A DNA stretch of 64,000 nucleotides from Puccinia triticina (Eukaryota > Basidiomycota > Pucciniomycetes > Pucciniales > Pucciniaceae): assembly GCF_026914185.1 (NCBI RefSeq), contig NC_070570.1:2418001-2482000 (forward strand), given 5' to 3'. The translations under genes and the position numbers were made by a program. Positions 1-64,000 of this stretch are shown one piece after another (position 1 is the first letter of the stretch; each line of letters begins with the position of its first letter). The notes under the pieces were generated by a model. It was given only the letters and a program-made list of their open reading frames with translations, searched no databases and was not told the origin of the DNA.

Positions 1-1858
1 GTGTTTCTGGTTTGGCTTTTCAAGGAAACGTGATAGGACTCCAACAGCGAAGCTAATGTCCGGTCTTGTACAAATTGCAATGTACATCAGGGAACCGACT
101 GCTTTGCGGTATTGTTGATTTCGTTGGGTGAACTCTAAGGACTCTTCATCGGTGGATTTCAGTAATTTGACGTTGTATCCGAAAGGGGTGCTTGCGGGTT
201 TGCAGTTGGCCATGTCGAATTTTTCCAAGACATTTAGAATCATGCCTTGTTGGTGTAATGAATAGTTCCCGTGATCATCGCGCTCAATCTCGATGCCAAC
301 AGCAAATTTAGCAATTCCTAGATCCTCCATAGCCCATCGCCTTTTGATTTCGCTCTTCACAGATGATATCTCGTCGCCGGTGATGATCATGTCGTCCACG
401 TGTAGGTAAATGATGCTTTCTTTTCCGTTCCGTGATCAATAAAATACGCAGGAATCCGCCTCTGTCTTGCGAAAACCTATGGTATTTAGGTACTTTTCCA
501 CTTCCAAATGCCACAGACGAGCTGACTGTTTCAAACCATAGATAGATTTGTGTAATCGCCATACTTTCTCTTTGCCGCCTTGTTCGAAACCTTCAGGTTG
601 TTCCAGATATATTTCTTCATCCAAATCGCTGTTTAAGAAAGCAGCGACCGCATCCATTTGTTCGATATCCCAATTGTTCCGAGATGCGAGCGCCACGATT
701 ATCCGGAGAGAGGAAGGTTTGCCTGTCGGTGAAAAAGTCTGGTCATAGTCTACACCTTCTTCCTGGGTATATCCCTTGGCAACAAAACGCGCCTTGTATT
801 TTGAGATACTCCCATCTGGTAGAGTTTTCACTTTGAACACCCATCTACCCTTTATAACTTTGCGGTTGCGAGGGCGAGTCGTGAGACTGAACACTCCTTT
901 GGCCTTCATACCATCAACTTCTTTGTTGCAAGCTTCTATCCAGCGTCGACGGAATTTTGATTCTCGAAGGTCTTTGAATTTCTTGGGTTCGAATTTTGGA
1001 TCATCACCCATTGCGGCGTTGACATGCGACTTATTTGCTGCTAAGTATGCTCGGCTTGGCAGTTGGCTGATTCTGGTTGATCTGCGTACATAGTTCGGAT
1101 GGTCCGGATGCGTGATAGGGGGCTTGGGCGGGATGACTTTGATTTTGATTGTATCTGATACTGCAGGTTGTAGATCGGGTGTATTGTCAAGAGCATCTTC
1201 ATCGGATTCATCAGATTCAGATGGTTCTTTGGGGTCAATGACGTTGGACGAATTTGAGGATTTCTCGGTGTCCTCATTTTCAATGATGAATTGATCCGGG
1301 TCGTCATCGCCTCTTTCAGGAAAGGAATTTTCGTCAAAGGTGACATCATGAGTGTTGATAATTTTATGGTTTTCATAATCGAAGATGAGATAATTGCGAT
1401 TGAATTCATCAAAACCAACAAGGAATCCTTTTCTCAAAGTTGGACTAAATTTATTATCCATAAGCTCTTTCCGGTTGTGTATGTATGCCAAGCATCCAAA
1501 AGTCCGGATATATTTAAGATTTGGCTTGTGTCCGAACCACAACTCGTAAGCGCACTCAGGATGACCGTTTCTGGAGCGATTGAAGACGCGGTTTTGGATG
1601 TAAACTGCCGCGTCGCATGCAAGGCTCCAATAACGTGTAGGAACACCGCTTTGGAGCATTAGGGCTCGGGCTTTCGTCGATATGGTCCTCATAAAGCGCT
1701 CCACGAGTCCGTTTTGTTGAGGAGTATAGGGAGCAGTTGTGTTTTTGACGATGCCGAGTGATTCACAGAAAGGGATGAGAAGCGAGTTGATAAATTCACT
1801 ACCACCGTCGGTGGTTATCATTTTTACTTTCTTCTCACAGTGGCGCTTGGCTCGAATA
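1..1858 (-). pseudogene. copia 1 integrase (C-terminal part) and reverse transcriptase
   Basis: Reading on the minus strand, the second integrase catalytic Asp lies in TTDGGSEF (about 1795-1815) and the Glu in LVERFM (about 1700). A Thr/Ser/Asp-rich linker follows, then the copia RT with KARFVAKGYTQ, FSPTGKPSSLR, AFLNSDLDEEIYLEQPEGF and IYGLKQS. The RT active site reads HVDD (about 388-400), the usual copia variant of YVDD. An in-frame TGA at 436-438 separates CVFY from the active-site segment, and a frameshift around 1855-1880 separates this reading frame from the first integrase Asp. The frame runs off the left edge at about RPDISFAVGVLSRF, just before RNase H. It is a relic unless the stop is read through. 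Confidence 0.85.
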
Positions 1859-3769
1859 TTAAAATGAATTGATTGCAGTAAAAACTTCTTCTTTAGTTTT
1901 CGTTTTTAAGAAGTAAATAAAAACCATTCTTGTGTATTCATCTATTATTAACATGAAATATGAGTGATTGAATATACAAGGTGCTCTTGTGATTCCGCTG
2001 AGATCTATGTGAATGTTATCTAGCGGATTCTGAACGTAAAGTTTGTTGCCCGAGAAAGGAAGCTTGGTTGATTTGCTCATCTTACAGGTTTCGCAGTCAA
2101 CGTCAGTCACAGAGTCTGTCATGAGCGTCTTCTTTAAATAGGTCGGATTGATGTGTCCTAGCCTATTGTGATCTATATTGAGAGCGTGCTGGTCAGTTTT
2201 TGATTCATTGATAGATTGAATTGGAATTTTGCTAACCGGTTCGATTTTGACTATCATTAGATTGTTCACATATCGGCCGCGAAGGAAGGTTTGATCATCG
2301 AATGCGATGATGAACTTCTTTGGATCACTAGGGTCGGTGACTTCAATTGCGCCTTTTTGTTTGAGAGCGCCGGCGGCGATTAGATTGTTACGAAGGGATG
2401 GAATGTATAGAGAGTTCTTGAGCGTAAATTGATCAATAGTGACGCCTTTGATAACAACATCGCCGCTAGCTTCGACTTTTAGTTCTTCAGCACCAGCTGT
2501 CATGATTGATTCGGGTTGAATAGATGTATTATCGATATTCTTGAAGAATGAATACTCATTAAACATATGGCTTGACGCCCCGGTATCCCATATCGCTTCA
2601 AATTTGGGGTGAACTAGGTTGGCCTCATGTCCATAAGCCGCGAACACGTAATTCTTCTTTGGAGCAGTTGAAGTACTAGTGTGGCTAGCGATATTGACAG
2701 GAACATCGTTGGGTTCTTGATTGGCGGGTTCGGTCGCTTTGGCTAGATTTGCGTGGTTTTGCGGTGGGTTCAGTCCGCGGGATTCGAACCATTCTCTTTG
2801 CGCTTTTGCGTTTTCAGGCTTCTTGAAGCATTTGGCTGCCGGGTGAGGACCAATGCATTTTGTTGCGGTACATTTTGGCTTGTCTGAGTCTCGTTTGAAA
2901 GCGTTATTCGCCATTTTGAGGTTGCTGATTCCGTCGCTTAACTTATTGCTGGATGTGAAATCAAATTCGTTATTCTCGTCCTCGTATTGCTTAAGGGCCG
3001 CGATAACAGCTCGACTGGTGATTGGTTTGACGGTTCGCAGGATATTTCGGACTTCCGGCATATGGTTATTGTGCAAGGAATGCAATAGTCTTCTGCCGAG
3101 ATAAGATTCATCGAAGTTACCTCCTCGATTTAGGAATTCATTCTTGAGTTTGAGGAAATTGTCGATGTGGGTCGAGATTGAAGTCTTGTAATCTTGTTTA
3201 AACTTTTCAATTTTTGCTTGTATCAGGTATATATTAGCTTCATTGTCGGCTTGGTGGAAATCGCGAACGATAGTCCATAGGTGTGCGGGTCCGTGATCCA
3301 TTTCTGGTACCATTTTACCGGGTCTTGCTTGTGCGTCAGGGTTGGCTTCAAGTTCTTCTTCCGTAGGTTCAATCATCTCTTGAATTTTAGCGATTTCAAC
3401 ATCAAGGATTCCGGCTCAAAAGCGATTCGAATTGTCTTCGTCCATTCGGGAAAATAGAAATTCAAGAATACATCGGCGATTAATTTCGTTAATTTCGGGT
3501 CCGACGGCATAATCTTCATAATACTTGTCTTGAAGGTATGGGTCGAAGTATATGATCTTAAGAGCTCCGGTGATTTGCTTTGACCACGAAGAATAGTTGT
3601 CGTCTGTCAGGTCTTCATTTCCCTTGATTTTGTTTAGGGTTGATGACATCGCAAACGCATGAGCTTGGTCGGTCCCGAGTACGAGTCCTCCTCGACTAAT
3701 CGCATTTTTGGCGGCTTATTTTTGCAGACTTGAAATCCGTGCTTGTTCTGATTGTGATCGGTCGGCCAT
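1859..3769 (-). pseudogene. copia 1 gag, protease and integrase start
   Basis: The probable gag start is the ATG at 3769-3767. The frame meets TAA at 3718-3716, reopens through STLNKIKGNEDL, meets TGA at 3418-3416 and then stays open to 1859. The long part has a gag core, a zinc knuckle of unusual spacing (C-x4-C-x3-H-x4-C, residues CTATKCIGPHPAAKC), the protease motif DTGASSH (about 2566-2592), the GAG-pre-integrase zinc finger (H/H and CETC) and the first integrase Asp in IHIDLSG (about 2000). All three breaks leave the same frame, so they are point nonsense mutations. The frame change comes only at the 3' end near 1860. It is a decayed Pseudoviridae-type polyprotein. Confidence 0.85.
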
Positions 3770-3816
3770 TTTGATCTCTCGCTACCATGTAAATTTTGAG
3801 ATAGGACGAAGAGCAA

Positions 3817-4551
3817 CCTGATGTAATGATGTTTGAATCTGAGCAAACAACGATGACCTGACAAGCTTAATGAACCCAGCAACACACCTAATGTAATGAT
3901 GTTTGAATCTGAGCAAACAACGATGACCTGACAAGCTTAATGAACCCAGCAACACACCTGCGATGGCGCAGGAGTTATTTGTGTTTGATTTTAATGTTTT
4001 TGATGAGAGTGGTGAGGGACGCGCGCAAGAGATGATTATGTTAGTCTCTTCCTCACGAGTATAATGATGTAAACGCGTGAGTTATATTTCTTGTGATAAA
4101 AGGAGAACAATGAGAAAAATTGTGAAATGAACAAAATAGCGAACCTAATGTAATGATGTTTGAATCTGAGCAAACAACGATGACCTGACAAGCTTAATGA
4201 ACCCAGCAACACACCTACACGAAGATTTGGAAAAGGATAAGGAAAACAAGGAGAAAATATTAGATTGATCAATAAGTACATAAATGATAGAAAGTATGAG
4301 AGTCATACCTGCGATGGCGCAGGAGTTATTTGTGTTTGATTTTAATGTTTTTGATGAGAGTGGTGAGGGACGCGCGCAAGAGATGATTATGTCTATGTTG
4401 GAAGAAAAGAAAAGAGTGGGAGGAGTAGAATGGGGAAGAGGAAGGTTTGCGGTTAGTTTGGACGATACGAAATCTTGATGGTGTTAGTGAAAGATTGATT
4501 TTTGCTTACTAGTCTCTTCCTCACGAGTATAATGATGTAAACGCGTGAGGA
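3817..4551. repeat. rearranged copia LTR with three 70-bp units
   Basis: A 70-bp unit beginning CCTRATGTAATGATG occurs at 3817-3886, directly again at 3887-3956, and at 4144-4213. The segment after the second unit (3957-4080) repeats, in shortened form, the segment after the third (4214-4551). Two blocks present in the longer copy are missing, and the first missing block is bounded by ACCT direct repeats. This looks like one LTR plus a deleted tandem copy. The far end carries CCTCACGAG and CGTGAGG arms. Confidence 0.6.
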
Positions 4552-4694
4552 AAAGACCAGCAAGGTTGGCCGCGCAGGGGAATTCTTTTGGTGGCGATGG
4601 AAAAACGCGGTTAGGGTTGCGACCGGTACTTTTTCAGATGCTGGTGAGAATTGGAGTTTACTTGCTGCGTATTCATAATCAAATCCGGGGTATT
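4552..4694. other. unassigned spacer
   Basis: I see no convincing gene. It holds two copies of GTATTCATAATC about 20 bp apart just before the hairpin tract begins. Confidence 0.3.
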
Positions 4695-5540
4695 CATAAT
4701 CTAACAGTTACCTGCTTGGCCAGTAGGATGACCCGCTGGCCGAGCCGGAGCAGGTACCTGTAACTGTACCTGCTCAGCGAGCAGGTCATCCCGATGGCCA
4801 AGCAGGTAAAAGTACCTGCTTGGCGAGTAGGTCAACCTGCTCGCCAAGCAGGTACTGTTACCTGCTTGGCCAGCAGGATGACCCGTTGGCCGAGCCGGAG
4901 CAGGTACCTGTAACTGTACCTGCCCGGCGACCAGGTTGATGGCCGAGCAGGTAGAAATACCTGCTTGGCGAGCTTTTACCTGCTCGGCGAGCTTTTACCT
5001 GCTCGGCGAGCTTTTACCTGCTCGGAGAGCTTTTACCTGCTCGGCAAGCTTTTACCTGCTCGGCGAGTAGGTCAACCTGCTCGGCGAGCAGGTACTATTT
5101 CCTGGCCAGCAGGTTGACCTGCTGGCCGAGTTGGAGCAAGTACCTGTAACCGTACATGCTCGACAGGCAGGTTATCCTAATGGCCGAGCAGGTAAAAGTA
5201 CCTGCTCGACAAGCTTTTACCTGCTCGGCGAGTAGGTCAGCCTGCTCGCCGACCAGGTACTGTTACCTGCTTGGCCAGCAGGTTGACCTGCTCGCTGGCC
5301 AGGTACCTGAACCTTCTTGGCCTGCAGGTTGACCTGCTCGGCCAGCAGCTTGACAGGATAACCTGCTGGCGAAGCGGGTATAGTACCTGTACGTGATCGG
5401 GCAGCACTGCTCGCTAGTCTGAGCAGTCTGCTTGGACCGGCGAGTCGAGTTCTTGGACCAGCAAGCAGACTGCTCCGGCCACTGTGGCTCAACGTGCTAA
5501 CTGCCGGGGGGCTCCTCCCCGGGAAAGTTCTCCGAGGAGG
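4695..5540. repeat. GC-rich inverted and tandem repeat tract (TACCTGCTNGGCNAG family)
   Basis: The tract is built from permutations of TACCTGCTYGGCGAG and its complement. It gives many perfect inverted repeats, for example TACCTGCTTGGCGAG and CTCGCCAAGCAGGTA within 4809-4853. A larger unit starting GTTACCTGCTTGGCCAG recurs at about 4706 and 4859. At 4968-5060 a roughly 19-bp unit (GAGCTTTTACCTGCTCGGC) repeats five times in tandem. At the right end GAGCAGTCTGCTTG pairs with CAAGCAGACTGCTC. The long minus-strand reading frame over 5217-5582 is an artefact of the repeats. Confidence 0.85.
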
Positions 5541-5548
5541 GTGGAACA

Positions 5549-5699
5549 GCCGATGATTCAAAATCATTGGCTGTTGACTCACCGATGATTCAAAATCATC
5601 GGTGATTTACCCACCGATGATTCGAAATCATCGGTGATTTACCCACCGATGATTCGAAATCATCGGTGATTTACCCACCAATAATTTGAAATCCTCACT
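5549..5699. repeat. five-copy 32-bp tandem array with hairpin core
   Basis: 23-bp hairpins with arms ACCGATGATT and AATCATCGGT and a 3-nt loop start at 5549, 5581, 5613, 5645 and 5677, exactly every 32 bp. The three middle copies are perfect or nearly so; the outer ones diverge. In the first copy the arm change ACC to GCC is matched on the other arm (GGT to GGC), so pairing is kept. The 9-bp linker between units is of the type GATTTACCC. Confidence 0.9.
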
Positions 5700-5742
5700 G
5701 ATTGACCCACCAATATTCATTTTACTCGGTGGGTCCGTAACC

Positions 5743-6030
5743 AAGCTTTCATGTCAGATGAAAGCTTGCTTGAGCTGTCAACCGAGCTTACATTGCTCGG
5801 TTGGTGGCGCCTGAGGTTAACTCGGCTGGCCACTGATTGAGTAATTTACTTTGTTGGTCAGACAGCCTGCCAATTTTGGCTCGGCCGCGGACCAGCTGAG
5901 TTTGAATCGGGTGGCAAAACCCTTGGGTTACTGTCCCCCGATGTCAACTCGGATGCGGATTGCATCGGATACGCGCAACCAATGTTAAATTGGTTGCGTG
6001 CATCCCAGATTAACGGGGATGCGCGCATCC
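5743..6030. repeat. series of unrelated short hairpins
   Basis: Successive perfect hairpins share no sequence: 5743-5767 (AAGCTTTCAT arms, 5-nt loop), 5779-5803 (CAACCGAGC arms, 7-nt loop), 5974-5998 (CGCAACCAAT arms, 5-nt loop), and the 14-bp palindrome GGATGCGCGCATCC at 6017-6030. No coding potential is visible. Confidence 0.8.
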
Positions 6031-6109
6031 AAGGCTTAAATGCTGGCAGTGTTGCAGATGTAAGCAGAGAGGTTCGGCTCAGATTCTGATGGCTGCGTGC
6101 TGATCTGCT

Positions 6110-6529
6110 ATTTTTGAAGCATTGGGCGAGCCCTGGAAGAGCATCATATTGGGTTTACTTGGCTCACAGGGGCCTTAAGGGTAGCTCAGCGTGACAAAAA
6201 CCTCAACACTTTCCGAAATAATGATAGCTGCAATGTTTTACTCGCGTCTGTAGAGGCAGTGGGAGTTGGGATTGATTTACAATGCGCGCAGAATGTTTAC
6301 ATCATGGTATGTGCTGATAGATTCATTGCAGAATTCCCAGCTGGATGACATATTCTATGTGAAATTCTAGGAACCGAGTTGGAATCCCGCAAGTGAATTT
6401 CAGGCCATTGATCGGCTTTACCGTTTGGGACAGGAGAACAGTGTGTTTGTATATCGGTACTACTTACAACAAAGTCTGGAGATGAACATACATCAAGTCC
6501 AAAGACGGAAAGGAGAATTGGCGATGTAA
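6110..6529 (+). pseudogene. SNF2-family ATPase, C-terminal helicase fragment
   Basis: Two exons (about 6110-6306 and 6371-6529) joined by a 64-nt intron (GTATGT to TTCTAG, 6307-6370) encode the end of a SNF2/RAD5-type DNA-dependent ATPase. Exon 1 gives a helicase motif V-like VLLASVEAVGVGIDLQCA, preceded by a motif IV-like region. Exon 2 gives WNPASEFQAIDRLYRLGQ (motif VI, with the arginine finger region) and VFVYRYYLQQSLE, ending RRKGELAM with TAA at 6527-6529. The reading frame is closed just upstream of 6110, and the 5' side is the hairpin tract, so the N-terminal ATPase lobe is absent. The proteins of this family remodel chromatin in the nucleus. This piece alone could not hydrolyse ATP. 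It is a truncated relic, or the last exons of a gene broken by the repeat tract. Confidence 0.8.
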
Positions 6530-6701
6530 GCAAACATTATTTTAACGGCCATCAATTCTCATTGATTCATTGGGAAGCTGATTCAAACAGGAGTAAAGAC
6601 TAAGTGTACCTAGGGCGGGAAACGAAGAATACGAGTGTGCTCAGCTCCTCATGAAACATCTATGCAGTTAGAATTATACTGCTTACCCAAGCTGTAAATT
6701 A

Positions 6702-7606
6702 TCAGCAATAAGTGACAAAATTTGGAAACACAATACAATCCCGTGGGTTGAGTAGCTCTCTTTGGGAGTTGGAAAGGTGGGACAGGTATTGTGGAGCGTA
6801 GCAGTTGATGGGTAGGTGTCGTGGCACATCTTTGAAGATGTCTGAGGAGCGCACGTCCGAACTTTTTCTGCGGGACTCAAGGATGAACTGAGAAACATAG
6901 ATGCGTCCGTTGGTGTTGATCTTCTTCTGTACATATATGTTATCCAACTTTGCCGCCAGCCTGCTGAATTCTTCAGATCTCCAAGACATTGGCACCTTGA
7001 CGAGAGACCGAGTAGGTGCGGTTTCAGTGTCAGAAGTTGCTTTGATGTTATCAAATAGCGATTTTACAGAGGATGGAACAGGGAGTGTAGAGAGAGTTTC
7101 TTGACTGTGTTGCTGAACCTGGGAATGCGCAGCCAGATGATTAGAAGCAGTCACCAGAACATCAGACATTGAAAGTGCCCACCTGCATGCGGATTTTGGA
7201 TTTGCATTCCGACTCCTTCTTTTTCAACTTCTGCTCAGGAGAAAATCGGCCAAGTCTCAGTCCGTTTTGCCTCCCAACAAACCACCGGTGGAGAATGCCA
7301 AGTTGGATGGAATGATTGTTGGCTTCCACGAGATCCATGAAGAATACTGCAAGAGCGCCCGCCTGGTAAGCGTTACACCAATGCTTCAGGAAGAATTTTG
7401 CAAACAACTGGTTCCAGTGGGTGTCCCACTGATGATCCCAGGCAAAGGTAACACTGGGGAAGTGAGAGTTTGCAAGGTCTTGAAGAAAGATGTTTCTGAA
7501 GATGGGGTGGATTGTCTGGGATTTGCCCAGCAGAGCTTCTGGTGGAATGGGATCTATCGTGTGTCTCAAGATCGAATCCGGCATGTTGGAACCAACGTGA
7601 AAGTCA
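6702..7606 (-). pseudogene. hypothetical protein, C-terminal exons (rust-type repeat family)
   Basis: Minus-strand frame 7606-7183 continues after a plausible 64-nt intron (GTGGGC to CCCAG, 7182-7119) in frame into 7118-6702, ending at a stop at 6702. The joined product has Trp/His/Phe-rich stretches such as FAWDHQWDTHWNQLF and a C-terminal part with SWRSEEFSRLAAKLDN. I recognise no catalytic motif and know no function. Its upstream half lies beyond a solo LTR (see 9053-9256). Removing one TSD copy restores one frame across the LTR, which shows this was a single gene before insertion. It could belong to a gene carried by a large transposon rather than be a conserved host gene. Confidence 0.55.
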
Positions 7607-7610
7607 TGAG

Positions 7611-9052
7611 TGTCAGCCTGCGTGATGCCAAGGACAATAATCCTTCTAGCTACACGAGCTGCAAAGTGAAATACTAGAGTTTTAAGGACTCTGGGGATGA
7701 TATCCAAGGCTTTGGAGAGGTTGTGTGGCGTAAAAAATAGAGAAATAGTAGTTTAATTATATTAATAAAATTAATATAATTAAAATAAGAGGGGCCTGCA
7801 AGCAGGGGTGGTTTAGATCCCTCTAAGGTATCGTGCAAAAGCAGAAGATTTAGGTACCTGTTAGTACTGGGGCCTGCAAGCAGGGGTGGTTTAGATCCCA
7901 GCAAGAATGAAGCGGAGAATCTCAAGAGAAAGGGGTTAAACTTACTAGAATTAAGCCCTTAAAGTCTTGAGGTTCTTCAGGGGAGAATCTGAGCAGATTC
8001 AGACGAAGTAATTGAGCTAAAGTCAGCAACTAAGGATCTTACCAGGCAGAGAACAGGTGTTGAGCACGTGTTGGAAGCGGGTAATGATCAGAGTAGGTGT
8101 AATAGCATGAGGGAGGGTCTTTGGAGCGCACAGAGGGCCCTTTAAATAGTCATGAAAGCCCTCAGGGAGCGCTCAGGGAGCCATATAGCTGCTGGCCAAC
8201 TTGTGGGCGTAATTCTGGCTCAATTTGGCGGTTGGCCAACTTGTGGGCGTGATTTTAGACCAATTTGGCAACGCTACAGGAGGACTATTCCTTTTTGGGG
8301 CGTGCAAATGGCTGCAAAAGTAATATTTGGCCGTATCAGGACTAGTCTAAAACACTTCTAACTAGTAGGGGTTGTTACGTGTGTCCTATCTTCTAGATTG
8401 GGCCACTTATGATGCTCCTGTATCATAATTAGTCTGAAACACATGGTAATTGTTTCAGGCTAATTTACAGGTTACATAATAGTAATTACTGTTTGGGACA
8501 TGCAGACTGTCACGTGTGGCCAATTGTTCTGCTTTGGTCTACATAATGACATCACATGTACCAATTGGTTGGTACTTCTTATCTTTGTGCGTCAAGAATG
8601 TTTTATTTACATCATTACATATGTAATGGAACATTCTAGGCGCTCATGGGACTCAGAAGGTATCATATCTTCATAGTATGGCGTGACCTTTTTGGGTGTC
8701 TGTGGCGCTTACAAGCATATGTACATGAGCATATAAGCATGAGCGCTACCTTATCCGTGGTAACTGGGTATATTTTCATGTGTAATTTACACAGGGAAGG
8801 AGTAAGAGTTTAGGGTACGTTGCAGTGAGGTACCCTAGTTTATTTTAGGCGTAGATTAGGAATCTGAAGTAATATTCTACAATTTACATATGTAAGAGTG
8901 CGTAATAATGTCTCTTTCATAGGTAATATTTATACTTTTTATAGTGTTACATATGTAGGAGATTAGTAATAATGTCTCTAACATATGTAACAATTTTATT
9001 ATTTTTCTGTGATATTATGTCACGGTGGCTCTGACATAGTAGCCAGCTGACA
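7611..9052 (-). mobile_element. Ty3 (TGTCAG family) solo LTR
   Basis: A 1442-bp element with termini TGTCAG and CTGACA, flanked by the 5-bp target duplication ATGAG (7606-7610 and 9053-9057), with no internal retrotransposon coding. In minus orientation its ends match the LTRs of Ty3 element A (40541-42389), including TGTCAGCTGGCTACTATG at the 5' end and the double CCTG/CAGG hairpin block near the 3' end (7791-7900). It formed by LTR-LTR recombination and lies inside a coding exon. Confidence 0.95.
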
Positions 9053-9256
9053 ATGAGCAAGGGGACGCATCAGCCAATCCGTTGTTACCGGTTTCTTGGG
9101 GGAAGTTGCAAGGTTGAGCAACGTTCTGATGAAGGCGGCGATGCTTCGAGCGCAGGGTGATTTGGAGTTGGGGAGGAAAGTTGAATAGACAGCGTTGATC
9201 TTGGCGACTCCGAGGGGCGGCTTACCGGTTGAGAAAGTGACCTTGGATGAGGACAT
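9053..9256 (-). pseudogene. hypothetical protein, N-terminal exon
   Basis: The ATG at 9256-9254 opens a frame (MSSSKVTFSTGKPPLGVAK) that reads through the target duplication and, with the solo LTR removed, continues in the same frame into the exon ending at 7183. The piece is basic and Ser/Pro-rich without a recognised domain. Another upstream in-frame codon near 9298 is a non-ATG start and less likely. Confidence 0.5.
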
Positions 9257-9495
9257 AGCGGGATAGAAGTGGAAGGAGAGTATGGATTGACAGAGCAAAT
9301 GGTCACAGGCGCTGACGTTAAATATTGTGGAGTGGTGGAGGCCATCTGTCAGGCAGGTCAGGTCACAAAGGGGTCATCATTGCCGAGGTCAAAGGGGACA
9401 ATTATTAGTCAGATACAACAAGGGGGCGGGGTACTTGATCTGTTTGGATGTTGACAGCCAGCAGAGCGCAGAGGACTGTGTGGGGCCCGTGAAAT

Positions 9496-9533
9496 TGTCC
9501 ACCACAACGTACGGCCAAACTTGAGGGTGGACA
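9496..9533. repeat. 38-bp palindromic repeat, copy 1
   Basis: Begins TGTCCACC, has GGCC at the centre and ends GGTGGACA. It matches copies 2-5 in length and in most positions. Confidence 0.9.
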
Positions 9534-9638
9534 CTGGCCCACAGATTGAACCCAGGTGGAGCTTGTGCCAACCCCGTCCGGGGGGATGGGGGTGCACCCG
9601 TGCAAGCAACAATTGCACGGGTTGTCCTTTGCAGTGAA

Positions 9639-9676
9639 TGTCCACCGTCATGTTCGGCCGTACATGAGGGTGGACA
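9639..9676. repeat. 38-bp palindromic repeat, copy 2
   Basis: Same termini and GGCC centre as copy 1, 143 bp away. Between the two lies a further hairpin with CCCGTGCAA and TTGCACGGG arms (9597-9621 region). Confidence 0.9.
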
Positions 9677-10323
9677 GCCTGTGCTTGAAGTGACAATCCC
9701 CATGGAGCCGGACCAGGTGAGCCAATAGTCAAGACTATTTCACAGTAGGTTATTAAGGACCTAAACACCACCCGTTCTCATCCAGCCGTCTTTCCTCCCA
9801 CAAGCATGGCCCAACCGCAAGGAATTGGTAGCCAGCACACGCATCAGAGGGGGGGACAAGGGGCCCGACTGGAGTTTTTGTCAGCATATGCACAGGAGCG
9901 CGGTGTCTCCATCCAGGAGACATGCAAGTTGACCGTTGCACTTGTGACTCCGAAGATGCTGCTCCATCTGTCAACCGGTGTGATACCAACGGCACTATGT
10001 ATGAGTGCCAACTTGTTACATATTGCGCGGCGGTGGGCAAGTTGGGAATTTAAATTGGGTTGCAAAGGGGGCTGTGGAGGGCCTGGGTGTAAACTTCAAA
10101 GGCATCCATTGGTGCAACACCGTTTATCCCGCAGCTGATTTCAGGTTGCCTCAAGTGAGTGGTAAGAAAGGAGAGGCATGACTCAGTGTTGTTCAAGATG
10201 TTCAGCTGTCCTATGGAGAACTTCATGCCACGACTGGGTCAACCAAAGGCTACATGATGACCTCACTTGAGAAACCGTATACTGACCCTTGTGGTTATCT
10301 GGTTGGGTCGTCCAGAAAAACAT
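9677..10323. other. no clear gene
   Basis: A short plus-strand frame (9806-10138) opens with ATG and encodes a Gly/Cys-rich tail, but no family is recognisable. The overlapping minus-strand frames include the palindromes and are likely shadows. Confidence 0.3.
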
Positions 10324-11226
10324 TGTCAGCCACAGAGTACATGTCACAGTACCTTACACGTACCAAGTACCTGCAATTGTTCACATTACATATAGTACAT
10401 TCCTTTTACACCTTTATTACATATGTATATCATTTGATACAAGCTTAAGAACGTACTCCTGTTATACATTACATTACAGATAACCATAGTTAAATACAGT
10501 TACCATAATGTACTATTGTTATGAGAGTTAAGTTACGTGCTACAGTAAGATTACAATACATTGACAGGTATCACTCATTTATCCCCTGTTACGCCTCAGT
10601 CCCCATTTACATAATATATTGGTTATGATATAATTACATAAACAATACATGATGTAATCCAATTCAAAGAGCACTGAATGCAATCAATGATTGGTTATGA
10701 TCAGCTAGTGTGCACAGCTACTGATCCAGGATCAGTACTGATCATTTCCAATGTTGATCCCCATGAGGATCTGCTTCCCTTGAGCGCTTCCAGTTCCCCC
10801 CTGGTCCTGAAGCGCCTCCAAGCGCCTCATATTCCCTCCTGCTCTTTCCCGTCTATATAAACACGCCCCTCAGGACTGTTTATCCCTCAGAATATTATTA
10901 CAGCAAAGTTTAACCCATACTATAGTTAAACAGTGCTTTCATTCTCACCCATCTTTCAATTCAGGAATACTCTCAACTCTTGATTACCCTTACCTTTCTG
11001 TAGGTCAAACCACGAACCCAAGTTGAGTTATTCCTTGGATGCCTATTAACACCCTGTGTTGATCTGGATGCGCCTTAATTGAGCAAGCCTCTCAGTCAAG
11101 ATTACTGATAGAGTGAAACCTTTTACAGGTCTTACCACAAACCCATTGGCCCATCCTTGGCATCTTACACCATCATCTGGATAGTAACAACCCTCTCAGA
11201 CACGGTTAGTTACATACAGGCTGACA
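10324..11226 (+). mobile_element. solo LTR, TGTCAGCC...GGCTGACA
   Basis: A 903-bp sequence with inverted termini TGTCAGCC and GGCTGACA, flanked by the 5-bp duplication AACAT (10319-10323 and 11227-11231). A TATA box (10853-10860, TCTATATAAA context) precedes a pyrimidine-rich stretch, giving plus orientation. It shares terminal hexamers with the Ty3 family but little internal sequence, so it is a related but distinct family. Confidence 0.9.
10853..10860 (+). promoter_or_regulatory. LTR TATA box
   Basis: TATATAAA-type box inside the 10324-11226 LTR, followed downstream by CA-rich and pyrimidine-rich sequence expected for an LTR transcription start. Confidence 0.5.
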
Positions 11227-11735
11227 AACATACTCAAGCTGTCTTTTTGACGCCGCGGATACTCTCTGTGTTGATGGGACCTGGGCATAAACAGAATTTC
11301 AATGTATTGGCCATATGAGCAGTGAAGAGGATGGTTGCCCAAGACATATCCTTCCCCTCGCAAATTCTCATAGCATTTCAAGTCGCGAACACGTCCGGAA
11401 CGGCCCATTGGGGTATCTTGAGGTCTAGGGCGTCGGCATCCAACCTTCGTTGAAATTTAAAGGCCAAGTCCCAGTTGACTTGCAGATGCTCATGATTGTC
11501 TGACTGCTTCACCACACGACTCATTTCGGCGTCTACAAAAAGTTGGGTATCTTGCAACCAGCGTAATTGGGATGGAGCACATTGAAAATGTGGCTGGTGC
11601 ATCTTGTGGAGATGTCTTTGTGTGGGTGGGAATGAAGTTGGCAAAGAATTTGAGAGAGAAAGACAAACTGAGGCCCAACATGTGCAAGACAGGGAGTAGG
11701 AAACACCGTCTTTTATCAGGCGTCCAGAGCCTCAC
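11227..11735 (-). pseudogene. hypothetical protein fragment
   Basis: Overlapping minus-strand frames (11378-11644 and 11196-11408) encode FQRRLDADALDLKIPQWAVPD and, one frame over, LRGEGYVLGNHPLHCSYGQY. Both read like real protein with a frameshift or an intron between them. The downstream frame enters the solo LTR at 11226 and so was interrupted by it. No function is recognised. Confidence 0.35.
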
Positions 11736-12481
11736 AGCAGAAAGTCATGCTCTTTTGCACACTTGACCGCCGACCGCTGGTCTGGACAGTGTATATCACA
11801 TAACGTGTCTTAAGATTGGGGGGAGATAACACGGGGATAGCAGGTTCACCTGTCTGCACAATGAATAGGTGCAGATCACACGGCCGCCACAGTACACTTT
11901 TGATATTGAGCTGGCTGCTGGCATCAATTGTTCTTAAGAGTCCCTGGAGATTCTTGTTTTAAAAGGCCGGAAGACTCGGCGGACAGTCTCACGTCAAATA
12001 AGCCTTGTCAGGTGATCGCATGCTGAGTGTTGTGTTGCTATAGGTTCAATGAACCATGTGAACTAGCACTTTCTTGCATTGAAGATTGCACAGCCAACAC
12101 AAGTCTAAGGTGCTGCAGATCGGAAGGTGAAACGTTGCAGCCTTAGATCCCCAAGCTGCTTTTGCGATTGCCCAGACACAACTCGCATTGCATTCACCAC
12201 CACGAATTGACGGAGACGCCGATGGCCAAACGACCACTTCACGTTTGTCTTTGTGAGCGCCATGGCTGCAACAAAACCCAACACGAAGAACCAGGGAAAG
12301 GAATTGTGCCTGGTAGGGTTTTGTCTAAACGTGTCTTTCAAAATCACCAGATGAGTGTAGCCACTGGGAACTCCAACCACCACATGACCAATCCGGAACC
12401 ATCTGCCAAAGCGCTGCACCAGAGCTTCGTGAGTGAATACATTCTGTGGAGATGAGTTTGGTGAACGCAGAGGTTTGATGG
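11736..12481. other. no gene identified
   Basis: Short overlapping frames exist on both strands (for example 12105-12521 minus), with none showing recognisable composition or motifs. I see nothing I can support. Confidence 0.3.
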
Positions 12482-14840
12482 ATGGGGGTGGCTGATACAC
12501 CATCTTTGCAGAGCGGTCCAATCGCCACCAGCACTGAGTTGACAGGTGGGATTGCTACCAGCTGCACAGAGTTTGTAATCGAGGAGGCTTATTGCAAGAA
12601 AATAATGCTTCAAGTTGCTCGGTCTGTCTGTGCCAACAAGCTTAGTAAGGATGGCGCAGTCAAATTCTTGAAGGCCGCCCGGGACAATGTTGTACTACTT
12701 GCAAAGATCTGGAGCGCCAAGAATCAAATCACCATTGATCCAACATCTATCCTGCGGCAGATCCCTCAGAGTCAAGACGCAGTGTTTCATCGTCTTGGGC
12801 TCAATCCGAACTTGACCACACGTCTCTGCTGCAAAAAATGCTTTGCTCTCTACTCAACTGAATCAGGGCAAGGAGACCATCCGAAACAATGCACACAGCC
12901 TTATCTGTCACCTAAACAAGGATTTTTCAAGTGGGCGGAGGCAAGAAGCCTGATCCCCAAGTGCAATCAACCTCTCTACACGATTAATGCGACGCAGCAA
13001 GAAGTCCCTGTTCGGACATTCACATACGTATCACTGAAGTCGTGGTTAGCAAACCGGCTCTCCTGAGCTGCATTTGAACGCCTGCTAGACTCCAGTCTTG
13101 CCGCTTCCAACTGGCCTGCCGGAAAACCAATGGAAGATGTGTGGCACGGCCGGGTCTGGCAAAAATTTCCCAACTCGGATGACGGCACGGGGACATATAC
13201 GAAGCATTCGGGGAACCTCGTCTTCAGCCTGTATCTGGACTGGTTCAGCCCAGGAGGGAGCTCAAATCTCGGCAAGCACACGACTGTTGGCGCAATAACT
13301 TTAATCTGCCTGAACCTTCCTGCAGATCAGCAATACAAGGTAGAAAACATGTTTCTTTTTGGCATCATTCCCGGACCCAAGGAACCAAAGCTCGAACAGA
13401 TCAACCACATACTGCGACCTTTGGTCCTCGAGCTTAAAGAGTTTTGGAGTGGAGTTTTGTTTGAATCGACCAGCATTCATCCTGAAGGTAACTAGAACGT
13501 TGCGTGCAGCCATATTCCCTCTGATTGCAGATCTGCCAGCAATCCGCAAGACCAATGGATTTGGCAGTCATGCAGCGCTCCTGTTTTGTTCATTATGTTT
13601 GCTTAAGAAGGAGAATCTGCACGAGACAGACACCACAAGGTTTCTTCCACGAACAGACAAGGCGCACCGGCGAGACGCTGCCGCTTGGCTTCAGCTTGAA
13701 AACTGCACTGAACGGAAGAAATTCGCCAAAAAGCATGGTGCACGGTGGAGCGTTCTCAATGAGCTGCCATATTGGCGGCCTGTCCAATACTCTTCAATTG
13801 AAATGATGCACGCCTTAGTCCTGGGTGACTTAAAGGATCACAGCATGCGATTCTTGAATTTGCCCGCAGCTGGTGCACAACTCAAGTCGATGCAAGAGCT
13901 AGATGAAGCCTGGCAAAACGACATCTCTTACGTCGAGCATCCTTTCGGCGGCGAGCCCCGATCATCCACCAGTGGAAAGCCCGGGGGGAAGAGGAAGCGT
14001 GAAAGTTCTATTGCCGAGGTTCCTGAAGCTCAAAGACCAAGCAAACGAACCCGTCAGACCGGTGGTCAGGGGAGAATGGCTACCAAGACATACAATCTGC
14101 GAGTCCGCAATTCGGCAGATGCAATCAGCGAAGCTGGCCCTCACGCCAGTTCTGATTCCTCAGTCACGCACTCCTACCAACTGCGGGTCCGGAAGAGAGC
14201 ATTGTACAACACATGCGAGGAGGAGGAGAGTGCTGATTCTGACACAGGCGCGAGTGACGATACTGTGACCGGTCGGCAAACAAAAAGAAGCAGTGCGCAA
14301 CTGCCAGTGGATTCACCTGATCATCCTTGACTATTGCCCGAGGAATTGGATATTTTCCGTCAAACCATTCTTCACACCACCTTACCTTCTTGGATTGACA
14401 GAGTGCCCCAAAACTTGGGTTGTGCCAGCCATGGCTCATTGAAGGCCGCCGAATGGCTGATCCTGTACAAGGTCTACTATACGATTGCGTTGATTCCCTA
14501 CTGGGTCAAATCTTGGGAGAGCGCGGCAACGAGCCAAACCAAAAGAAGGATATCACTGCTATTAGAATCAACCACAACACTTTCAAAAGTAGCACACTTC
14601 CTCACTCTACCGGTGATAAAGGTGGAAGACCTCACTGAACTAGACAGCCTGATCCTCAAGTACCGCCAATTTCTACAGGATGGCTGGCCCTCTGCACCTA
14701 GCAAGCCTAATCTCCATTTGACCCAGCATTTCTCGGAAGTTATCCGGAGATTTGGGCCTCCTTGGTCAACAGCAGCATGGGCACAGGAACGAGTGAACGG
14801 GATGCTCCAGAGGCTTCCTACCAATCCCCACCTGAGTTAG
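12482..14840 (+). pseudogene. Tnp2/Plavaka-like (CACTA-related) transposase, decayed
   Basis: The plus-strand frame carries, in order, a Cys pair region (LCCKKCFALYS), a core FSLYLDWFSPGGSSNLGK, ITLICLNLPADQQYKVENM, FGIIPGPKEPKLEQINH and LRPLVLELKEFW, then ADLPAIRKTNGFGSH with a CSLC finger, and near the end KPNLHLTQHFSEVIRRFGPPW and ERVNGMLQRLPTN. This order and wording are typical of basidiomycete Tnp2-domain transposases. Breaks: in-frame TGA at 13064-13066, a 1-bp frameshift near 13488, and in-frame TGA at 14328-14330 after an Arg/Lys/Ser-rich linker (13950-14330). A GTTAGT to TTGCAG intron may follow 14833. It is not functional as it stands. The subfamily assignment is from remembered family patterns. 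Confidence 0.75.
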
Positions 14841-14987
14841 TTTTTTGTGTTGCAGTATGGCTTCTGAGAGATTCATTGAAATTTGGTGTTTGCGCGTGTG
14901 CAGCTGAGATCCCCAAGACCTTGGTAACCAAATGGCACATCACCTCGATCCTCCATCCAACATGATACACCGTATTTTTCGTCCGAT

Positions 14988-15551
14988 TTGTCGGAGGCGG
15001 AGTTAGAGGAGGAAAGGTCGGCTCCGATCCAGCTGGATAAGCCTTTGTATCTCAAGTGGCAGCATGCGGTGGCACATCAAGAGCGCGCAGGACCTACTCC
15101 CGTGGCTCAGTCTCATCGGCATTTAGATGCCACCGTTGCCACTTTGCGGAGCGTCCAGGCCGACCGTAAGACATTCACTCCAAAGCAGCAGCACGAAGGA
15201 AATTGCTTGGTCGAATTTTACCATTGCAAGATCCAACGTTTTGGTGAGATTCAAGTCATATTCCAATCAACACAAACTCCGGGCAAGACCTGGCTGGCGG
15301 TCATGCCATTCAAAGAGCTACAAAGGAGCGAAGATCCGTATGGTGATTACCCGTATCTCAACTGTCAAATGGTGAAGGCGGAGCATGAGGTCACAGCAGT
15401 CATAGAAAGGGATCACATCATCGGCCACGTCGCGATCATGCGGCATTCTGCCGGCACCTTTGGATTTCCCGGGGAAACAATCAGCGCTCTGGGCTTACAA
15501 ACCGCGGTAAGTGGGGGCTCTCACTTCGGATGCCAAATGTTGGTGCGTTAG
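14988..15551 (+). pseudogene. transposase C-terminal segment
   Basis: The frame includes EFYHCKIQRFGEIQVIFQS, DPYGDYPYLNCQMVKAEHE and VIERDHIIGHVAIMRHSAGTFG. These match the extension that follows the catalytic region of Tnp2-type fungal transposases, in the same orientation 150 bp after the previous frame. It is probably one protein with 12482-14840, separated by an intron or decay. No separate role is visible. Confidence 0.55.
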
Positions 15552-16016
15552 CTGATTGGGGGTGTTTGGACTGTCCTAAAAATCTGTAGGGATGGGAAAG
15601 CCTGGTGGATGATTGAGCATACCTGTAATCAAAGGGAAGGTGGGGCACATCGCAGAATGTGGCTGACACTAGGGGCATGTTACTGTGTGTGGAGCCTTGC
15701 GGAGCGTTTGAACACATCCCTTTATGTGGTACCCCGACAAATTGAAAGAAAGGCCACGGTTTTGTTGGAGGTGGAGATCACTGTGCTTGATTCGTGTCTG
15801 AATTTTGTCTGAATTTGCTCATGAGTGGTGATTCAGACTCACTTCCCACCTACTTTGTCAATTCTTGTCCCCCGACATTGCCCCTCAGATATCCCTTGGC
15901 AGTAGACTTTCCTATTTCCATGGTCACCAGTACCACTTCATTGATCTTTTCTGCCACAATATCTTTGAACCTGCCTGCGCGCTTGATCACCAGAGTGCCC
16001 AACATCACAGTCTGCA
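15552..16016. other. no gene identified
   Basis: Non-coding spacer between the transposase and the companion gene. No repeat or motif stands out. Confidence 0.3.
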
Positions 16017-17722
16017 ATGACATCAAATCCTCCTACTTCTTTACCGCTGCCAGGCAACAAGGGCGACGCTGCCCCTGCTCCAGGCAGAGACCAGAAATGG
16101 ATTGCCACGTTAGTGGATAAACTGGTCCCTGTGTTTCAAGCCCAGAGTGGAACTTCATCTGCTGAAGCGGCAATGCAGACCGATTCTCAAGGCAAGACTG
16201 TGGATTCTACAACTTTGAACGGGTCATTTCTCTGCCACTGACTCATTTATTCTATATAGGTCAGCCTTCCAGCCGACAAGCTCCGGGGCCATTACAGCCG
16301 GATGCCGCAGCGGAGCTGAGCCCCGAATTTGTTGTCGGGAAAGCTAGGTCAGCTCGCAATCAAGCAGAAGAGACGGAGGGGGCGCGCCAATGTGGACAGC
16401 GAGCAAGGGTGATAGCGCAGAAGGGAGCCCTCGCCGAGCACTACGATAAGTATTCCCGCGGTATCCACGGCTTTGTCAAATTCTTTCTGGGCCATCCCAA
16501 CAAGCCACAAGAATACCCTCGCGCTCCCACGGAGCAGGAACTCAGTGATCAATATTGGGTCGAAAAGCGCAGCGCAGCCATTCTTGAACAGCTTGAAAGA
16601 GTCCGTGTTGCTCTGGAGGGAAAACCCGCCGCTGAAGTCGACTACTACGTTTCCGTTGCCAAAAAGGAAATTCGCCAAAACATCGTCTTACCATAATTCA
16701 CTCCAGCTGCCCAGAAAGCTTCTGCGAAGGGCTGTAAATCTATTAGCTCTCAAACCAAAGCAGATGTGGAGCGCGCGTTTGCATTGGCGGGCATCTCAAG
16801 AGTGACCTTCCAGTGGGGATCCGACCGCAGCTCTGCATGGAACTCGGCAGTGGTTGAGATCATGGCCTCAAAGTATGTTGAATGGATGCGACGAACCACA
16901 TCAATCACTGAGGAGCAAGCCGGTCAAGCTCCTGCGATTATACACCGTTGGCTCCAGACAAAGTCGCGCGAGATTCTTGAGTTTCAGGACATGGAAGTTG
17001 TGGCTTACGACCGTTTGAAAAACCAAAAGGCCACTAAGGAGCAATATACTCGATGGCGGAAGAGGGTAAGTGCTGTGATGCAACATTAATCCCGTGTGAC
17101 CAGAATACGTGTGCTGACTAGAATGGTCGATTTTATAAACGGGCTCTTCTTTGGCCAGATCAAGGACAACAGATGCGCGATCGTTGACAAAGTATTCAAG
17201 ACTAACATTGCACTTGCGAGCATTGTTGAGAATAAGGCCTGTGGCTCGGATATCAAAGACGGCCCCGCCGACGCTCTCCCGGTCACCCAAATCCCTGACT
17301 GAAGCAGTGACGAACTCACCACAATCTTACATTGTCTTGACAAAATGGTCATCGCCAGAGGACAACACCACAAGACGGTCGCGGCCAACGAAAAGCTATA
17401 TGGTTGCTCAAAACGCAACTTCAAGAGAACGAAAGGAATAATCGGCGTCCCTCGTGGTCTTCCCCTCGACGCTTACAGCAAGACGTACTGGGGTCAGCTT
17501 ACTTCCTTCGAGCGGGATACTATATCACAAGTCCCACCAATTGGTCTAGATGTCATCGCGCAAACAATGCAGAAGAGCTGCATGCAACCCGCCGGAAACT
17601 CGGTGTCTAGGATGCCAGGTCCAGCTCTCAATCAGCCCAGCGGATCCAACACTCTCACAGGTGAGGCCAATCACAGGCCATCTGATTCCGCGGCGGCGGG
17701 TGCCATGCACGTCGATTGTTGA
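16017..17722 (+). pseudogene. companion hypothetical protein (multi-exon, decayed)
   Basis: Successive plus-strand segments read like one protein. MTSNPPTSLPLPGNKGDAAP starts at 16017. The segment 16409-17065 is amphipathic and basic, with AEHYDKYSRGIHGFVKFFLGH and RWLQTKSREILEFQDMEVVA. A 56-nt intron follows (17066-17121, GTAAGT to CTGACTAG), and then MVDFINGLFFGQIKDNRC leading to GVPRGLPLDAYSKTYWGQL. In-frame stops at 16694-16696 (TAA) and 17300-17302 (TGA) break it. No enzyme motif is recognised. Its position downstream of the transposase in the same orientation suggests an accessory ORF of the same transposon, but that is inference. Confidence 0.5.
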
Positions 17723-18098
17723 ATGTACCTAGCGACCGGACTTGGCTTGCACATTAACTTTCTTCTCACGGATTCAGTCTCCCTCTCCCATGACAACCCC
17801 ACTCTGTCCCTAGTTTGTGCAAGAACATCACACTGTGTTGTGGCACAAGATGTCGATGTCTTTTGTGCTTTGTTTCTGCTTGGCGCAATATACATTTGCC
17901 TGCCAATGCAAGTATGGCTTCGTCAGGTGGTGTATTGCTTCCACACTTCCTGCACACTGAGATGTGATTTAGACCTTACAAAGGCTGTGAGCACTATCTT
18001 CAGTAGTATTTCACCCTCACAGAGATGTTCCAAACGCTGTGAGGTAGTGCCCATGCTGAGATGTGTGTCAACACTGCCTACTAACATGGCGGCAAAAC
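17723..18098. other. no gene identified
   Basis: Short frames on both strands without recognisable content. The stretch ends at palindrome copy 3. Confidence 0.3.
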
Positions 18099-18136
18099 TG
18101 TCCACCGCAACGTTTGGCCGAACATGAGGGTGGACA
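18099..18136. repeat. 38-bp palindromic repeat, copy 3
   Basis: TGTCCACC start, GGCC centre, GGTGGACA end; same length as the other copies. Confidence 0.9.
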
Positions 18137-18389
18137 CAATCAGACTACAAGTCGTTCTTGTTGTCATGCCCAGTTGTCATTCTTGGGGAAGCTCCGTTCA
18201 AATCATACTCAAGAAGCGTCCCCAAGAAGGCCTGCTGAAGGACTGTCTGTGTTAGTGGGCATCATGTGCCCCCTGTATTTGGATCGTTACACTCGTGGGG
18301 CCCATGATTGTAGCGGCAGAACTGACATAGACTTGTGACCTTGGACACATGTAGCACACCACAGCAAAATTTCATCAGGCACCCATCGG

Positions 18390-18427
18390 TGTCCACCCTG
18401 ACGTTTGGCCAAACTTCAGGGTGGACA
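18390..18427. repeat. 38-bp palindromic repeat, copy 4
   Basis: The most symmetrical copy: only one base pair of the 19 is mismatched between arms. It lies 291 bp from copy 3. Confidence 0.92.
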
Positions 18428-18631
18428 TACATAGCCGTAGAGAGCCCGATGGCCCAACCAAAGGCCCGCCCGCACTACCCACCCCACTGTACAAATCTGT
18501 CAGCCTCGGTGATGCCAAGAACAGAATTCTTCTAGCAACACCGGGTGATAATGAAAAATAAAGATGGTTTGGATAGTTTTTATTTTGAAGAAATAAAAAA
18601 ATAAAAGAAATAAATTTTAAGGAGGGGCCTG

Positions 18632-19432
18632 TGTTGAAACTTGAGCGCACTCTGCTGCGCATCTCGAGCGCCTTGGGCGCACTCACTGCTGTCCGTCAAC
18701 ATCATCAAATCTAACCTATCCGGACTCATCTCAACACATCGCTCCTCTCCCACTCTTTCCATTGGTATCGACCTCAAGCATCGATCTTAACTCAAATCGT
18801 CTCTTTCCATTGATCCAATCTACACTCCGCTCAAACTCTCTCGACTCAGATCTAGTCTTCCGTTGACATCAACGTCAACGTCTCCTGCTCGCGACCTCAA
18901 GCTCTGTGAAGCCTTAACTTGGACAGCCGTACTGGCTTCCAACTTGGTGAGAAATGCACCTCCGCATTTCTAATCTCTCGTTGATATGGCTCCTCCAATC
19001 CTCAATGCTAACTTCTTCTTCTTTCTCAGTTCCTGTCCTAGATCTAGTCCTTATTTCTTCCCATTCCTTCTCTATAAAGATTGTTGCCTATTCTCCTAGG
19101 GTTTGTTTCTTGTCTCTCTTCAACTTCTCCTCAATTCTCTCGTTGACTAACATCTACATCACCTCCTCACAGTTATCACAGTCTTATTGTCCTATCTCCG
19201 TCGTTGTCCTCATTTCTTATAGCCTTTATTGTCACAGGGTTGGTTTATCTTCATCTTTATCTTCTCATCTTATTGTTATCCCTTGTTCTTACACTATTCT
19301 TTCTAGTTCTGGTTTTGGTTTATAGTAATAAAAACAGTCAAGGTCCTTTATGTTAAAACTAACAATGCATTTTGCAGACGCTTAGCAGAAAATGATTGAC
19401 TTGGGCAGGATTTCAACCAGCGACCTTAGCTT

Positions 19433-19485
<53 letters not shown>

Positions 19486-19536
19486 CCATGCCTGATGTGT
19501 TGATTTTGACCACTGAGGATTACAACATTTCAACAG
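18632..19536. mobile_element. nested solo LTR, TGTTGAAA...TTTCAACA
   Basis: 905 bp with termini TGTTGAAA and TTTCAACA and a 5-bp duplication GCCTG (18627-18631 and 19537-19541), inserted inside the hairpin block of the Ty3 B LTR. The interior is pyrimidine-rich on the plus strand and contains a TATAAAG (about 19074) and the tRNA-like gene at 19398-19486. It has no coding sequence. Confidence 0.88.
19398..19486 (-). tRNA. tRNA-like gene, 89 nt, isotype undetermined
   Basis: The minus strand shows a perfect 7-bp acceptor stem (GACTTGG / CCAAGTC), an A box TAGCCTAGTTGG with a GCCT/AGGC D stem, and a T arm GCTGG-TTGAAAT-CCTGC with a slightly degenerate B box. TTTT lies about 4 nt downstream (Pol III terminator). 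The 39 nt between the D and T arms fold either as an anticodon stem GCACT/AGTGT with an irregular 8-nt loop plus a long CTTAGC/GCTAAG variable arm (class II), or as an intron-containing tRNA. No CCA is encoded. The irregular anticodon loop leaves the isotype open and may mean a pseudogene or SINE-like unit. Confidence 0.5.
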
Positions 19537-21368
19537 CCTGCAAGCAGGTGTTGTTTAGATCCCTCAAAGATAACTGGGGCCTGCGATGCAGGGGTAGTTT
19601 GATTCCCAGAGATATATAAGAAAAGCGCGATAAATAAGGGAAGGGTAATTACTTACTAGTAAAGAACCTTCTCAATATCAGATCGCACTTGGAATTAAAA
19701 CAGGCTATAGACGACGAAGATGTAACGACTAGATCGATCGGAATCTGATGATGTTGCGAGTCGAAAGAGTGGTTAGATATTTGTGCGGTTGTCTGAAGCT
19801 GAGGAGGGAGAAAAAGAGGGAAAACTGACCTCTTTAAATATGTTCAGTTGTATCCTAGTTTGATGGGGAAGTCCTTCAATAATTACGGACTGGGGCGGTC
19901 TCTATCGCTCGATTATCATTCAACTTGCAATGGGACTGTCAATATCTGTCTGATTATTATTTTCGAACTCAATTGGGGGCGTTTGATTAATGGTGTCGAT
20001 CTGGTTATTGCTCTTGATGTCGGATGGGGTTGTAGTTTTCAAGAAGATCCTATTGAGGAATGATCCCTTATTTCCCAAAGTTACCAGACATTGACACATG
20101 TCACGTGTCAGCCTTAGAGTCATCACAGCTGACCTAAAAGCTGCCTGTTCTACCTTTGTTACATAGAAATTACTTTATATCTTTTTCATCTTAAGAGATA
20201 ACCTTGTTTTGACTTCATATTCTGTTTCCTGATGCAATTTTAACCCTAGTTACAACTTATCAATTCATTGTAACTATACTCCTTCCCTGAGTTATTGAGT
20301 TGTGGCGCGCTTGCGCAGTTATGACGTGTCAGCGCTACCAGGCGCGCCAAACCACATGTACATATGTAAATTACAAAAGCAAACTGTGAAAATTTTCGTA
20401 GTAAGGATCCCCCTTGCCTGAGGCGGATCTACAGACTCCAGCACACCAGAACCACACCCCAGATAACCCCAGGATCACCACCAAAGAGCTTACAACACTC
20501 CCAGTATACCTACTGTCACAGGCGCCTAGGATATTGACAGTAAGTAACCTCTTTCACTGAACCTTGTTTATCTCAGAGGTACAACTCTGTGTCTTGCTTG
20601 ATCTTCTCTTTTCTGCTGGTTTTGTCTTCTTCTTGATCACAGGGCTGTCCCTCCAAATCTACTGGCCTTTGCCTCTATCTTGATCACAGGGCTGTCCCTT
20701 ATTATCATTTGGCCTTTGCCTCAAAATCTAGATTCAGGGCTGTCCCTCAGGTTTCCCTTTAAGAACCTTGACTATCCAGAAGGAAGCTAAAAATCGTGGC
20801 TGGATTAAACTTATCTAATCCAGATACCCTCCTGAGAGGAAGCTGTAGCACTTCTTAGCACAGATTAGCAGCACTCTTCTGAAGAGTAGCATTGCCAGTG
20901 GACGTGCATTCCCACTAGAATAACCTAGTGCTTTTCTTCATCTTGATTCTGCTCTGTTTCCTCTTTTCTCTTTCTCTCTCTCTCTTATAGTTGTATTTTC
21001 TTTATCCCAAGAAATCCAACTATTACCCCCCATTTCTTGTGTCCTGCTGTCACTATAGAGACTCAGGCTCACATCACAAGAATATCTTTGAAATGTGTAA
21101 CTCGCGCACTCGTGAGTAGTTTATTATTCACACATAGTATCTTTTCTCATATTCAATAGTTTTAAAGATTAATATTACTATTAAACTATATGTACATTAT
21201 CTTTCTAAGTATTTATCATATATTCAAATAATATGTGACAGATTACATAGATATCTGTCACAAAAATGTGAAATATTATTTATAATCATTTGTATAATTG
21301 TTACGCTGGCTTGCGCTGCGTAGCCGGCTGACATTTCCTACCCCTTAAGATGAGACTATAGAAAAAAT

Positions 21369-23411
21369 TTATGGTTTAGATCTTTTTGAAATTCTATAAT
21401 TACGCAGATGAATAGTTCTATCCGGAATATTATTTTCAGGTAACCATTCATCTTTATCTGCTAAATTATTCTTGTATCTTACAAGGTACAGACGGAGATC
21501 TTTACCATTGATACGTTCTTTTTTATCTTTTAGAATCTTCTGCACATGTAATCTTGCATTCTCAACTGGCTCTTCCTCAGGAATAGTAGGTTGAACATTT
21601 ACAGATTCTCCAGGTCTCAAAACATATGGTTTAATTAAACTCACTGGAAAAACTGGGTGTTTCCTTGAAAGCTCTTCACTCAGAATTACCTCTGCTGCAT
21701 TTTTACCATGAAGTTGTTTAATGAAAAAGGGTCCAACAAAAGCAGGCTTAAGTTTTTTATTACCTCCCAGATTATTGAAGTTTACTGTAGATAACATCAC
21801 CTTATCTCCAATCTTGAATTCTGGCTCTCTATGACTTTTGTCCCACCTATTTTTGTTATATTCTACAGCCTCTGTTATACAATTCCTCGCATGTTCATGG
21901 GCTGCATCTAGCATCTTCTTAAAATCTGAAGAAGTTGGATGAATATATGGTAATTTGTCATTAACAGTATTTTTTGGTATTCTAGGTATCCACCCACGTT
22001 CCAAAATATAAGGAGCTAATTTAGTTGTTGAGTGTTTGCTACTGTTATATGCAAATTCTAAGGCTGGCAGAAGGTTAACCCAATCATGTGTATAACCATC
22101 TTGATTTTTAAATTCAAAACCAAATGAACAGAACCTGCGGAGCATGTCTTCTAATGTTTGAATCATCCTTTCAGCTAATCCATCAGTCTAAGGGTGATAA
22201 GCAGTAGAAAAAGCAGGTTTAGTCCCTAACATATCATGCAAGTTGCGCCAAAATTCAGATGTAAATTTTGGATCCCTATCACTAATAATAATTTTAGGAA
22301 TTCCTACATCAGACATAATTTTATTCCAGAATAACATAGCAATTTCCATAGCTGTATCATCCTTATGATTAGGTATGAAGCGTGCTCTCCTAGAGAAACG
22401 GTCTACTATTACTAATACAGAATTATATGAATAAGCTCCAGCAGGCGGGAGACCAGTCACAAAATCCATATTAATAATTTCACATTGGGATTTAGGTTTG
22501 GCAATTTTTTGTAGAAGCCCAAATCTTTCTCCTGTTTGCTTATTAGCTTTCTGGCAGATGTCACAAGACTTTATATAAGTTTGGGCTTCTTTCCTCCAAT
22601 TGATCCACCAAGCAGTATTACGAATTCTTTCTAGTGTTCTCTCTTTTGAAAAATGACCAGAAGTTATACTATCATGACACTCTTTTAGTATATCAACTAT
22701 TTGTTTTTTGTCACAAAGTACTAGTACACTAGAGTGTTTATTTCTATAATACAGTAATCCATCTAACAGAGTAAATTTTCCTAACTTATAATCTACCAGT
22801 AATTCAGACTGTAAGCTAGAAATCAACTCAGGGGGGCAATTATCATTTTTCAAGATTTCCACTAGTGTCAAAAGACCTGATTCTTGATCATAACTGTTAC
22901 GCACTAAGTCATAAAAAGCTTCATCCAAATCACACACATGAATACCTAATATAGGGAAAATATCCTCATCATCAGGATCATACACAGGATTATCTGGAGT
23001 ATTTGGCAAAGCCCATCTACTTAATCCGTCAGCATTTTTATGTTTCTTACCCTCCTTATGAATTATTGTCATATGACCACGGTATTGCTGTATTGCAATT
23101 TGCCATCTTAACATATGACGATTAGGAGTTTTCATGTTCATTAGAGTCTTAACAGCCATGCAATCTGAGATTACTACAAAGTTAGAACCTTCAAGGTAGT
23201 AATGCAATTTTTCCAGAGCCCAAACTAGTGCTAAACATTCCATTTGACTAGCTCCATACCTCCTTTCAGAATCTTTAATTTGTCTAGATATGAAAAGGAT
23301 AGGTTTTTCAACAACTTGATCATCTATAAGAAATTCTTGATGAAGAGCTGCTCCTAACCCATCTAAGCAAGCATCAATGTACAATATAAATGGCTTAGTA
23401 TAATCAGGTTA
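21369..23411 (-). pseudogene. Ty3 B RNase H, integrase and chromodomain
   Basis: On the minus strand: RNase H ([45 protein letters not shown]), then an integrase with the H/H-C/C finger ([12 protein letters not shown]), catalytic Asp in NMDFVTGLP and [14 protein letters not shown], Glu in [14 protein letters not shown], then a chromodomain-like tail (YLVRYKNNLADKDEWLPENN). Two nonsense codons, TAA at 23411-23409 and TAG at 22190-22188, are each a one-base change from Gln codons conserved in element A. Otherwise the frame is open over 2 kb, so decay is mild. Chromodomains target integration to marked chromatin in this clade. Confidence 0.9.
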
Positions 23412-24576
23412 AGCTAAGACTGGTGCACTAGTCAATAGTTTCTTCAACTGTTCATAAGCTTGCACTCTCTCATATGTCATTTCAAATATTTTATCCTCAT
23501 TACAAAATGCATACAAACATTTGGTAATATTAGAGAACTGTGGAACAAATTGTCTATAATAACTACAAAATCCCAGAAAAGACATCATTTCTTTTTTGCT
23601 ACTTGGCATGGGATTTATTAACGGACTTACTTCGCGCACTGCGAAAAGCTCTTCGCGCACTGTGCAGTGCGCGAAGTTTGCAAACACTTCGCGCACTGCG
23701 CGTGAAGGGCGCAACTTTTTCAAATTATTTTTTGACCAATCAATAGACAAGCTTATTATTGTCCTCTGTGAATTTATTTGGAGTTTTTTGAAGCTTCCTT
23801 GTATGCTTAAAAATCCCACCAATAAAATGAACAAGTACAGTCACTTGGGGACCTGGAATCCATATTCCCACAAGTAAGAAAATCCAAATAATTTAGTGAA
23901 TCATGATACATATGAATTCAAACTTTTTAGAATTTTTTGGCCACTTTGTGCAAGAATAAGGCTTTCAAAAATTAGAAAGTTCACCACTTACTGGCGCATT
24001 TTGGCATATCTTGAGAAAAAGTTACTGGTTTTTGAAAGCCTTGTCCTTGTACAAAGTGGCCAAAAAGTTCTAAAACTTTTAAATACATATTTAATATGAT
24101 TCACTAAATTATTTGTATTTTTTGGCCTGCGGGAATATGAATTCCAGGTCCCCAAATGGCTGTACTTGTTTTTTTCATTGGTGGGATTTTTAAGCATACA
24201 AGGAAGCTTCAAAAAACTCCAAATAAATTCACAGAGGACAATAATAAGCTTGTCTATTGATTGGTCAAAAAATAATTTGAAAAAGTTGCGCCCTTCACGC
24301 GCAGTGCGCGAAGTGTTTGCAAACTTCGCGCACTGCACAGTGCGCGAAGAGCTTTTTGCAGTGCGCGAAGTAAGTCCGTTTATTAATACTGCAGCCACTT
24401 TATGTTGATCTACTGCTAACATAAGACCAGACACTATACGTCCCAGGGCTTTGAGCTCACCATATCCAAAGTTACATTTTTTAATGGACATTTTTAATCC
24501 TACTTCAATGGATTTTTCTAAAATCATTCTTACCTTTTGTTTGTGATCATCCCAATCATCAGAATAAATTATAATA
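23412..24576 (-). pseudogene. Ty3 B reverse transcriptase, C-terminal part, split by foldback element
   Basis: Codes for IIIYSDDWDDHKQKVRM and MSIKKCNFGYGELKALGR up to 24387, then after the foldback (23622-24378) SSKKEMMSFLGFCSYYRQFVPQF. One copy of the 8-bp TSD rejoins the frame exactly (VLIN to PMP). At 24576 the frame stops inside the second Asp codon of the YIDD active site because a Helitron inserted there. Confidence 0.9.
23622..24378. mobile_element. foldback element with roughly 370-bp terminal inverted repeats
   Basis: 757 bp flanked by the 8-bp duplication TTTATTAA (23614-23621 and 24379-24386). Terminal repeats start CGGACTTACTTCGCGCACTG and extend with high identity to near the middle, leaving only a short spacer. 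Each arm has several alternating copies of CTTCGCGCACTGC and its complement near the terminus. It has no coding sequence. The 8-bp TSD and very long inverted repeats fit a non-autonomous foldback of the hAT or Mutator type; the superfamily is not settled. Confidence 0.92.
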
Positions 24577-25010
24577 TCCAAGTATATTAAAGTCTCAGAA
24601 TTGTAGAAAAAAAAATCAAGGGTTCCCCCTACAATTTACTGAAAACTACAAAAAAAAATCAAGGGTTTCCCCTCTCAGAAAACAGAAAGGCAAAAAACAA
24701 GATTTTTCATACAAAACAAAGAATTACAAGCCAAAATAATCAGTTACAACAATAAAAAAGCCAAGCCTGCACCCTGCCACCCAATGTCAGCAAGCTGACA
24801 TACCGTGGCCCACCACCCATCCCTGTCTAGCAGGGTTGAAAAGTGGTGAGAGGAAGACCCCCAGCCGTTAAGCACAAGGGGGGCCCACGAGTAGCGCCCC
24901 ATCAAACTGCGCAAGTGCAACAGCGGACGGGGGTGAGACAAATCCCCGGCTGGAAGCCAGCCCGGAGAATTGCCTGAGGAATATTAATGCTACCACAGGT
25001 CGTCTATTTA
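24577..25010. other. Helitron 5' region, non-coding
   Basis: Contains two copies of an ACTACAAAAAAAAATCAAGGG-like block (24603-24625 and 24648-24670) and a near-palindrome TGTCAGCAAGCTGACA at 24784. I see no gene. Confidence 0.4.
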
Positions 25011-25303
25011 GAGCATCCTTACCGGTCGAGCTATGTTGGCGCGAGTTTTGACTTGCAGCTGTTGCAAACTAACTTAGCGACAGCGATTCAGCCGTATTGG
25101 TTCGGCTTGCGCGGGGTGGAGCTGAGTGGTGGGCGCGGGAAATGGCAGTTAGCTTCGAGCTAACCGTCACTAAATGTAGTGACGGTTAGCTGAAATTCAA
25201 GCTTCTCACCAATTTAGCTTGGGCTTAGCTACACCCAGTGTGGTTGAGATTGGTGGCTAAACTAGCTAATTTCGAGCTAAACTAGTCACCGGTAAGGATG
25301 CTC
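25011..25303. mobile_element. PIF/Harbinger-type MITE
   Basis: 293 bp with perfect 16-bp terminal inverted repeats GAGCATCCTTACCGGT and a TTA duplication (25008-25010, 25304-25306). GAGCATC termini with TTA target are typical of Tourist-like MITEs. It contains an internal hairpin around GGTTAGC/GCTAACC. Confidence 0.88.
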
Positions 25304-26429
25304 TTATAGGCACAATGGGCATTTCCCCTCCAATTCGCAGACGCACCTGCCCCTATGCCAACTGTTGTCTACAGCCACCTCAAACGCGGCAAACAAGCCA
25401 TTTGTCCCATCAACCACCTTGGCATTTTACTCCTGAACCGCCACCGCCACCATCATATCACCACGGGCTTGCCAACCTCCCCAAGCCCACTCCACAACGC
25501 TCTATGTACATACCCATATTTCCCCCAGGTGCAACCCCTTCTCTACAGTCACCATGCAAAGCCACCCCCGGGGCAAAACCATTGCAATACCGTTGTCACG
25601 ACATTCCAGGCAGGCGTGTCATTGGGCATTGATGTGGCTTAACCTCCAGCCATCGCCCGTACCAGCTCAGCCCTTCAACTCTCGAACTCGCTCTCAGGTC
25701 TTCTTTGTCAAGACTCGGGCCTAGGCCCAGAGTCAAGGAAGCGCAAGGAACTGAACCCTAACCCCGCAAGGGGGACAGGTGAGTCCGCGCGACCCTCAGG
25801 CGCATGCATATGCATGTCGCTCCCAGGCGGTCGGATTATGCTAACGCTAATCCTCCGCTCCTTTCTAGCCACGTCGACACAAGACAAAGAGCCTAAGCAA
25901 TACAAACAAACTCTACCAGACTCAAGGTATGAAGATTGTTGTATCGTCCCAGCTAGGTCAAGCAGTGCTGACAGGATCTCTTCTCCTTTACAGCACGCTT
26001 GCTACCAACGCCAACCCAAACCGTAAAGGTTCCAGCCTCAGCGATAGGATAACAAAACCCACCTCAGGTGGTAAGTACCTCGCTGCAGAGCCTAGCAGAC
26101 TAAAGCTGAAGACTTACCGTGAGCTGAATGATGAAACAGAATCCATCTGCTCCGGAAGTCTTGCAAGTCGAATCGGCCCGTGTTGAGCGCTCTGCCGTTC
26201 GATCTTAACTGACTTATTCAGACGTCTCCGTCCTATTCACGAATACGTGATCTCAGCTGCACCGCAGTCAACTCAATACTCAATTTCTTTTACTGTCATC
26301 TATACCAGAGTCGGCCAAGACCCGCTCTTAGTTCTGTGAAACCTTACATTCTTCACATGTGGCTCATCAAAATATCTTTCAAAGAAAGGATCTATTTGTA
26401 GAACGGCTGAACTGACGAGCACTTGATAT
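25304..26429. other. Helitron cargo of unknown origin
   Basis: Proline-rich plus-strand frames (25315-25642) and a frame starting MKIVVSSQLGQAVLTGSLLL at 25929, with donor-like GTAAGT at about 26071. It may be captured exons, but no family is recognised. Confidence 0.3.
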
Positions 26430-28840
26430 AATTGAAAAAACATGGGGTCGACAAGCAATCAATCGGCTCCGGTTCTTAGGTCAATTATGCTCGCCAATTT
26501 CTCTGAGCGCATAAGAACTGGCGCTGGAGGCGATTGTTCAATCCACCTGGGATATCTCACTGTATAAGGAGACCCTAGCCGCGCACAATAAGCTTGCCTC
26601 GGCAAACAATCTTCCCCTGTTGACCGCAAACGAGGACTGGATCGATAGTACCCAGGACGGGATCAATCACACGCTTGCAAGACTCGAGAACGACCTGAAA
26701 CACAATACGACTAATTGTATTAAGGATGGGATCCGGGTGAGTCTTTCGTATCTGTTGATTATGATTGATTTTGTTGATCGCTCCATTTAAAACGCGCCCT
26801 GAATCGAATTCCAGTCCCGTTACCAAGCGCTGGGTGCCCATTGTGAGAATAACAAGACTTTAAGGTTTATATTTCAACTTTGGTCAGCTCATGGTGATCT
26901 TCATGAGTTCGGAGAGAAGAAAAAGAAAACAAGTTGTAGGTATGTACCTTTAAGGGCAGTGGTAGGCAACCGAGGAAAAAGGTTTAGATGATGTAGATGA
27001 TAATGAGAAACAAAAAGGAAAGAGATCAATCCGAGAAGAGCAAGAATGGGGTACGAGGTCGTCGCAGGCTGCCAATGATAAAAGGAAATGGGCAGTGACA
27101 AAAAGAAATGAGGACGTGGTTTAAGGTGGTTGCGCTTTGTTGAGAGCGTTTGAGTTCGGTGAGCAAAGTGGAGAGAGTTTTGGTTGAGCCGATGTGTGCG
27201 ATGCAGAAAGGAAGTGGGGAGTTTCAGCCTGGTTAAGCCACAGGGTCCTGAGTTTGCCCTACGAGACGGATGAGGCGCTCGGTTGCTGGCTGGGCTGGTT
27301 AGAATGGGTTTGCAGGGATGCGTTGACCTGACCGTTCTGGTTGGTTTCTCGGTCCATGTTTGCGTTGCCTGAATAGAGCGGTATGTCAAGGGACTGGTTA
27401 GTTTATCATATCAACCGGTTTAATTTCTTCGGCTTATTGATACAAGGGTCTCTTGCTGTACTTACGATTGGTTGAGTGGCTGGAGGATACAGGCAGGAAA
27501 AGGTTTGGATTGTGAGCCTCCATGTTAAGGAGTTTAGGGGCTGTGTCCGGGCCGTTCGGGCCAGGGCCCAAATCCTGACACCCATTACCGCAAAGTGGGT
27601 GACGTTGGGAGCGCTCATCAAGTGTTCTCGAAGGCTAGAGAACACGCCACGACCGCATTACATGCTGCCGAACTCTCCCTCGCCTCCCTCGACCTGGCAC
27701 TCGACGCTGAAAACTTCAACCTGGCTCAGAGTCATGCGGCTAAGGCCCAGGGTGCTCTTGACACCCTCATCGGATCCTTGGAGCTCAAGGCCGCAAAAAC
27801 TAAGACTAGTGGATCTACATCCACCGTAGGCATTGATTCCCGTGACCCGTGAGTGCTTCCTTCTCAAAATTAAGCAGTGATTGCCTCTTGTGTTCATTTT
27901 GATGCTTTGTTTATCCAGAACCAAGAAAGATATCCAACGATGGTCCGACAGAGTTAATGTTGTCAATGCACTCACATCGCTTGCCCAGGGAGACTTTGGG
28001 AGAGCGACGAGCTACTTTCTCAAGGTAGGAAAAGATGCCGGAGAGAGCACTGGTGGAGAACTGGTAAGGACGTGAAAGCTCAGAACCCGATTTTCAGTGG
28101 AGAGCAGGAAGCTAAGACTAAGTATTTATTTGTGTGTGTAGCTGGCGACGGCGACCGACATAGCAATCTATACGACCCTCTGTGGCTTGGCTCATTTCGA
28201 TCGACAGCAGTTGAAAGACCGTCTGATTGATAACCTCGAGTTCAGGTCGATGCTCGACAGCGAGCCCCAGTTGAGACGGATCTTGAACTTGTTCAGAGAA
28301 AATAAGTACTGCGGCGTGTTTGAGTATTTGAAAGCCTCTCTGGTTAGTCCGTTTCCTTACTCTTTCCACATTCGTCGAGAGGGGAGACGGAGGAAACTGA
28401 TAATTTGAATCAATAAATAAGCCGCTGTACCAAGGTGATTTGTATCTGCTTAATGATGATGATTCAGGAATGGGCGATTGGACAATACTTTGGCTCGTTC
28501 TCATCGGCGCAGCTCTCGAAAGCGTCAGAGGTTTTTGGATGGCCAATGGATGAACTCGAGCAGCGTCTCGTTCTTTCCATTCGCTCCGGCCATCTTCCCG
28601 CTAAACTCGACCTCGCCAATTCTATTCTACGCGCTCATCAACCCACTCCTCGCTCCCGTCTCCTCGCTAATGTCACCTCATCCGCTAAAAAGATTCAGCA
28701 TGACTCATCGGCCGCTCTCTTTTGTCTTAAGCTTATTAGCGCTGACCTCCTCGTCCGTGATGTCAATCAACCTAACATTCCCTCTCTTACCCCTTCCTCT
28801 GAACCCGTCGATCGCTCAAAATTAAATCCACTCGGATCGA
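26430..28840 (+). pseudogene. CSN1: COP9 signalosome subunit 1 (CSN1/GPS1), Helitron-captured fragment with introns
   Basis: Exons in order encode the Rpn7-like N-terminal repeat and the start of the PCI domain of CSN1. Exon A runs to 26736 (RLRFLGQLC, then LARLENDLKHNTTNCIKDGI) and has an in-frame TAA at 26512-26514. The segment 27568-27848 gives HYRKVGDVGSAHQVFSKARE. After introns 27849-27918, 28064-28141 and 28343-28467 come VNALTSLAQGDFGRATSYFL, IYTTLCGLAHFDRQQLKDRL, and EWAIGQYFGSFSSAQLSKAS with LPAKLDLANSIL. An oversized intron of about 830 bp (26737-27567) replaces the expected short one. CSN1 is a nuclear deneddylase scaffold subunit. This copy lacks the true start, carries a stop and is inside a Helitron, so a working copy should exist elsewhere. 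The identification rests on remembered conserved wording. Confidence 0.82.
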
Positions 28841-29064
28841 TCTCAAGACAGATCGGAAAATTCTCTCCAGCTTTCTGGATTGTATCCAATAGGTATATTT
28901 GTGATACTCAAAAGTTATCTTGGTCCTTTCGACCTGCAGATACTACCAATTCAATTTCTCAATATTATACATCTCGCCTCCCATTGAAATTAACCCGTAA
29001 ATGTTTCTTGTGGTTTTACTGGCAGCATAGCAGGAGGTGGGCTGAATCCATTGGGCCCACCTCA

Positions 29065-29540
29065 TATGTGGGGTTGTCTGGAGTATTAGGGGATTCAAAG
29101 TTGACCATGCATGCTTTTGCAAGTTGGTGTTAAAGGCTTGTCCTGAACACCAAAATTCAAAGAAACATTCAAGCAGGTTTGGGGGGTGTATTACAATGTG
29201 ACTTGCATGCACTTTTGCAACTCCATGTTCCAGAATGCACTTGAACACTGACTTGCAAAAGTGCATACAAGTTGCATCTGGCCAACTTTGAAACCCCCTA
29301 TTAGGTAGAGCCCATCTACTCAGTCAGTCAGCATTAGTGTGCTTGGCTCCTGCTTTATGGGTTATGGTCATATGTCTCCAGTATTGCTGTATTGCAATCT
29401 GCCTTCTGAGCATGTGATGGTTAGGTGTCTTCATATTCATAAGGGTTTTTGCTGTTGCACAGTCAGTGACAACTATGACTTTACAACCTTCTAGATAGTA
29501 ATGCATTTTTTCTAATGCTCATACAAGACAAAAGCATTCC
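29065..29540 (-). pseudogene. Ty3 RNase H fragment inside the Helitron
   Basis: The minus-strand frame gives MHYYLEGCKVIVVTDCATAK, MNMKTPNHHMLRRQIAIQQY and HKAGAKHTNAD, matching the RNase H of Ty3 elements A and B. A MITE (29089-29298) splits it. Both ends stop abruptly, as expected for a captured or deleted fragment. Confidence 0.85.
29089..29298. mobile_element. MITE with GGGG(A/G)TTCAAAGTTG termini
   Basis: 210 bp. The left end GGGGATTCAAAGTTG pairs with the right end CAACTTTGAAACCCCC, and the inner CTTTTGCAAG/CTTGCAAAAG arms also pair. Flanked by TATTA on both sides (29084-29088, 29299-29303), in a Ty3 fragment whose homology rejoins across it. It may be Harbinger-like if the true TSD is TTA. 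Confidence 0.85.
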
Positions 29541-29874
29541 AGTGTGGCACCATCCAGGCACCGCAGCATGGTTCCACCTGTGGACACCATCACCACCACC
29601 ACCACCACCACATTATGGTTTTCACACCAGCAAAAATACTTCACCAGGATCTCCACAAGCAAAAATTCTTCACATTTTACTATAAAAGGGGAGGGACCTT
29701 TGCTTCCTGCTTGGCCGGTATCCACTCTCCTGACTCCAGCCAATCTGCCGATCACACCTTCTCAACCCGGACCGTCATCCGTACTGGAGAAAGAATTGGG
29801 CGCCCGCGGCGGCTGTACTACAAGTTCACCTTCCCTGCCGCCTCGCGCTGCCATTCAGCTTGCGAGCACTCAGC
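29541..29874 (+). other. captured coding-like segment
   Basis: Two overlapping plus frames remain open and continue past the MITE at 29875 into 30222-30320 (for example SLFEQEATPEVRQPATPTRP). It probably derives from a captured exon. No family is recognised. Confidence 0.35.
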
Positions 29875-30214
29875 CAACGATGCATCTATTACGCTACGGT
29901 TAGCGTGTAATACCCTAATTTAGCGGTTTTTTAGCGCCGCTACGCTAAACTAAATTGTAGCGGGCGGACTATTACAATTACAGCTAACTCAGATTGGGCA
30001 AAAAAGTGCAATTTTCGCTACGAATTACAGCTAATTTAGCGTAGCAAGCCGCTAATTAGCTGTAATTTAGCTGTAATTTAGCTGTAATTTAGCGTTAGCG
30101 GTTTTTAGCGGGTTGGTATTACACTAAAAATTACAGCCCCAGATTATTAGCAACAAGCGTTACAATTTAGTTTTAGCGGCGCTAATTACATTTAGCGTAA
30201 TACATGCATCGTTG
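29875..30214. mobile_element. hAT-like MITE
   Basis: 340 bp with terminal inverted repeats CAACGATGCATC and GATGCATCGTTG, flanked by ACTCAGC duplicated on both sides (7 bp certain, 8 bp possible depending on one terminal base). The interior is rich in TTTAGCG and AGCTGTAATT repeats. CA-starting TIRs and a 7-8 bp TSD fit the hAT superfamily. Confidence 0.85.
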
Positions 30215-30372
30215 ACTCAGCCTCTCCCTCTGCCCTCCCGGAAAGCCTCAAAAGTCTCTTTGAACAAGAAGCTACCCCCGAGGTTCGTCAACCTGCTACC
30301 CCCACCCGACCGGCCTGCTGAGTAAAAATAATTGCTGTTGCTGGCCGTGGAGCTGGGCATGTGGTCTCCGCA

Positions 30373-30385
30373 GCGGCGCAGCCGC
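30373..30385. terminator. Helitron 3' terminal hairpin
   Basis: GCGGC-GCA-GCCGC stem-loop 12 nt before CTAG. This is the rolling-circle termination signal of Helitrons, and its complement occurs at 45267-45279 in the second Helitron. Confidence 0.85.
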
Positions 30386-30397
30386 CTTGGCCTCTAG

Positions 30398-31068
30398 TCA
30401 TCTATATAAACCATCATCCATCCTTGCCTGATATATTGGCCAAATATAGAATCCATCATTCTTTGAAAGTGAGAGGGAGCATTCTTAATACCAAAGGGCA
30501 TACAGAGATATTCAAATACTCCTAGATGACAAATTATTCTGAGAAACTTACAACTTTCCTCTTCTATAGCTATTTGATGAAATCCTTTCAAAACATCCAT
30601 TGTAGTAATGTATTTTGCTTTAGATAAGTTATGCAAAGCATGTTCAATTCTTGGTATAGGGTAATGATCTGCTTTAGTATAAGTATTCAAGGCTCTAAAA
30701 TCACCTACCATCCTAGATTTATCATTATGCCAAGCTATCATAACTGGAGTAGTCATTTCTACTTGTTCATTATGACCAATTTTTCTGATAACTCTGAGAT
30801 CTAGTAGTTCATTGATATGATTCTCAAGAGCTTCTCTGGATTTAGGACTTGAAGGATAAGCTGATTTCCTTAACATAGGGGGATAAGGTGCTTGTACAGT
30901 CAATTCTATGCTCATGTCATGACCTTTGATATCTCCAATAGGTTCATCTGAAGTACAAAATGCTTGTTTATTATCAAAGCATATTTTCAAAATATCCATT
31001 TTCTGACTGTCACTAAGTTCATTATTAACAGCTGCTTGATTTAAGTAATCTGCTTTAAAACATAACAT
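30398..31068 (-). pseudogene. Ty3 B reverse transcriptase, N-terminal part
   Basis: Open minus-strand frame from LNQAAVNNELSDSQKMDILK through YPIPRIEHALHNLSKAKYI, TTMDVLKGFHQIAIEEESC and MPFGIKNAPSHFQRMMDSIF, ending GWMMVYID where the Helitron begins. It aligns throughout with element A RT. The upstream limit near 31068 is an abrupt loss of homology; protease and gag are absent. Confidence 0.9.
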
Positions 31069-32093
31069 TCCAGTAAACTTCCATTGAGTGGATTCACATC
31101 TTCCCCGGAGTAACCCACCGCTGACAAAATCCGCCTGTCATTGACAGGGCTTCCCGCGTGATCTTCGGATGCACTTTCCCAGAGGATGGAGTCTAATTAC
31201 ACCACCATCCAGATTGATTTGCAGTTGCGTTTCACCGCCAGAACCGCATCTACCAACATACATACTTGTATTCCACTTGGATTTCAGCTCAGGAGCCCGT
31301 GCGCATTTATCACCCACTTCACCTGAGCGGCTGCGCAGGGTGAGCCCATGTGTTCCGCTTGGCGGGCTCAAATGCCTTTGGCCAGACGATATCGCAGTTC
31401 ACTACATATAACACAGTCAGACACCATGCTTCCCAGTGAACCCTCTTCCATAGTAGTGACCACTATCACTGCCTTCGCAACGCGCAAGACAATAGACAAA
31501 CAATAAACACCGTTAGACAAACTAAGTTGCATGCCTGCTTCAGCCACACATCAGCATCTTCCACTATATGAGAAAGGACCCTCATTTGCTGAACATAATG
31601 CTGCCATCAGCCACATGCATTTGGCTCATGGTCTAACTGCACGTTGTCTTGCACTATCTAGATTACGTCAGGTCCCGGGCACAATTGCAAACTTCATCAC
31701 AAAGGACTCTGGTCATGAAAAGCACCAAGGCTTGGGTCCCGATAGGGGTAAGCCATATAAACCAGCCCACATTCCCCTCGAGTTCCTCTCCTCCCACTTG
31801 TCCCCAAATCCACTCCGCATTGACCTTTGCGCTGAATAAGAATACCTCATGTCTCATCCAGGTTCTCCCCGCGACGATCCCGCAACCAATGACTCCGTTT
31901 TCTTGACGGAAACCGAATCCTCAGGGACCACACCACCCCCCAGTGAGTTTGCCTGGTCATCGTGCCAAACCCGCAGTGTTGAATTGAGCCAAATTTCATA
32001 TTTCCAACCCAACAGGATCTCTAGCAGAACAACATCACCCGGTCAATCCCAGCGCCTTCCCTTCAAGAATTCCTAATTCAACATCAATCCTCC
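31069..32093. other. no gene firmly identified
   Basis: A plus-strand frame at 31531-31839 (EHNAAISHMHLAHGLTARCL) may be an exon of the gene that follows, but no family is recognised. I see no repeat structure. Confidence 0.3.
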
Positions 32094-33699
32094 TTGTCCG
32101 CAGCCTCACTTGATCTGGAGGAATCTGTCCTTCCCACGGAGATACAGGAGATCACACCAGAAGAATTTGCTTGTTCAATTGATGCCGCCGCCCGATCAGC
32201 AGCCCATATCCTAGCGCTCAAGCTTCCCTGTCACTGTAAACAAAAGGCTGAGGAGCTGGCTGACTCCTTAATGAGCAGCAGACGGAGTAAGTATCTAACC
32301 AATTCATCAACCTCACCGCCGATCATGTTTATTCACAGCCCACTGGCTCCTTCCTACCACCAGCATGGGAGGAAACTGGTGCTCTCCCCGACGCAGACGA
32401 TATCAAGATTACCAACCCTACCGATCCTTCACCCTCGACTTCTCGCCCAGTCAAGAAGTCACACAAGCGTGTGACTCGCAGTCGAACAAAAAAACCCTCA
32501 ACTGCCAGAGCGGTGGATCTGCTGATCAAGAACCCCGACAATCCCGCGCCGTCTCCACAACAAGCCCGCGCCGTCTCCACAACAAGCCCAGGGCTCAGTT
32601 CCCACCACCGACACCGGCCTGTCCACCGGCCCTTCAAATGACAACCCATCTGCCAGTACAGCAGATCTACAGTCACCCACCCTCAACACTCAAGCCGCTG
32701 AGCCAATGGATATAAACCCCTGGGACCCCATTCCTAATGAATCACTCCAGGGCATCGGTCCCCTTCAATCATCAACCAATCCGCCACCTCCTAATGTTTG
32801 CACGGCAGACTCCAACCGTTCCCCCGACACCTCCGCGCCGAACAATCCAGCGCACAGCCTTCATCAGACAGTACCCGATGATTCCCCCGGGTCTGGGGCT
32901 GCCAGACCCAAATCGCCAAATCTCTTCACGCCTGCGAGTCCTACTGGCCCTGCTCAAGCCTCATCTGCAACCAAAGAACAGCCATCAACCACGTCAGAAA
33001 GCCACACTGCAAACAGCGAGCCAGCCCGGTCATCTGCAAGCCCTCACCCCGTCAAGCTGACCATTATCAAATCTGACCCCATCCGCGCGCAGGTATTCAG
33101 CATTCACCAGCAGTTCACCGGCTCCAAACCATCCTGGTCAAAATATCAGACCACTTGGCAGTCGCTGGTTCCGTTGCTCCAGAATTGCGCACATATGATG
33201 GCCCCACCAGCTCCACCTACGCAGAAATTCCATTTCCAACGCACAGGTGGTTCATATGGCGGATGGGTACAAACTATCACCGAACTTGGTAAGCACCTTG
33301 CTTTAATAAAACCGTTACTTGCTAACTAACATTATGTTTCCCAGCGGACGGGTTCTTAGCGCCATGTGCCAGCAAGCAGTGGTATTGCCCCGACCTCATC
33401 AACTTCCCCAAGCTCTCTAGCTTTGGGGACAAGACTAATAACCTCTGACCCGGGTCATTCATCCCAACACTCACCAAAACTCCCCATCCGGAATCCACAA
33501 TTGTCCGCGGCCTCTTTCGGCTCCTCAACCCTCCCTGCCGCTTGCACACTGACTGGGCAAGGCTCGTTGCCGCTTCTGTCGAATTCATGGCAGACACAAT
33601 ATTCCGACCACCAAAAATCAGTTCATCTCAAGAAAATGATCATGTTGCTCAAGGTGTTGCGACCCTTGCATATCTCGATGCCGTTAAGAACTCGTCTCA
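32094..33699 (+). pseudogene. hypothetical protein, 5' exons, split by copia 2
   Basis: Plus-strand exons: 32094 onward (LDLEESVLPTEIQEITPEEF), a Pro/Ser/Thr-rich low-complexity region (32360-33060) and a folded-looking part (FSIHQQFTGSKPSWSKYQTT). A clean 56-nt intron at 33289-33344 (GTAAGC, branch-like CTAAC, CCCAG) joins in frame to ADGFLAPCASKQWYCPDLIN. A TGA near 33447 interrupts, then the frame stays open to YLDAVKNSS at the copia LTR. No function is recognised. It reads on beyond the retrotransposon at 39236. Confidence 0.45.
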
Positions 33700-34041
33700 T
33701 GAGCGTAACAGGGGCTGAGGACAGCGGGCACGAGGCGCCGGTGAGTGAGGATGATGTGGAAGGATTGATTTCATATCAGACAAGATGAAAGGAAGAAAGA
33801 AACAGGAAGAGAGAAGGAAAGAAAGAAAAGAGAAGTGATAACTATACCTGAGGACAGCGGGCACAAGGCGCCGGTGAGTGAGGATGATGTGGAAGGATGA
33901 GGAAAGAGTCCTTCCATACCCGCTGCCTCAGGTAGACTAACTACAAGCTGTGAAATCTGAGTGAAATATGAGAAACATGTATGTAGCACACAACTAGACA
34001 AAAAAACATAAGATGAAAGAGATAGAGCTGTAATCTTAACA
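33700..34041 (-). repeat. copia 2 3' LTR
   Basis: 342 bp. It contains an internal direct duplication of a roughly 48-bp block (GAGGACAGCGGGCAC...GATGTGGAAGGA) at about 33716 and 33851, present in both LTRs. Confidence 0.92.
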
Positions 34042-34272
34042 CCCCCCCTTGCTACCTACATGGACAAAGACAATAACAGAAATGAAAAGAAAGAGAAGAG
34101 AGAGAAGGAAAAGGAAAGAGGAGGGAAAGATAAGACCATATGGAGAGAGAAAGGGAGAAGGAAGTTGGAAAGAAAAAAAAAAAAAAAAAAAGTAGATAGG
34201 AAGTAGGAATGGGGAAAGGAGGTGGGAGGATAGGTAGAACACCAAGTTGGGAAGGGAGGAGGGATGAAGAAT

Positions 34273-36195
34273 TTAAGGGACTATGCCAAACATGGACGGG
34301 TGCTTTTCTAGTGCGACTCGAGGCAGGGGTTTTGTGAGCATATCCGCCACCATTTCCTTGGTAGACACGTGAAGAAGCTCCATGGCGCCGTCCTGAACAC
34401 ACTCCCTGATGAAGTGATACCTTGCATGTATGTGTTTCGTTCTTGCGTGGTGTTCCGGATTCTTCGCCAGGGCTTCCGCACCTTCATTGTTGACGTGGAG
34501 AGGAATTGCCGTGTCGGGACAAAGGCGGAGCTCGGTGAGTAGATGCTGAAGCCAAAGGCCCTCTTTGCATGAATTGGAGAGCGCTTTGTATTCAGCCTTG
34601 GTACTAGACAGGGAGACGGTAGCTTGTTTATGGGATTTATACAAGATGGCTCCATGGCCCACGCGGTACGTGTATGCGGATTTTGAGTGCCGGTCGTCCC
34701 TGTCTTCTGCCCAGTCCGAATCAGAGTAGCCAGATAGAGCGAGGTTACCGCCCAGCTTGAGTTTGAGATCTTTGGTTGAGACAAGATAGTTTAGAATACG
34801 GATGCCGGCGTGCCAGTGAGACGCAGACGGATCCCTCAAATGTTGGGAAAGTCTGTTTACCGCAAAAGAAATGTCTGGGTGTGTGCATTGAGACACCCAG
34901 AGAAGAGAACCGACAAGCTGAGGATAAGGGCCCGGAGACGGCGGATCCGCAGGACTGCGATGTCGGAGATTCTTGAAGTTGGAGTCTGTCGGAGTGGGCA
35001 CCGAGGTGTGATGGCTGTCAAGGAAATGGCCAGCTATATCAGTGAGGTAGTGGGACTGGTTGAGGAACACGGCTTTATTTGGGATATCACGAGTGATCTT
35101 GAGAGAGAGAAAGTGATTTAATTTGTTGTCAGCTCCCATCTTGAACCGCTTTCCGACCTCTGAGATAATGGAGTAAACAAATTGGGATTCACCCACAATA
35201 GCCAGGTCGTCAACATGGGTTGTTAGGTCACCTACTAGTCGACCGGAATGAAGTTTAAAGTATAGAGTCGGGTCATATTTAGAGTTCCTCAGGCCTAGAT
35301 CAACAAGGGCCCTGTGTAGTTCGATATTCCACTGACGCGGGGATTGCTTGAGACCGTAAAGAGACCGGTTGACTTCGCAGACCCAGGCCGGATGTTGAGG
35401 GTCTTCAAAGCCCGGGGGTTGCTCCATGAAGATGGGATGGTCAAGGTGACCGTTGAGAAACGCCGTCTTGAAATCCACCTGACAACCTTTCCAGCCTTTG
35501 TTGGCCAGTAGAGTGGAGATGAGCCGCAGTGTTTCCAGTCTGAGAGTCGGAGAGAAGACTTCGTCGTAGTCTAGGCCTTGAACTTGGGTGTAGCCCATCG
35601 CGACGAGACGTGCCTTCAGCTTTTGGATGGATTGATCAGGGCGACGCTTGACCTTGAAGACCCATTTCGACTTGATGATCTTCCTCTTGTCCGGTCGCGG
35701 GACCAATCGCCAAGTCTGCATTCCTAAGAGAGACGCAACCTCTTCATCTGCGGCCTTCAACCATTGGTGCTTGTTGGGCGACTTGAGTAACTGCCGCCAG
35801 GTCTTTGGGGTGTTGACGTCCAAGTCTACCGTGGTGTTCTTGGACCACTGGCCGTAGCGGTCAGGAGCTTTCCGTTCCCGGCCGGAGCGACGACAAGGAG
35901 GAGGTGAGGGTGGCTTAGGGGTTGGAGACTTTGGTTTGGGAGAAGGCGATCGAGGTGTTGGTGCCGACGGGGACGGAGATCGGGGAGAAAAAGAGGGGGG
36001 AGGAGAGGGGGGGTTAGAAGGAGGAGAAGCTGGAATGGGGGGGAGAGAAATGATGGATATGTCGGAAGATTCCCAACCCATCAACGGGGAAGTTTGAGGA
36101 GACGACTCGGGAGTGTTGTTTGCGGAATCGGAATCCGACGGTATCTTTTCTGGACTTCTTGGTGCGTTGCCGGGAGCATGGATAGAGGCTGTCAA
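34273..36195 (-). pseudogene. copia 2 reverse transcriptase and RNase H
   Basis: Open minus-strand frame with a Pro/Ser-rich linker and then RT: KARLVAMGYTQVQGLDYDEV, FKTAFLNGHLDHPIFMEQPP, SLYGLKQSPRQW and active site THVDDLAIVG (about 35205-35220). RNase H follows with SGYSDSDWAEDRDDRHSKSA and ATVSLSSTKAEYKALS, ending FGIVP with the natural stop at 34273. This domain pair is intact, but upstream an in-frame TAG at 36216-36214 cuts it from integrase. Confidence 0.92.
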
Positions 36196-37421
36196 GCGCC
36201 TATCGAAGCGGGGCTAGAGAGGAATGTCCAGAGGGGGTAAATCAGCTGTCAGCGGGCGTGAGGGGGAGAGTGGATGAGAGTCTCTCAGAGGGGAAGGAGT
36301 GGGTTGTGAGGTACTGGGTACATTCGAGGGTTGGCCAGGAAAAACGGTGGGAAGATCTTCAGATGTCTGTTGAGGCCAATCGATCTCGACCGCTAACGGG
36401 GCCGGAGACAAGGTAAGTTTTGAACCGTAGGGGAATGATGTGTTGTCAAAAATGACATCTCTGGACTTGACGACAGTCCTTTTTTCCAAATCCCACAGTT
36501 GATAACCTTTCCGTCTGCGAGATAGGAGAGAAGAACTGAGACCCGGCCTTTCAAATCGAGCTTTTTCCTGTTAGCTTCTGGGATTTTGTACCAAACTAGA
36601 CACCCAAATAGATGTAGTGCCTTGACATTGACCGACGGCTCTCCTAGGATCGAAACGGGTGGCTTGAATCCTACGGGAGTTTGACAGGGAAAGGAATTAA
36701 AGGCAAACATGAAATGACAAATAGCGTCCGCCCAAAAAGATTTTGGCAGATTAGCGCTGAGGAGAGATGTTCTGACAAGATTGCTTATTGTTTGATTTGT
36801 CCTCTCGGCAACTCCATTCAGCTCTGGAGAGTGAGGGGGGCCAGGTTCGTGTTTGATGCCGGCTTGAGATAAGTAAGAAGAGAAATCGTTGGACAAGTAC
36901 TCGCCGCCATTGTCCGTTCTCAAGGACATGATTTTGTGAGAGCCTCTTTTCTCGAAAGAGGCGCGAAAAACTTTAAAACAAGCGAACGAATTGCTCTTTG
37001 ATTTCATGGGGTAAACAGAGAGATATTTGGAACAATCGTCTACAAAAGTTATGAAGTATTTATACCCCTCTTGCGAAACCACCTCGTAGGACCCAACGTC
37101 GGAATGAATGACTTCACCTGGTATCAAGGAGCGGTAAGCGGATCGAGATTTAAAAGCTTTTCGAGGCATCTTTGACTGGACGCATATTGGACATTGCTGG
37201 ACGTCGATTTCATTCATGGTTGTCGGAATGATGCCATGGATTTTGACGAAGGCTTTTAGAGGTTTTACGCCGATGTGAGAGAGACGTAGGTGATAAGACA
37301 TAAGGGAGTTATCCGAGGGTGTGGGGTAGAGAGATAAGGATGAGTTGGAGTTTACAGACTCCGAGGGAAGATAGTATAAGTTCCCGCGGCGATAGCCTCT
37401 CCCTGCGAGATCCCCGGTAAT
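36196..37421 (-). pseudogene. copia 2 integrase
   Basis: GAG-pre-integrase finger (H/H, CPICVQSKM), catalytic Asp in IHSDVGSYEV and RTDNGGEYLS, Glu in GVAERTNQTI, and the C-terminal LFGCLVWYKIP block. A 1-bp frameshift near 36510 separates GRVSVLLSYLADGK from its continuation VVKSRDVIFDNTSF. The stop at 37424-37422 precedes it. Confidence 0.9.
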
Positions 37422-38825
37422 TCAAGTAGATTGAGCGGTGAAGAAATTGCACAACGCTTTGGTGAAGACCACTGTCAATCCCTGATCGCACATAGCCGCC
37501 ACGGAGAGGAGTGGCTCGTGGAGTGCTGGGACTACTAAAGACTTGACCGACTTGTCTCCGTCGAGTGGGAGTTTGAGAAGGCCCTTGTGAGAGGCCAGGA
37601 CAATGGAATGATCAGCAAGACGGACGGGAGTTCGGTCGGGCTTCAGAAGATCAACCGCTGAGATGTCGGGGGTCATTGACATAGAGCACCCGGAATCGAT
37701 ATTGGCGTCCCCCCCTTGCGGCATATCCGACGGGATGGAGAGTGAGACCACCGCGTTACCTGCCGTCACCTTGACCTCGGATCCAGAATAGTCCAAGTCA
37801 TCATCTTTGTCGTACTTGTGGGACGATTGGCCTAGCGTGGCCGCCGATGTTCTGCCTGCTCGAGACACGGGTTTGGTGGAAGACGGGCCTTTGTCTTGCT
37901 GACTTGCTTCCCAGTGTGCTTTCTGAGCCGCTTTATGATTGGCGATGAGTTTCCTCGTGTTGTTGCACGAGTTGAGATCGTGCGAGTCACTGTTACACAG
38001 TGGACATCGGCGAGGTTTCTTTGCGGTGTCGTTTCGAGAGCCTTTGGACGAGCTGGATGGTGGGGGCGCTTTGGACGAGTTTGCCTTGGTAGACAAGACC
38101 GAGATGATGTCTCCGTGGGATTCACGGCGAATAGCCTCGTTCTTCAAAGCGGAGATGATCGTTTCTGCCTTAACCCCCTCCTGATTCATGAGCGCCGAGA
38201 CGCAGTGGAGCCAGTCGGGGGGAATGGAGCTGAGAAGAGCTGCAGTGTGGACATCGTCCGGAGTGAGGGGTTTGGTAGGCGTAACCAGAGCGTTTAGACG
38301 TTTGTATGAATTTGCAAGCGATTCGATGTGCGAGTGGATGTCGTCACCCCCCATGCGGGCGTTGACTAGCTTGCGAATCCAGTACACGCGGCCACCGGTC
38401 GAAGAATCTTGGTGAGCACGGGACAGGTCGTCCCAGATCTTGGAGGCGTTATCCTCGTCGGCTAGATGACGGAGATTGGCTTCGTCTACGATCTGTACCA
38501 GTACAGCGCAGACTAAGCCGTTGTCTTCTTCCCACGAGGGCGGTCGAATGTTGGGAGGTACCGGTGTTAGGACGTGGTTGACTTTCGCGGATTTCAGTAC
38601 GCGAAGAACGACTTTCTTCCAATTTAAATAGTTGGATTCGGACCCCAGCGCCTTGAGAATTGGGAGCCTCGCCGTTGAGATTTTTGCGGTCGAGGCGGAG
38701 ACTTGAGAGCCGAGGTTGATGTTGGTATGGGTGGATGGGACCTCTTTGGTGTCGTTCGACATTGTTGCTGGAGAGGTGAAAGTGGATGATCCTTGTTGAG
38801 AAATCCACGGATTTGGGTCACTCAA
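37422..38825 (-). pseudogene. copia 2 gag and protease
   Basis: Starts at the ATG at 38825, 69 nt inside the 5' LTR boundary. It has a gag helix-rich region (ALGSESNYLNWKKVVLRVLK, LVNARMGGDDIHSHIESLAN), a zinc knuckle CPLCNSDSHDLNSC (C-x2-C-x4-H-x4-C) and protease DSG in ANIDSGCSMSMTP (about 37675-37710). It ends at an in-frame TGA just after AQST; the same frame continues directly into integrase, so this is either a nonsense mutation or a readthrough site. Confidence 0.9.
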
Positions 38826-38893
38826 TATGCCGATATTTTACGTGCTTAGTGTTGCTGGTCGTAGCTGGAAGCTAGCTGGGACTCATAATCTGA

Positions 38894-39235
38894 TGAGCGT
38901 AACAGGGGCTGAGGACAGCGGGCACGAGGCGCCGGTGAGTGAGGATGATGTGGAAGGATTGATTTCATATCAGACAAGATGAAAGGAAGAAAGAAACAGG
39001 AAGAGAGAAGGAAAGAAAGAAAAGAGAAGTGATAACTATACCTGAGGACAGCGGGCACGAGGCGCCGGTGAGTGAGGATGATGTGGAAGGATGAGGAAAG
39101 AGTCCTTCCACACCCGCTGCCTCAGGTAGACTAACTACAAGCTGTGACATCTGAGTGAAATATGAGAAACATGTATGTAGCACACAACTAGACAAAAAAA
39201 CATAAGATGAAAGAGATAGACCTGTAATCTTAACA
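38894..39235 (-). repeat. copia 2 5' LTR
   Basis: 342 bp, about 99 percent identical to the 3' LTR by eye, with the same internal 48-bp duplication. Confidence 0.92.
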
Positions 39236-39848
39236 TTGTCCCCCGCCTTTGACCCTCCAAACCCAACTGGTGACCCTTCCGACGTCTCCGCGCAACATTT
39301 ACACTCTGTTGACGTGATCCACGAATTTTGGAATGTCGTCATCGATGTTATGATGGCGTACATCATCCTTCAGACCCACTACCTGAGTGATGCACCTTTG
39401 ACACCTTCAGAAAAAAGCAAACACCCGAAGCAATCAGCCATCTGTCAATGACACGATGACTCCGGTCCAGAAGGCTCCTTCAGACCTAGCCAATCCCACA
39501 GCCCACGCAGCACATCACCTTCAAAATTACCAACGCAAACAGAATTTCCAGCCGCTTGTGTATTTTGTCCTTGCTGGAGTCCGCGGGCTGTTTGTCACTT
39601 CAAGAGACCACCGAGTTGCTGGAATCTTGACTTGCATGTCGTTCATCCAGGCAATGTCCGTCATCAGAAAGCACTTGACAACACCACACACGCCTGAAGA
39701 ATCAATCTGGAAACATCTTTCTGCGTATCTGGTACAGATCTTTCGACCTCTCTTTGAGTCTTGCAATATCCTCTGCCCCATGGCACAAGTCAAAGCGCCA
39801 ACTCAGTTTGAGCTTGCGGAGGCGATCACCAACAATTTTCTCAATTGA
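39236..39848 (+). pseudogene. hypothetical protein, 3' exons beyond copia 2
   Basis: Frame 39236-39399 (LHSVDVIHEFWNVVIDVMMA) follows the phase of the exon at 33345-33699. A later frame gives ILTCMSFIQAMSVIRKHLTT and VQIFRPLFESCNILCPMAQV, ending TAA-like at 39848. No domain is recognised. The intron between them is not certain. Confidence 0.4.
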
Positions 39849-40535
39849 TGGGGGGCTGGGAACCCCACATTGCCCTTTCTCCTGCCTTGTGCACCTGCAG
39901 AAATAAGCAATTGACCATCCTGGTCATGACACAGTAAAGGTGTAACTTGTACCTTCAGATTCCTCTCTCTGCGTGTCAGATCTCCATTCATGCCGCTGCA
40001 TCACTGTTTTCTGCTATATTATCTCACTGATCTCCCTGTCTGAATCCACGGTCAAAATAGCGTAAATGAAACATCTTGTGTTCGAATTATTGGCCATTTG
40101 TTGTATTCCTCGCGCGCGAAGCGCTAGTATGTCTCTTTAATCTCAAGAAATTCCCATGCCCTGGGTCAGAGGAGGCTCATCACAACAAGAGCGTGATTTT
40201 ATTAGGCAGACATATAATGTCAGCCGGCGAGGAGTATTTGCCCTGGGTGGTAGTCAAGCAAGCCAATGAGCTATCTGCTATTCCAGAGATCACTACTTCA
40301 GTTGTTGCTGGCTGACAAACAACCGTGAGAGCAGTAACAGAGCATGAGCCAAGTAGGCCGTCAGACAATGAGAAAGAGATAGATAACAGCAAATTGGAAA
40401 CTGCCTGGGAGGGGAAGGTAAATTGACCCCATCTCTGTGTCCCGACGGTCATGCAGTGGTGTGATGAACCTTCTTCCGGCGGTTTTGCTTGGTTCTTGAT
40501 TGCCCGTTCCAATCGTTCACTGGGAGTTTGAAACG
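39849..40535 (+). other. coding-like remnants upstream of Ty3 A
   Basis: The plus frame 40076-40315 (VILLGRHIMSAGEEYLPWVV) looks protein-like but is isolated. At the right edge a frame opens and reads across the Ty3 A insertion site into 54941-55156. Confidence 0.35.
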
Positions 40536-40540
40536 GTTTT

Positions 40541-42389
40541 TGTCAGCTGGCTACTATGGCAGAGCCACCGTGACAAATAAAAATATAAAAAGTAGTTTTA
40601 CATATGAAAGAGACATTATTACTCTTACATATGTAAAACTACGCAAAAACATTAAATACATATATAAATAATTAATTACTCAGCTTTATGTAATTAATAT
40701 GTAAAATATTATAGAAGATTCTAATTCTACGGGTAAAATAACCTAGGGTACCTCACTTACAAGTACCCTTAATTATTATCCCTTCCTTGTGTAAACTAGC
40801 TTCAAAGTTTGCGCAAGTGCATCACGCCCCACGTGGATGCACTTGTATGCACATATATATATAAGTACATATATTTACACCCATTTTCAGTGACGTAACT
40901 GAGGTGTTGTGTATAGTTTAAAAGATGGCTTTGTTTGTTGTGTGGCGCACCCAAGCCCGCGTGCTCTGTTGCCTAGAGCTCAAGCCCGCGCTCCTAGTGT
41001 ACATATATGCATAATGCATAAACTAGCCCGCAATCAAAGCGCTCAGGTTACCAGTAAGTAAGAATGGGCTAGAATACGCCCCAATAGCAATATTACATGT
41101 GTTATATGTCTTGTACACATGTAATTAATCACCAAACAAGATGTAATTACCACGTCATTCAATATCAAAACATTCTAGATGGAAAAGAACTCTTGCAGCG
41201 TGCACAGGAGACACTAGAAAGCGCCCCAGCTTCTCCCAAGCCTCACTACACGTGAATTACAACTGTAGTAAATGTGTAGAAGGGATAAAATGAACTGGAG
41301 CAATCAATGAGCGCCTCCAGAACATGTATTAAGCACTTCTGACACGTGTACAAGTACACAGAAGCCAGTTCTAGTACCTTCTGTGGCACATTTCCACGGA
41401 AATGAGCGTCACAGAACCCCCAAACCAGCCCCCATGACGTGTAAGGCATGTGTAAAATCACGCAGAACCTCTGTAAATGGTCCTTGGCAACCCTTGTATC
41501 CAAGCCCCAAGGTTCCACGACCCACAGCGCCTTCTAGCGCAACCAAATTGCCTCAGAATGCGCCCACACGTGTCCCCATGTCCCCTGGGCGCCCCTGGAG
41601 GCCTGCCTAGGCTATAAAAAGGGCCCTTTCTCCGCCCAAAAGGAGATTCCCCAGCTTTACATTACCTATTAGAATTTTACCCGCCTTCAACAGCCTCATT
41701 AGCCTGTGATTTGCCAGGTAAAATACCTACTTTCGTGATTTTTAGCCCCAATTTCCGCCCTGAAGCTGCCCAGTAACCACCCTGCCCTCAAGATTACCAC
41801 TTCTGAGCGCCTCCAACTGCCCAACGTCACGCCTGAAGAACCTCAAGTGTTAGAATGCTTATATCCCATGTATGCTTCTACTATAGTCTGTCAGCTTGGT
41901 CTTGTATTTAGTGTTGTCTCAGCTCGGACCCTTCAGGCTTTTCCTCACTGAATACAAACCACCTTATCTTTGTGTCTGCTCCAACTGTCACAAGACAGTC
42001 CGGTGTCTTCAGTCCTGCGACCCCTGTGCCCCTCAACATCAAGTGCCCCTAGGGTCTTATACTAGTAAGTTTAAGCCCCTTCTCTTGAGATCCTCCGCTA
42101 TTTCTTTCTGGGATTTGAAACACCCCTGTTTACAGGCCCCAGTTCTTCATTCTAGAGGGATTAAAAACCCCTGATTTATCAGGCCCCTCTTTAAAATTAA
42201 TTATATTCATTTTATTACGTCAAATTGGCCCAAATTGGCCCAAATTGCCTTATTCTTACGCCATAATTCCCAACAATTACGTTGGAATTAACCCTTATAA
42301 CCTTGTCTTAGAGTTTTATAACTCTAATCTTTTGCTTTGCACCACGTGTAGCTAGAAGGATAATATCCTTGGCATCACGTAGGCTGACA
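40541..42389 (+). repeat. Ty3 A 5' LTR
   Basis: 1849 bp with TATA box 41613-41620. It is longer than the 3' LTR mainly by a 196-bp segment (41850-42045) bounded by TCAAGTG direct repeats. It carries the hairpin pair block at about 42115-42185. Confidence 0.93.
41613..41620 (+). promoter_or_regulatory. Ty3 A LTR TATA box
   Basis: TATAAAAA followed by GGGCCC. The same block is at 54371 in the 3' LTR and, diverged, in the solo LTR (about 8137, minus strand). Confidence 0.6.
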
Positions 42390-42764
42390 ATTGGGGGTCT
42401 GGCCGGGAAATTTCCTTCAAATTCATTTGGAAGAAAGAGCCCTTATAAATCTTAATTTTTTACGTCAAAAATTTACAAAATATACTCTAAAAAATACATA
42501 AAAATATTCTTAATACTCTCTGAATTTTTTACGCCTTCAAAAACATTAAAACTGACAAAAAACTACCTTTTTTCTACTTTTTATGCCAAAACCAAACCAA
42601 AAACCCTAAATATTCATCCAAGTTAGTCATTTTTCTTCGTCAAAATTCATCTAAAAATACAAAAATATATAAACAAAATTTTAAGTCTAATTTCTGACTT
42701 TTGTAGCGTGTTTTTTCCAGTGAATTTGCAGTAAAATACCGAATTAATTCAATATTACCTGAAA

Positions 42765-43889
42765 TTGCTGCGCCTGCGCAAAGAAGCCGAACTCCGCGAC
42801 TACCAACCCACCCCGTGGGAACAGCTCACCCCCGAGGAACAAATCATCCTCGCCGCCTACCACGCCCATATCCGCGAAGAAGAGGACCTCGACACCCTCC
42901 TCAAAATCCAACGATACCGCCGAGAAGCCAAAGCTAAAAAGAAAGCTTTCTACGACGCCGAATACCGCGCCAAAAGTAAGTTCCTTTTTTCTACAAGCTC
43001 TCAATTCCCCCGATCAACTTATCCACTCGAAGCTGATCTCATCATCTACCCTACAGTGTCTGCCAGCATAGCCGCCGAGACTACCGTCGATAACCCAACT
43101 CCCGCCCCGACAGCTTCAACCGCTGACAAAACTCCCAACGGTAAGCTCCTAACTTACCTTTCTACAAACTAAATCGAACACATTCGCTGACCATGGTTAA
43201 TAAAAAAACTAGGTCCACTCATCCCGAACTACGAGGGCCACTCCCACCTCCAACGCGAGCTCGCGGCGGCAAAGGAGCTGCAAGACCGGGTCAAGAGGAT
43301 GCAGGTCACCACGATCGCCCGCAAGGACCCGATGCCCGCTACCCCAGCTTCCACCCCGGCTCCCTCCGAGATCCCTCCTCCATCCAAGGACGGCCCTCAT
43401 CCGACCGAGCCGAACGAGTCCGCTATGAAGATCGACGAGATTGACGAACTCTGCCCTACCTCATTGGCTCCTATCCGCACACGCCCCATCACTCCCGGGA
43501 TCAAGACCCTGTCGAAGGAAGAACAGATCGAACTCCGGGCCAGAGAGCACGTGAGTACTTGGAAGCAGTACCTAGCAATCGCGAACGACGGTGCGACAGC
43601 CGGGCTGCGAGCTTTGCTCACTACGGCTCAAGAATCCCAGAAGGCCCTCCAGAAACTTATGGAGAAACACGAGATCAAAGCTCTCGTCAAAGGCTGGAAT
43701 CCCTGGGAAGCCAAGAACTTCCACTTCCCAGCCCCGCCGAAGAAACAGGTCATGAAGTTCAAGAAGATCGAAGGCGGCAAGAATCACAGTTCGAGCTCGA
43801 GTTTGATCAACTTCGACGACCCTGCCAGGTGGAAGCGAACGACCGATCTCCTTCAGATCGCAGCAAATCTCTACAAGAACATTGACTAG
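42765..43889 (+). CDS. GC-rich intron-containing ORF between 5' LTR and gag
   Basis: Three exons join in one frame: up to 42975, 43057-43140 and 43213-43889. They are separated by 81-nt (42976-43056, GTAAGT to CTACAG) and 72-nt (43141-43212, GTAAGC to ACTAG) introns with good splice signals. Exon 1 encodes a charged helix (LRLRKEAELRDYQPTPWEQL, EEEDLDTLLKIQRYRREAKA), exon 2 is Pro/Thr/Ala-rich, and exon 3 has ELAAAKELQDRVKRMQVTTI and LLTTAQESQKALQKLMEKHE. The stop is TAG at 43887-43889; the gag frame opens overlapping it. Codons are much more GC-rich than gag/pol. No start codon is certain; splicing of intron 1 itself creates an ATG (AAA ATG TCT). Function unknown. It may be a captured host gene or an N-terminal gag extension. 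Confidence 0.6.
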
Positions 43890-45255
43890 ATCTAGGTATT
43901 CTATCTTCTCTTTTTGATTCTCTCGACACCATCAATGTCAACCTCTCTACTTTAGATCACAATAGCAAAACAAACTTGAAATCAATTGTAAATAGTATTG
44001 ATAACAGCTTAAAAGAAATGAAAGAAGCTGTAAATTCTAGAACTTTGTCTGTCCTCCAGAAATTGGAGAGACCTTTGCCCCTTGAGTTACCAAATAAACA
44101 TTGTGAGCTTATTGTTGAGATTGGTAAGGATTGTGAGAGTCTTAAAAATACTACCCATGACACCAAGTATGATGTGTCTGAAATCCTGCAGTATTCCAGG
44201 AATTCCGCTGCAGTGCTCAATTCTACCGCTGATCAGATAGTGACCAGATTGGAAAAGGAACACTTTGCCAAACAAAAAGCAGAGAACTTTGAGATTAAGG
44301 AATTAATCTTACAGCTCAATGCCAACATGGATGAGAAAATTCATGCTCTCACTGAGAATTTTACATCTCAGATTTCTACGCTTTCTGCGGAAATCAAGAC
44401 TTTGAAATCAACATCTGATATCAAAGTCCAAACCTCTTGTAATATTCCCCATATTGCGGAAAATTACGCTGCCGTACCTGAGTTAAGGTGCAGTGATGGT
44501 ACTCAAAGAGACATTCCTCCACATCTGAAGAGTACCAACAGTTATCTTAATGATAATCAGTCTCCTCCCCCAGTGGCTGAGGAGCGTGGCAAAAATGCCT
44601 CATATGGCAGCCAAGCTTATCAAGAGAGGAAACAACAGTGTGAACCACGCTATACTCCCCAAGCAGAGGTTCCCAGGCATAACAATCCTTTTATGCGTAA
44701 CTCTGCTCCTCCCCAGAATAATAATCCACGCCAGAACACTCCTTACAGAACCCTTGACATGGTTGAGATAAATAAGTTAATGCCTCCAATCAAAGACTGG
44801 CCCAAGTTTGACGGCAAAGGAGAGTATGATCATATGAACTTTATCAGGACCATTGATCATATGTTAAGATCCTACCGCGCAGATGAAGAAGCAGTTATTT
44901 CCAGGATGCCTAGACTCTTTGAGGGTGTGGCGGCAGATTGGTTTATCACCAAAGGAGAAGAGGTAGGTGAAAAAAGCTGGAAGGCGTGGAAAGAGCTTAT
45001 CAAAGAGGAATGGGGAACCAGAATCTGGAGAACTGAAAAGCGCCAAGCTTTTGAAACAGACTACTTTGACCCAACCAAAGAAGCTGCCACAGAATGGTGC
45101 TTGCGCCAGAAAAAGAGGATAGATTGCATGTACAACAACCCATCTAAAGAAGAAGTTAATGATAGACTCCTTAATCAATGTAGAGGACAAATTGAAAGCT
45201 TAATGAGATGCGACTCAGTGATATGAATGTAGACCTAGCTAAATTTATAGGTATA
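43886..45255 (+). pseudogene. Ty3 A gag
   Basis: Open from 43886 with a coiled-coil N-terminus (LSSLFDSLDTINVNLSTLDH, EKIHALTENFTSQISTLSAE) and the Ty3 gag core (NKLMPPIKDWPKFDGKGEYD, FIRTIDHMLRSYRADEEAVI, RMPRLFEGVAADWFITKGEE, EWGTRIWRTEKRQAFETDYF). A frameshift near 45205 moves the frame to EMRLSDMNVDLAKFIGI, where the Helitron begins at 45256. The zinc knuckle is on the far side of the Helitron, at 49331-49372. Gag packages the element RNA in cytoplasmic particles. Confidence 0.85.
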
Positions 45256-45306
45256 CTAGGGAAATTGCGGCTGCGCCGCGGGAACTCAATTGAAAAGACA
45301 GTGTAT

Positions 45307-46723
45307 TTAGCACCGTGAGGCAGCATTGAAACTGCTTCCCAACAACAGGCGGGCCCACAAAAAGATCCAACCCACTGAATTGTCTGGAATGCCTCCCAGT
45401 ACATGTTGACTTGTATATTTATTTCCTGACTTCACAACAGTTCTGCCGAGATCTCTGTGGCAGTACAGTGGATAAGAGTCATCACTGAGCACATTCTTGC
45501 ATTGCCATGCTTTAGGGAATTTCTTGGAACAAACTCCATCCACCAAGCAACCCTTTCGTCCAGAACATGGGCCATGGATCATTGAGGATTTTACCTGCTC
45601 AAACAGCAAAGGTTCTGTTTTGTAGTCTGGAATATTGGCGGAAACCAAAGCGTCAATAGCCTCGGGGGTCCTGGGAATGTCTGCCGGGTGTAACATAAGC
45701 ATAATGTGACAATGTGGCAGGCCACGCTTTTGAAACTCCACACAGTAGACAAAAGCTAAGACTCGTCCAAGTCTATGATTCTTGGTCAGGTCATGTATAA
45801 GCAATTTCAGTTTCAGCCGGAACACGCGAGCCACAACATCAGGGCGATTGGTAGCTAATTGACCATCCTGCAATAAAGACTTGATCTCGGGCCATTGCGG
45901 GTTTGCCGTCATTGTGACAAATAGAGAAGGTTTTCCATAATGGTCAACAATGGCCATTGAATCCTGGTACAACTGTACCATATGCCGGGGAGATCCGATG
46001 AATTTAGAGGGCAATATCACTTTCCTGCCTCCAATATCAAGCTCATTGCGTATAGCCTCTTCAATGCCTTTATAAAGATCTGCTTTTAACTTGCGCTTTT
46101 CTTTTTGAACAAAGTCCAGTCTTGTCCACTCAACACATATATACAGGTCCACGACCAACTCTTGAAACAGGGAGCGGGACCAGTGGAGGTGGTTGAAAGT
46201 GTTCTGCCTCGCAAATAGCATTGACGCATACCACTCAGTCTGATAAATGGTCATTTCTGAGAAAAAATCCATCACAATTGGCATTTCCCGCCACATGCAG
46301 AAAACATTTACAAAACTTACTTCTATTGACAGAAGAACTGGGGCTTTGATGCACCCAACCACCCTCGCCCCTAGGAAATAGGATTGGATACCGCAATGCC
46401 AAGTAGCCAGAGTATTCGTCGGTGATCCGTTCAATTTCGCCAGTCTTATTGTGTAACACAACATCTCTTGGGTGAATTTGGTCTTTTTTTGGTTGATGGA
46501 TGAACATGGCAACCTCTGATACGCTGGGCGCATTGTAGTTCTTTGGGTTAAAGTTGTGAGCAGTGATATTACGCAACACCAACTTCGCGGTGGGGGATGC
46601 TCGCGTCACAGCCATAACCCGGCGGTAGAATTGGGCATATGGATTAACGACGTCAATCAAAGTCTGCAAGTGCAACATCAAACGCGAGTCGAGGTCTACT
46701 CCAGATTTGACAACGCAGACCTC
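45307..46723 (-). pseudogene. Helitron 1 Rep (Helitron_like_N) with HUH motif
   Basis: Minus-strand frames give LIDVVNPYAQFYRRVMAV, FQELVVDLYICVEWTRLDFV, KFIGSPRHMVQLYQDSMAIV and FVTMTANPQWPEI, the HUH-type motif FQKRGLPHCHIMLML (about 45700-45740), and a Cys-rich stretch (GPCSGRKGCLVDGVCSKKFP). The order matches the Rep of autonomous Helitrons, which nicks and joins single-stranded DNA. A frameshift lies near 46380 and the frame ends 50 nt from the Helitron 3' end. No Walker A or other PIF1 helicase motif follows, so the C-terminal half is lost. Confidence 0.85.
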
Positions 46724-46728
46724 AGCCT

Positions 46729-47368
46729 TGTCAGAGTTCGCCTGATGACGCTGAGGCTCTCGTTACCTCTGGTGAGTAACCAGACCCTGAGCAAGCCACC
46801 TCACTCCAATGAGCGGCATAAAAAACTAACCTGGCTTGTTACCGTGTCTACAGACAACGATGTTCGAACTGCCACTTCCTACTACCCTGGTTTCAACCAG
46901 GATGTCTCCATGAGACATGAACCCCTAGACGGTACAGGACCATTCTGACTGGGCTAGCCGTCGCCTTACCGTAAGAGTTTTTCTACGAGATTGAGCTAAA
47001 AAGACTATAAAAGGAGGTCTTGTTGAGACCGATGGCTAACTTGGCTCTTCCATCCTCTTTGTCTTTCTCAGCTCACCATCATCTCTCTTACACATCTTTC
47101 AATCAACAGTTACTCATAAAACTTCCTTTTCTCATTGTTCTGCCGCTGCTGTCCAGTTTAGCTATTTCATCATCATCCCGCTATCAAACTCCTCGCCGCG
47201 CTTCTCGCTATCCCCGTCCTACTTCTTCTTTTTCTTTCTTGTTCAAAAACTTAGACCGCTTTTCCTTGTCAGATCTTTCTTCAGCGATTTAGCTTTCTTT
47301 CTTCACTTGTTTCTTTTTCTTTACTCTTTTGCGCCAGCGTTCCTGCTCTCAGTTTGTGAATTCTTACA
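46729..47368 (+). mobile_element. solo LTR nested in Helitron 1
   Basis: 640 bp, TGTCAGAG to TTCTTACA, with the 5-bp duplication AGCCT (46724-46728, 47369-47373). Rep coding (DKA to EVCVV) rejoins in frame when it is removed. It has a TATA box (47006-47014) and a pyrimidine-rich leader, plus orientation. Upstream of the TATA is an intron-like GTGAGT to CTACAG segment (46769-46851) with a CTAAC branch-like sequence. Confidence 0.85.
47006..47014 (+). promoter_or_regulatory. TATA box of nested LTR
   Basis: TATAAAAGG, followed about 30 bp later by a CT-rich tract typical of fungal transcription starts. Confidence 0.5.
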
Positions 47369-47373
47369 AGCCT

Positions 47374-48074
47374 TGTCCTTGTTGCCAGAGCCGACTACGT
47401 AAATTTGGGAGAAACCGGCGGCCACTCGTCGGGCTGGTTGCAATGCCCTCACATTATGGTATAAGTTACCCTTGACTCGGAAGTTGAATATGCCGTGCGG
47501 GCCTTGTGTCGAATGGTCGACTTCCGCTCCCAGGGAAGCAAAGGATAATGTGTTGTTGTACGCACGTATGTGCCTTTGAAATTCCAGTGACACTGGACGT
47601 AAAAATATGCATCAGTGCACCTTCCAAGTCCTCAAGTCGGAACAGAAACCACATACCTGAATCGTGATTCACGAGTAAGTTCCAAAGCAGTTCATGATAT
47701 GAGGTGGTATTATTTGTAGGGATTAATGCAGCACCCATTTGACAACAGCTGGGAAATTTCGCTTGAGGGCTCTGGGCGTCCGCGACATTCCTCTCCAGCG
47801 CCCAGTGAATCGCTCCGCATTTGATACACACATCATCACACGGGCCAAGCCGATGAGGTATCTTGTGCCTGAAGTTTTCTAAAATATGAGATTCATGGTG
47901 ATGGGATGCTAATCTAGTGACTACGCCTGGATCAAAATCAGGTCGCATTCTGAATATTTTGTGTCTGGTAGTGTAATGAGATGAGTAATAAAGACTTGAT
48001 CCACAGCGGGGAGAGGAAATTTTCGATGTTGGCCAATGGACACAACTCGGCAGCTGTAGGATTGATTTAATCAA
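47374..48074 (-). pseudogene. Helitron 1 Rep, N-terminal zinc-finger part
   Basis: Frames 48074-47466 and 47593-47374 (one frameshift) read HRLGPCDDVCIKCGAIHWAL, KFPSCCQMGAALIP, then HIRAYNNTLSFASLGAEVDH, IFNFRVKGNLYHNVRALQPA and FSQIYVVGSGNKDKA. The Cys/His pattern (C-x2-C...HW...CC-x2-G) is the characteristic N-terminal region of fungal Helitron Rep proteins. Confidence 0.8.
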
Positions 48075-49180
48075 CCGCGACAGAACAATAGGTGGGGCCG
48101 ACCAGGGATCAAGCTACCCGGAATTGGTGTAAATCCAGGACCAGCACTCTGCTCAGCGCATACAAGAACAAAGGGGAGGCGGAAATGGGTTAAACGGGGA
48201 GGCGTAGAACGCGTATAGAAGGTGATTAAATATTGTCAGTCCTGTTTTTTTTTTTCGCGGTAGCGAGGCGGAACTGCCGCATCGGCATGCTCAAGATCGT
48301 GGCGTCAGAACAATATTTCGTTGTTGGAAAAGTGCGATGCCTTTGTGCCGGGTTGAGCAAGAAAATTGTAGCCACGGACTAAGGATGCGTCAAAATGTTT
48401 ACCACTTATGGCAAAGTTAGCAGCACAATATACAGAATGCGGTGGTTTTTTGGTTCCAAGAACAGGATTAGCAACAGGTTTGGAAATGAAGAGGAATTGG
48501 GAAGCGGGATAAACACCCACAATGAACCAAAAAAAGCAGTTATTGTAGTTGCTGATCTACTTTTAACCAAGTGGGGTTTGATGTTGAAAAGCAACTTGAT
48601 AAAAGCTATTCCATTTGCAACAAGGAGTTGATACAATTTCAATGTCTGGCGTTAGCAATTCTGCATTTGGATCATTGGGTTGTCTGATATAGAAATGCAC
48701 CGGGTGGGTCGGAGCCAGTTATGGCAGAATTTGTATTGGGGAGCTTTGTTCATTGGGAGTCAATGGCCGGAACTGATTGCCTTTGAAAAAGAACAAAGAA
48801 CAGCGTGCAAGACGAAATGTCCAGGACCAGTTGCTGTGCGTGGAAATGCCGTTGGCCCGCGCTCCTCATGTGACAGTGGAGAATATAAATAGGAGCTTCT
48901 CTGCTACCTTTGACTTGGTCATCTGAATCACCGGAGCAGCCGAAGCGACACATCAAGCTAAGATACTCAAATTTCACACACATATAAATACGTATTCCAA
49001 TTTTGCTTCATATTTTGAGTCACAGGGCCCTGGGAGGTATTGACTGGCTTTGCCATAATAGTCGTCCTCTCAGGTTGTTCCTTTTATTAAAAATCATTGA
49101 TTACGCCGACAGGCACTTATTCCGCAACCCTACAAGGGGAAATGCTGCGCGAAAAAAGTCCTTGTTGACGTAATTAATGA
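48075..49180. other. Helitron 1 5' region
   Basis: No recognised gene. Minus-strand frames at 48305-48642 encode hydrophobic protein-like sequence that may be further Rep N-terminus or cargo. A 20-bp inverted repeat with a 63-bp loop sits at the far end. Confidence 0.35.
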
Positions 49181-49187
49181 TTTTTAA

Positions 49188-51929
49188 TTGCATGAAACTG
49201 TAGTACTGAATGGTCTTAACAAGAAGTACGTGAGAAATGGTGTTCCGGAAAAAAGAGATCTCCCCAAATCTGAAACACCCAAGCCTCCCACAGGAGATCC
49301 CCCTGTGAAGAGGACTGCAATCCCTGAATGCTACAATTGCGGGGAAAAGGGCCACAAAAAACCTGAATGTCCTAATCCACGCAAAAGGATTAACAATGTG
49401 GAAGTAGAAGAGGACTGTGACAGTGAAGAAGATACTCAATCTCAATTTGAGGTTGTTACTACTGAACATGCAGATGGAGACCAGCCTAGGATACACGTAA
49501 TCCAAGCTGATATTGGTGATGAATTGTCCATTAATTCCATTCACGGAGACTCCAATTTACCTCAAAAATGGGACTCTTCTATGAAAGTTGGCCATGTTTC
49601 TGACGCCAAATTACTCACCAACAAAACTGAAGCAGGGATGAGTTATACTATGGGTAAAACCAGCTATACCACGGTCTTGTTCCGTGACTCAGAGTTGAGA
49701 GCTCTGCTAGATATAGGCGCCTTCTGCTCCTGTGTCAGTAGTACCTTCTTGGATGATTGTTATCCAGAATGGGGAAATCACTTGCTCCCCATGCCAAAAG
49801 CCAAGTTCAGTAGCTGCAATTCTGCTATGAAACCAGTAGGAGTAGTAGTTATGCCACTAATCTTCCCGCACTCCAAGGGCTCCCTTAGACTAAATGTAGA
49901 ATTTGTTGTTTTACAAGATGCTGTGTGTAATTACTTGATCTTAGGTAATGATACATTCTGCATGTATGGAATAGACATATTTCAAAGTAAAGACAGATTC
50001 TACACCATAGGTGGAGACTGGAAAAGAAAGTTCCAGATTTGCAATATTAATATTAAGCTTCCAAACCAGCTTAATACTAATAACGTGAAGTACCAAGAGG
50101 AACTACACTCTTTTAAAGAAGAGTACTTGTCCCAAGCTGCTGTTAGTGAAATCCTGACGGAAGACCAAAAACTTGATGTTCTGGAATCTTGTTTCAAGCA
50201 CAAAGAAGCCTTTTGTACTACTGAAGAACCCATTGGTAATATTAAGGGTCACGACATGAAACTAGAACTCACAGTGAGCAAACCTTATCCGCCTCAGCTA
50301 CGGAGACCCCCCTATCCTTCAAGCCCCAAGTCCAGAGAAGCTCTTGAAACTCACATCAAAGAGCTCCAGGAATTAGGTGTCTTGAGGAAAGTAGGACATA
50401 ATGAGCAAGTTGATGTTACAACACCTGTAATAATTGCGTGGCATAATGAGAAATCTAGAATGGTTGGAGACTTCCGTGCTCTTAATAATTACACTAGACC
50501 TGACTACTATCCCATTCCCCGCATAGACCACTCCTTGCACAACCTGTCCAAAGCTAAGTACATCACCACTATGGATGTGCTTAAAGGTTTCCACCAGATC
50601 CCTATAGACCCAGAAAGCAGAAAATACCTCAGAATTATCTGCCACCTAGGAATCTTTGAATACCTAAGAATGCCCTTTGGTATCAAAAATGCGCCCTCAC
50701 ATTTCCAAAGGATGATGGACTCTGTATTCGGATCCTTCATCAGACAAAGTTGGATGATGGTGTACATAGATGAAATTATAATTTACTCTGATGATTGGGA
50801 AACTCATTTGGAGAAAATTAACCTAGTGCTGTCCACGGCCATAGAAGCAGGTTTAAAGATGTCCATTAAAAAGTGTAACTTTGGATATGGGGAACTTAAG
50901 GCTTTAGGACGTGTAGTTTCTGGACTATCCTTAGCCATTGATCAGAACAGAGTAGCTTCTGTCTTACTTAACTCTATGCCACAGAATAAATTAGAAATGA
51001 TGTCATTTCTGGGTTTCTGCAGCTACTACCGCCAACATGTACCAAGCTTTGCCAATGTGAGCAAAAGTCTTTATGCACTATGTAATAATGACACCATCTT
51101 TGAAATGACATACGACAGAGTACAAGATTACGAAGAGCTTGAAAGGCTTGTCACATCCGCCCCCGTACTGTCCCAACCAGATTACAACAAACCCTTTATA
51201 TTGTATATTGATGCTTGTTTAGGTGGTCTGGGTGCTGCATTACACCAAGAATTTGTCATAGATGATAAACCTGTTGAGAAACCTGTTCTGTTTATATCAA
51301 GACAAATAAAAAACTCAGAAAAGAGATATGGAGCCAGTCAAATGGAATGCCTTGCACTGGTGTGGGCCTTAGAAAAACTTCATTACTACTTAGAGGGCTC
51401 TAACTTCATAGTGGTCACTGATCGTACCGCTGTAAGGACCCTCATGAATATGAAAACTCCTAATAGACATATGCTTAGATTGCAAATTGCAATAAAACAG
51501 TACAGAGGACATATGACTATCATCCATAAGGCAGGAGCCAAACATAAGAATGCGGATGGTCTAAGTAGATGGGCTTTGCCAAATAAACCAGATAATCCAG
51601 CGTATGACCCTGAAGATGAAGACATTTTTCCAATCTTAGGGATACATGCCTGTGACTTAGATAATGCTTTCTATGACTTGGTTCAGAAAAGCTATGACGA
51701 GAACAGTGAACTCCTCAAATTGGTTGAAATCTTGAGAATTGACAGTAGCCCACCAGAACTGATTGCTAGCTTACCAGAAAATTTAGCCCAACACTATAAA
51801 CTGGGAAAATTCACGCTGCTAGATGGACTTCTTTACTTCAAACATAAACACTCTAGCGTTTTGGTACTAAGTGATAAAGATCAGATCAAAGATATCCTCA
51901 AGGAATGCCATGATAATGGAATGCCATGA
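49188..51929 (+). pseudogene. Ty3 A zinc knuckle, protease, RT and RNase H
   Basis: In order: zinc knuckle CYNCGEKGHKKPEC (49331-49372), an aspartic protease site LLDIGAFCS (about 49706), RT with YPIPRIDHSLHNLSKAKYIT and MPFGIKNAPSHFQRMMDSVF, then RNase H ([31 protein letters not shown]). The RT active site reads YIDE (50763-50774) instead of YIDD, losing a metal-binding Asp. The frame ends early because a 16-bp tandem duplication at 51902-51933 shifts it. There is no ATG near the start because the frame is the far side of the Helitron-split gag. Confidence 0.93.
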
Positions 51930-51933
51930 TAAT
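51902..51933. repeat. 16-bp tandem duplication
   Basis: GGAATGCCATGATAAT occurs twice in direct succession, adding 16 bp and shifting the frame between RNase H and integrase. Element B has a single copy. Confidence 0.95.
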
Positions 51934-53286
51934 GTCAATACTGGCCACTTCTCTGAAGAGAGAACAGTGGAAAGAATCAAACAAACTGCGTGGTGGATTG
52001 ACTGGAAGGAACAAGTACATGATTACATCCAATCCTGTGATGCATGCCAGAAAGGGAACAAGCAGACTGGTAAAAGATTTGGACTACTCCAGAAAATTGC
52101 AGAACCCACAGAAAAATGGGAAATAGTAAACATGGATTTTGTTACAGGACTGCCCCCAGGAGGACCCTATTCTTACAACTCAGTCCTTGTTGTTGTAGAC
52201 AGGTTTTCCAAGAGGGCCAGATTCATCCCTAATCACAAAGATGACACAGCTATGGAAGTAGCTATGCTATTTTGGAACAGAATCATGGCTGACGTAGGAA
52301 TTCCAAAGATTATCATTAGTGACAGAGATCCTAAATTCACTTCAGAATTTTGGAGGAACCTTCACGACATGCTAGGCACTAAATTGGCATTCTCTACAGC
52401 TTATCACCCCCAGACGGATGGATTAGCAGAGAGAATGATCCAGACTCTAGAGGATATGTTGCACAGATTCTGCTCCTTTGGTTTTGAATTTAAAAATCAT
52501 GATGGATACACTCACGATTGGGTAAGCCTTTTACCAGCCCTTGAAATTGCATACAATAGTAGCAAACACTCCTCTACTAAAGTAGCCCCATATGTACTAG
52601 AAAGAGGATGGATCCCATGTATGCCCAAAGACAATCTTAACAACAAATTACCTCATCTGCACCCTACCGCTCTTGACTTCAAAAAGATGCTAGACTCAAC
52701 TCACCAACATGCCAGGAAATGTGTAGATGATGCTGTTGAATATAACAAAGGAAGATGGGATAAAAGCCATAAAGAATCAGAGTTCAAAATTGGAGAAAAA
52801 GTTCTATTATCCATGGTAAATTTTAATTATTTAGGTGGTAGCAGAAAACTTAAGCCTCCATTCATAGGACCATTCACCATTAAGCAATTGCATGGTAAAA
52901 ACGCAGTGGAAGTCATTCTTAGTGAAGAACTATCTAGGAAGCATCCTGTCTTTCCTGTAAGCCTGATCAAACCTTACAAAGTCAGGCCAGAAGAAGAATT
53001 AGCCCCCCCACAACCTGTCCCCATAGAAGAAACTCCACCCTCAGGACAGTTGAGAGTACATAAAATCTTGAAAGACAAGAAAGAAAGAATACAAGGAAAA
53101 GACACCAGACTCTACTTGGTCAGATATAAAAACTTATCCGCAGATAGAGATGAATGGCTACCAGAAAGTAATATACCAGATGGACCCATTCAACTAAGAA
53201 ACTACAGAGCAAGTAAGAGATCAACCTGGGATGGCCAAAAAATTTTTTCTAGACCGTTCTTTTTTCTGAGCAGAGACTCATCTTAG
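51918..53286 (+). pseudogene. Ty3 A integrase with chromodomain
   Basis: Resumes after the duplication: zinc finger (H in [21 protein letters not shown]), catalytic Asp in NMDFVTGLP and [14 protein letters not shown], Glu in [14 protein letters not shown], a GPF-type C-terminal domain ([20 protein letters not shown]), then a chromodomain-like [20 protein letters not shown]. The chromodomain places A and B in the chromovirus branch of Ty3 elements. It stops at 53286, just before the polypurine tract. Confidence 0.92.
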
Positions 53287-53296
53287 GGGTAGGAAA

Positions 53297-54940
53297 TGTC
53301 AGCTGGCTACTATGGCAGAGCCACCGTGACAAATAAAAATATAAAAAGTAGTTTTACATATGAAAGAGACATTATTACTCTTACATATGTAAAACTACGC
53401 AAAAACATTAAATACATATATAAATAATTAATTACTCAGCTTTATGTAATTAATATGTAAAATATTATAGAAGATTCTTATTCTACAGGTAAGATAACCT
53501 AGGGTACCTCACTTACAAGTCCCCTTAATTATTATCCCTTCCTTGTGTAAACTAACTTCAAAGTTTGCGCAAGTGCATCACGCCCCACGTGGATGCACTT
53601 GTATGCACATATATATATATAAGTACATATATTTACACCCATTTTCAGTGACGTAGCTGAGGTGTTGTGTATAGTTTAAAAGATGGCTTTGTTTGTTGCG
53701 TGGCGCACCCAAGCCCGCGTGCTCTGTTGCCTAGAGCTCAAGCCCGCGCTCCTAGTGTACATATATGCATAATGCATAAACTAGCCCGCAACCAAAGCGC
53801 TCAGGTTACCAGTAAGTAAGAATGGGCTAGAATACGCCCCAATAGCAATATTACATGTGTTATATGTCTTGTACACATGTAATTAATCACCAAACAAGAT
53901 GTAATTACCACGTCATTCAATATCAAAACATTCTGGATGGAACAAGGCTCTTGCAACGTGCACAGGTGACACTAGAAAGCGCCCCAGCTTCTCCCAAGCC
54001 TCACTACGTGTAAATTACAACTGTAGTAAATATGTAGAAGGGGTCAAATGAACTGGAGCACATAATAAGCGCCTCCAGAACATGTATGACGCACTGCTTG
54101 CACGTGTACAAGTACACAGAAGCCAGTTCTAGTACCTTCTGTGGCACATTTCCACGGAAATGAGCGTCACAGAACCCCCAAACCAGCCCCCATGACGTGT
54201 AAGGCATGTGTAAAATCACGCAGAACCTCTGTAAATGGTCCTTGGCAACCCTTGTATCCAAGCCCCAAGGTTCCACGACCCACAGCGCCTTCTAGCGCAA
54301 CCAAATTGCCTCAGAATGCGCCCACAAGTGTCCCCCTGTCCCCTGGGCGCCCCTGGAGGCCTGCCTAGGCTATAAAAAGGGCCCTTTCTCCGCCCAAAAG
54401 GAGATTCCCCAGCTTTACATTACCTACTAGAATTTTACCCGCCTTCAACAGCCTCCTTAGCCTGTGATTTGCCAGGTAAAATACCTACTTTCGTGATTTT
54501 TAGCCCCAATTTCCGCCCTGAAGCTGTCCAGTAACCACCCTGCCCTTAAGATTACCTCTTCTGAGCGCCTCCAACTGCCCAACTTCACGCCTGAAGAACC
54601 TCAAGTGTCCCTAGGGTCTTATACTAGTAAGTTTAAGCCCCTTCTCTTGAGATTCTCCGCTATTTCTTTCTGGGATTTGAAACACCCCTGTTTACAGGCC
54701 CCAGTTCTTCATTCTAGAGGGATTAAACACCCCTGATTTATCAGGCCCCTCTTAAAATTAATTATATTCATTTTATTACGTCAAATTGGCCCAAATTGCC
54801 TTATTCTTACGCCATAATTCCCATTAATTACGTTGGAATTAACCCTTATAACCTTGTCTTAGAGTTTTATAACTCTAATCTTTTGCTTTGCAACACGTGT
54901 AGCTAGAGGTATAATTTCCTTGGCATCACGTAGGCTGACA
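53297..54940 (+). repeat. Ty3 A 3' LTR
   Basis: 1644 bp, same ends and TATA as the 5' LTR; lacks the 196-bp block, with a single TCAAGTG at the junction. Confidence 0.93.
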
Positions 54941-55156
54941 GTTTTTGGGACAGTTCCTCAAGCCGTAAACAGTCTTATTGCATCGCTGAAGCTTTGTAGC
55001 ATATTCAACCCGCAACCACCACATCTCATTAGCGTCCAAACGGCAAAATTAGCCAGCAAATTGCGTACACCCAAGGCAAAGAACCCTGTGTCACAGTGTG
55101 ACCTTTCCTCCACCGCACCTCCAAACCAAATGGAATCCCCACGTCGAAGAGTCTGA
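54941..55156 (+). pseudogene. hypothetical coding exon split by Ty3 A
   Basis: Across the Ty3 A target duplication the frame WEFETV (left side, ending 40535) joins FGTVPQAVNSLIASLKLC here and continues to a stop at 55156. It is protein-like, but no family is recognised. Confidence 0.4.
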
Positions 55157-55178
55157 AACGCCTCGTGTGCTTGGCCGT

Positions 55179-55484
55179 TATGGAGCTCCGCCCGGTGCTA
55201 GGCCGGCGGCAGCGCTGGGAGGGGAAAAGATGCCTGGTGGCTGCCCTCACGGATTGGTCCAGATGAGTCGTAGAGAGTCGACGTGATAGCTGTGGGGAAA
55301 GTGGTTTTGAGATTTGTTTTTCGCCGGGGTTGAGATCCTCGGCGGCGGTTTGTTTTGTCGGAATTCTGGAAGGGACTGGATTAGGATTCTTGAGGGTCCT
55401 GATCTTGAAAGTCTTGATCTTGAGGAGAGCGCCGGTGAGATTCTTGAACTGAAAATTCCTTTGGCTACCGGTTTGCCCACCACA
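55179..55484 (-). repeat. Ty3 C 3' LTR
   Basis: 306 bp, TATGGAGCTCC to CCACCACA on the plus strand (TGTGGTGGG to GGAGCTCCATA on the minus strand). Confidence 0.93.
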
Positions 55485-55543
55485 TCCCACCACCACTTAC
55501 AGTCTGTCCCTAGACTGCACACCAAAAACTGTGTCAAACCGCG

Positions 55544-55660
55544 CTGAAAGAAGGAAACAAGGGGGGCCCGCAGGTGGCTCACGAGAGTGGCAAATGTAGA
55601 GCTTACGACAATTTTTCGGTAGTAGTTACCCGAGGTGCATACAAAGGAGGGGGAACTTAC
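55544..55660 (-). other. intron-like segment 1 of Ty3 C (117 nt)
   Basis: Minus strand GTAAGT to CTTTCTTTCAG-type acceptor (TTCCTTCTTTCAG), directly after the last integrase codons; the GTAAGT itself supplies the TAA stop of integrase. Homologous to the segments at 58815, 59214 and 61802. Confidence 0.6.
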
Positions 55661-56889
55661 TTTGAGTCCTCAATGCCCCCGCGAGGAAAATACTCCTTGA
55701 CTTGATCCGCCGCGAACCGGCGTTTGAGTTCCGTACCATCAAGCTCGGCGAGGACGTAGGAGCCGCTTTGAACCTGCGTGACGACCAAATAGGGCCCGTT
55801 CCACTTGTGGGCAAAGAGCTGGCCCCATTGGACCTCCAGTGATCTGTTGTAGGCGAGGACTAGAGCGCCGGGCGAGAGCGGGTCGCGCAGTCGATCCGCA
55901 TTCCGATCTTGCCAGTACCTGATAGCTTCAGTCTGGGATTTCATCATCCGGTCGTGAGCGATTTGTCGAGATTCTTCACTGCGTTCGAGCTGCTGCGACC
56001 GCGCCACCAGCAGGTCGGAAGTATTGCGGACCAAGTCCCAATCAACACCTAGGAACGACTCGATGTCCAGATCGATGGGTAAAGCGGCGCGCTGGCCAAA
56101 CACCAATTCGTACGGGGAATAGCCCGTCGTGCGTTTGGTCGAGATCCGATCAGCGAAAAGGACTAGGGGCAGGAACTTTCTACAGTTCTTGCCCGATTCA
56201 CCCGCGAGTTTGACAAGAGCTGCCTTCAGTGGTGCGTGCCCACGCTCGACCATTCCCTGAGCCTCCGGATAATATGGCGTCGAGACCCTGTGTTGCCCTG
56301 GCAGAGACCTCAGCATCTCCGCCAAGGCACCACCAAACTCCGAACCTCCATCCGTCGAATAAGCCCGCGCTAAGCCGTAGCGCATCGTCCAATGTTCTTG
56401 CAAGAAAGCCGCGACCGCCTCAGAGGTGATGTTGTTGAGGAATTTCGCCTCCACCCAACCCAAAAAGTCGTCGCGGGCTACAATAAGATATTTTGCTCCG
56501 CTGGCTTTGATGTGAACAACGTCCATTGAGACCCGTCCAAACAGAGTATCCTCGCCAGTTGGATCGCGCACCTCCTGTGGTCGCCGTAGATTCCGCTTCT
56601 GGCAGGCCTCACAACTGCGGCACCAGGATTGCACCGCCTTCTTGAGGGACGGCCACCAAAAGCGGTCTGCGACGCGACGATAAGTTTCTGCGGTGCCACG
56701 ATGGCCCAGGTCTTTGTGCAAGCGACATAGAATCTCTTCCTGTTTACTCGGCACTGTGACCACAATTCGCGGGAGAGGGCTACCTCTCTTCATGAGGCGC
56801 CCCGCCTGAACAAAGAACTCCGATGCCTTCCTCTTCAATGCCCGAAACGCCAAAGCATCCATGCCTCCAGGCCGCGTCAACGTCGTGAG
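55657..56889 (-). CDS. Ty3 C integrase
   Basis: Minus strand: zinc finger (HKDLGHRGTAET, CRSCEACQKRN), Asp in SMDVVHIKASG and AYSTDGGSEFGGAL, Glu in QGMVERGHAPLKAAL, then a C-terminal GPY-like region (HKWNGPYLVVTQVQSGSYVL). No chromodomain. It ends GGIEDSK at 55657. Upstream the same frame is RNase H, separated only by a TAA at 56892-56890. The catalytic triad is complete. Confidence 0.93.
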   Translation of the reverse strand, partial: LTTLTRPGGMDALAFRALKRKASEFFVQAGRLMKRGSPLPRIVVTVPSKQEEILCRLHKDLGHRGTAETYRRVADRFWWPSLKKAVQSWCRSCEACQKRNLRRPQEVRDPTGEDTLFGRVSMDVVHIKASGAKYLIVARDDFLGWVEAKFLNNITSEAVAAFLQEHWTMRYGLARAYSTDGGSEFGGALAEMLRSLPGQHRVSTPYYPEAQGMVERGHAPLKAALVKLAGESGKNCRKFLPLVLFADRISTKRTTGYSPYELVFGQRAALPIDLDIESFLGVDWDLVRNTSDLLVARSQQLERSEESRQIAHDRMMKSQTEAIRYWQDRNADRLRDPLSPGALVLAYNRSLEVQWGQLFAHKWNGPYLVVTQVQSGSYVLAELDGTELKRRFAADQVKEYFPRGGIEDSK

Positions 56890-57471
56890 TTATTCCTCCA
56901 GTTGCCGCCAGAATCCCTCCTGGAAACCGGTGTACGCGGGAGCTGCCGCGCCCGATAATGCAGACAAGGGCCTAATGAGAGATGCTTCTTCGTCAAAGTC
57001 TGACTCCGGTAGATCTGACTCGTTGTCGCCTTGCGGTCTGCGGGAAAGTCCGTCTGGCATCGTGAAGGATTTGCCTGGCCGGTGGGTGATGTCGAAAGAA
57101 AACAAGTGGATGAAGGCAACCCATTGTGTCATCGGAGCATTGGGTAGACTTGGCGCGTTGATCATCTGAACAAGGGACTGGGCGTCGACAATGAGCTCGA
57201 AATGTTGCCCCCACAGTACGATCTGGAGCTTCTTGAGGATTCTTGCTACCCCACACAACTCGAGTTTGGGCTGCGAGTACCAAGACTCAACGTCGGAGAA
57301 TAACAAAGACTCGTAAAGCGCGGGTTGGTCGAGGCCGTTTGAGTCTGCTTGAGTAAGGACCGCCCCAGCGGCGTGAAAACTGGAATCTACGGCGAGTTTC
57401 AGTTGCCCCGCATTCGGCCCATAGTCCACCTTGACCAGGACAATATCTTCGCCCACGAGACTTTTTAGTTG
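56890..57471 (-). CDS. Ty3 C RNase H
   Basis: Minus strand: LKLAVDSSFHAAGAVLTQ, PALYESLLFSDVESWYSQPK, CGVARILKKLQIVLWGQHFE and ITHRPGKSFTMPDGLSRR, a Ty3 RNase H. In frame with RT (separated by TGA at 57474-57472) and with integrase (TAA at 56892-56890). Degrades the RNA strand of the replication hybrid. Confidence 0.9.
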   Translation of the reverse strand, partial: QLKSLVGEDIVLVKVDYGPNAGQLKLAVDSSFHAAGAVLTQADSNGLDQPALYESLLFSDVESWYSQPKLELCGVARILKKLQIVLWGQHFELIVDAQSLVQMINAPSLPNAPMTQWVAFIHLFSFDITHRPGKSFTMPDGLSRRPQGDNESDLPESDFDEEASLIRPLSALSGAAAPAYTGFQEGFWRQLEE

Positions 57472-59397
57472 TCAAAAGGCCGTTTCACAATCCTCGGTCC
57501 AGACAAATGGAACGTCCTTCCGAGTCAGTCGCCGAAGCGGAATACAGATCTGCGAAAGAGACGGAATGAATATCCGCACGTACACAACCACGCTGAGAAA
57601 ACCGCGAACTTTGGTCGCATCTAAAGGCGTTGGCCAGCTCCGAATTTTGTTGATTTTGGTCCTTGCCATCCGTCGGCCTTCCTTGCACACAATGTGGCCC
57701 ACGATCTCCAATGCGGGAACACAAGCTGCCAGCTTGGACGCTGAAACAGTCAACCCCGCCTCCTCCATCCGAAACAAAATCCTTTCGAGGGTGGCGGCGT
57801 ATTCCCAAATGAACCTCCTGACTCTGGGATGCCAAGACAGGACCTCTCCATTGTAATCTGAGATTGGGCCCTTGATGCCTCCATCATCAATGAACACTCC
57901 CGCGTGGTCGGGGATCTCGTCCTGCAGGACCCACATCATCTGCGCCTGGTAGACGGCGACAGAATTAGTGGCGCCCTGTGGGAGCCGGGTCAGCTGGAAT
58001 CTACCTAGAGGGGTATCGAACATGGTCAGTGGTCGCGAGATGTGATCCAAGGCGCGTTCATCATAACCGCCAAGAATGTCTCCCAGCCAATAGCAGGCAC
58101 GACCCGAGAATGATTCCACGAAGTCTTCGGTAGCCGGCGGAATTCCCGCATCCTTCACTGTAACCTTATTCAGAGGCTGAAGGTCGTGGACGATTCGGAG
58201 TTTGCCGTTGCTCTTCAGGACGCAGAAGACCGGCGAGGAGTACGACGAAATTGATTGTTCGTACAACCCATTCCGCACTCGCTCCCTCAGGATCCTCGTG
58301 TATTCGTCTAGCTTAGCCGCGGGTATGGGAATTTTCTTCTTTTGCCACGGCTCATGCTCGATTACTGGGATGATATACGGCATTCCGTAGGACTCTTTCA
58401 GCAGCCCTCGCTCAGATTTGTCGAAGGCAATGGCCTGATTCCGCTCGGCCAACACGTTCTTGATGACATTCAACTCGTCGGGCCAGAGCCAGCCTTCCGG
58501 ACCGAAATTTACCACGGTAAGGCGCTCTTTAGTGACGCGCCCTTTTGGGGTGAAGGGGGCCGTCAAAGAGCGGGCCAAAGGACGGTAAGGGTCCCTAGAG
58601 AGAGGCGGACGTTGGAGGGGGGGATTTAGCCCTTGTGGCATTGGCTGATTGACAGGCTTGATTTTCTGGGAGACTGGCTTGTATTTTGCTGCGAACACCG
58701 CTAATTCACCGGCTTTCCAGGCGCTTAAAAGCGCGGATTGAGATTGAGCACCAAGACCACTCTGGAGCAAGCTCCAAGTCCGTAGTTCCAAAAAATCCTT
58801 GAAAGGGACCTTATCTGCGTACGAGAACCCAGACGGCAAAGAGCGGCTCACGATAGTGGCACAAGGTAGAGCTTTGATGATATTTGGAGCATCACGCCCG
58901 GAGGTGCACAATTGGAGAGAACTTACTTTTAGTCTCCGATCCCTCCGCAGAACACCTTCTTCCACCTCATCCACCCAAGCCTCTATTTTCGACGAAAATA
59001 GTTTCACCTCATTCCGGAGGATCATTAGTTTATCCTCGTCGCGGAGGCTCAGAAGTTTAGCCTCATTGCGGAGGGTCTTTGCAGACATGCCTAGTTTAGC
59101 CTCATTGTGGAGGGTTGCACAGGACGAAACTAGTTTATTCTCATCGCAGAGAGTTGATTCAGGTGATAGTTTAGTCTTGTTACGGAGACGAGATTCGAAT
59201 GGCAAAAATCTTCCTAAAGCGGAAGAAAGGAGAGATCCCGAGGGGCTGCTCACAAGCGTGGCACGTGATAGTGTTTTCGATGAAGCGGTAGAATCTACCC
59301 TGGGGTGCATACTTGGATGGGGACTTACTTTGACACTTTGTGCCCCTGCCGGACACCCAATATTCTGGTCGTCGCGAACCGGTCTTCCACCTTTCAA
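57472..59397 (-). CDS. Ty3 C reverse transcriptase with N-terminal repeat region
   Basis: Minus strand: the first roughly 200 residues are not RT. They hold a series of seven-residue repeats (LRNKTKL, LCDENKL, LHNEAKL, LRNEAKL, LRDEDKL, LRNEVKL; about 58985-59205) flanked by two homologous intron-like segments. RT follows with YEQSISSYSSPVFCVLKSNG, LRIVHDLQPLNKVTV, FQLTRLPQGATNSVAVYQAQ and active site VFIDDGG. It ends at TGA 57474-57472, beyond which the same frame is RNase H. The frame is different from the protease ORF, so expression needs splicing or frameshifting. Confidence 0.9.
   Translation of the reverse strand: MKGGRPVRDDQNIGCPAGAQSVKVSPHPSMHPRVDSTASSKTLSRATLVSSPSGSLLSSALGRFLPFESRLRNKTKLSPESTLCDENKLVSSCATLHNEAKLGMSAKTLRNEAKLLSLRDEDKLMILRNEVKLFSSKIEAWVDEVEEGVLRRDRRLKVSSLQLCTSGRDAPNIIKALPCATIVSRSLPSGFSYADKVPFKDFLELRTWSLLQSGLGAQSQSALLSAWKAGELAVFAAKYKPVSQKIKPVNQPMPQGLNPPLQRPPLSRDPYRPLARSLTAPFTPKGRVTKERLTVVNFGPEGWLWPDELNVIKNVLAERNQAIAFDKSERGLLKESYGMPYIIPVIEHEPWQKKKIPIPAAKLDEYTRILRERVRNGLYEQSISSYSSPVFCVLKSNGKLRIVHDLQPLNKVTVKDAGIPPATEDFVESFSGRACYWLGDILGGYDERALDHISRPLTMFDTPLGRFQLTRLPQGATNSVAVYQAQMMWVLQDEIPDHAGVFIDDGGIKGPISDYNGEVLSWHPRVRRFIWEYAATLERILFRMEEAGLTVSASKLAACVPALEIVGHIVCKEGRRMARTKINKIRSWPTPLDATKVRGFLSVVVYVRIFIPSLSQICIPLRRLTRKDVPFVWTEDCETAF
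58815..58926 (-). other. intron-like segment 2 of Ty3 C (112 nt)
   Basis: GTAAGT at 58926 to CGTACGCAG at 58815; open in the pol frame (LKVSSLQLC...). Same internal landmarks (GTGCACCTCC, GCCACTATCGTGAGCCGC) as the other three; the weakest pyrimidine tract of the set. Confidence 0.5.
59214..59328 (-). other. intron-like segment 3 of Ty3 C (115 nt)
   Basis: GTAAGT at 59328 to CCTTTCTTCCGCTTTAG at 59214; open in the pol frame. Landmarks GTATGCACCCCAGGGT and GCCACGCTTGTGAGCAGC. Confidence 0.6.
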
Positions 59398-59648
59398 GGA
59401 ATTGGAAGAAACAAGCTGATTGAAATGGAGAACCAGGGAGTTGACAGAAATGAAACCGATGTTTTTAGGATTTTCGATATTTTCTTGATGTTTTTGGTCT
59501 TGCCAATTTTTGATTGAAACTTCTGAGGAAACTGAGGGTAATAAAGCCGAGTGAGGGGAGGAATGATGGGTCGATGGGCCAGAAGCCGATCCGCCGGTGA
59601 AAAGTCAAGACCCTTGATTAAGACTGCCGGCAAAAGGATCGGCTCCAA

Positions 59649-60530
59649 TCATAAAAAATGCTTATCCTCATGCGAGTCCTTTTTGAGGCGCCCGCAATGG
59701 ACCAAGACGCCCTTCCGGCCATGAGCGGGGAACTCTCGCTCCCATCTTCCTTTATCAACCGGACAGAGAGTAACTTCAATATTCCGCCCGTCCGAGTCAG
59801 GCAGGATGATCCGCTCGCCAGCCGTCGGAGAAAACATAAGAGTGGCTCTGAAATCCATCAAAAACGGGCGGCCTAAGATGAACGGCCCGTCCGCCCGCGT
59901 AATCCAGAAATGACAGGTGCCCACAATGGAACGACCAACCCGTATGGGCACATCCTTGGCGATACCGATAAGCTCACATGCTTGGTTGTTTATCCCGTAA
60001 ACTGCCGAGCTGAAGTTGACCCTTGGCGTGAGATTCAACTTGACTGCCATGGAATCAGAGATCAGATTGAGTTGCGAGCCCAAATCAACCAAAGGAGAAG
60101 AGATTGCCTCCTCGTCCCCTACGCTACAGTTGAGATAGCCAAGGGGGCAGGAGTACAAATTTGGATCAAAAACTCCGCTCGAGTCAATTCCTTCGGCTAG
60201 GGTTCCCAAGTTTACCTTCAAATCTTCGCGACCGACCTCCACGCGGCGACGTGACACCCACTTCTTTACCTCGTCTGAGACGGCTGGTGACACAGAACAG
60301 ATCTCCCCGACAGTTGTAGTCACGGGGAGCTCAAAAATTTTCTTAACCAGCCCTTCAACGGCGTCCGGATGGTCGCGAGAAACCTTGCGCTCGAACCTGA
60401 CCTTAGACTGGGACCCAGGAACTTTTGGGGGGGTAGCTGGACGCGCTACGGACTCCTTAGGTGGAGAAAGCTCCGGAGCCGGCTTGTTCATGATTCTATC
60501 GAAAAGCTCCGGCTCGCTATCTTCTTGACG
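59649..60530 (-). CDS. Ty3 C aspartic protease region
   Basis: Minus strand, in frame with gag and separated from it by TGA at 60533-60531. It contains a retropepsin active site SPLVDLGSQLNLISD (D-L-G-S) and a typical ILGRPFLMDF block. It ends at TGA 59651-59649. The next 250 nt hold a third frame (to 59394), then the RT frame, so protease and RT are not contiguous in sequence. Length, about 280 residues, includes an N-terminal linker. Confidence 0.85.
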   Translation of the reverse strand, partial: RQEDSEPELFDRIMNKPAPELSPPKESVARPATPPKVPGSQSKVRFERKVSRDHPDAVEGLVKKIFELPVTTTVGEICSVSPAVSDEVKKWVSRRRVEVGREDLKVNLGTLAEGIDSSGVFDPNLYSCPLGYLNCSVGDEEAISSPLVDLGSQLNLISDSMAVKLNLTPRVNFSSAVYGINNQACELIGIAKDVPIRVGRSIVGTCHFWITRADGPFILGRPFLMDFRATLMFSPTAGERIILPDSDGRNIEVTLCPVDKGRWEREFPAHGRKGVLVHCGRLKKDSHEDKHFL

Positions 60531-61790
60531 TCAAGAGGGGTCCGAGGTACTGACTGGCGCCTTTCGCAACGGTCTTTTTGCCTGGGAAACTGGAACCCGC
60601 GGTGCCTTAAAAGGCCGCGCCTCTTCGTGGCGCTTCCTTGCCGCCGGGTCAGACTCATAGGCTGCTGTGAACGACTGGGAAGAGACAGCGGGGGGGTACC
60701 AGGGGTTTAACGACCCACAGCTCGCCTTGTATTCTGTAGCGGTGGCGCTCGAAGTCTGTCGAGTTGGAGTATTGGGCCTTGGCGCAGATGAAGGCTGGTT
60801 TGGCTGAAAGGAAGCCACGATGTGCCTAATCGGCCGACTACGATCGAACGGTATAAGAGCCCCGTTTGGAAGGAAAAAATTTGTTCCCCTTTGCTCAACC
60901 AGACCCGCCTCCTTGTCCTTTGCTAGTTCCTGACATCTTGAGGTCCCGTGATTCTCGCGGTGACAATAATAACACACAAGTGGCGGCCGGTCCGTCGACG
61001 CCGAAGCCTTTGAGGGAATAGCCGCTATTTTCTGATCAATCTTGTGTTCAAACGCCTCCAACATTTGTGAAAGCTCATCCATATTTGGGGCAGGTTTCAA
61101 AGGCATCTGAGTTTCCATGGGACGACGATCCTCGCCCATCTTCTTCATGACGGAGTTCCCATCCTGAAACAAGGGACCCGCAACGAGCTGTCCACTCCTC
61201 GACTCCTCAAACGTGAGTGCTGTTTGTTCTTTCATCACCCCATCCACGGCGTCCTCGAGGATCTTGAAAGTCGGCAGCTTGAAACGATGGTCTAGGGTAG
61301 TCACCATTGTACCGTTGCGTATCAGTTTCTTCCTGATCTTGTCCTGGGCAGTGGTCGAAAACGCTTGATAATATGAATTGCAAATCTCCTCCACCAAATC
61401 GATGTGTGCTTTCGAAAGCAGGTATGACTGTATCGGCTCCCAGGACTGACGGAACTTCTGATAATCCGTTGCTGACGCCACGCCACCCTTGGAAGCCCAA
61501 TCTTCGACCAGAGAAGTCAGATCCCGCGTAGTGAACCTTGCGGTATCCACCTGACCCCAGTAAGCGATCATCGCGGCCTTGAGCTTCGGCCAATCGGGAG
61601 GACTGAACCCCTCAAGCGTCTTGAGGATGTCCAGCAACTCGTCGGTCGCAAGAAACAGCCGGATTTGCTTGGCCATGTCGAGCTTGGTAGCATCGTCCAG
61701 ACCCGCCACCATTTTGTAGGTTTCAATGAACCTTTCGACCTTGGTCCCATCAAAGCACAGCCGCTTGTTTGGCGATTTGATCTTGACCAT
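60531..61790 (-). CDS. Ty3 C gag
   Basis: Begins ATG at 61790, 12 nt after the acceptor of intron-like segment 4. 419 residues: capsid-like core (FIETYKMVAGLDDATKLDMA, LKAAMIAYWGQVDT, SWEPIQSYLLSKAHIDLVEE), a coiled segment (MDELSQMLEAFEHKIDQKIA), a zinc knuckle CYYCHRENHGTSRC (C-x2-C-x4-H-x4-C) and a Pro/Ser/basic tail. The terminal TGA is followed by C and by an open frame into protease. Forms the particle and binds RNA. Confidence 0.9.
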   Translation of the reverse strand: MVKIKSPNKRLCFDGTKVERFIETYKMVAGLDDATKLDMAKQIRLFLATDELLDILKTLEGFSPPDWPKLKAAMIAYWGQVDTARFTTRDLTSLVEDWASKGGVASATDYQKFRQSWEPIQSYLLSKAHIDLVEEICNSYYQAFSTTAQDKIRKKLIRNGTMVTTLDHRFKLPTFKILEDAVDGVMKEQTALTFEESRSGQLVAGPLFQDGNSVMKKMGEDRRPMETQMPLKPAPNMDELSQMLEAFEHKIDQKIAAIPSKASASTDRPPLVCYYCHRENHGTSRCQELAKDKEAGLVEQRGTNFFLPNGALIPFDRSRPIRHIVASFQPNQPSSAPRPNTPTRQTSSATATEYKASCGSLNPWYPPAVSSQSFTAAYESDPAARKRHEEARPFKAPRVPVSQAKRPLRKAPVSTSDPS

Positions 61791-61801
61791 TACGGCGGAT
61801 T

Positions 61802-61906
61802 CTAGAAGAGAAATTTGATGGACGATGGGGTGCGGCTCACAGCAGTGGCGGTGATGCTTACAAATAGCGTAGAAAACCCTGGAGGTGCACTATGGAGGGG
61901 ACTTAC
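61802..61906 (-). other. intron-like segment 4 of Ty3 C (105 nt, 5' leader)
   Basis: GTAAGT at 61906 to TTTCTCTTCTAG at 61802, immediately upstream of the gag ATG. Good donor, pyrimidine tract and acceptor. Homologous to the three other segments. Confidence 0.65.
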
Positions 61907-62179
61907 TTTGACCTCTCCTATGCCCCGCAACTGAACACTAAAAGAAAGCGATAAAGAGAAGAAATTTATGTCGATCTTGATCCTGAAACAAGAATCAAAC
62001 AAGAGTGAGATCAAGGGTCAACACCTGGCAAGCGCCGCAAATGATTGGATGGATAAAACTTGAGGAGTCGAAAGAACCAAACTAGGTTCAGTAGAGATTC
62101 GCGGAGATTGGATCGCTGATAGCAGAAAAAAAGAAAAGAAAGAAATATAACCGCCAGAAGCCTCAAAACCACAGTCCGA

Positions 62180-62226
62180 GACTGTAAATCTTGAGGTTGC
62201 TGGTTCGATCCCGGCTCGGGGGACCA
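62180..62226 (-). other. extended tRNA-Tyr primer-binding site
   Basis: On the plus strand 47 nt match the 3' part of a mature tRNA-Tyr(GUA): anticodon region ACTGTAAATCTTG, variable loop, T arm GCTGG-TTCGATC-CCGGC, acceptor strand CTCGGGGGA and an encoded CCA next to the LTR (2 nt spacing). A canonical primer site would be only the last 18 nt (62209-62226). No 5' half of a tRNA is present. Confidence 0.85.
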
Positions 62227-62228
62227 AA

Positions 62229-62534
62229 TATGGAGCTCCGCCCGGTGCTAGGCCGGCGGCAGCGCTGGGAGGGGAAAAGATGCCTGGTGGCTGCCCTCAC
62301 GGATTGGTCCAGATGAGTCGTAGAGAGTCGAAGTGATAGCTGTGGGGAAAGTGGTTTTGAGATTTGTTTTTCGCCGGGGTTGAGATCCTCGGCGGCGGTT
62401 TGTTTTGTCGGAATTCTGGAAGGGACTGGATTAGGATTCTTGAGGGTCCTGATCTTGAAAGTCTTGATCTTGAGGAGAGCGCCGGTGAGATTCTTGAACT
62501 GAAAATTCCTTTGGCTACCGGTTTGCCCACCACA
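62229..62534 (-). repeat. Ty3 C 5' LTR
   Basis: 306 bp, identical to the 3' LTR except one base seen (GTCGAAGTG here, GTCGACGTG there). Confidence 0.93.
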
Positions 62535-62538
62535 CCGT

Positions 62539-63165
62539 GCCTCGCGATGAGCTTGATGTGAACCGGCTTCGACTGTAAGATTTGAAGTGAGTTCCTGTGG
62601 GCCTGCTGCACTGAGAACTGTTATCATGGTTACATGGGGGAGTACTGACCAGATGAAAGTCCTGATCAACAACCTCAATGTGCCCAACACAACCTACAAT
62701 TGGGTTTACGTGGACCTTCACAACATAGACCGTCCCAAAGGCATTCGTCCTTTCAAATTCTTGAGCAAGAGGAAACTCTCCGCGATGAACCTGCCACTCC
62801 AGCTTCTCCACACGTATAATTTGAGAAATTGAGTTGACGGGTACAAGAAGCTGGCCAGAAAAGAAAATCTGGGTGCAGAAGTCATATAATATCGCAGGAA
62901 CTGTTGTAGATGTGGCTGACGAGTTGAGGATAACTCTGTACTCATGGTAGGACCTAGAACAAACTTCCGGGGGGAGCTGATGCAAAGCAATGACCATATT
63001 TATCTCTATCTTATTTCCGACATATTTGATGTTATTTGGATCAGTATTTGAGAGATGGATATTGCCAGACACCTCAATCATCTTCAAGGGTATCACAGAT
63101 GGATGGATCAGATTGGGCGATGCTTCAGTTGCCCCATGCCCAATTAGGTCGAAAGGACAAGGCAT
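62539..63165 (-). pseudogene. hypothetical protein fragment, split by Ty3 C
   Basis: Minus-strand frame from MPCPFDLIGHGATEASPNLI through HEYRVILNSSATSTTVPAIL and FGTVYVVKVHVNPIVGCVGH to the LTR of element C. Composition is protein-like without a recognised domain. An upstream region around 63000-63165 may be an exon start. Confidence 0.4.
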
Positions 63166-63558
63166 ATATACACTTCTAGGTCAGGAATCAGTTGTTGGCC
63201 GCGAGAATGATTGGCTATGACCAAGCCTGCCTATGACCACCCAACAAAGGGAAAGCTTTGCACTGTGCCTTGGCATGGTGCAGGTGATTCCACAGATTCC
63301 ACAGGCAGTTAATGTTCTGCACATGAAATTAATCACACGTGCCAGTCCCCACTCGCCTTTGATCACTCTTATCTTTGGGTGCGTCAGTTCTGTTGTGAAT
63401 AATCAAACTATTCTTGTTTGGGTGCATTTGTTGCCCCTTGTGGTTGTTGGGTTTGCCCCGCCTGCCCACAACCAAGCCTTTGTTCATTCTCCTTGATTCC
63501 CCAAGGCCATTGAGCCCCGGCCCCTCACCTGTCCGGTAACTTTTTGTGAGGCCGCACA
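63166..63558. other. no gene identified
   Basis: Short shadow frames only. Confidence 0.3.
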
Positions 63559-63596
63559 TGTCCACCGTAACGTACGGCCGTTCATCGTGGTGGACA
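63559..63596. repeat. 38-bp palindromic repeat, copy 5
   Basis: TGTCCACC start, GGCC centre, GGTGGACA end. A single copy here; a partner could lie beyond the right edge. Confidence 0.88.
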
Positions 63597-64000
63597 TGAT
63601 GTCGCTTCCAACATGGGAGAGGCCCATCAACTTTTCACCAGTTTGATTCCCCCCTCCACGTCTTAGAACTTAATATCACCACAAAAACCTCCTCATGGCA
63701 GCCGTCATGTAACACATCAAACAGCATCACAGCATGACCTATGATCCGGTTCACCACTCAATTTTTGCAGCTGGTCTTGCTTCCTTCAAACGGAGTAGAC
63801 ATGATGAATCAGAGTTTTTGTGAGGTTGCCTTCTGAGCATCACATTTATTGTGGTGGCCAACCAGAACCCCCAATTATAACATGCATAGTCCCTGGCTGC
63901 AATGTGGTTAGCCCTCATGCCCTCACAGACAACCCAGTTGTGGATCACTCACGCGGATGATGCCTCTGCAGGGATTTTTGCTTTCTGAATGTGACGCCAA
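63597..64000. other. no gene identified
   Basis: I see nothing I can support. Confidence 0.3.

What the first reader, a model, noticed from the sequence alone, without database searches (positions are those of the whole stretch)
55544..61906. Four homologous intron-like segments inside one Ty3 retrotransposon
Segments of 117, 112, 115 and 105 nt (55660-55544, 58926-58815, 59328-59214, 61906-61802, minus strand) each start AAAGTAAGT, share the internal landmarks GTGCACC-CC-GGGT and GCCACT-GTGAGC, and each has an AG acceptor 37-40 nt after GTGAGC, three of them with strong pyrimidine tracts. They sit at gene boundaries: just before the gag ATG, two between protease and RT, and one immediately after integrase, where GTAAGT provides the stop codon. 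Splicing segments 2 and 3 removes 227 nt, which changes phase by the same amount as the offset between the protease and RT frames. Introns in an element that replicates through RNA should be lost unless splicing is partial. This suggests retrovirus-like subgenomic mRNAs built from copies of one intron, or introner-like insertions.
Basis: partly seen in the sequence, partly recalled or inferred. Interest (0 to 1): 0.9.

Follow-up and report, generated by a model that had tools for sequence, protein, structure and literature searches.

The report
Repeated intron-like modules in fungal retrotransposon
A jumping gene of a rust-like fungus carries four or five copies of one conserved RNA module that looks like a weak intron, two of them inside its protein-coding part, which may let it keep some transcripts whole and splice others.

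Summary
They are one module, conserved in 21 copies of a large Ty3-type family (GTAAGT in 82 of 85 modules, AG in 84 of 85); three copies carry a fifth.

Segments 1 (before the gag ATG) and 4 (after the pol stop) are non-coding. Segments 2 and 3 lie inside the pol frame, open through both in 15 of 21 copies. There the codons are frozen at nucleotide level (codon identity 0.92 against 0.40 downstream). Segments 1, 2 and 4 keep a drifting pyrimidine tract plus AG far above shuffles; segment 3 does not.

A -1 frameshift or reinitiation explains the protease-RT offset.

Best reading: mostly retained, weakly spliced homologous introns. Splicing itself is unproven: no canonical branch motif (0 of 84), no intron-lost copy found by three limited patterns, no RNA data. 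Rival: an unspliced cis-acting RNA element.

The parts
62229..62534 (-). 5' LTR (306 bp)
   Evidence: 305 of 306 identical to the 3' LTR
62152..62226 (-). primer binding site and extended stretch complementary to a tRNA with CCA end and apparent GTA (Tyr) anticodon
   Evidence: reverse complement; cmscan tRNA hit below the gathering score; kept in 15 of 16 rows of the leader alignment
61802..61906 (-). module I1, 5' UTR intron-like segment (GTAAGT...TAG), 105 nt
60531..61790 (-). gag reading frame; ATG 11 nt after the I1 acceptor; this copy has an in-frame TGA at its end
59649..60530 (-). protease part of the gag-pro frame, ending at the TTTTTTATGA site
   Evidence: called protease by position and by eye, no Pfam hit
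59649..59658 (-). TTTTTTATGA: gag-pro stop (TGA) overlapping an ATG in the pol frame, with a T TTT TTA heptamer in the gag-pro frame
   Evidence: present in 19 of 21 copies
59214..59328 (-). module I2 (115 nt), inside the pol reading frame
58815..58926 (-). module I3 (112 nt), inside the pol reading frame, upstream of RT
55657..59604 (-). pol frame: linker with LRNExKL-type repeats, RT, RNase H, integrase; three pieces in one frame, two in-frame stops in this copy
55544..55660 (-). module I4 (117 nt) after integrase; the TAA inside GTAAGT is the pol stop codon
55500..55517 (-). stem-loop CAGTCT..AGACTG before the polypurine tract
   Evidence: GAGTCT..AGACTC in three copies
55179..55484 (-). 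3' LTR

Best explanation
The element carries four (in some copies five) homologous copies of one splice module: a consensus 5' splice site (GTAAGT), a conserved core of about 75 nt ending in GCCAC-loop-GTGAGC (a possible stem with a bulged A), then a pyrimidine tract and AG. They act as inefficiently spliced, mostly retained introns. Unspliced RNA is the genome and the template for Gag-Pro and, through the TTTTTTATGA site (-1 frameshift or reinitiation), for Pol, which is read straight through modules I2 and I3. Splicing of I1 would only trim the 5' leader just before the gag ATG. Splicing at I2 or I3, or from D2/D3 to the acceptor behind pol, would destroy or delete Pol and leave a Gag-Pro message, so splicing would set the Gag:Pol ratio and separate mRNA from genomic RNA. 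SHOWN: homology, positions, reading frames, nucleotide-level constraint, conservation of donors and acceptors, frame effect of splicing I2. INFERRED: that the sites are spliced at all, their efficiency, which donor joins which acceptor, and the purpose.
For: GTAAGT in 82 of 85 and AG in 84 of 85 modules from 21 copies. In I1, I2 and I4 a pyrimidine tract plus YAG at the right distance in 20/20, 20/21 and 20/20; in representatives under 80% identity 7/7, 10/11 and 9/9 against shuffle means of 0.58, 1.84 and 1.49, with 0 of 300 shuffles reaching the count (repeated with a second seed and with plain shuffles, same outcome). Six copies not used to set that criterion pass it at I4 (6 of 6; their donors were demanded by the search pattern). 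Inside the pol frame the donor Val is GTA in all modules that have Val there (18 in I3, 21 in I2), the next Ser is AGT, GTG AGC is fixed, and the Ala at the I3 acceptor is GCA in 18 of 18, although GTA is 54 of 472 Val, AGT 18 of 410 Ser and GCA 46 of 402 Ala codons downstream; codon identity 0.917 (I3 core) and 0.924 (I2 core) against 0.396, P about 4e-7 and 3e-7. The I2 acceptor A is kept across Leu (TTA, CTA) and Pro (CCA) codons. The first ATG, 10-13 nt after the I1 acceptor, opens gag in 20 of 20 copies. Lengths of 104-125 nt (one damaged I3 of 93) are near or above those of 18 crudely inferred host introns, 46-102 nt.
Against: No CTRAY branch motif 8-60 nt before the acceptor in any of 84 modules, against 6 of 18 crude host introns. 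I3 lacks a pyrimidine tract (2 of 21, no better than shuffles). Six I1 copies have a further CAG 12 nt before the acceptor scored, and two I3 copies one 14 nt before. No intron-lost copy: 0 matches for the I4, I1 and D1-A3 junction patterns, against 40 for an unspliced control pattern that fits I4 and some I2 sites. The first ATG after the I3 acceptor opens the pol frame in only 11 of 21 copies, which speaks against a dedicated spliced pol mRNA. The core is conserved far beyond what splicing needs. No RNA data.
Confidence: 0.55

Rival explanations
1. The module is a cis-acting RNA element that is not spliced: for example a Gag-binding/packaging or nuclear-export signal repeated along the genomic RNA, in which GTAAGT is a U1-like or protein-binding motif and GCCAC-loop-GUGAGC, with its bulged A, is the recognised hairpin.
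For: Core of about 75 nt conserved well beyond splice sites, including GCCAC..GTGAGC in 81 of 85 with variable loop; about 25 nt upstream of the donor is shared too; no branch motif; no intron-lost copies found; I2 and I3 must be retained for Pol.
Against: Does not predict the drifting pyrimidine tract plus AG at I1, I2 and I4, nor the conserved acceptor A inside codons. The hairpin cannot be tested by covariation because its arms hardly vary.
Confidence: 0.3
2. One reading: splicing of segments 2 and 3 joins the protease frame to RT (Ogre-like).
For: The two lengths sum to 2 mod 3, equal to the frame offset, in 15 of 20 copies scored.
Against: Gag-pro stops at TTTTTTATGA upstream of the donor (19 of 21 copies; in six of the 18 copies scored it is the first stop after the gag ATG); the frame read on from the I2 acceptor closes within 15-58 codons in 16 of 18; the pol frame is open through both segments unspliced in 15 of 21.
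Confidence: 0.03
3. Peptide repeats only: I2 and I3 are repeats of a pol linker motif (KVSxxxxCTSGxDAxxxxxLPxATxVS) and the splice look is incidental.
For: The peptide recurs, by eye, in related proteins P0001, P0021, P0026 and P0032; donor-to-GTGAGC spacing is 75 or 72 nt in 20 of 21 I3 modules.
Against: I1 and I4 are non-coding, with indels out of phase, yet keep the same nucleotides; synonymous codons are frozen in I2 and I3.
Confidence: 0.05
4. Introners: copies of a mobile intron that also inserts in host genes.
For: Closely similar intron-like segments in several positions.
Against: The 10 loci checked, of 59 pattern hits, lie behind an integrase of this family; positions are fixed between copies. 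The other hits were not examined.
Confidence: 0.03

Closest known systems
Ogre (plant Ty3/gypsy) intron between gag-pro and RT-RH-INT
   Same: Partly spliced intron-like stretch between protease and RT of a Ty3-type element (PMC6317226, passages seen)
   Different: There splicing joins the two frames; here the frames overlap at TTTTTTATGA, the segments are open in the pol frame, and splicing would break Pol. Four homologous copies here, also outside that region.
BARE1 (Ty1/copia) 104-nt alternatively spliced intron
   Same: Short intron of similar length whose retention gives Gag-Pol and whose removal gives a Gag-only message (PMC3735527, passages seen); closest in proposed logic
   Different: One intron, in a Ty1/copia element of barley, shown by cDNA; here up to five homologous modules, a fungus, no RNA evidence.
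Copia and EVADE subgenomic RNAs
   Same: Splicing to favour Gag: copia, removal of 2.9 kb of pol (PMC3735527, passage); EVADE, functional intron for subgenomic RNA (PMC12786077, passage)
   Different: Here a product that skips pol (D2 or D3 to A4) is only possible, not seen.
Transposon transcripts with stalled spliceosomes in Cryptococcus
   Same: Another basidiomycete in which poorly spliced introns in transposon RNA matter (search listing only; details recalled)
   Different: There a host RNAi trigger; no such evidence here.

Membership tests
Spliceosomal (U2-type) intron | GT donor | tested here: met
   GTAAGT in 82 of 85 modules
Spliceosomal (U2-type) intron | AG acceptor with pyrimidine tract | tested here: met
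   Met for I1 20/20, I2 20/21, I4 20/20; NOT met for I3, 2/21. AG alone in 84 of 85
Spliceosomal (U2-type) intron | branch site | tested here: inconclusive
   CTRAY 0 of 84; a crude host set has it in only 6 of 18
Spliceosomal (U2-type) intron | excised from RNA | not testable with these tools
   No RNA data; no intron-lost genomic copy by three junction patterns
Ogre-type protease-RT intron | removal joins gag-pro frame to RT frame | tested here: not met
   Stop upstream of the donor and closed frame after the acceptor
BARE1-type Gag/Pol splice switch | retention keeps Pol, removal truncates it | tested here: inconclusive
   Frame side met: pol open through I2/I3 in 15 of 21, stop after 15-58 codons in 16 of 18 if I2 is removed. 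That removal happens was not testable
Introner | same intron at several host gene positions | tested here: inconclusive
   10 of 10 checked hits (of 59) lie in the element
Ty3-type LTR retrotransposon | LTRs and RT-RNase H-integrase order | tested here: met
   LTR pair; Pfam RVT_1, RT_RNaseH and Integrase_H2C2 in that order

The most novel reading that the evidence does not exclude
A retrotransposon has multiplied one dual-purpose module, at once protein-coding, possibly hairpin-forming and a weak splice unit with interchangeable donors and acceptors, so that any donor can join any acceptor. This would give a retrovirus-like set of messages from copies of a single intron, kept inefficient by having no good branch site.
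Probability: 0.22. Interest if true: 0.82.

Novelty: new variant of a known kind. Interest (0 to 1): 0.6.

Why it matters
An element that replicates through RNA should lose efficient introns. Here four to five homologous intron-like modules have been kept, two of them inside coding sequence with frozen codons, in a large fungal family; a protein from another rust (P. coronata, P0032) and three proteins of unnamed source seem to keep the same peptide. If they are spliced, this is a clean natural system for how a retroelement holds splicing at partial level and sets Gag:Pol; if not, it is an unknown repeated RNA signal of a Ty3-type element.

Tried and rejected
Hairpin enclosing the donor (G-run before, C-run after GTAAGT): RNAalifold draws it, but shuffled 3' arms pair as well in I1, I2 and I4, and arms swapped between modules do too; in I3 10% of shuffles reach the native mean. 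Dropped.

Acceptor upstream of I1 (TTTTAG/GTTCAG): not an AG at one place in all rows of the leader alignment. Dropped.

Dedicated spliced pol mRNA (D1 to A3): first ATG in the pol frame in 11 of 21 copies. Not favoured.

Rfam: nothing above a gathering score. IMG/VR scan for relatives: none confirmed. A regular expression for the module peptide, run on 91 related proteins of which 44 could be anchored at RT, flagged two, P0001 and P0023; P0021, P0026 and P0032 were judged by eye among the 48 sequences printed.

Weak points of my own tests. In one search the RT query was cut out of frame, so its RT rows for L001-L008 are not used; the integrase rows are, and four of those ten loci are copies already fetched. 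One module hit on the minus strand of L014, a neighbouring element, was dropped (86 hits became 85). The alignment holds 69 of 85 modules: L013, L016, L018, L020, the I4 of L009 and duplicates were left out, and these include the three modules with an altered donor, so its invariant columns are somewhat flattered. One search left out L013 and L016 for I3. The acceptor criterion was set after seeing the alignment and accepts the first or second AG. The junction pattern for I4 fits only part of the family, and no unspliced control was run for the I1 and D1-A3 patterns. The 18 host introns, from six gene loci, were inferred by a crude script.
Full report
Setting. The window is G000:C13:2418001-2482000 of a 122.8-Mb genome in 18 contigs. 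Protein relatives include a Puccinia triticina gene model (P0077) that shares the linker repeats of this element, so wheat leaf rust or near kin is likely; this is inference. The element lies on the minus strand between LTRs at 62534-62229 and 55484-55179, 305 of 306 bases identical. Pfam finds RT, then RNase H, then the integrase zinc-binding domain. Four segment searches, each capped at 40 scored matches, gave 112 clusters in the genome, a lower bound for family size.

Observation. The four segments exist as described. A profile built from them and applied to the window copy and 20 fetched copies finds the modules at fixed places: I1 in 20 of 21, I2 and I3 in 21 of 21, I4 in 20 of 21. L012, L013 and L026 carry a fifth between I2 and I3. 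GTAAGT is exact in 82 of 85, and AG at the expected distance is present in 84 of 85. In an alignment of 69 of the 85 modules 17 columns are invariant, seven of them in AAGTAAG and eight in GCCAC..GTGAGC; the rows left out include the three modules with an altered donor. About 25 nt before the donor is shared as well, so the repeated unit is larger than an intron.

Coding context. Gag and protease share one frame. In 19 of 21 copies a TTTTTTATGA lies at its end, where the TGA closes gag-pro and the ATG lies in the pol frame; in six of 18 copies scored it is the first stop after the gag ATG (L011, L015, L021, L023, L025, L026). The heptamer T TTT TTA is, from recall, the classic -1 frameshift type; frameshift and reinitiation cannot be told apart here. 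From there the pol frame runs through I2, the linker with its LRNExKL-type repeats, I3 and RT. It has no stop from the I2 donor through I3 in 15 of 21 copies; L013, L016 and L018 are frame-disrupted with 10-13 stops, and L017, L025 and L028 have one. In L014, L015, L020, L022 and L026 it stays open for 1,143 or more codons after the I2 acceptor. I2 and I3 are therefore translated in Pol. The first ATG, which opens gag, lies 10-13 nt after the I1 acceptor in 20 of 20 copies. I4 begins at the pol stop, which its own GTAAGT supplies in the window copy.

Constraint. In I2 and I3, four- and six-fold codons with conserved residues (10 each) have mean pairwise codon identity 0.924 and 0.917, against 0.396 over 165 such codons downstream. 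Where the residue is Val at the donor it is always GTA (11% of Val downstream), the next Ser is always AGT (4%), and Ala at the I3 acceptor is always GCA (11%). In I1 and I4, which are not coding and have indels in all phases, the same nucleotides are kept. The module is thus a nucleotide-level signal. The test treats codons as independent, and the copies are related.

Splice-like or not. Downstream of GTGAGC the sequence drifts, but I1, I2 and I4 keep a pyrimidine-rich run and a YAG (20/20, 20/21, 20/20). In representatives under 80% identity the counts are 7/7, 10/11 and 9/9, against shuffle means of 0.58, 1.84 and 1.49, with 0 of 300 shuffles reaching them; I3 has 2/21 and does not exceed chance. 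A repeat with another seed and with plain shuffles gave the same. Six further copies all pass at I4; their donors were demanded by the pattern that found them. Against splicing: no CTRAY in 84 modules, although a crude set of 18 host introns has it in only 6; six I1 and two I3 copies have an extra AG shortly before the one scored; no genomic copy that lost an intron by three junction patterns with up to 3 mismatches, against 40 matches of an unspliced control that fits I4 and some I2 sites; no RNA data. A strong donor, a fair acceptor and no good branch site is what a mostly retained intron would look like; it is also compatible with no splicing.

Consequence of splicing. The I2 donor lies between codons of the pol frame in 16 of 21 copies and the I3 donor in 19 of 21; the acceptors lie one base into a codon where the segment is 115, 112 or 109 nt long, two bases in the 110-nt I2 of L009, L018, L019 and L021. 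Splicing I2 therefore shifts the frame and meets a stop after 15-58 codons in 16 of 18 copies scored; the exceptions are L009 and L018. A Gag-Pro-only product remains possible, as in BARE1, where removal of a 104-nt intron leaves only Gag (PMC3735527, passages). Ogre differs because its intron joins the frames (PMC6317226, passages).

Spread. Pattern hits for the I4 type number 59; the 10 loci fetched all lie directly behind an integrase 79-88% identical to the window's, and four of them are copies fetched before. No host-gene location was seen, but 49 hits were not examined.

Literature. In nine searches of the held library no listed title or abstract start describes repeated homologous introns in an LTR retrotransposon. 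One rust TE survey (PMC12210899, term search in the main text) has no occurrence of intron or splic-. Only listings and passages were seen, and most subscription papers are not held.

Verdict.

Noticed in passing
62152-62226, minus strand: After the 5' LTR about 50-60 nt, not just the usual 10-18 (recalled), are complementary to a tRNA with CCA end and apparent GTA (Tyr) anticodon; kept in 15 of 16 rows of the leader alignment, L027 being diverged (cmscan tRNA hit below the gathering score).
   Followed up: partly
55500-55517, minus strand: Stem-loop CAGTCTAGGGACAGACTG just before the polypurine tract; three copies have GAGTCT..AGACTC, a change on both sides that keeps the pair.
   Followed up: partly
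59649-59658, minus strand: TTTTTTATGA gag-pro/pol overlap with a frameshift-type heptamer, in 19 of 21 copies; L009 and L027 lack the exact string.
   Followed up: partly
L019 and L021, module I2: The I2 module of these copies resembles the I3 type (CTSGRDAPN peptide), which hints at copying of modules within an element.
   Followed up: no
55179-62534: The window copy has near-identical LTRs yet stops inside gag-pro and pol, as if a young insertion arrived already damaged or was mutated fast.
   Followed up: no
49188-53286, plus strand: A second Ty3-like element whose C-terminus looks, by eye, like a chromodomain; no module core motif there.
   Followed up: no
linker between I2 and I3, window 58927-59213: Variable number of LRNExKL-type peptide repeats, so the I2-I3 spacing differs between copies.
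   Followed up: no
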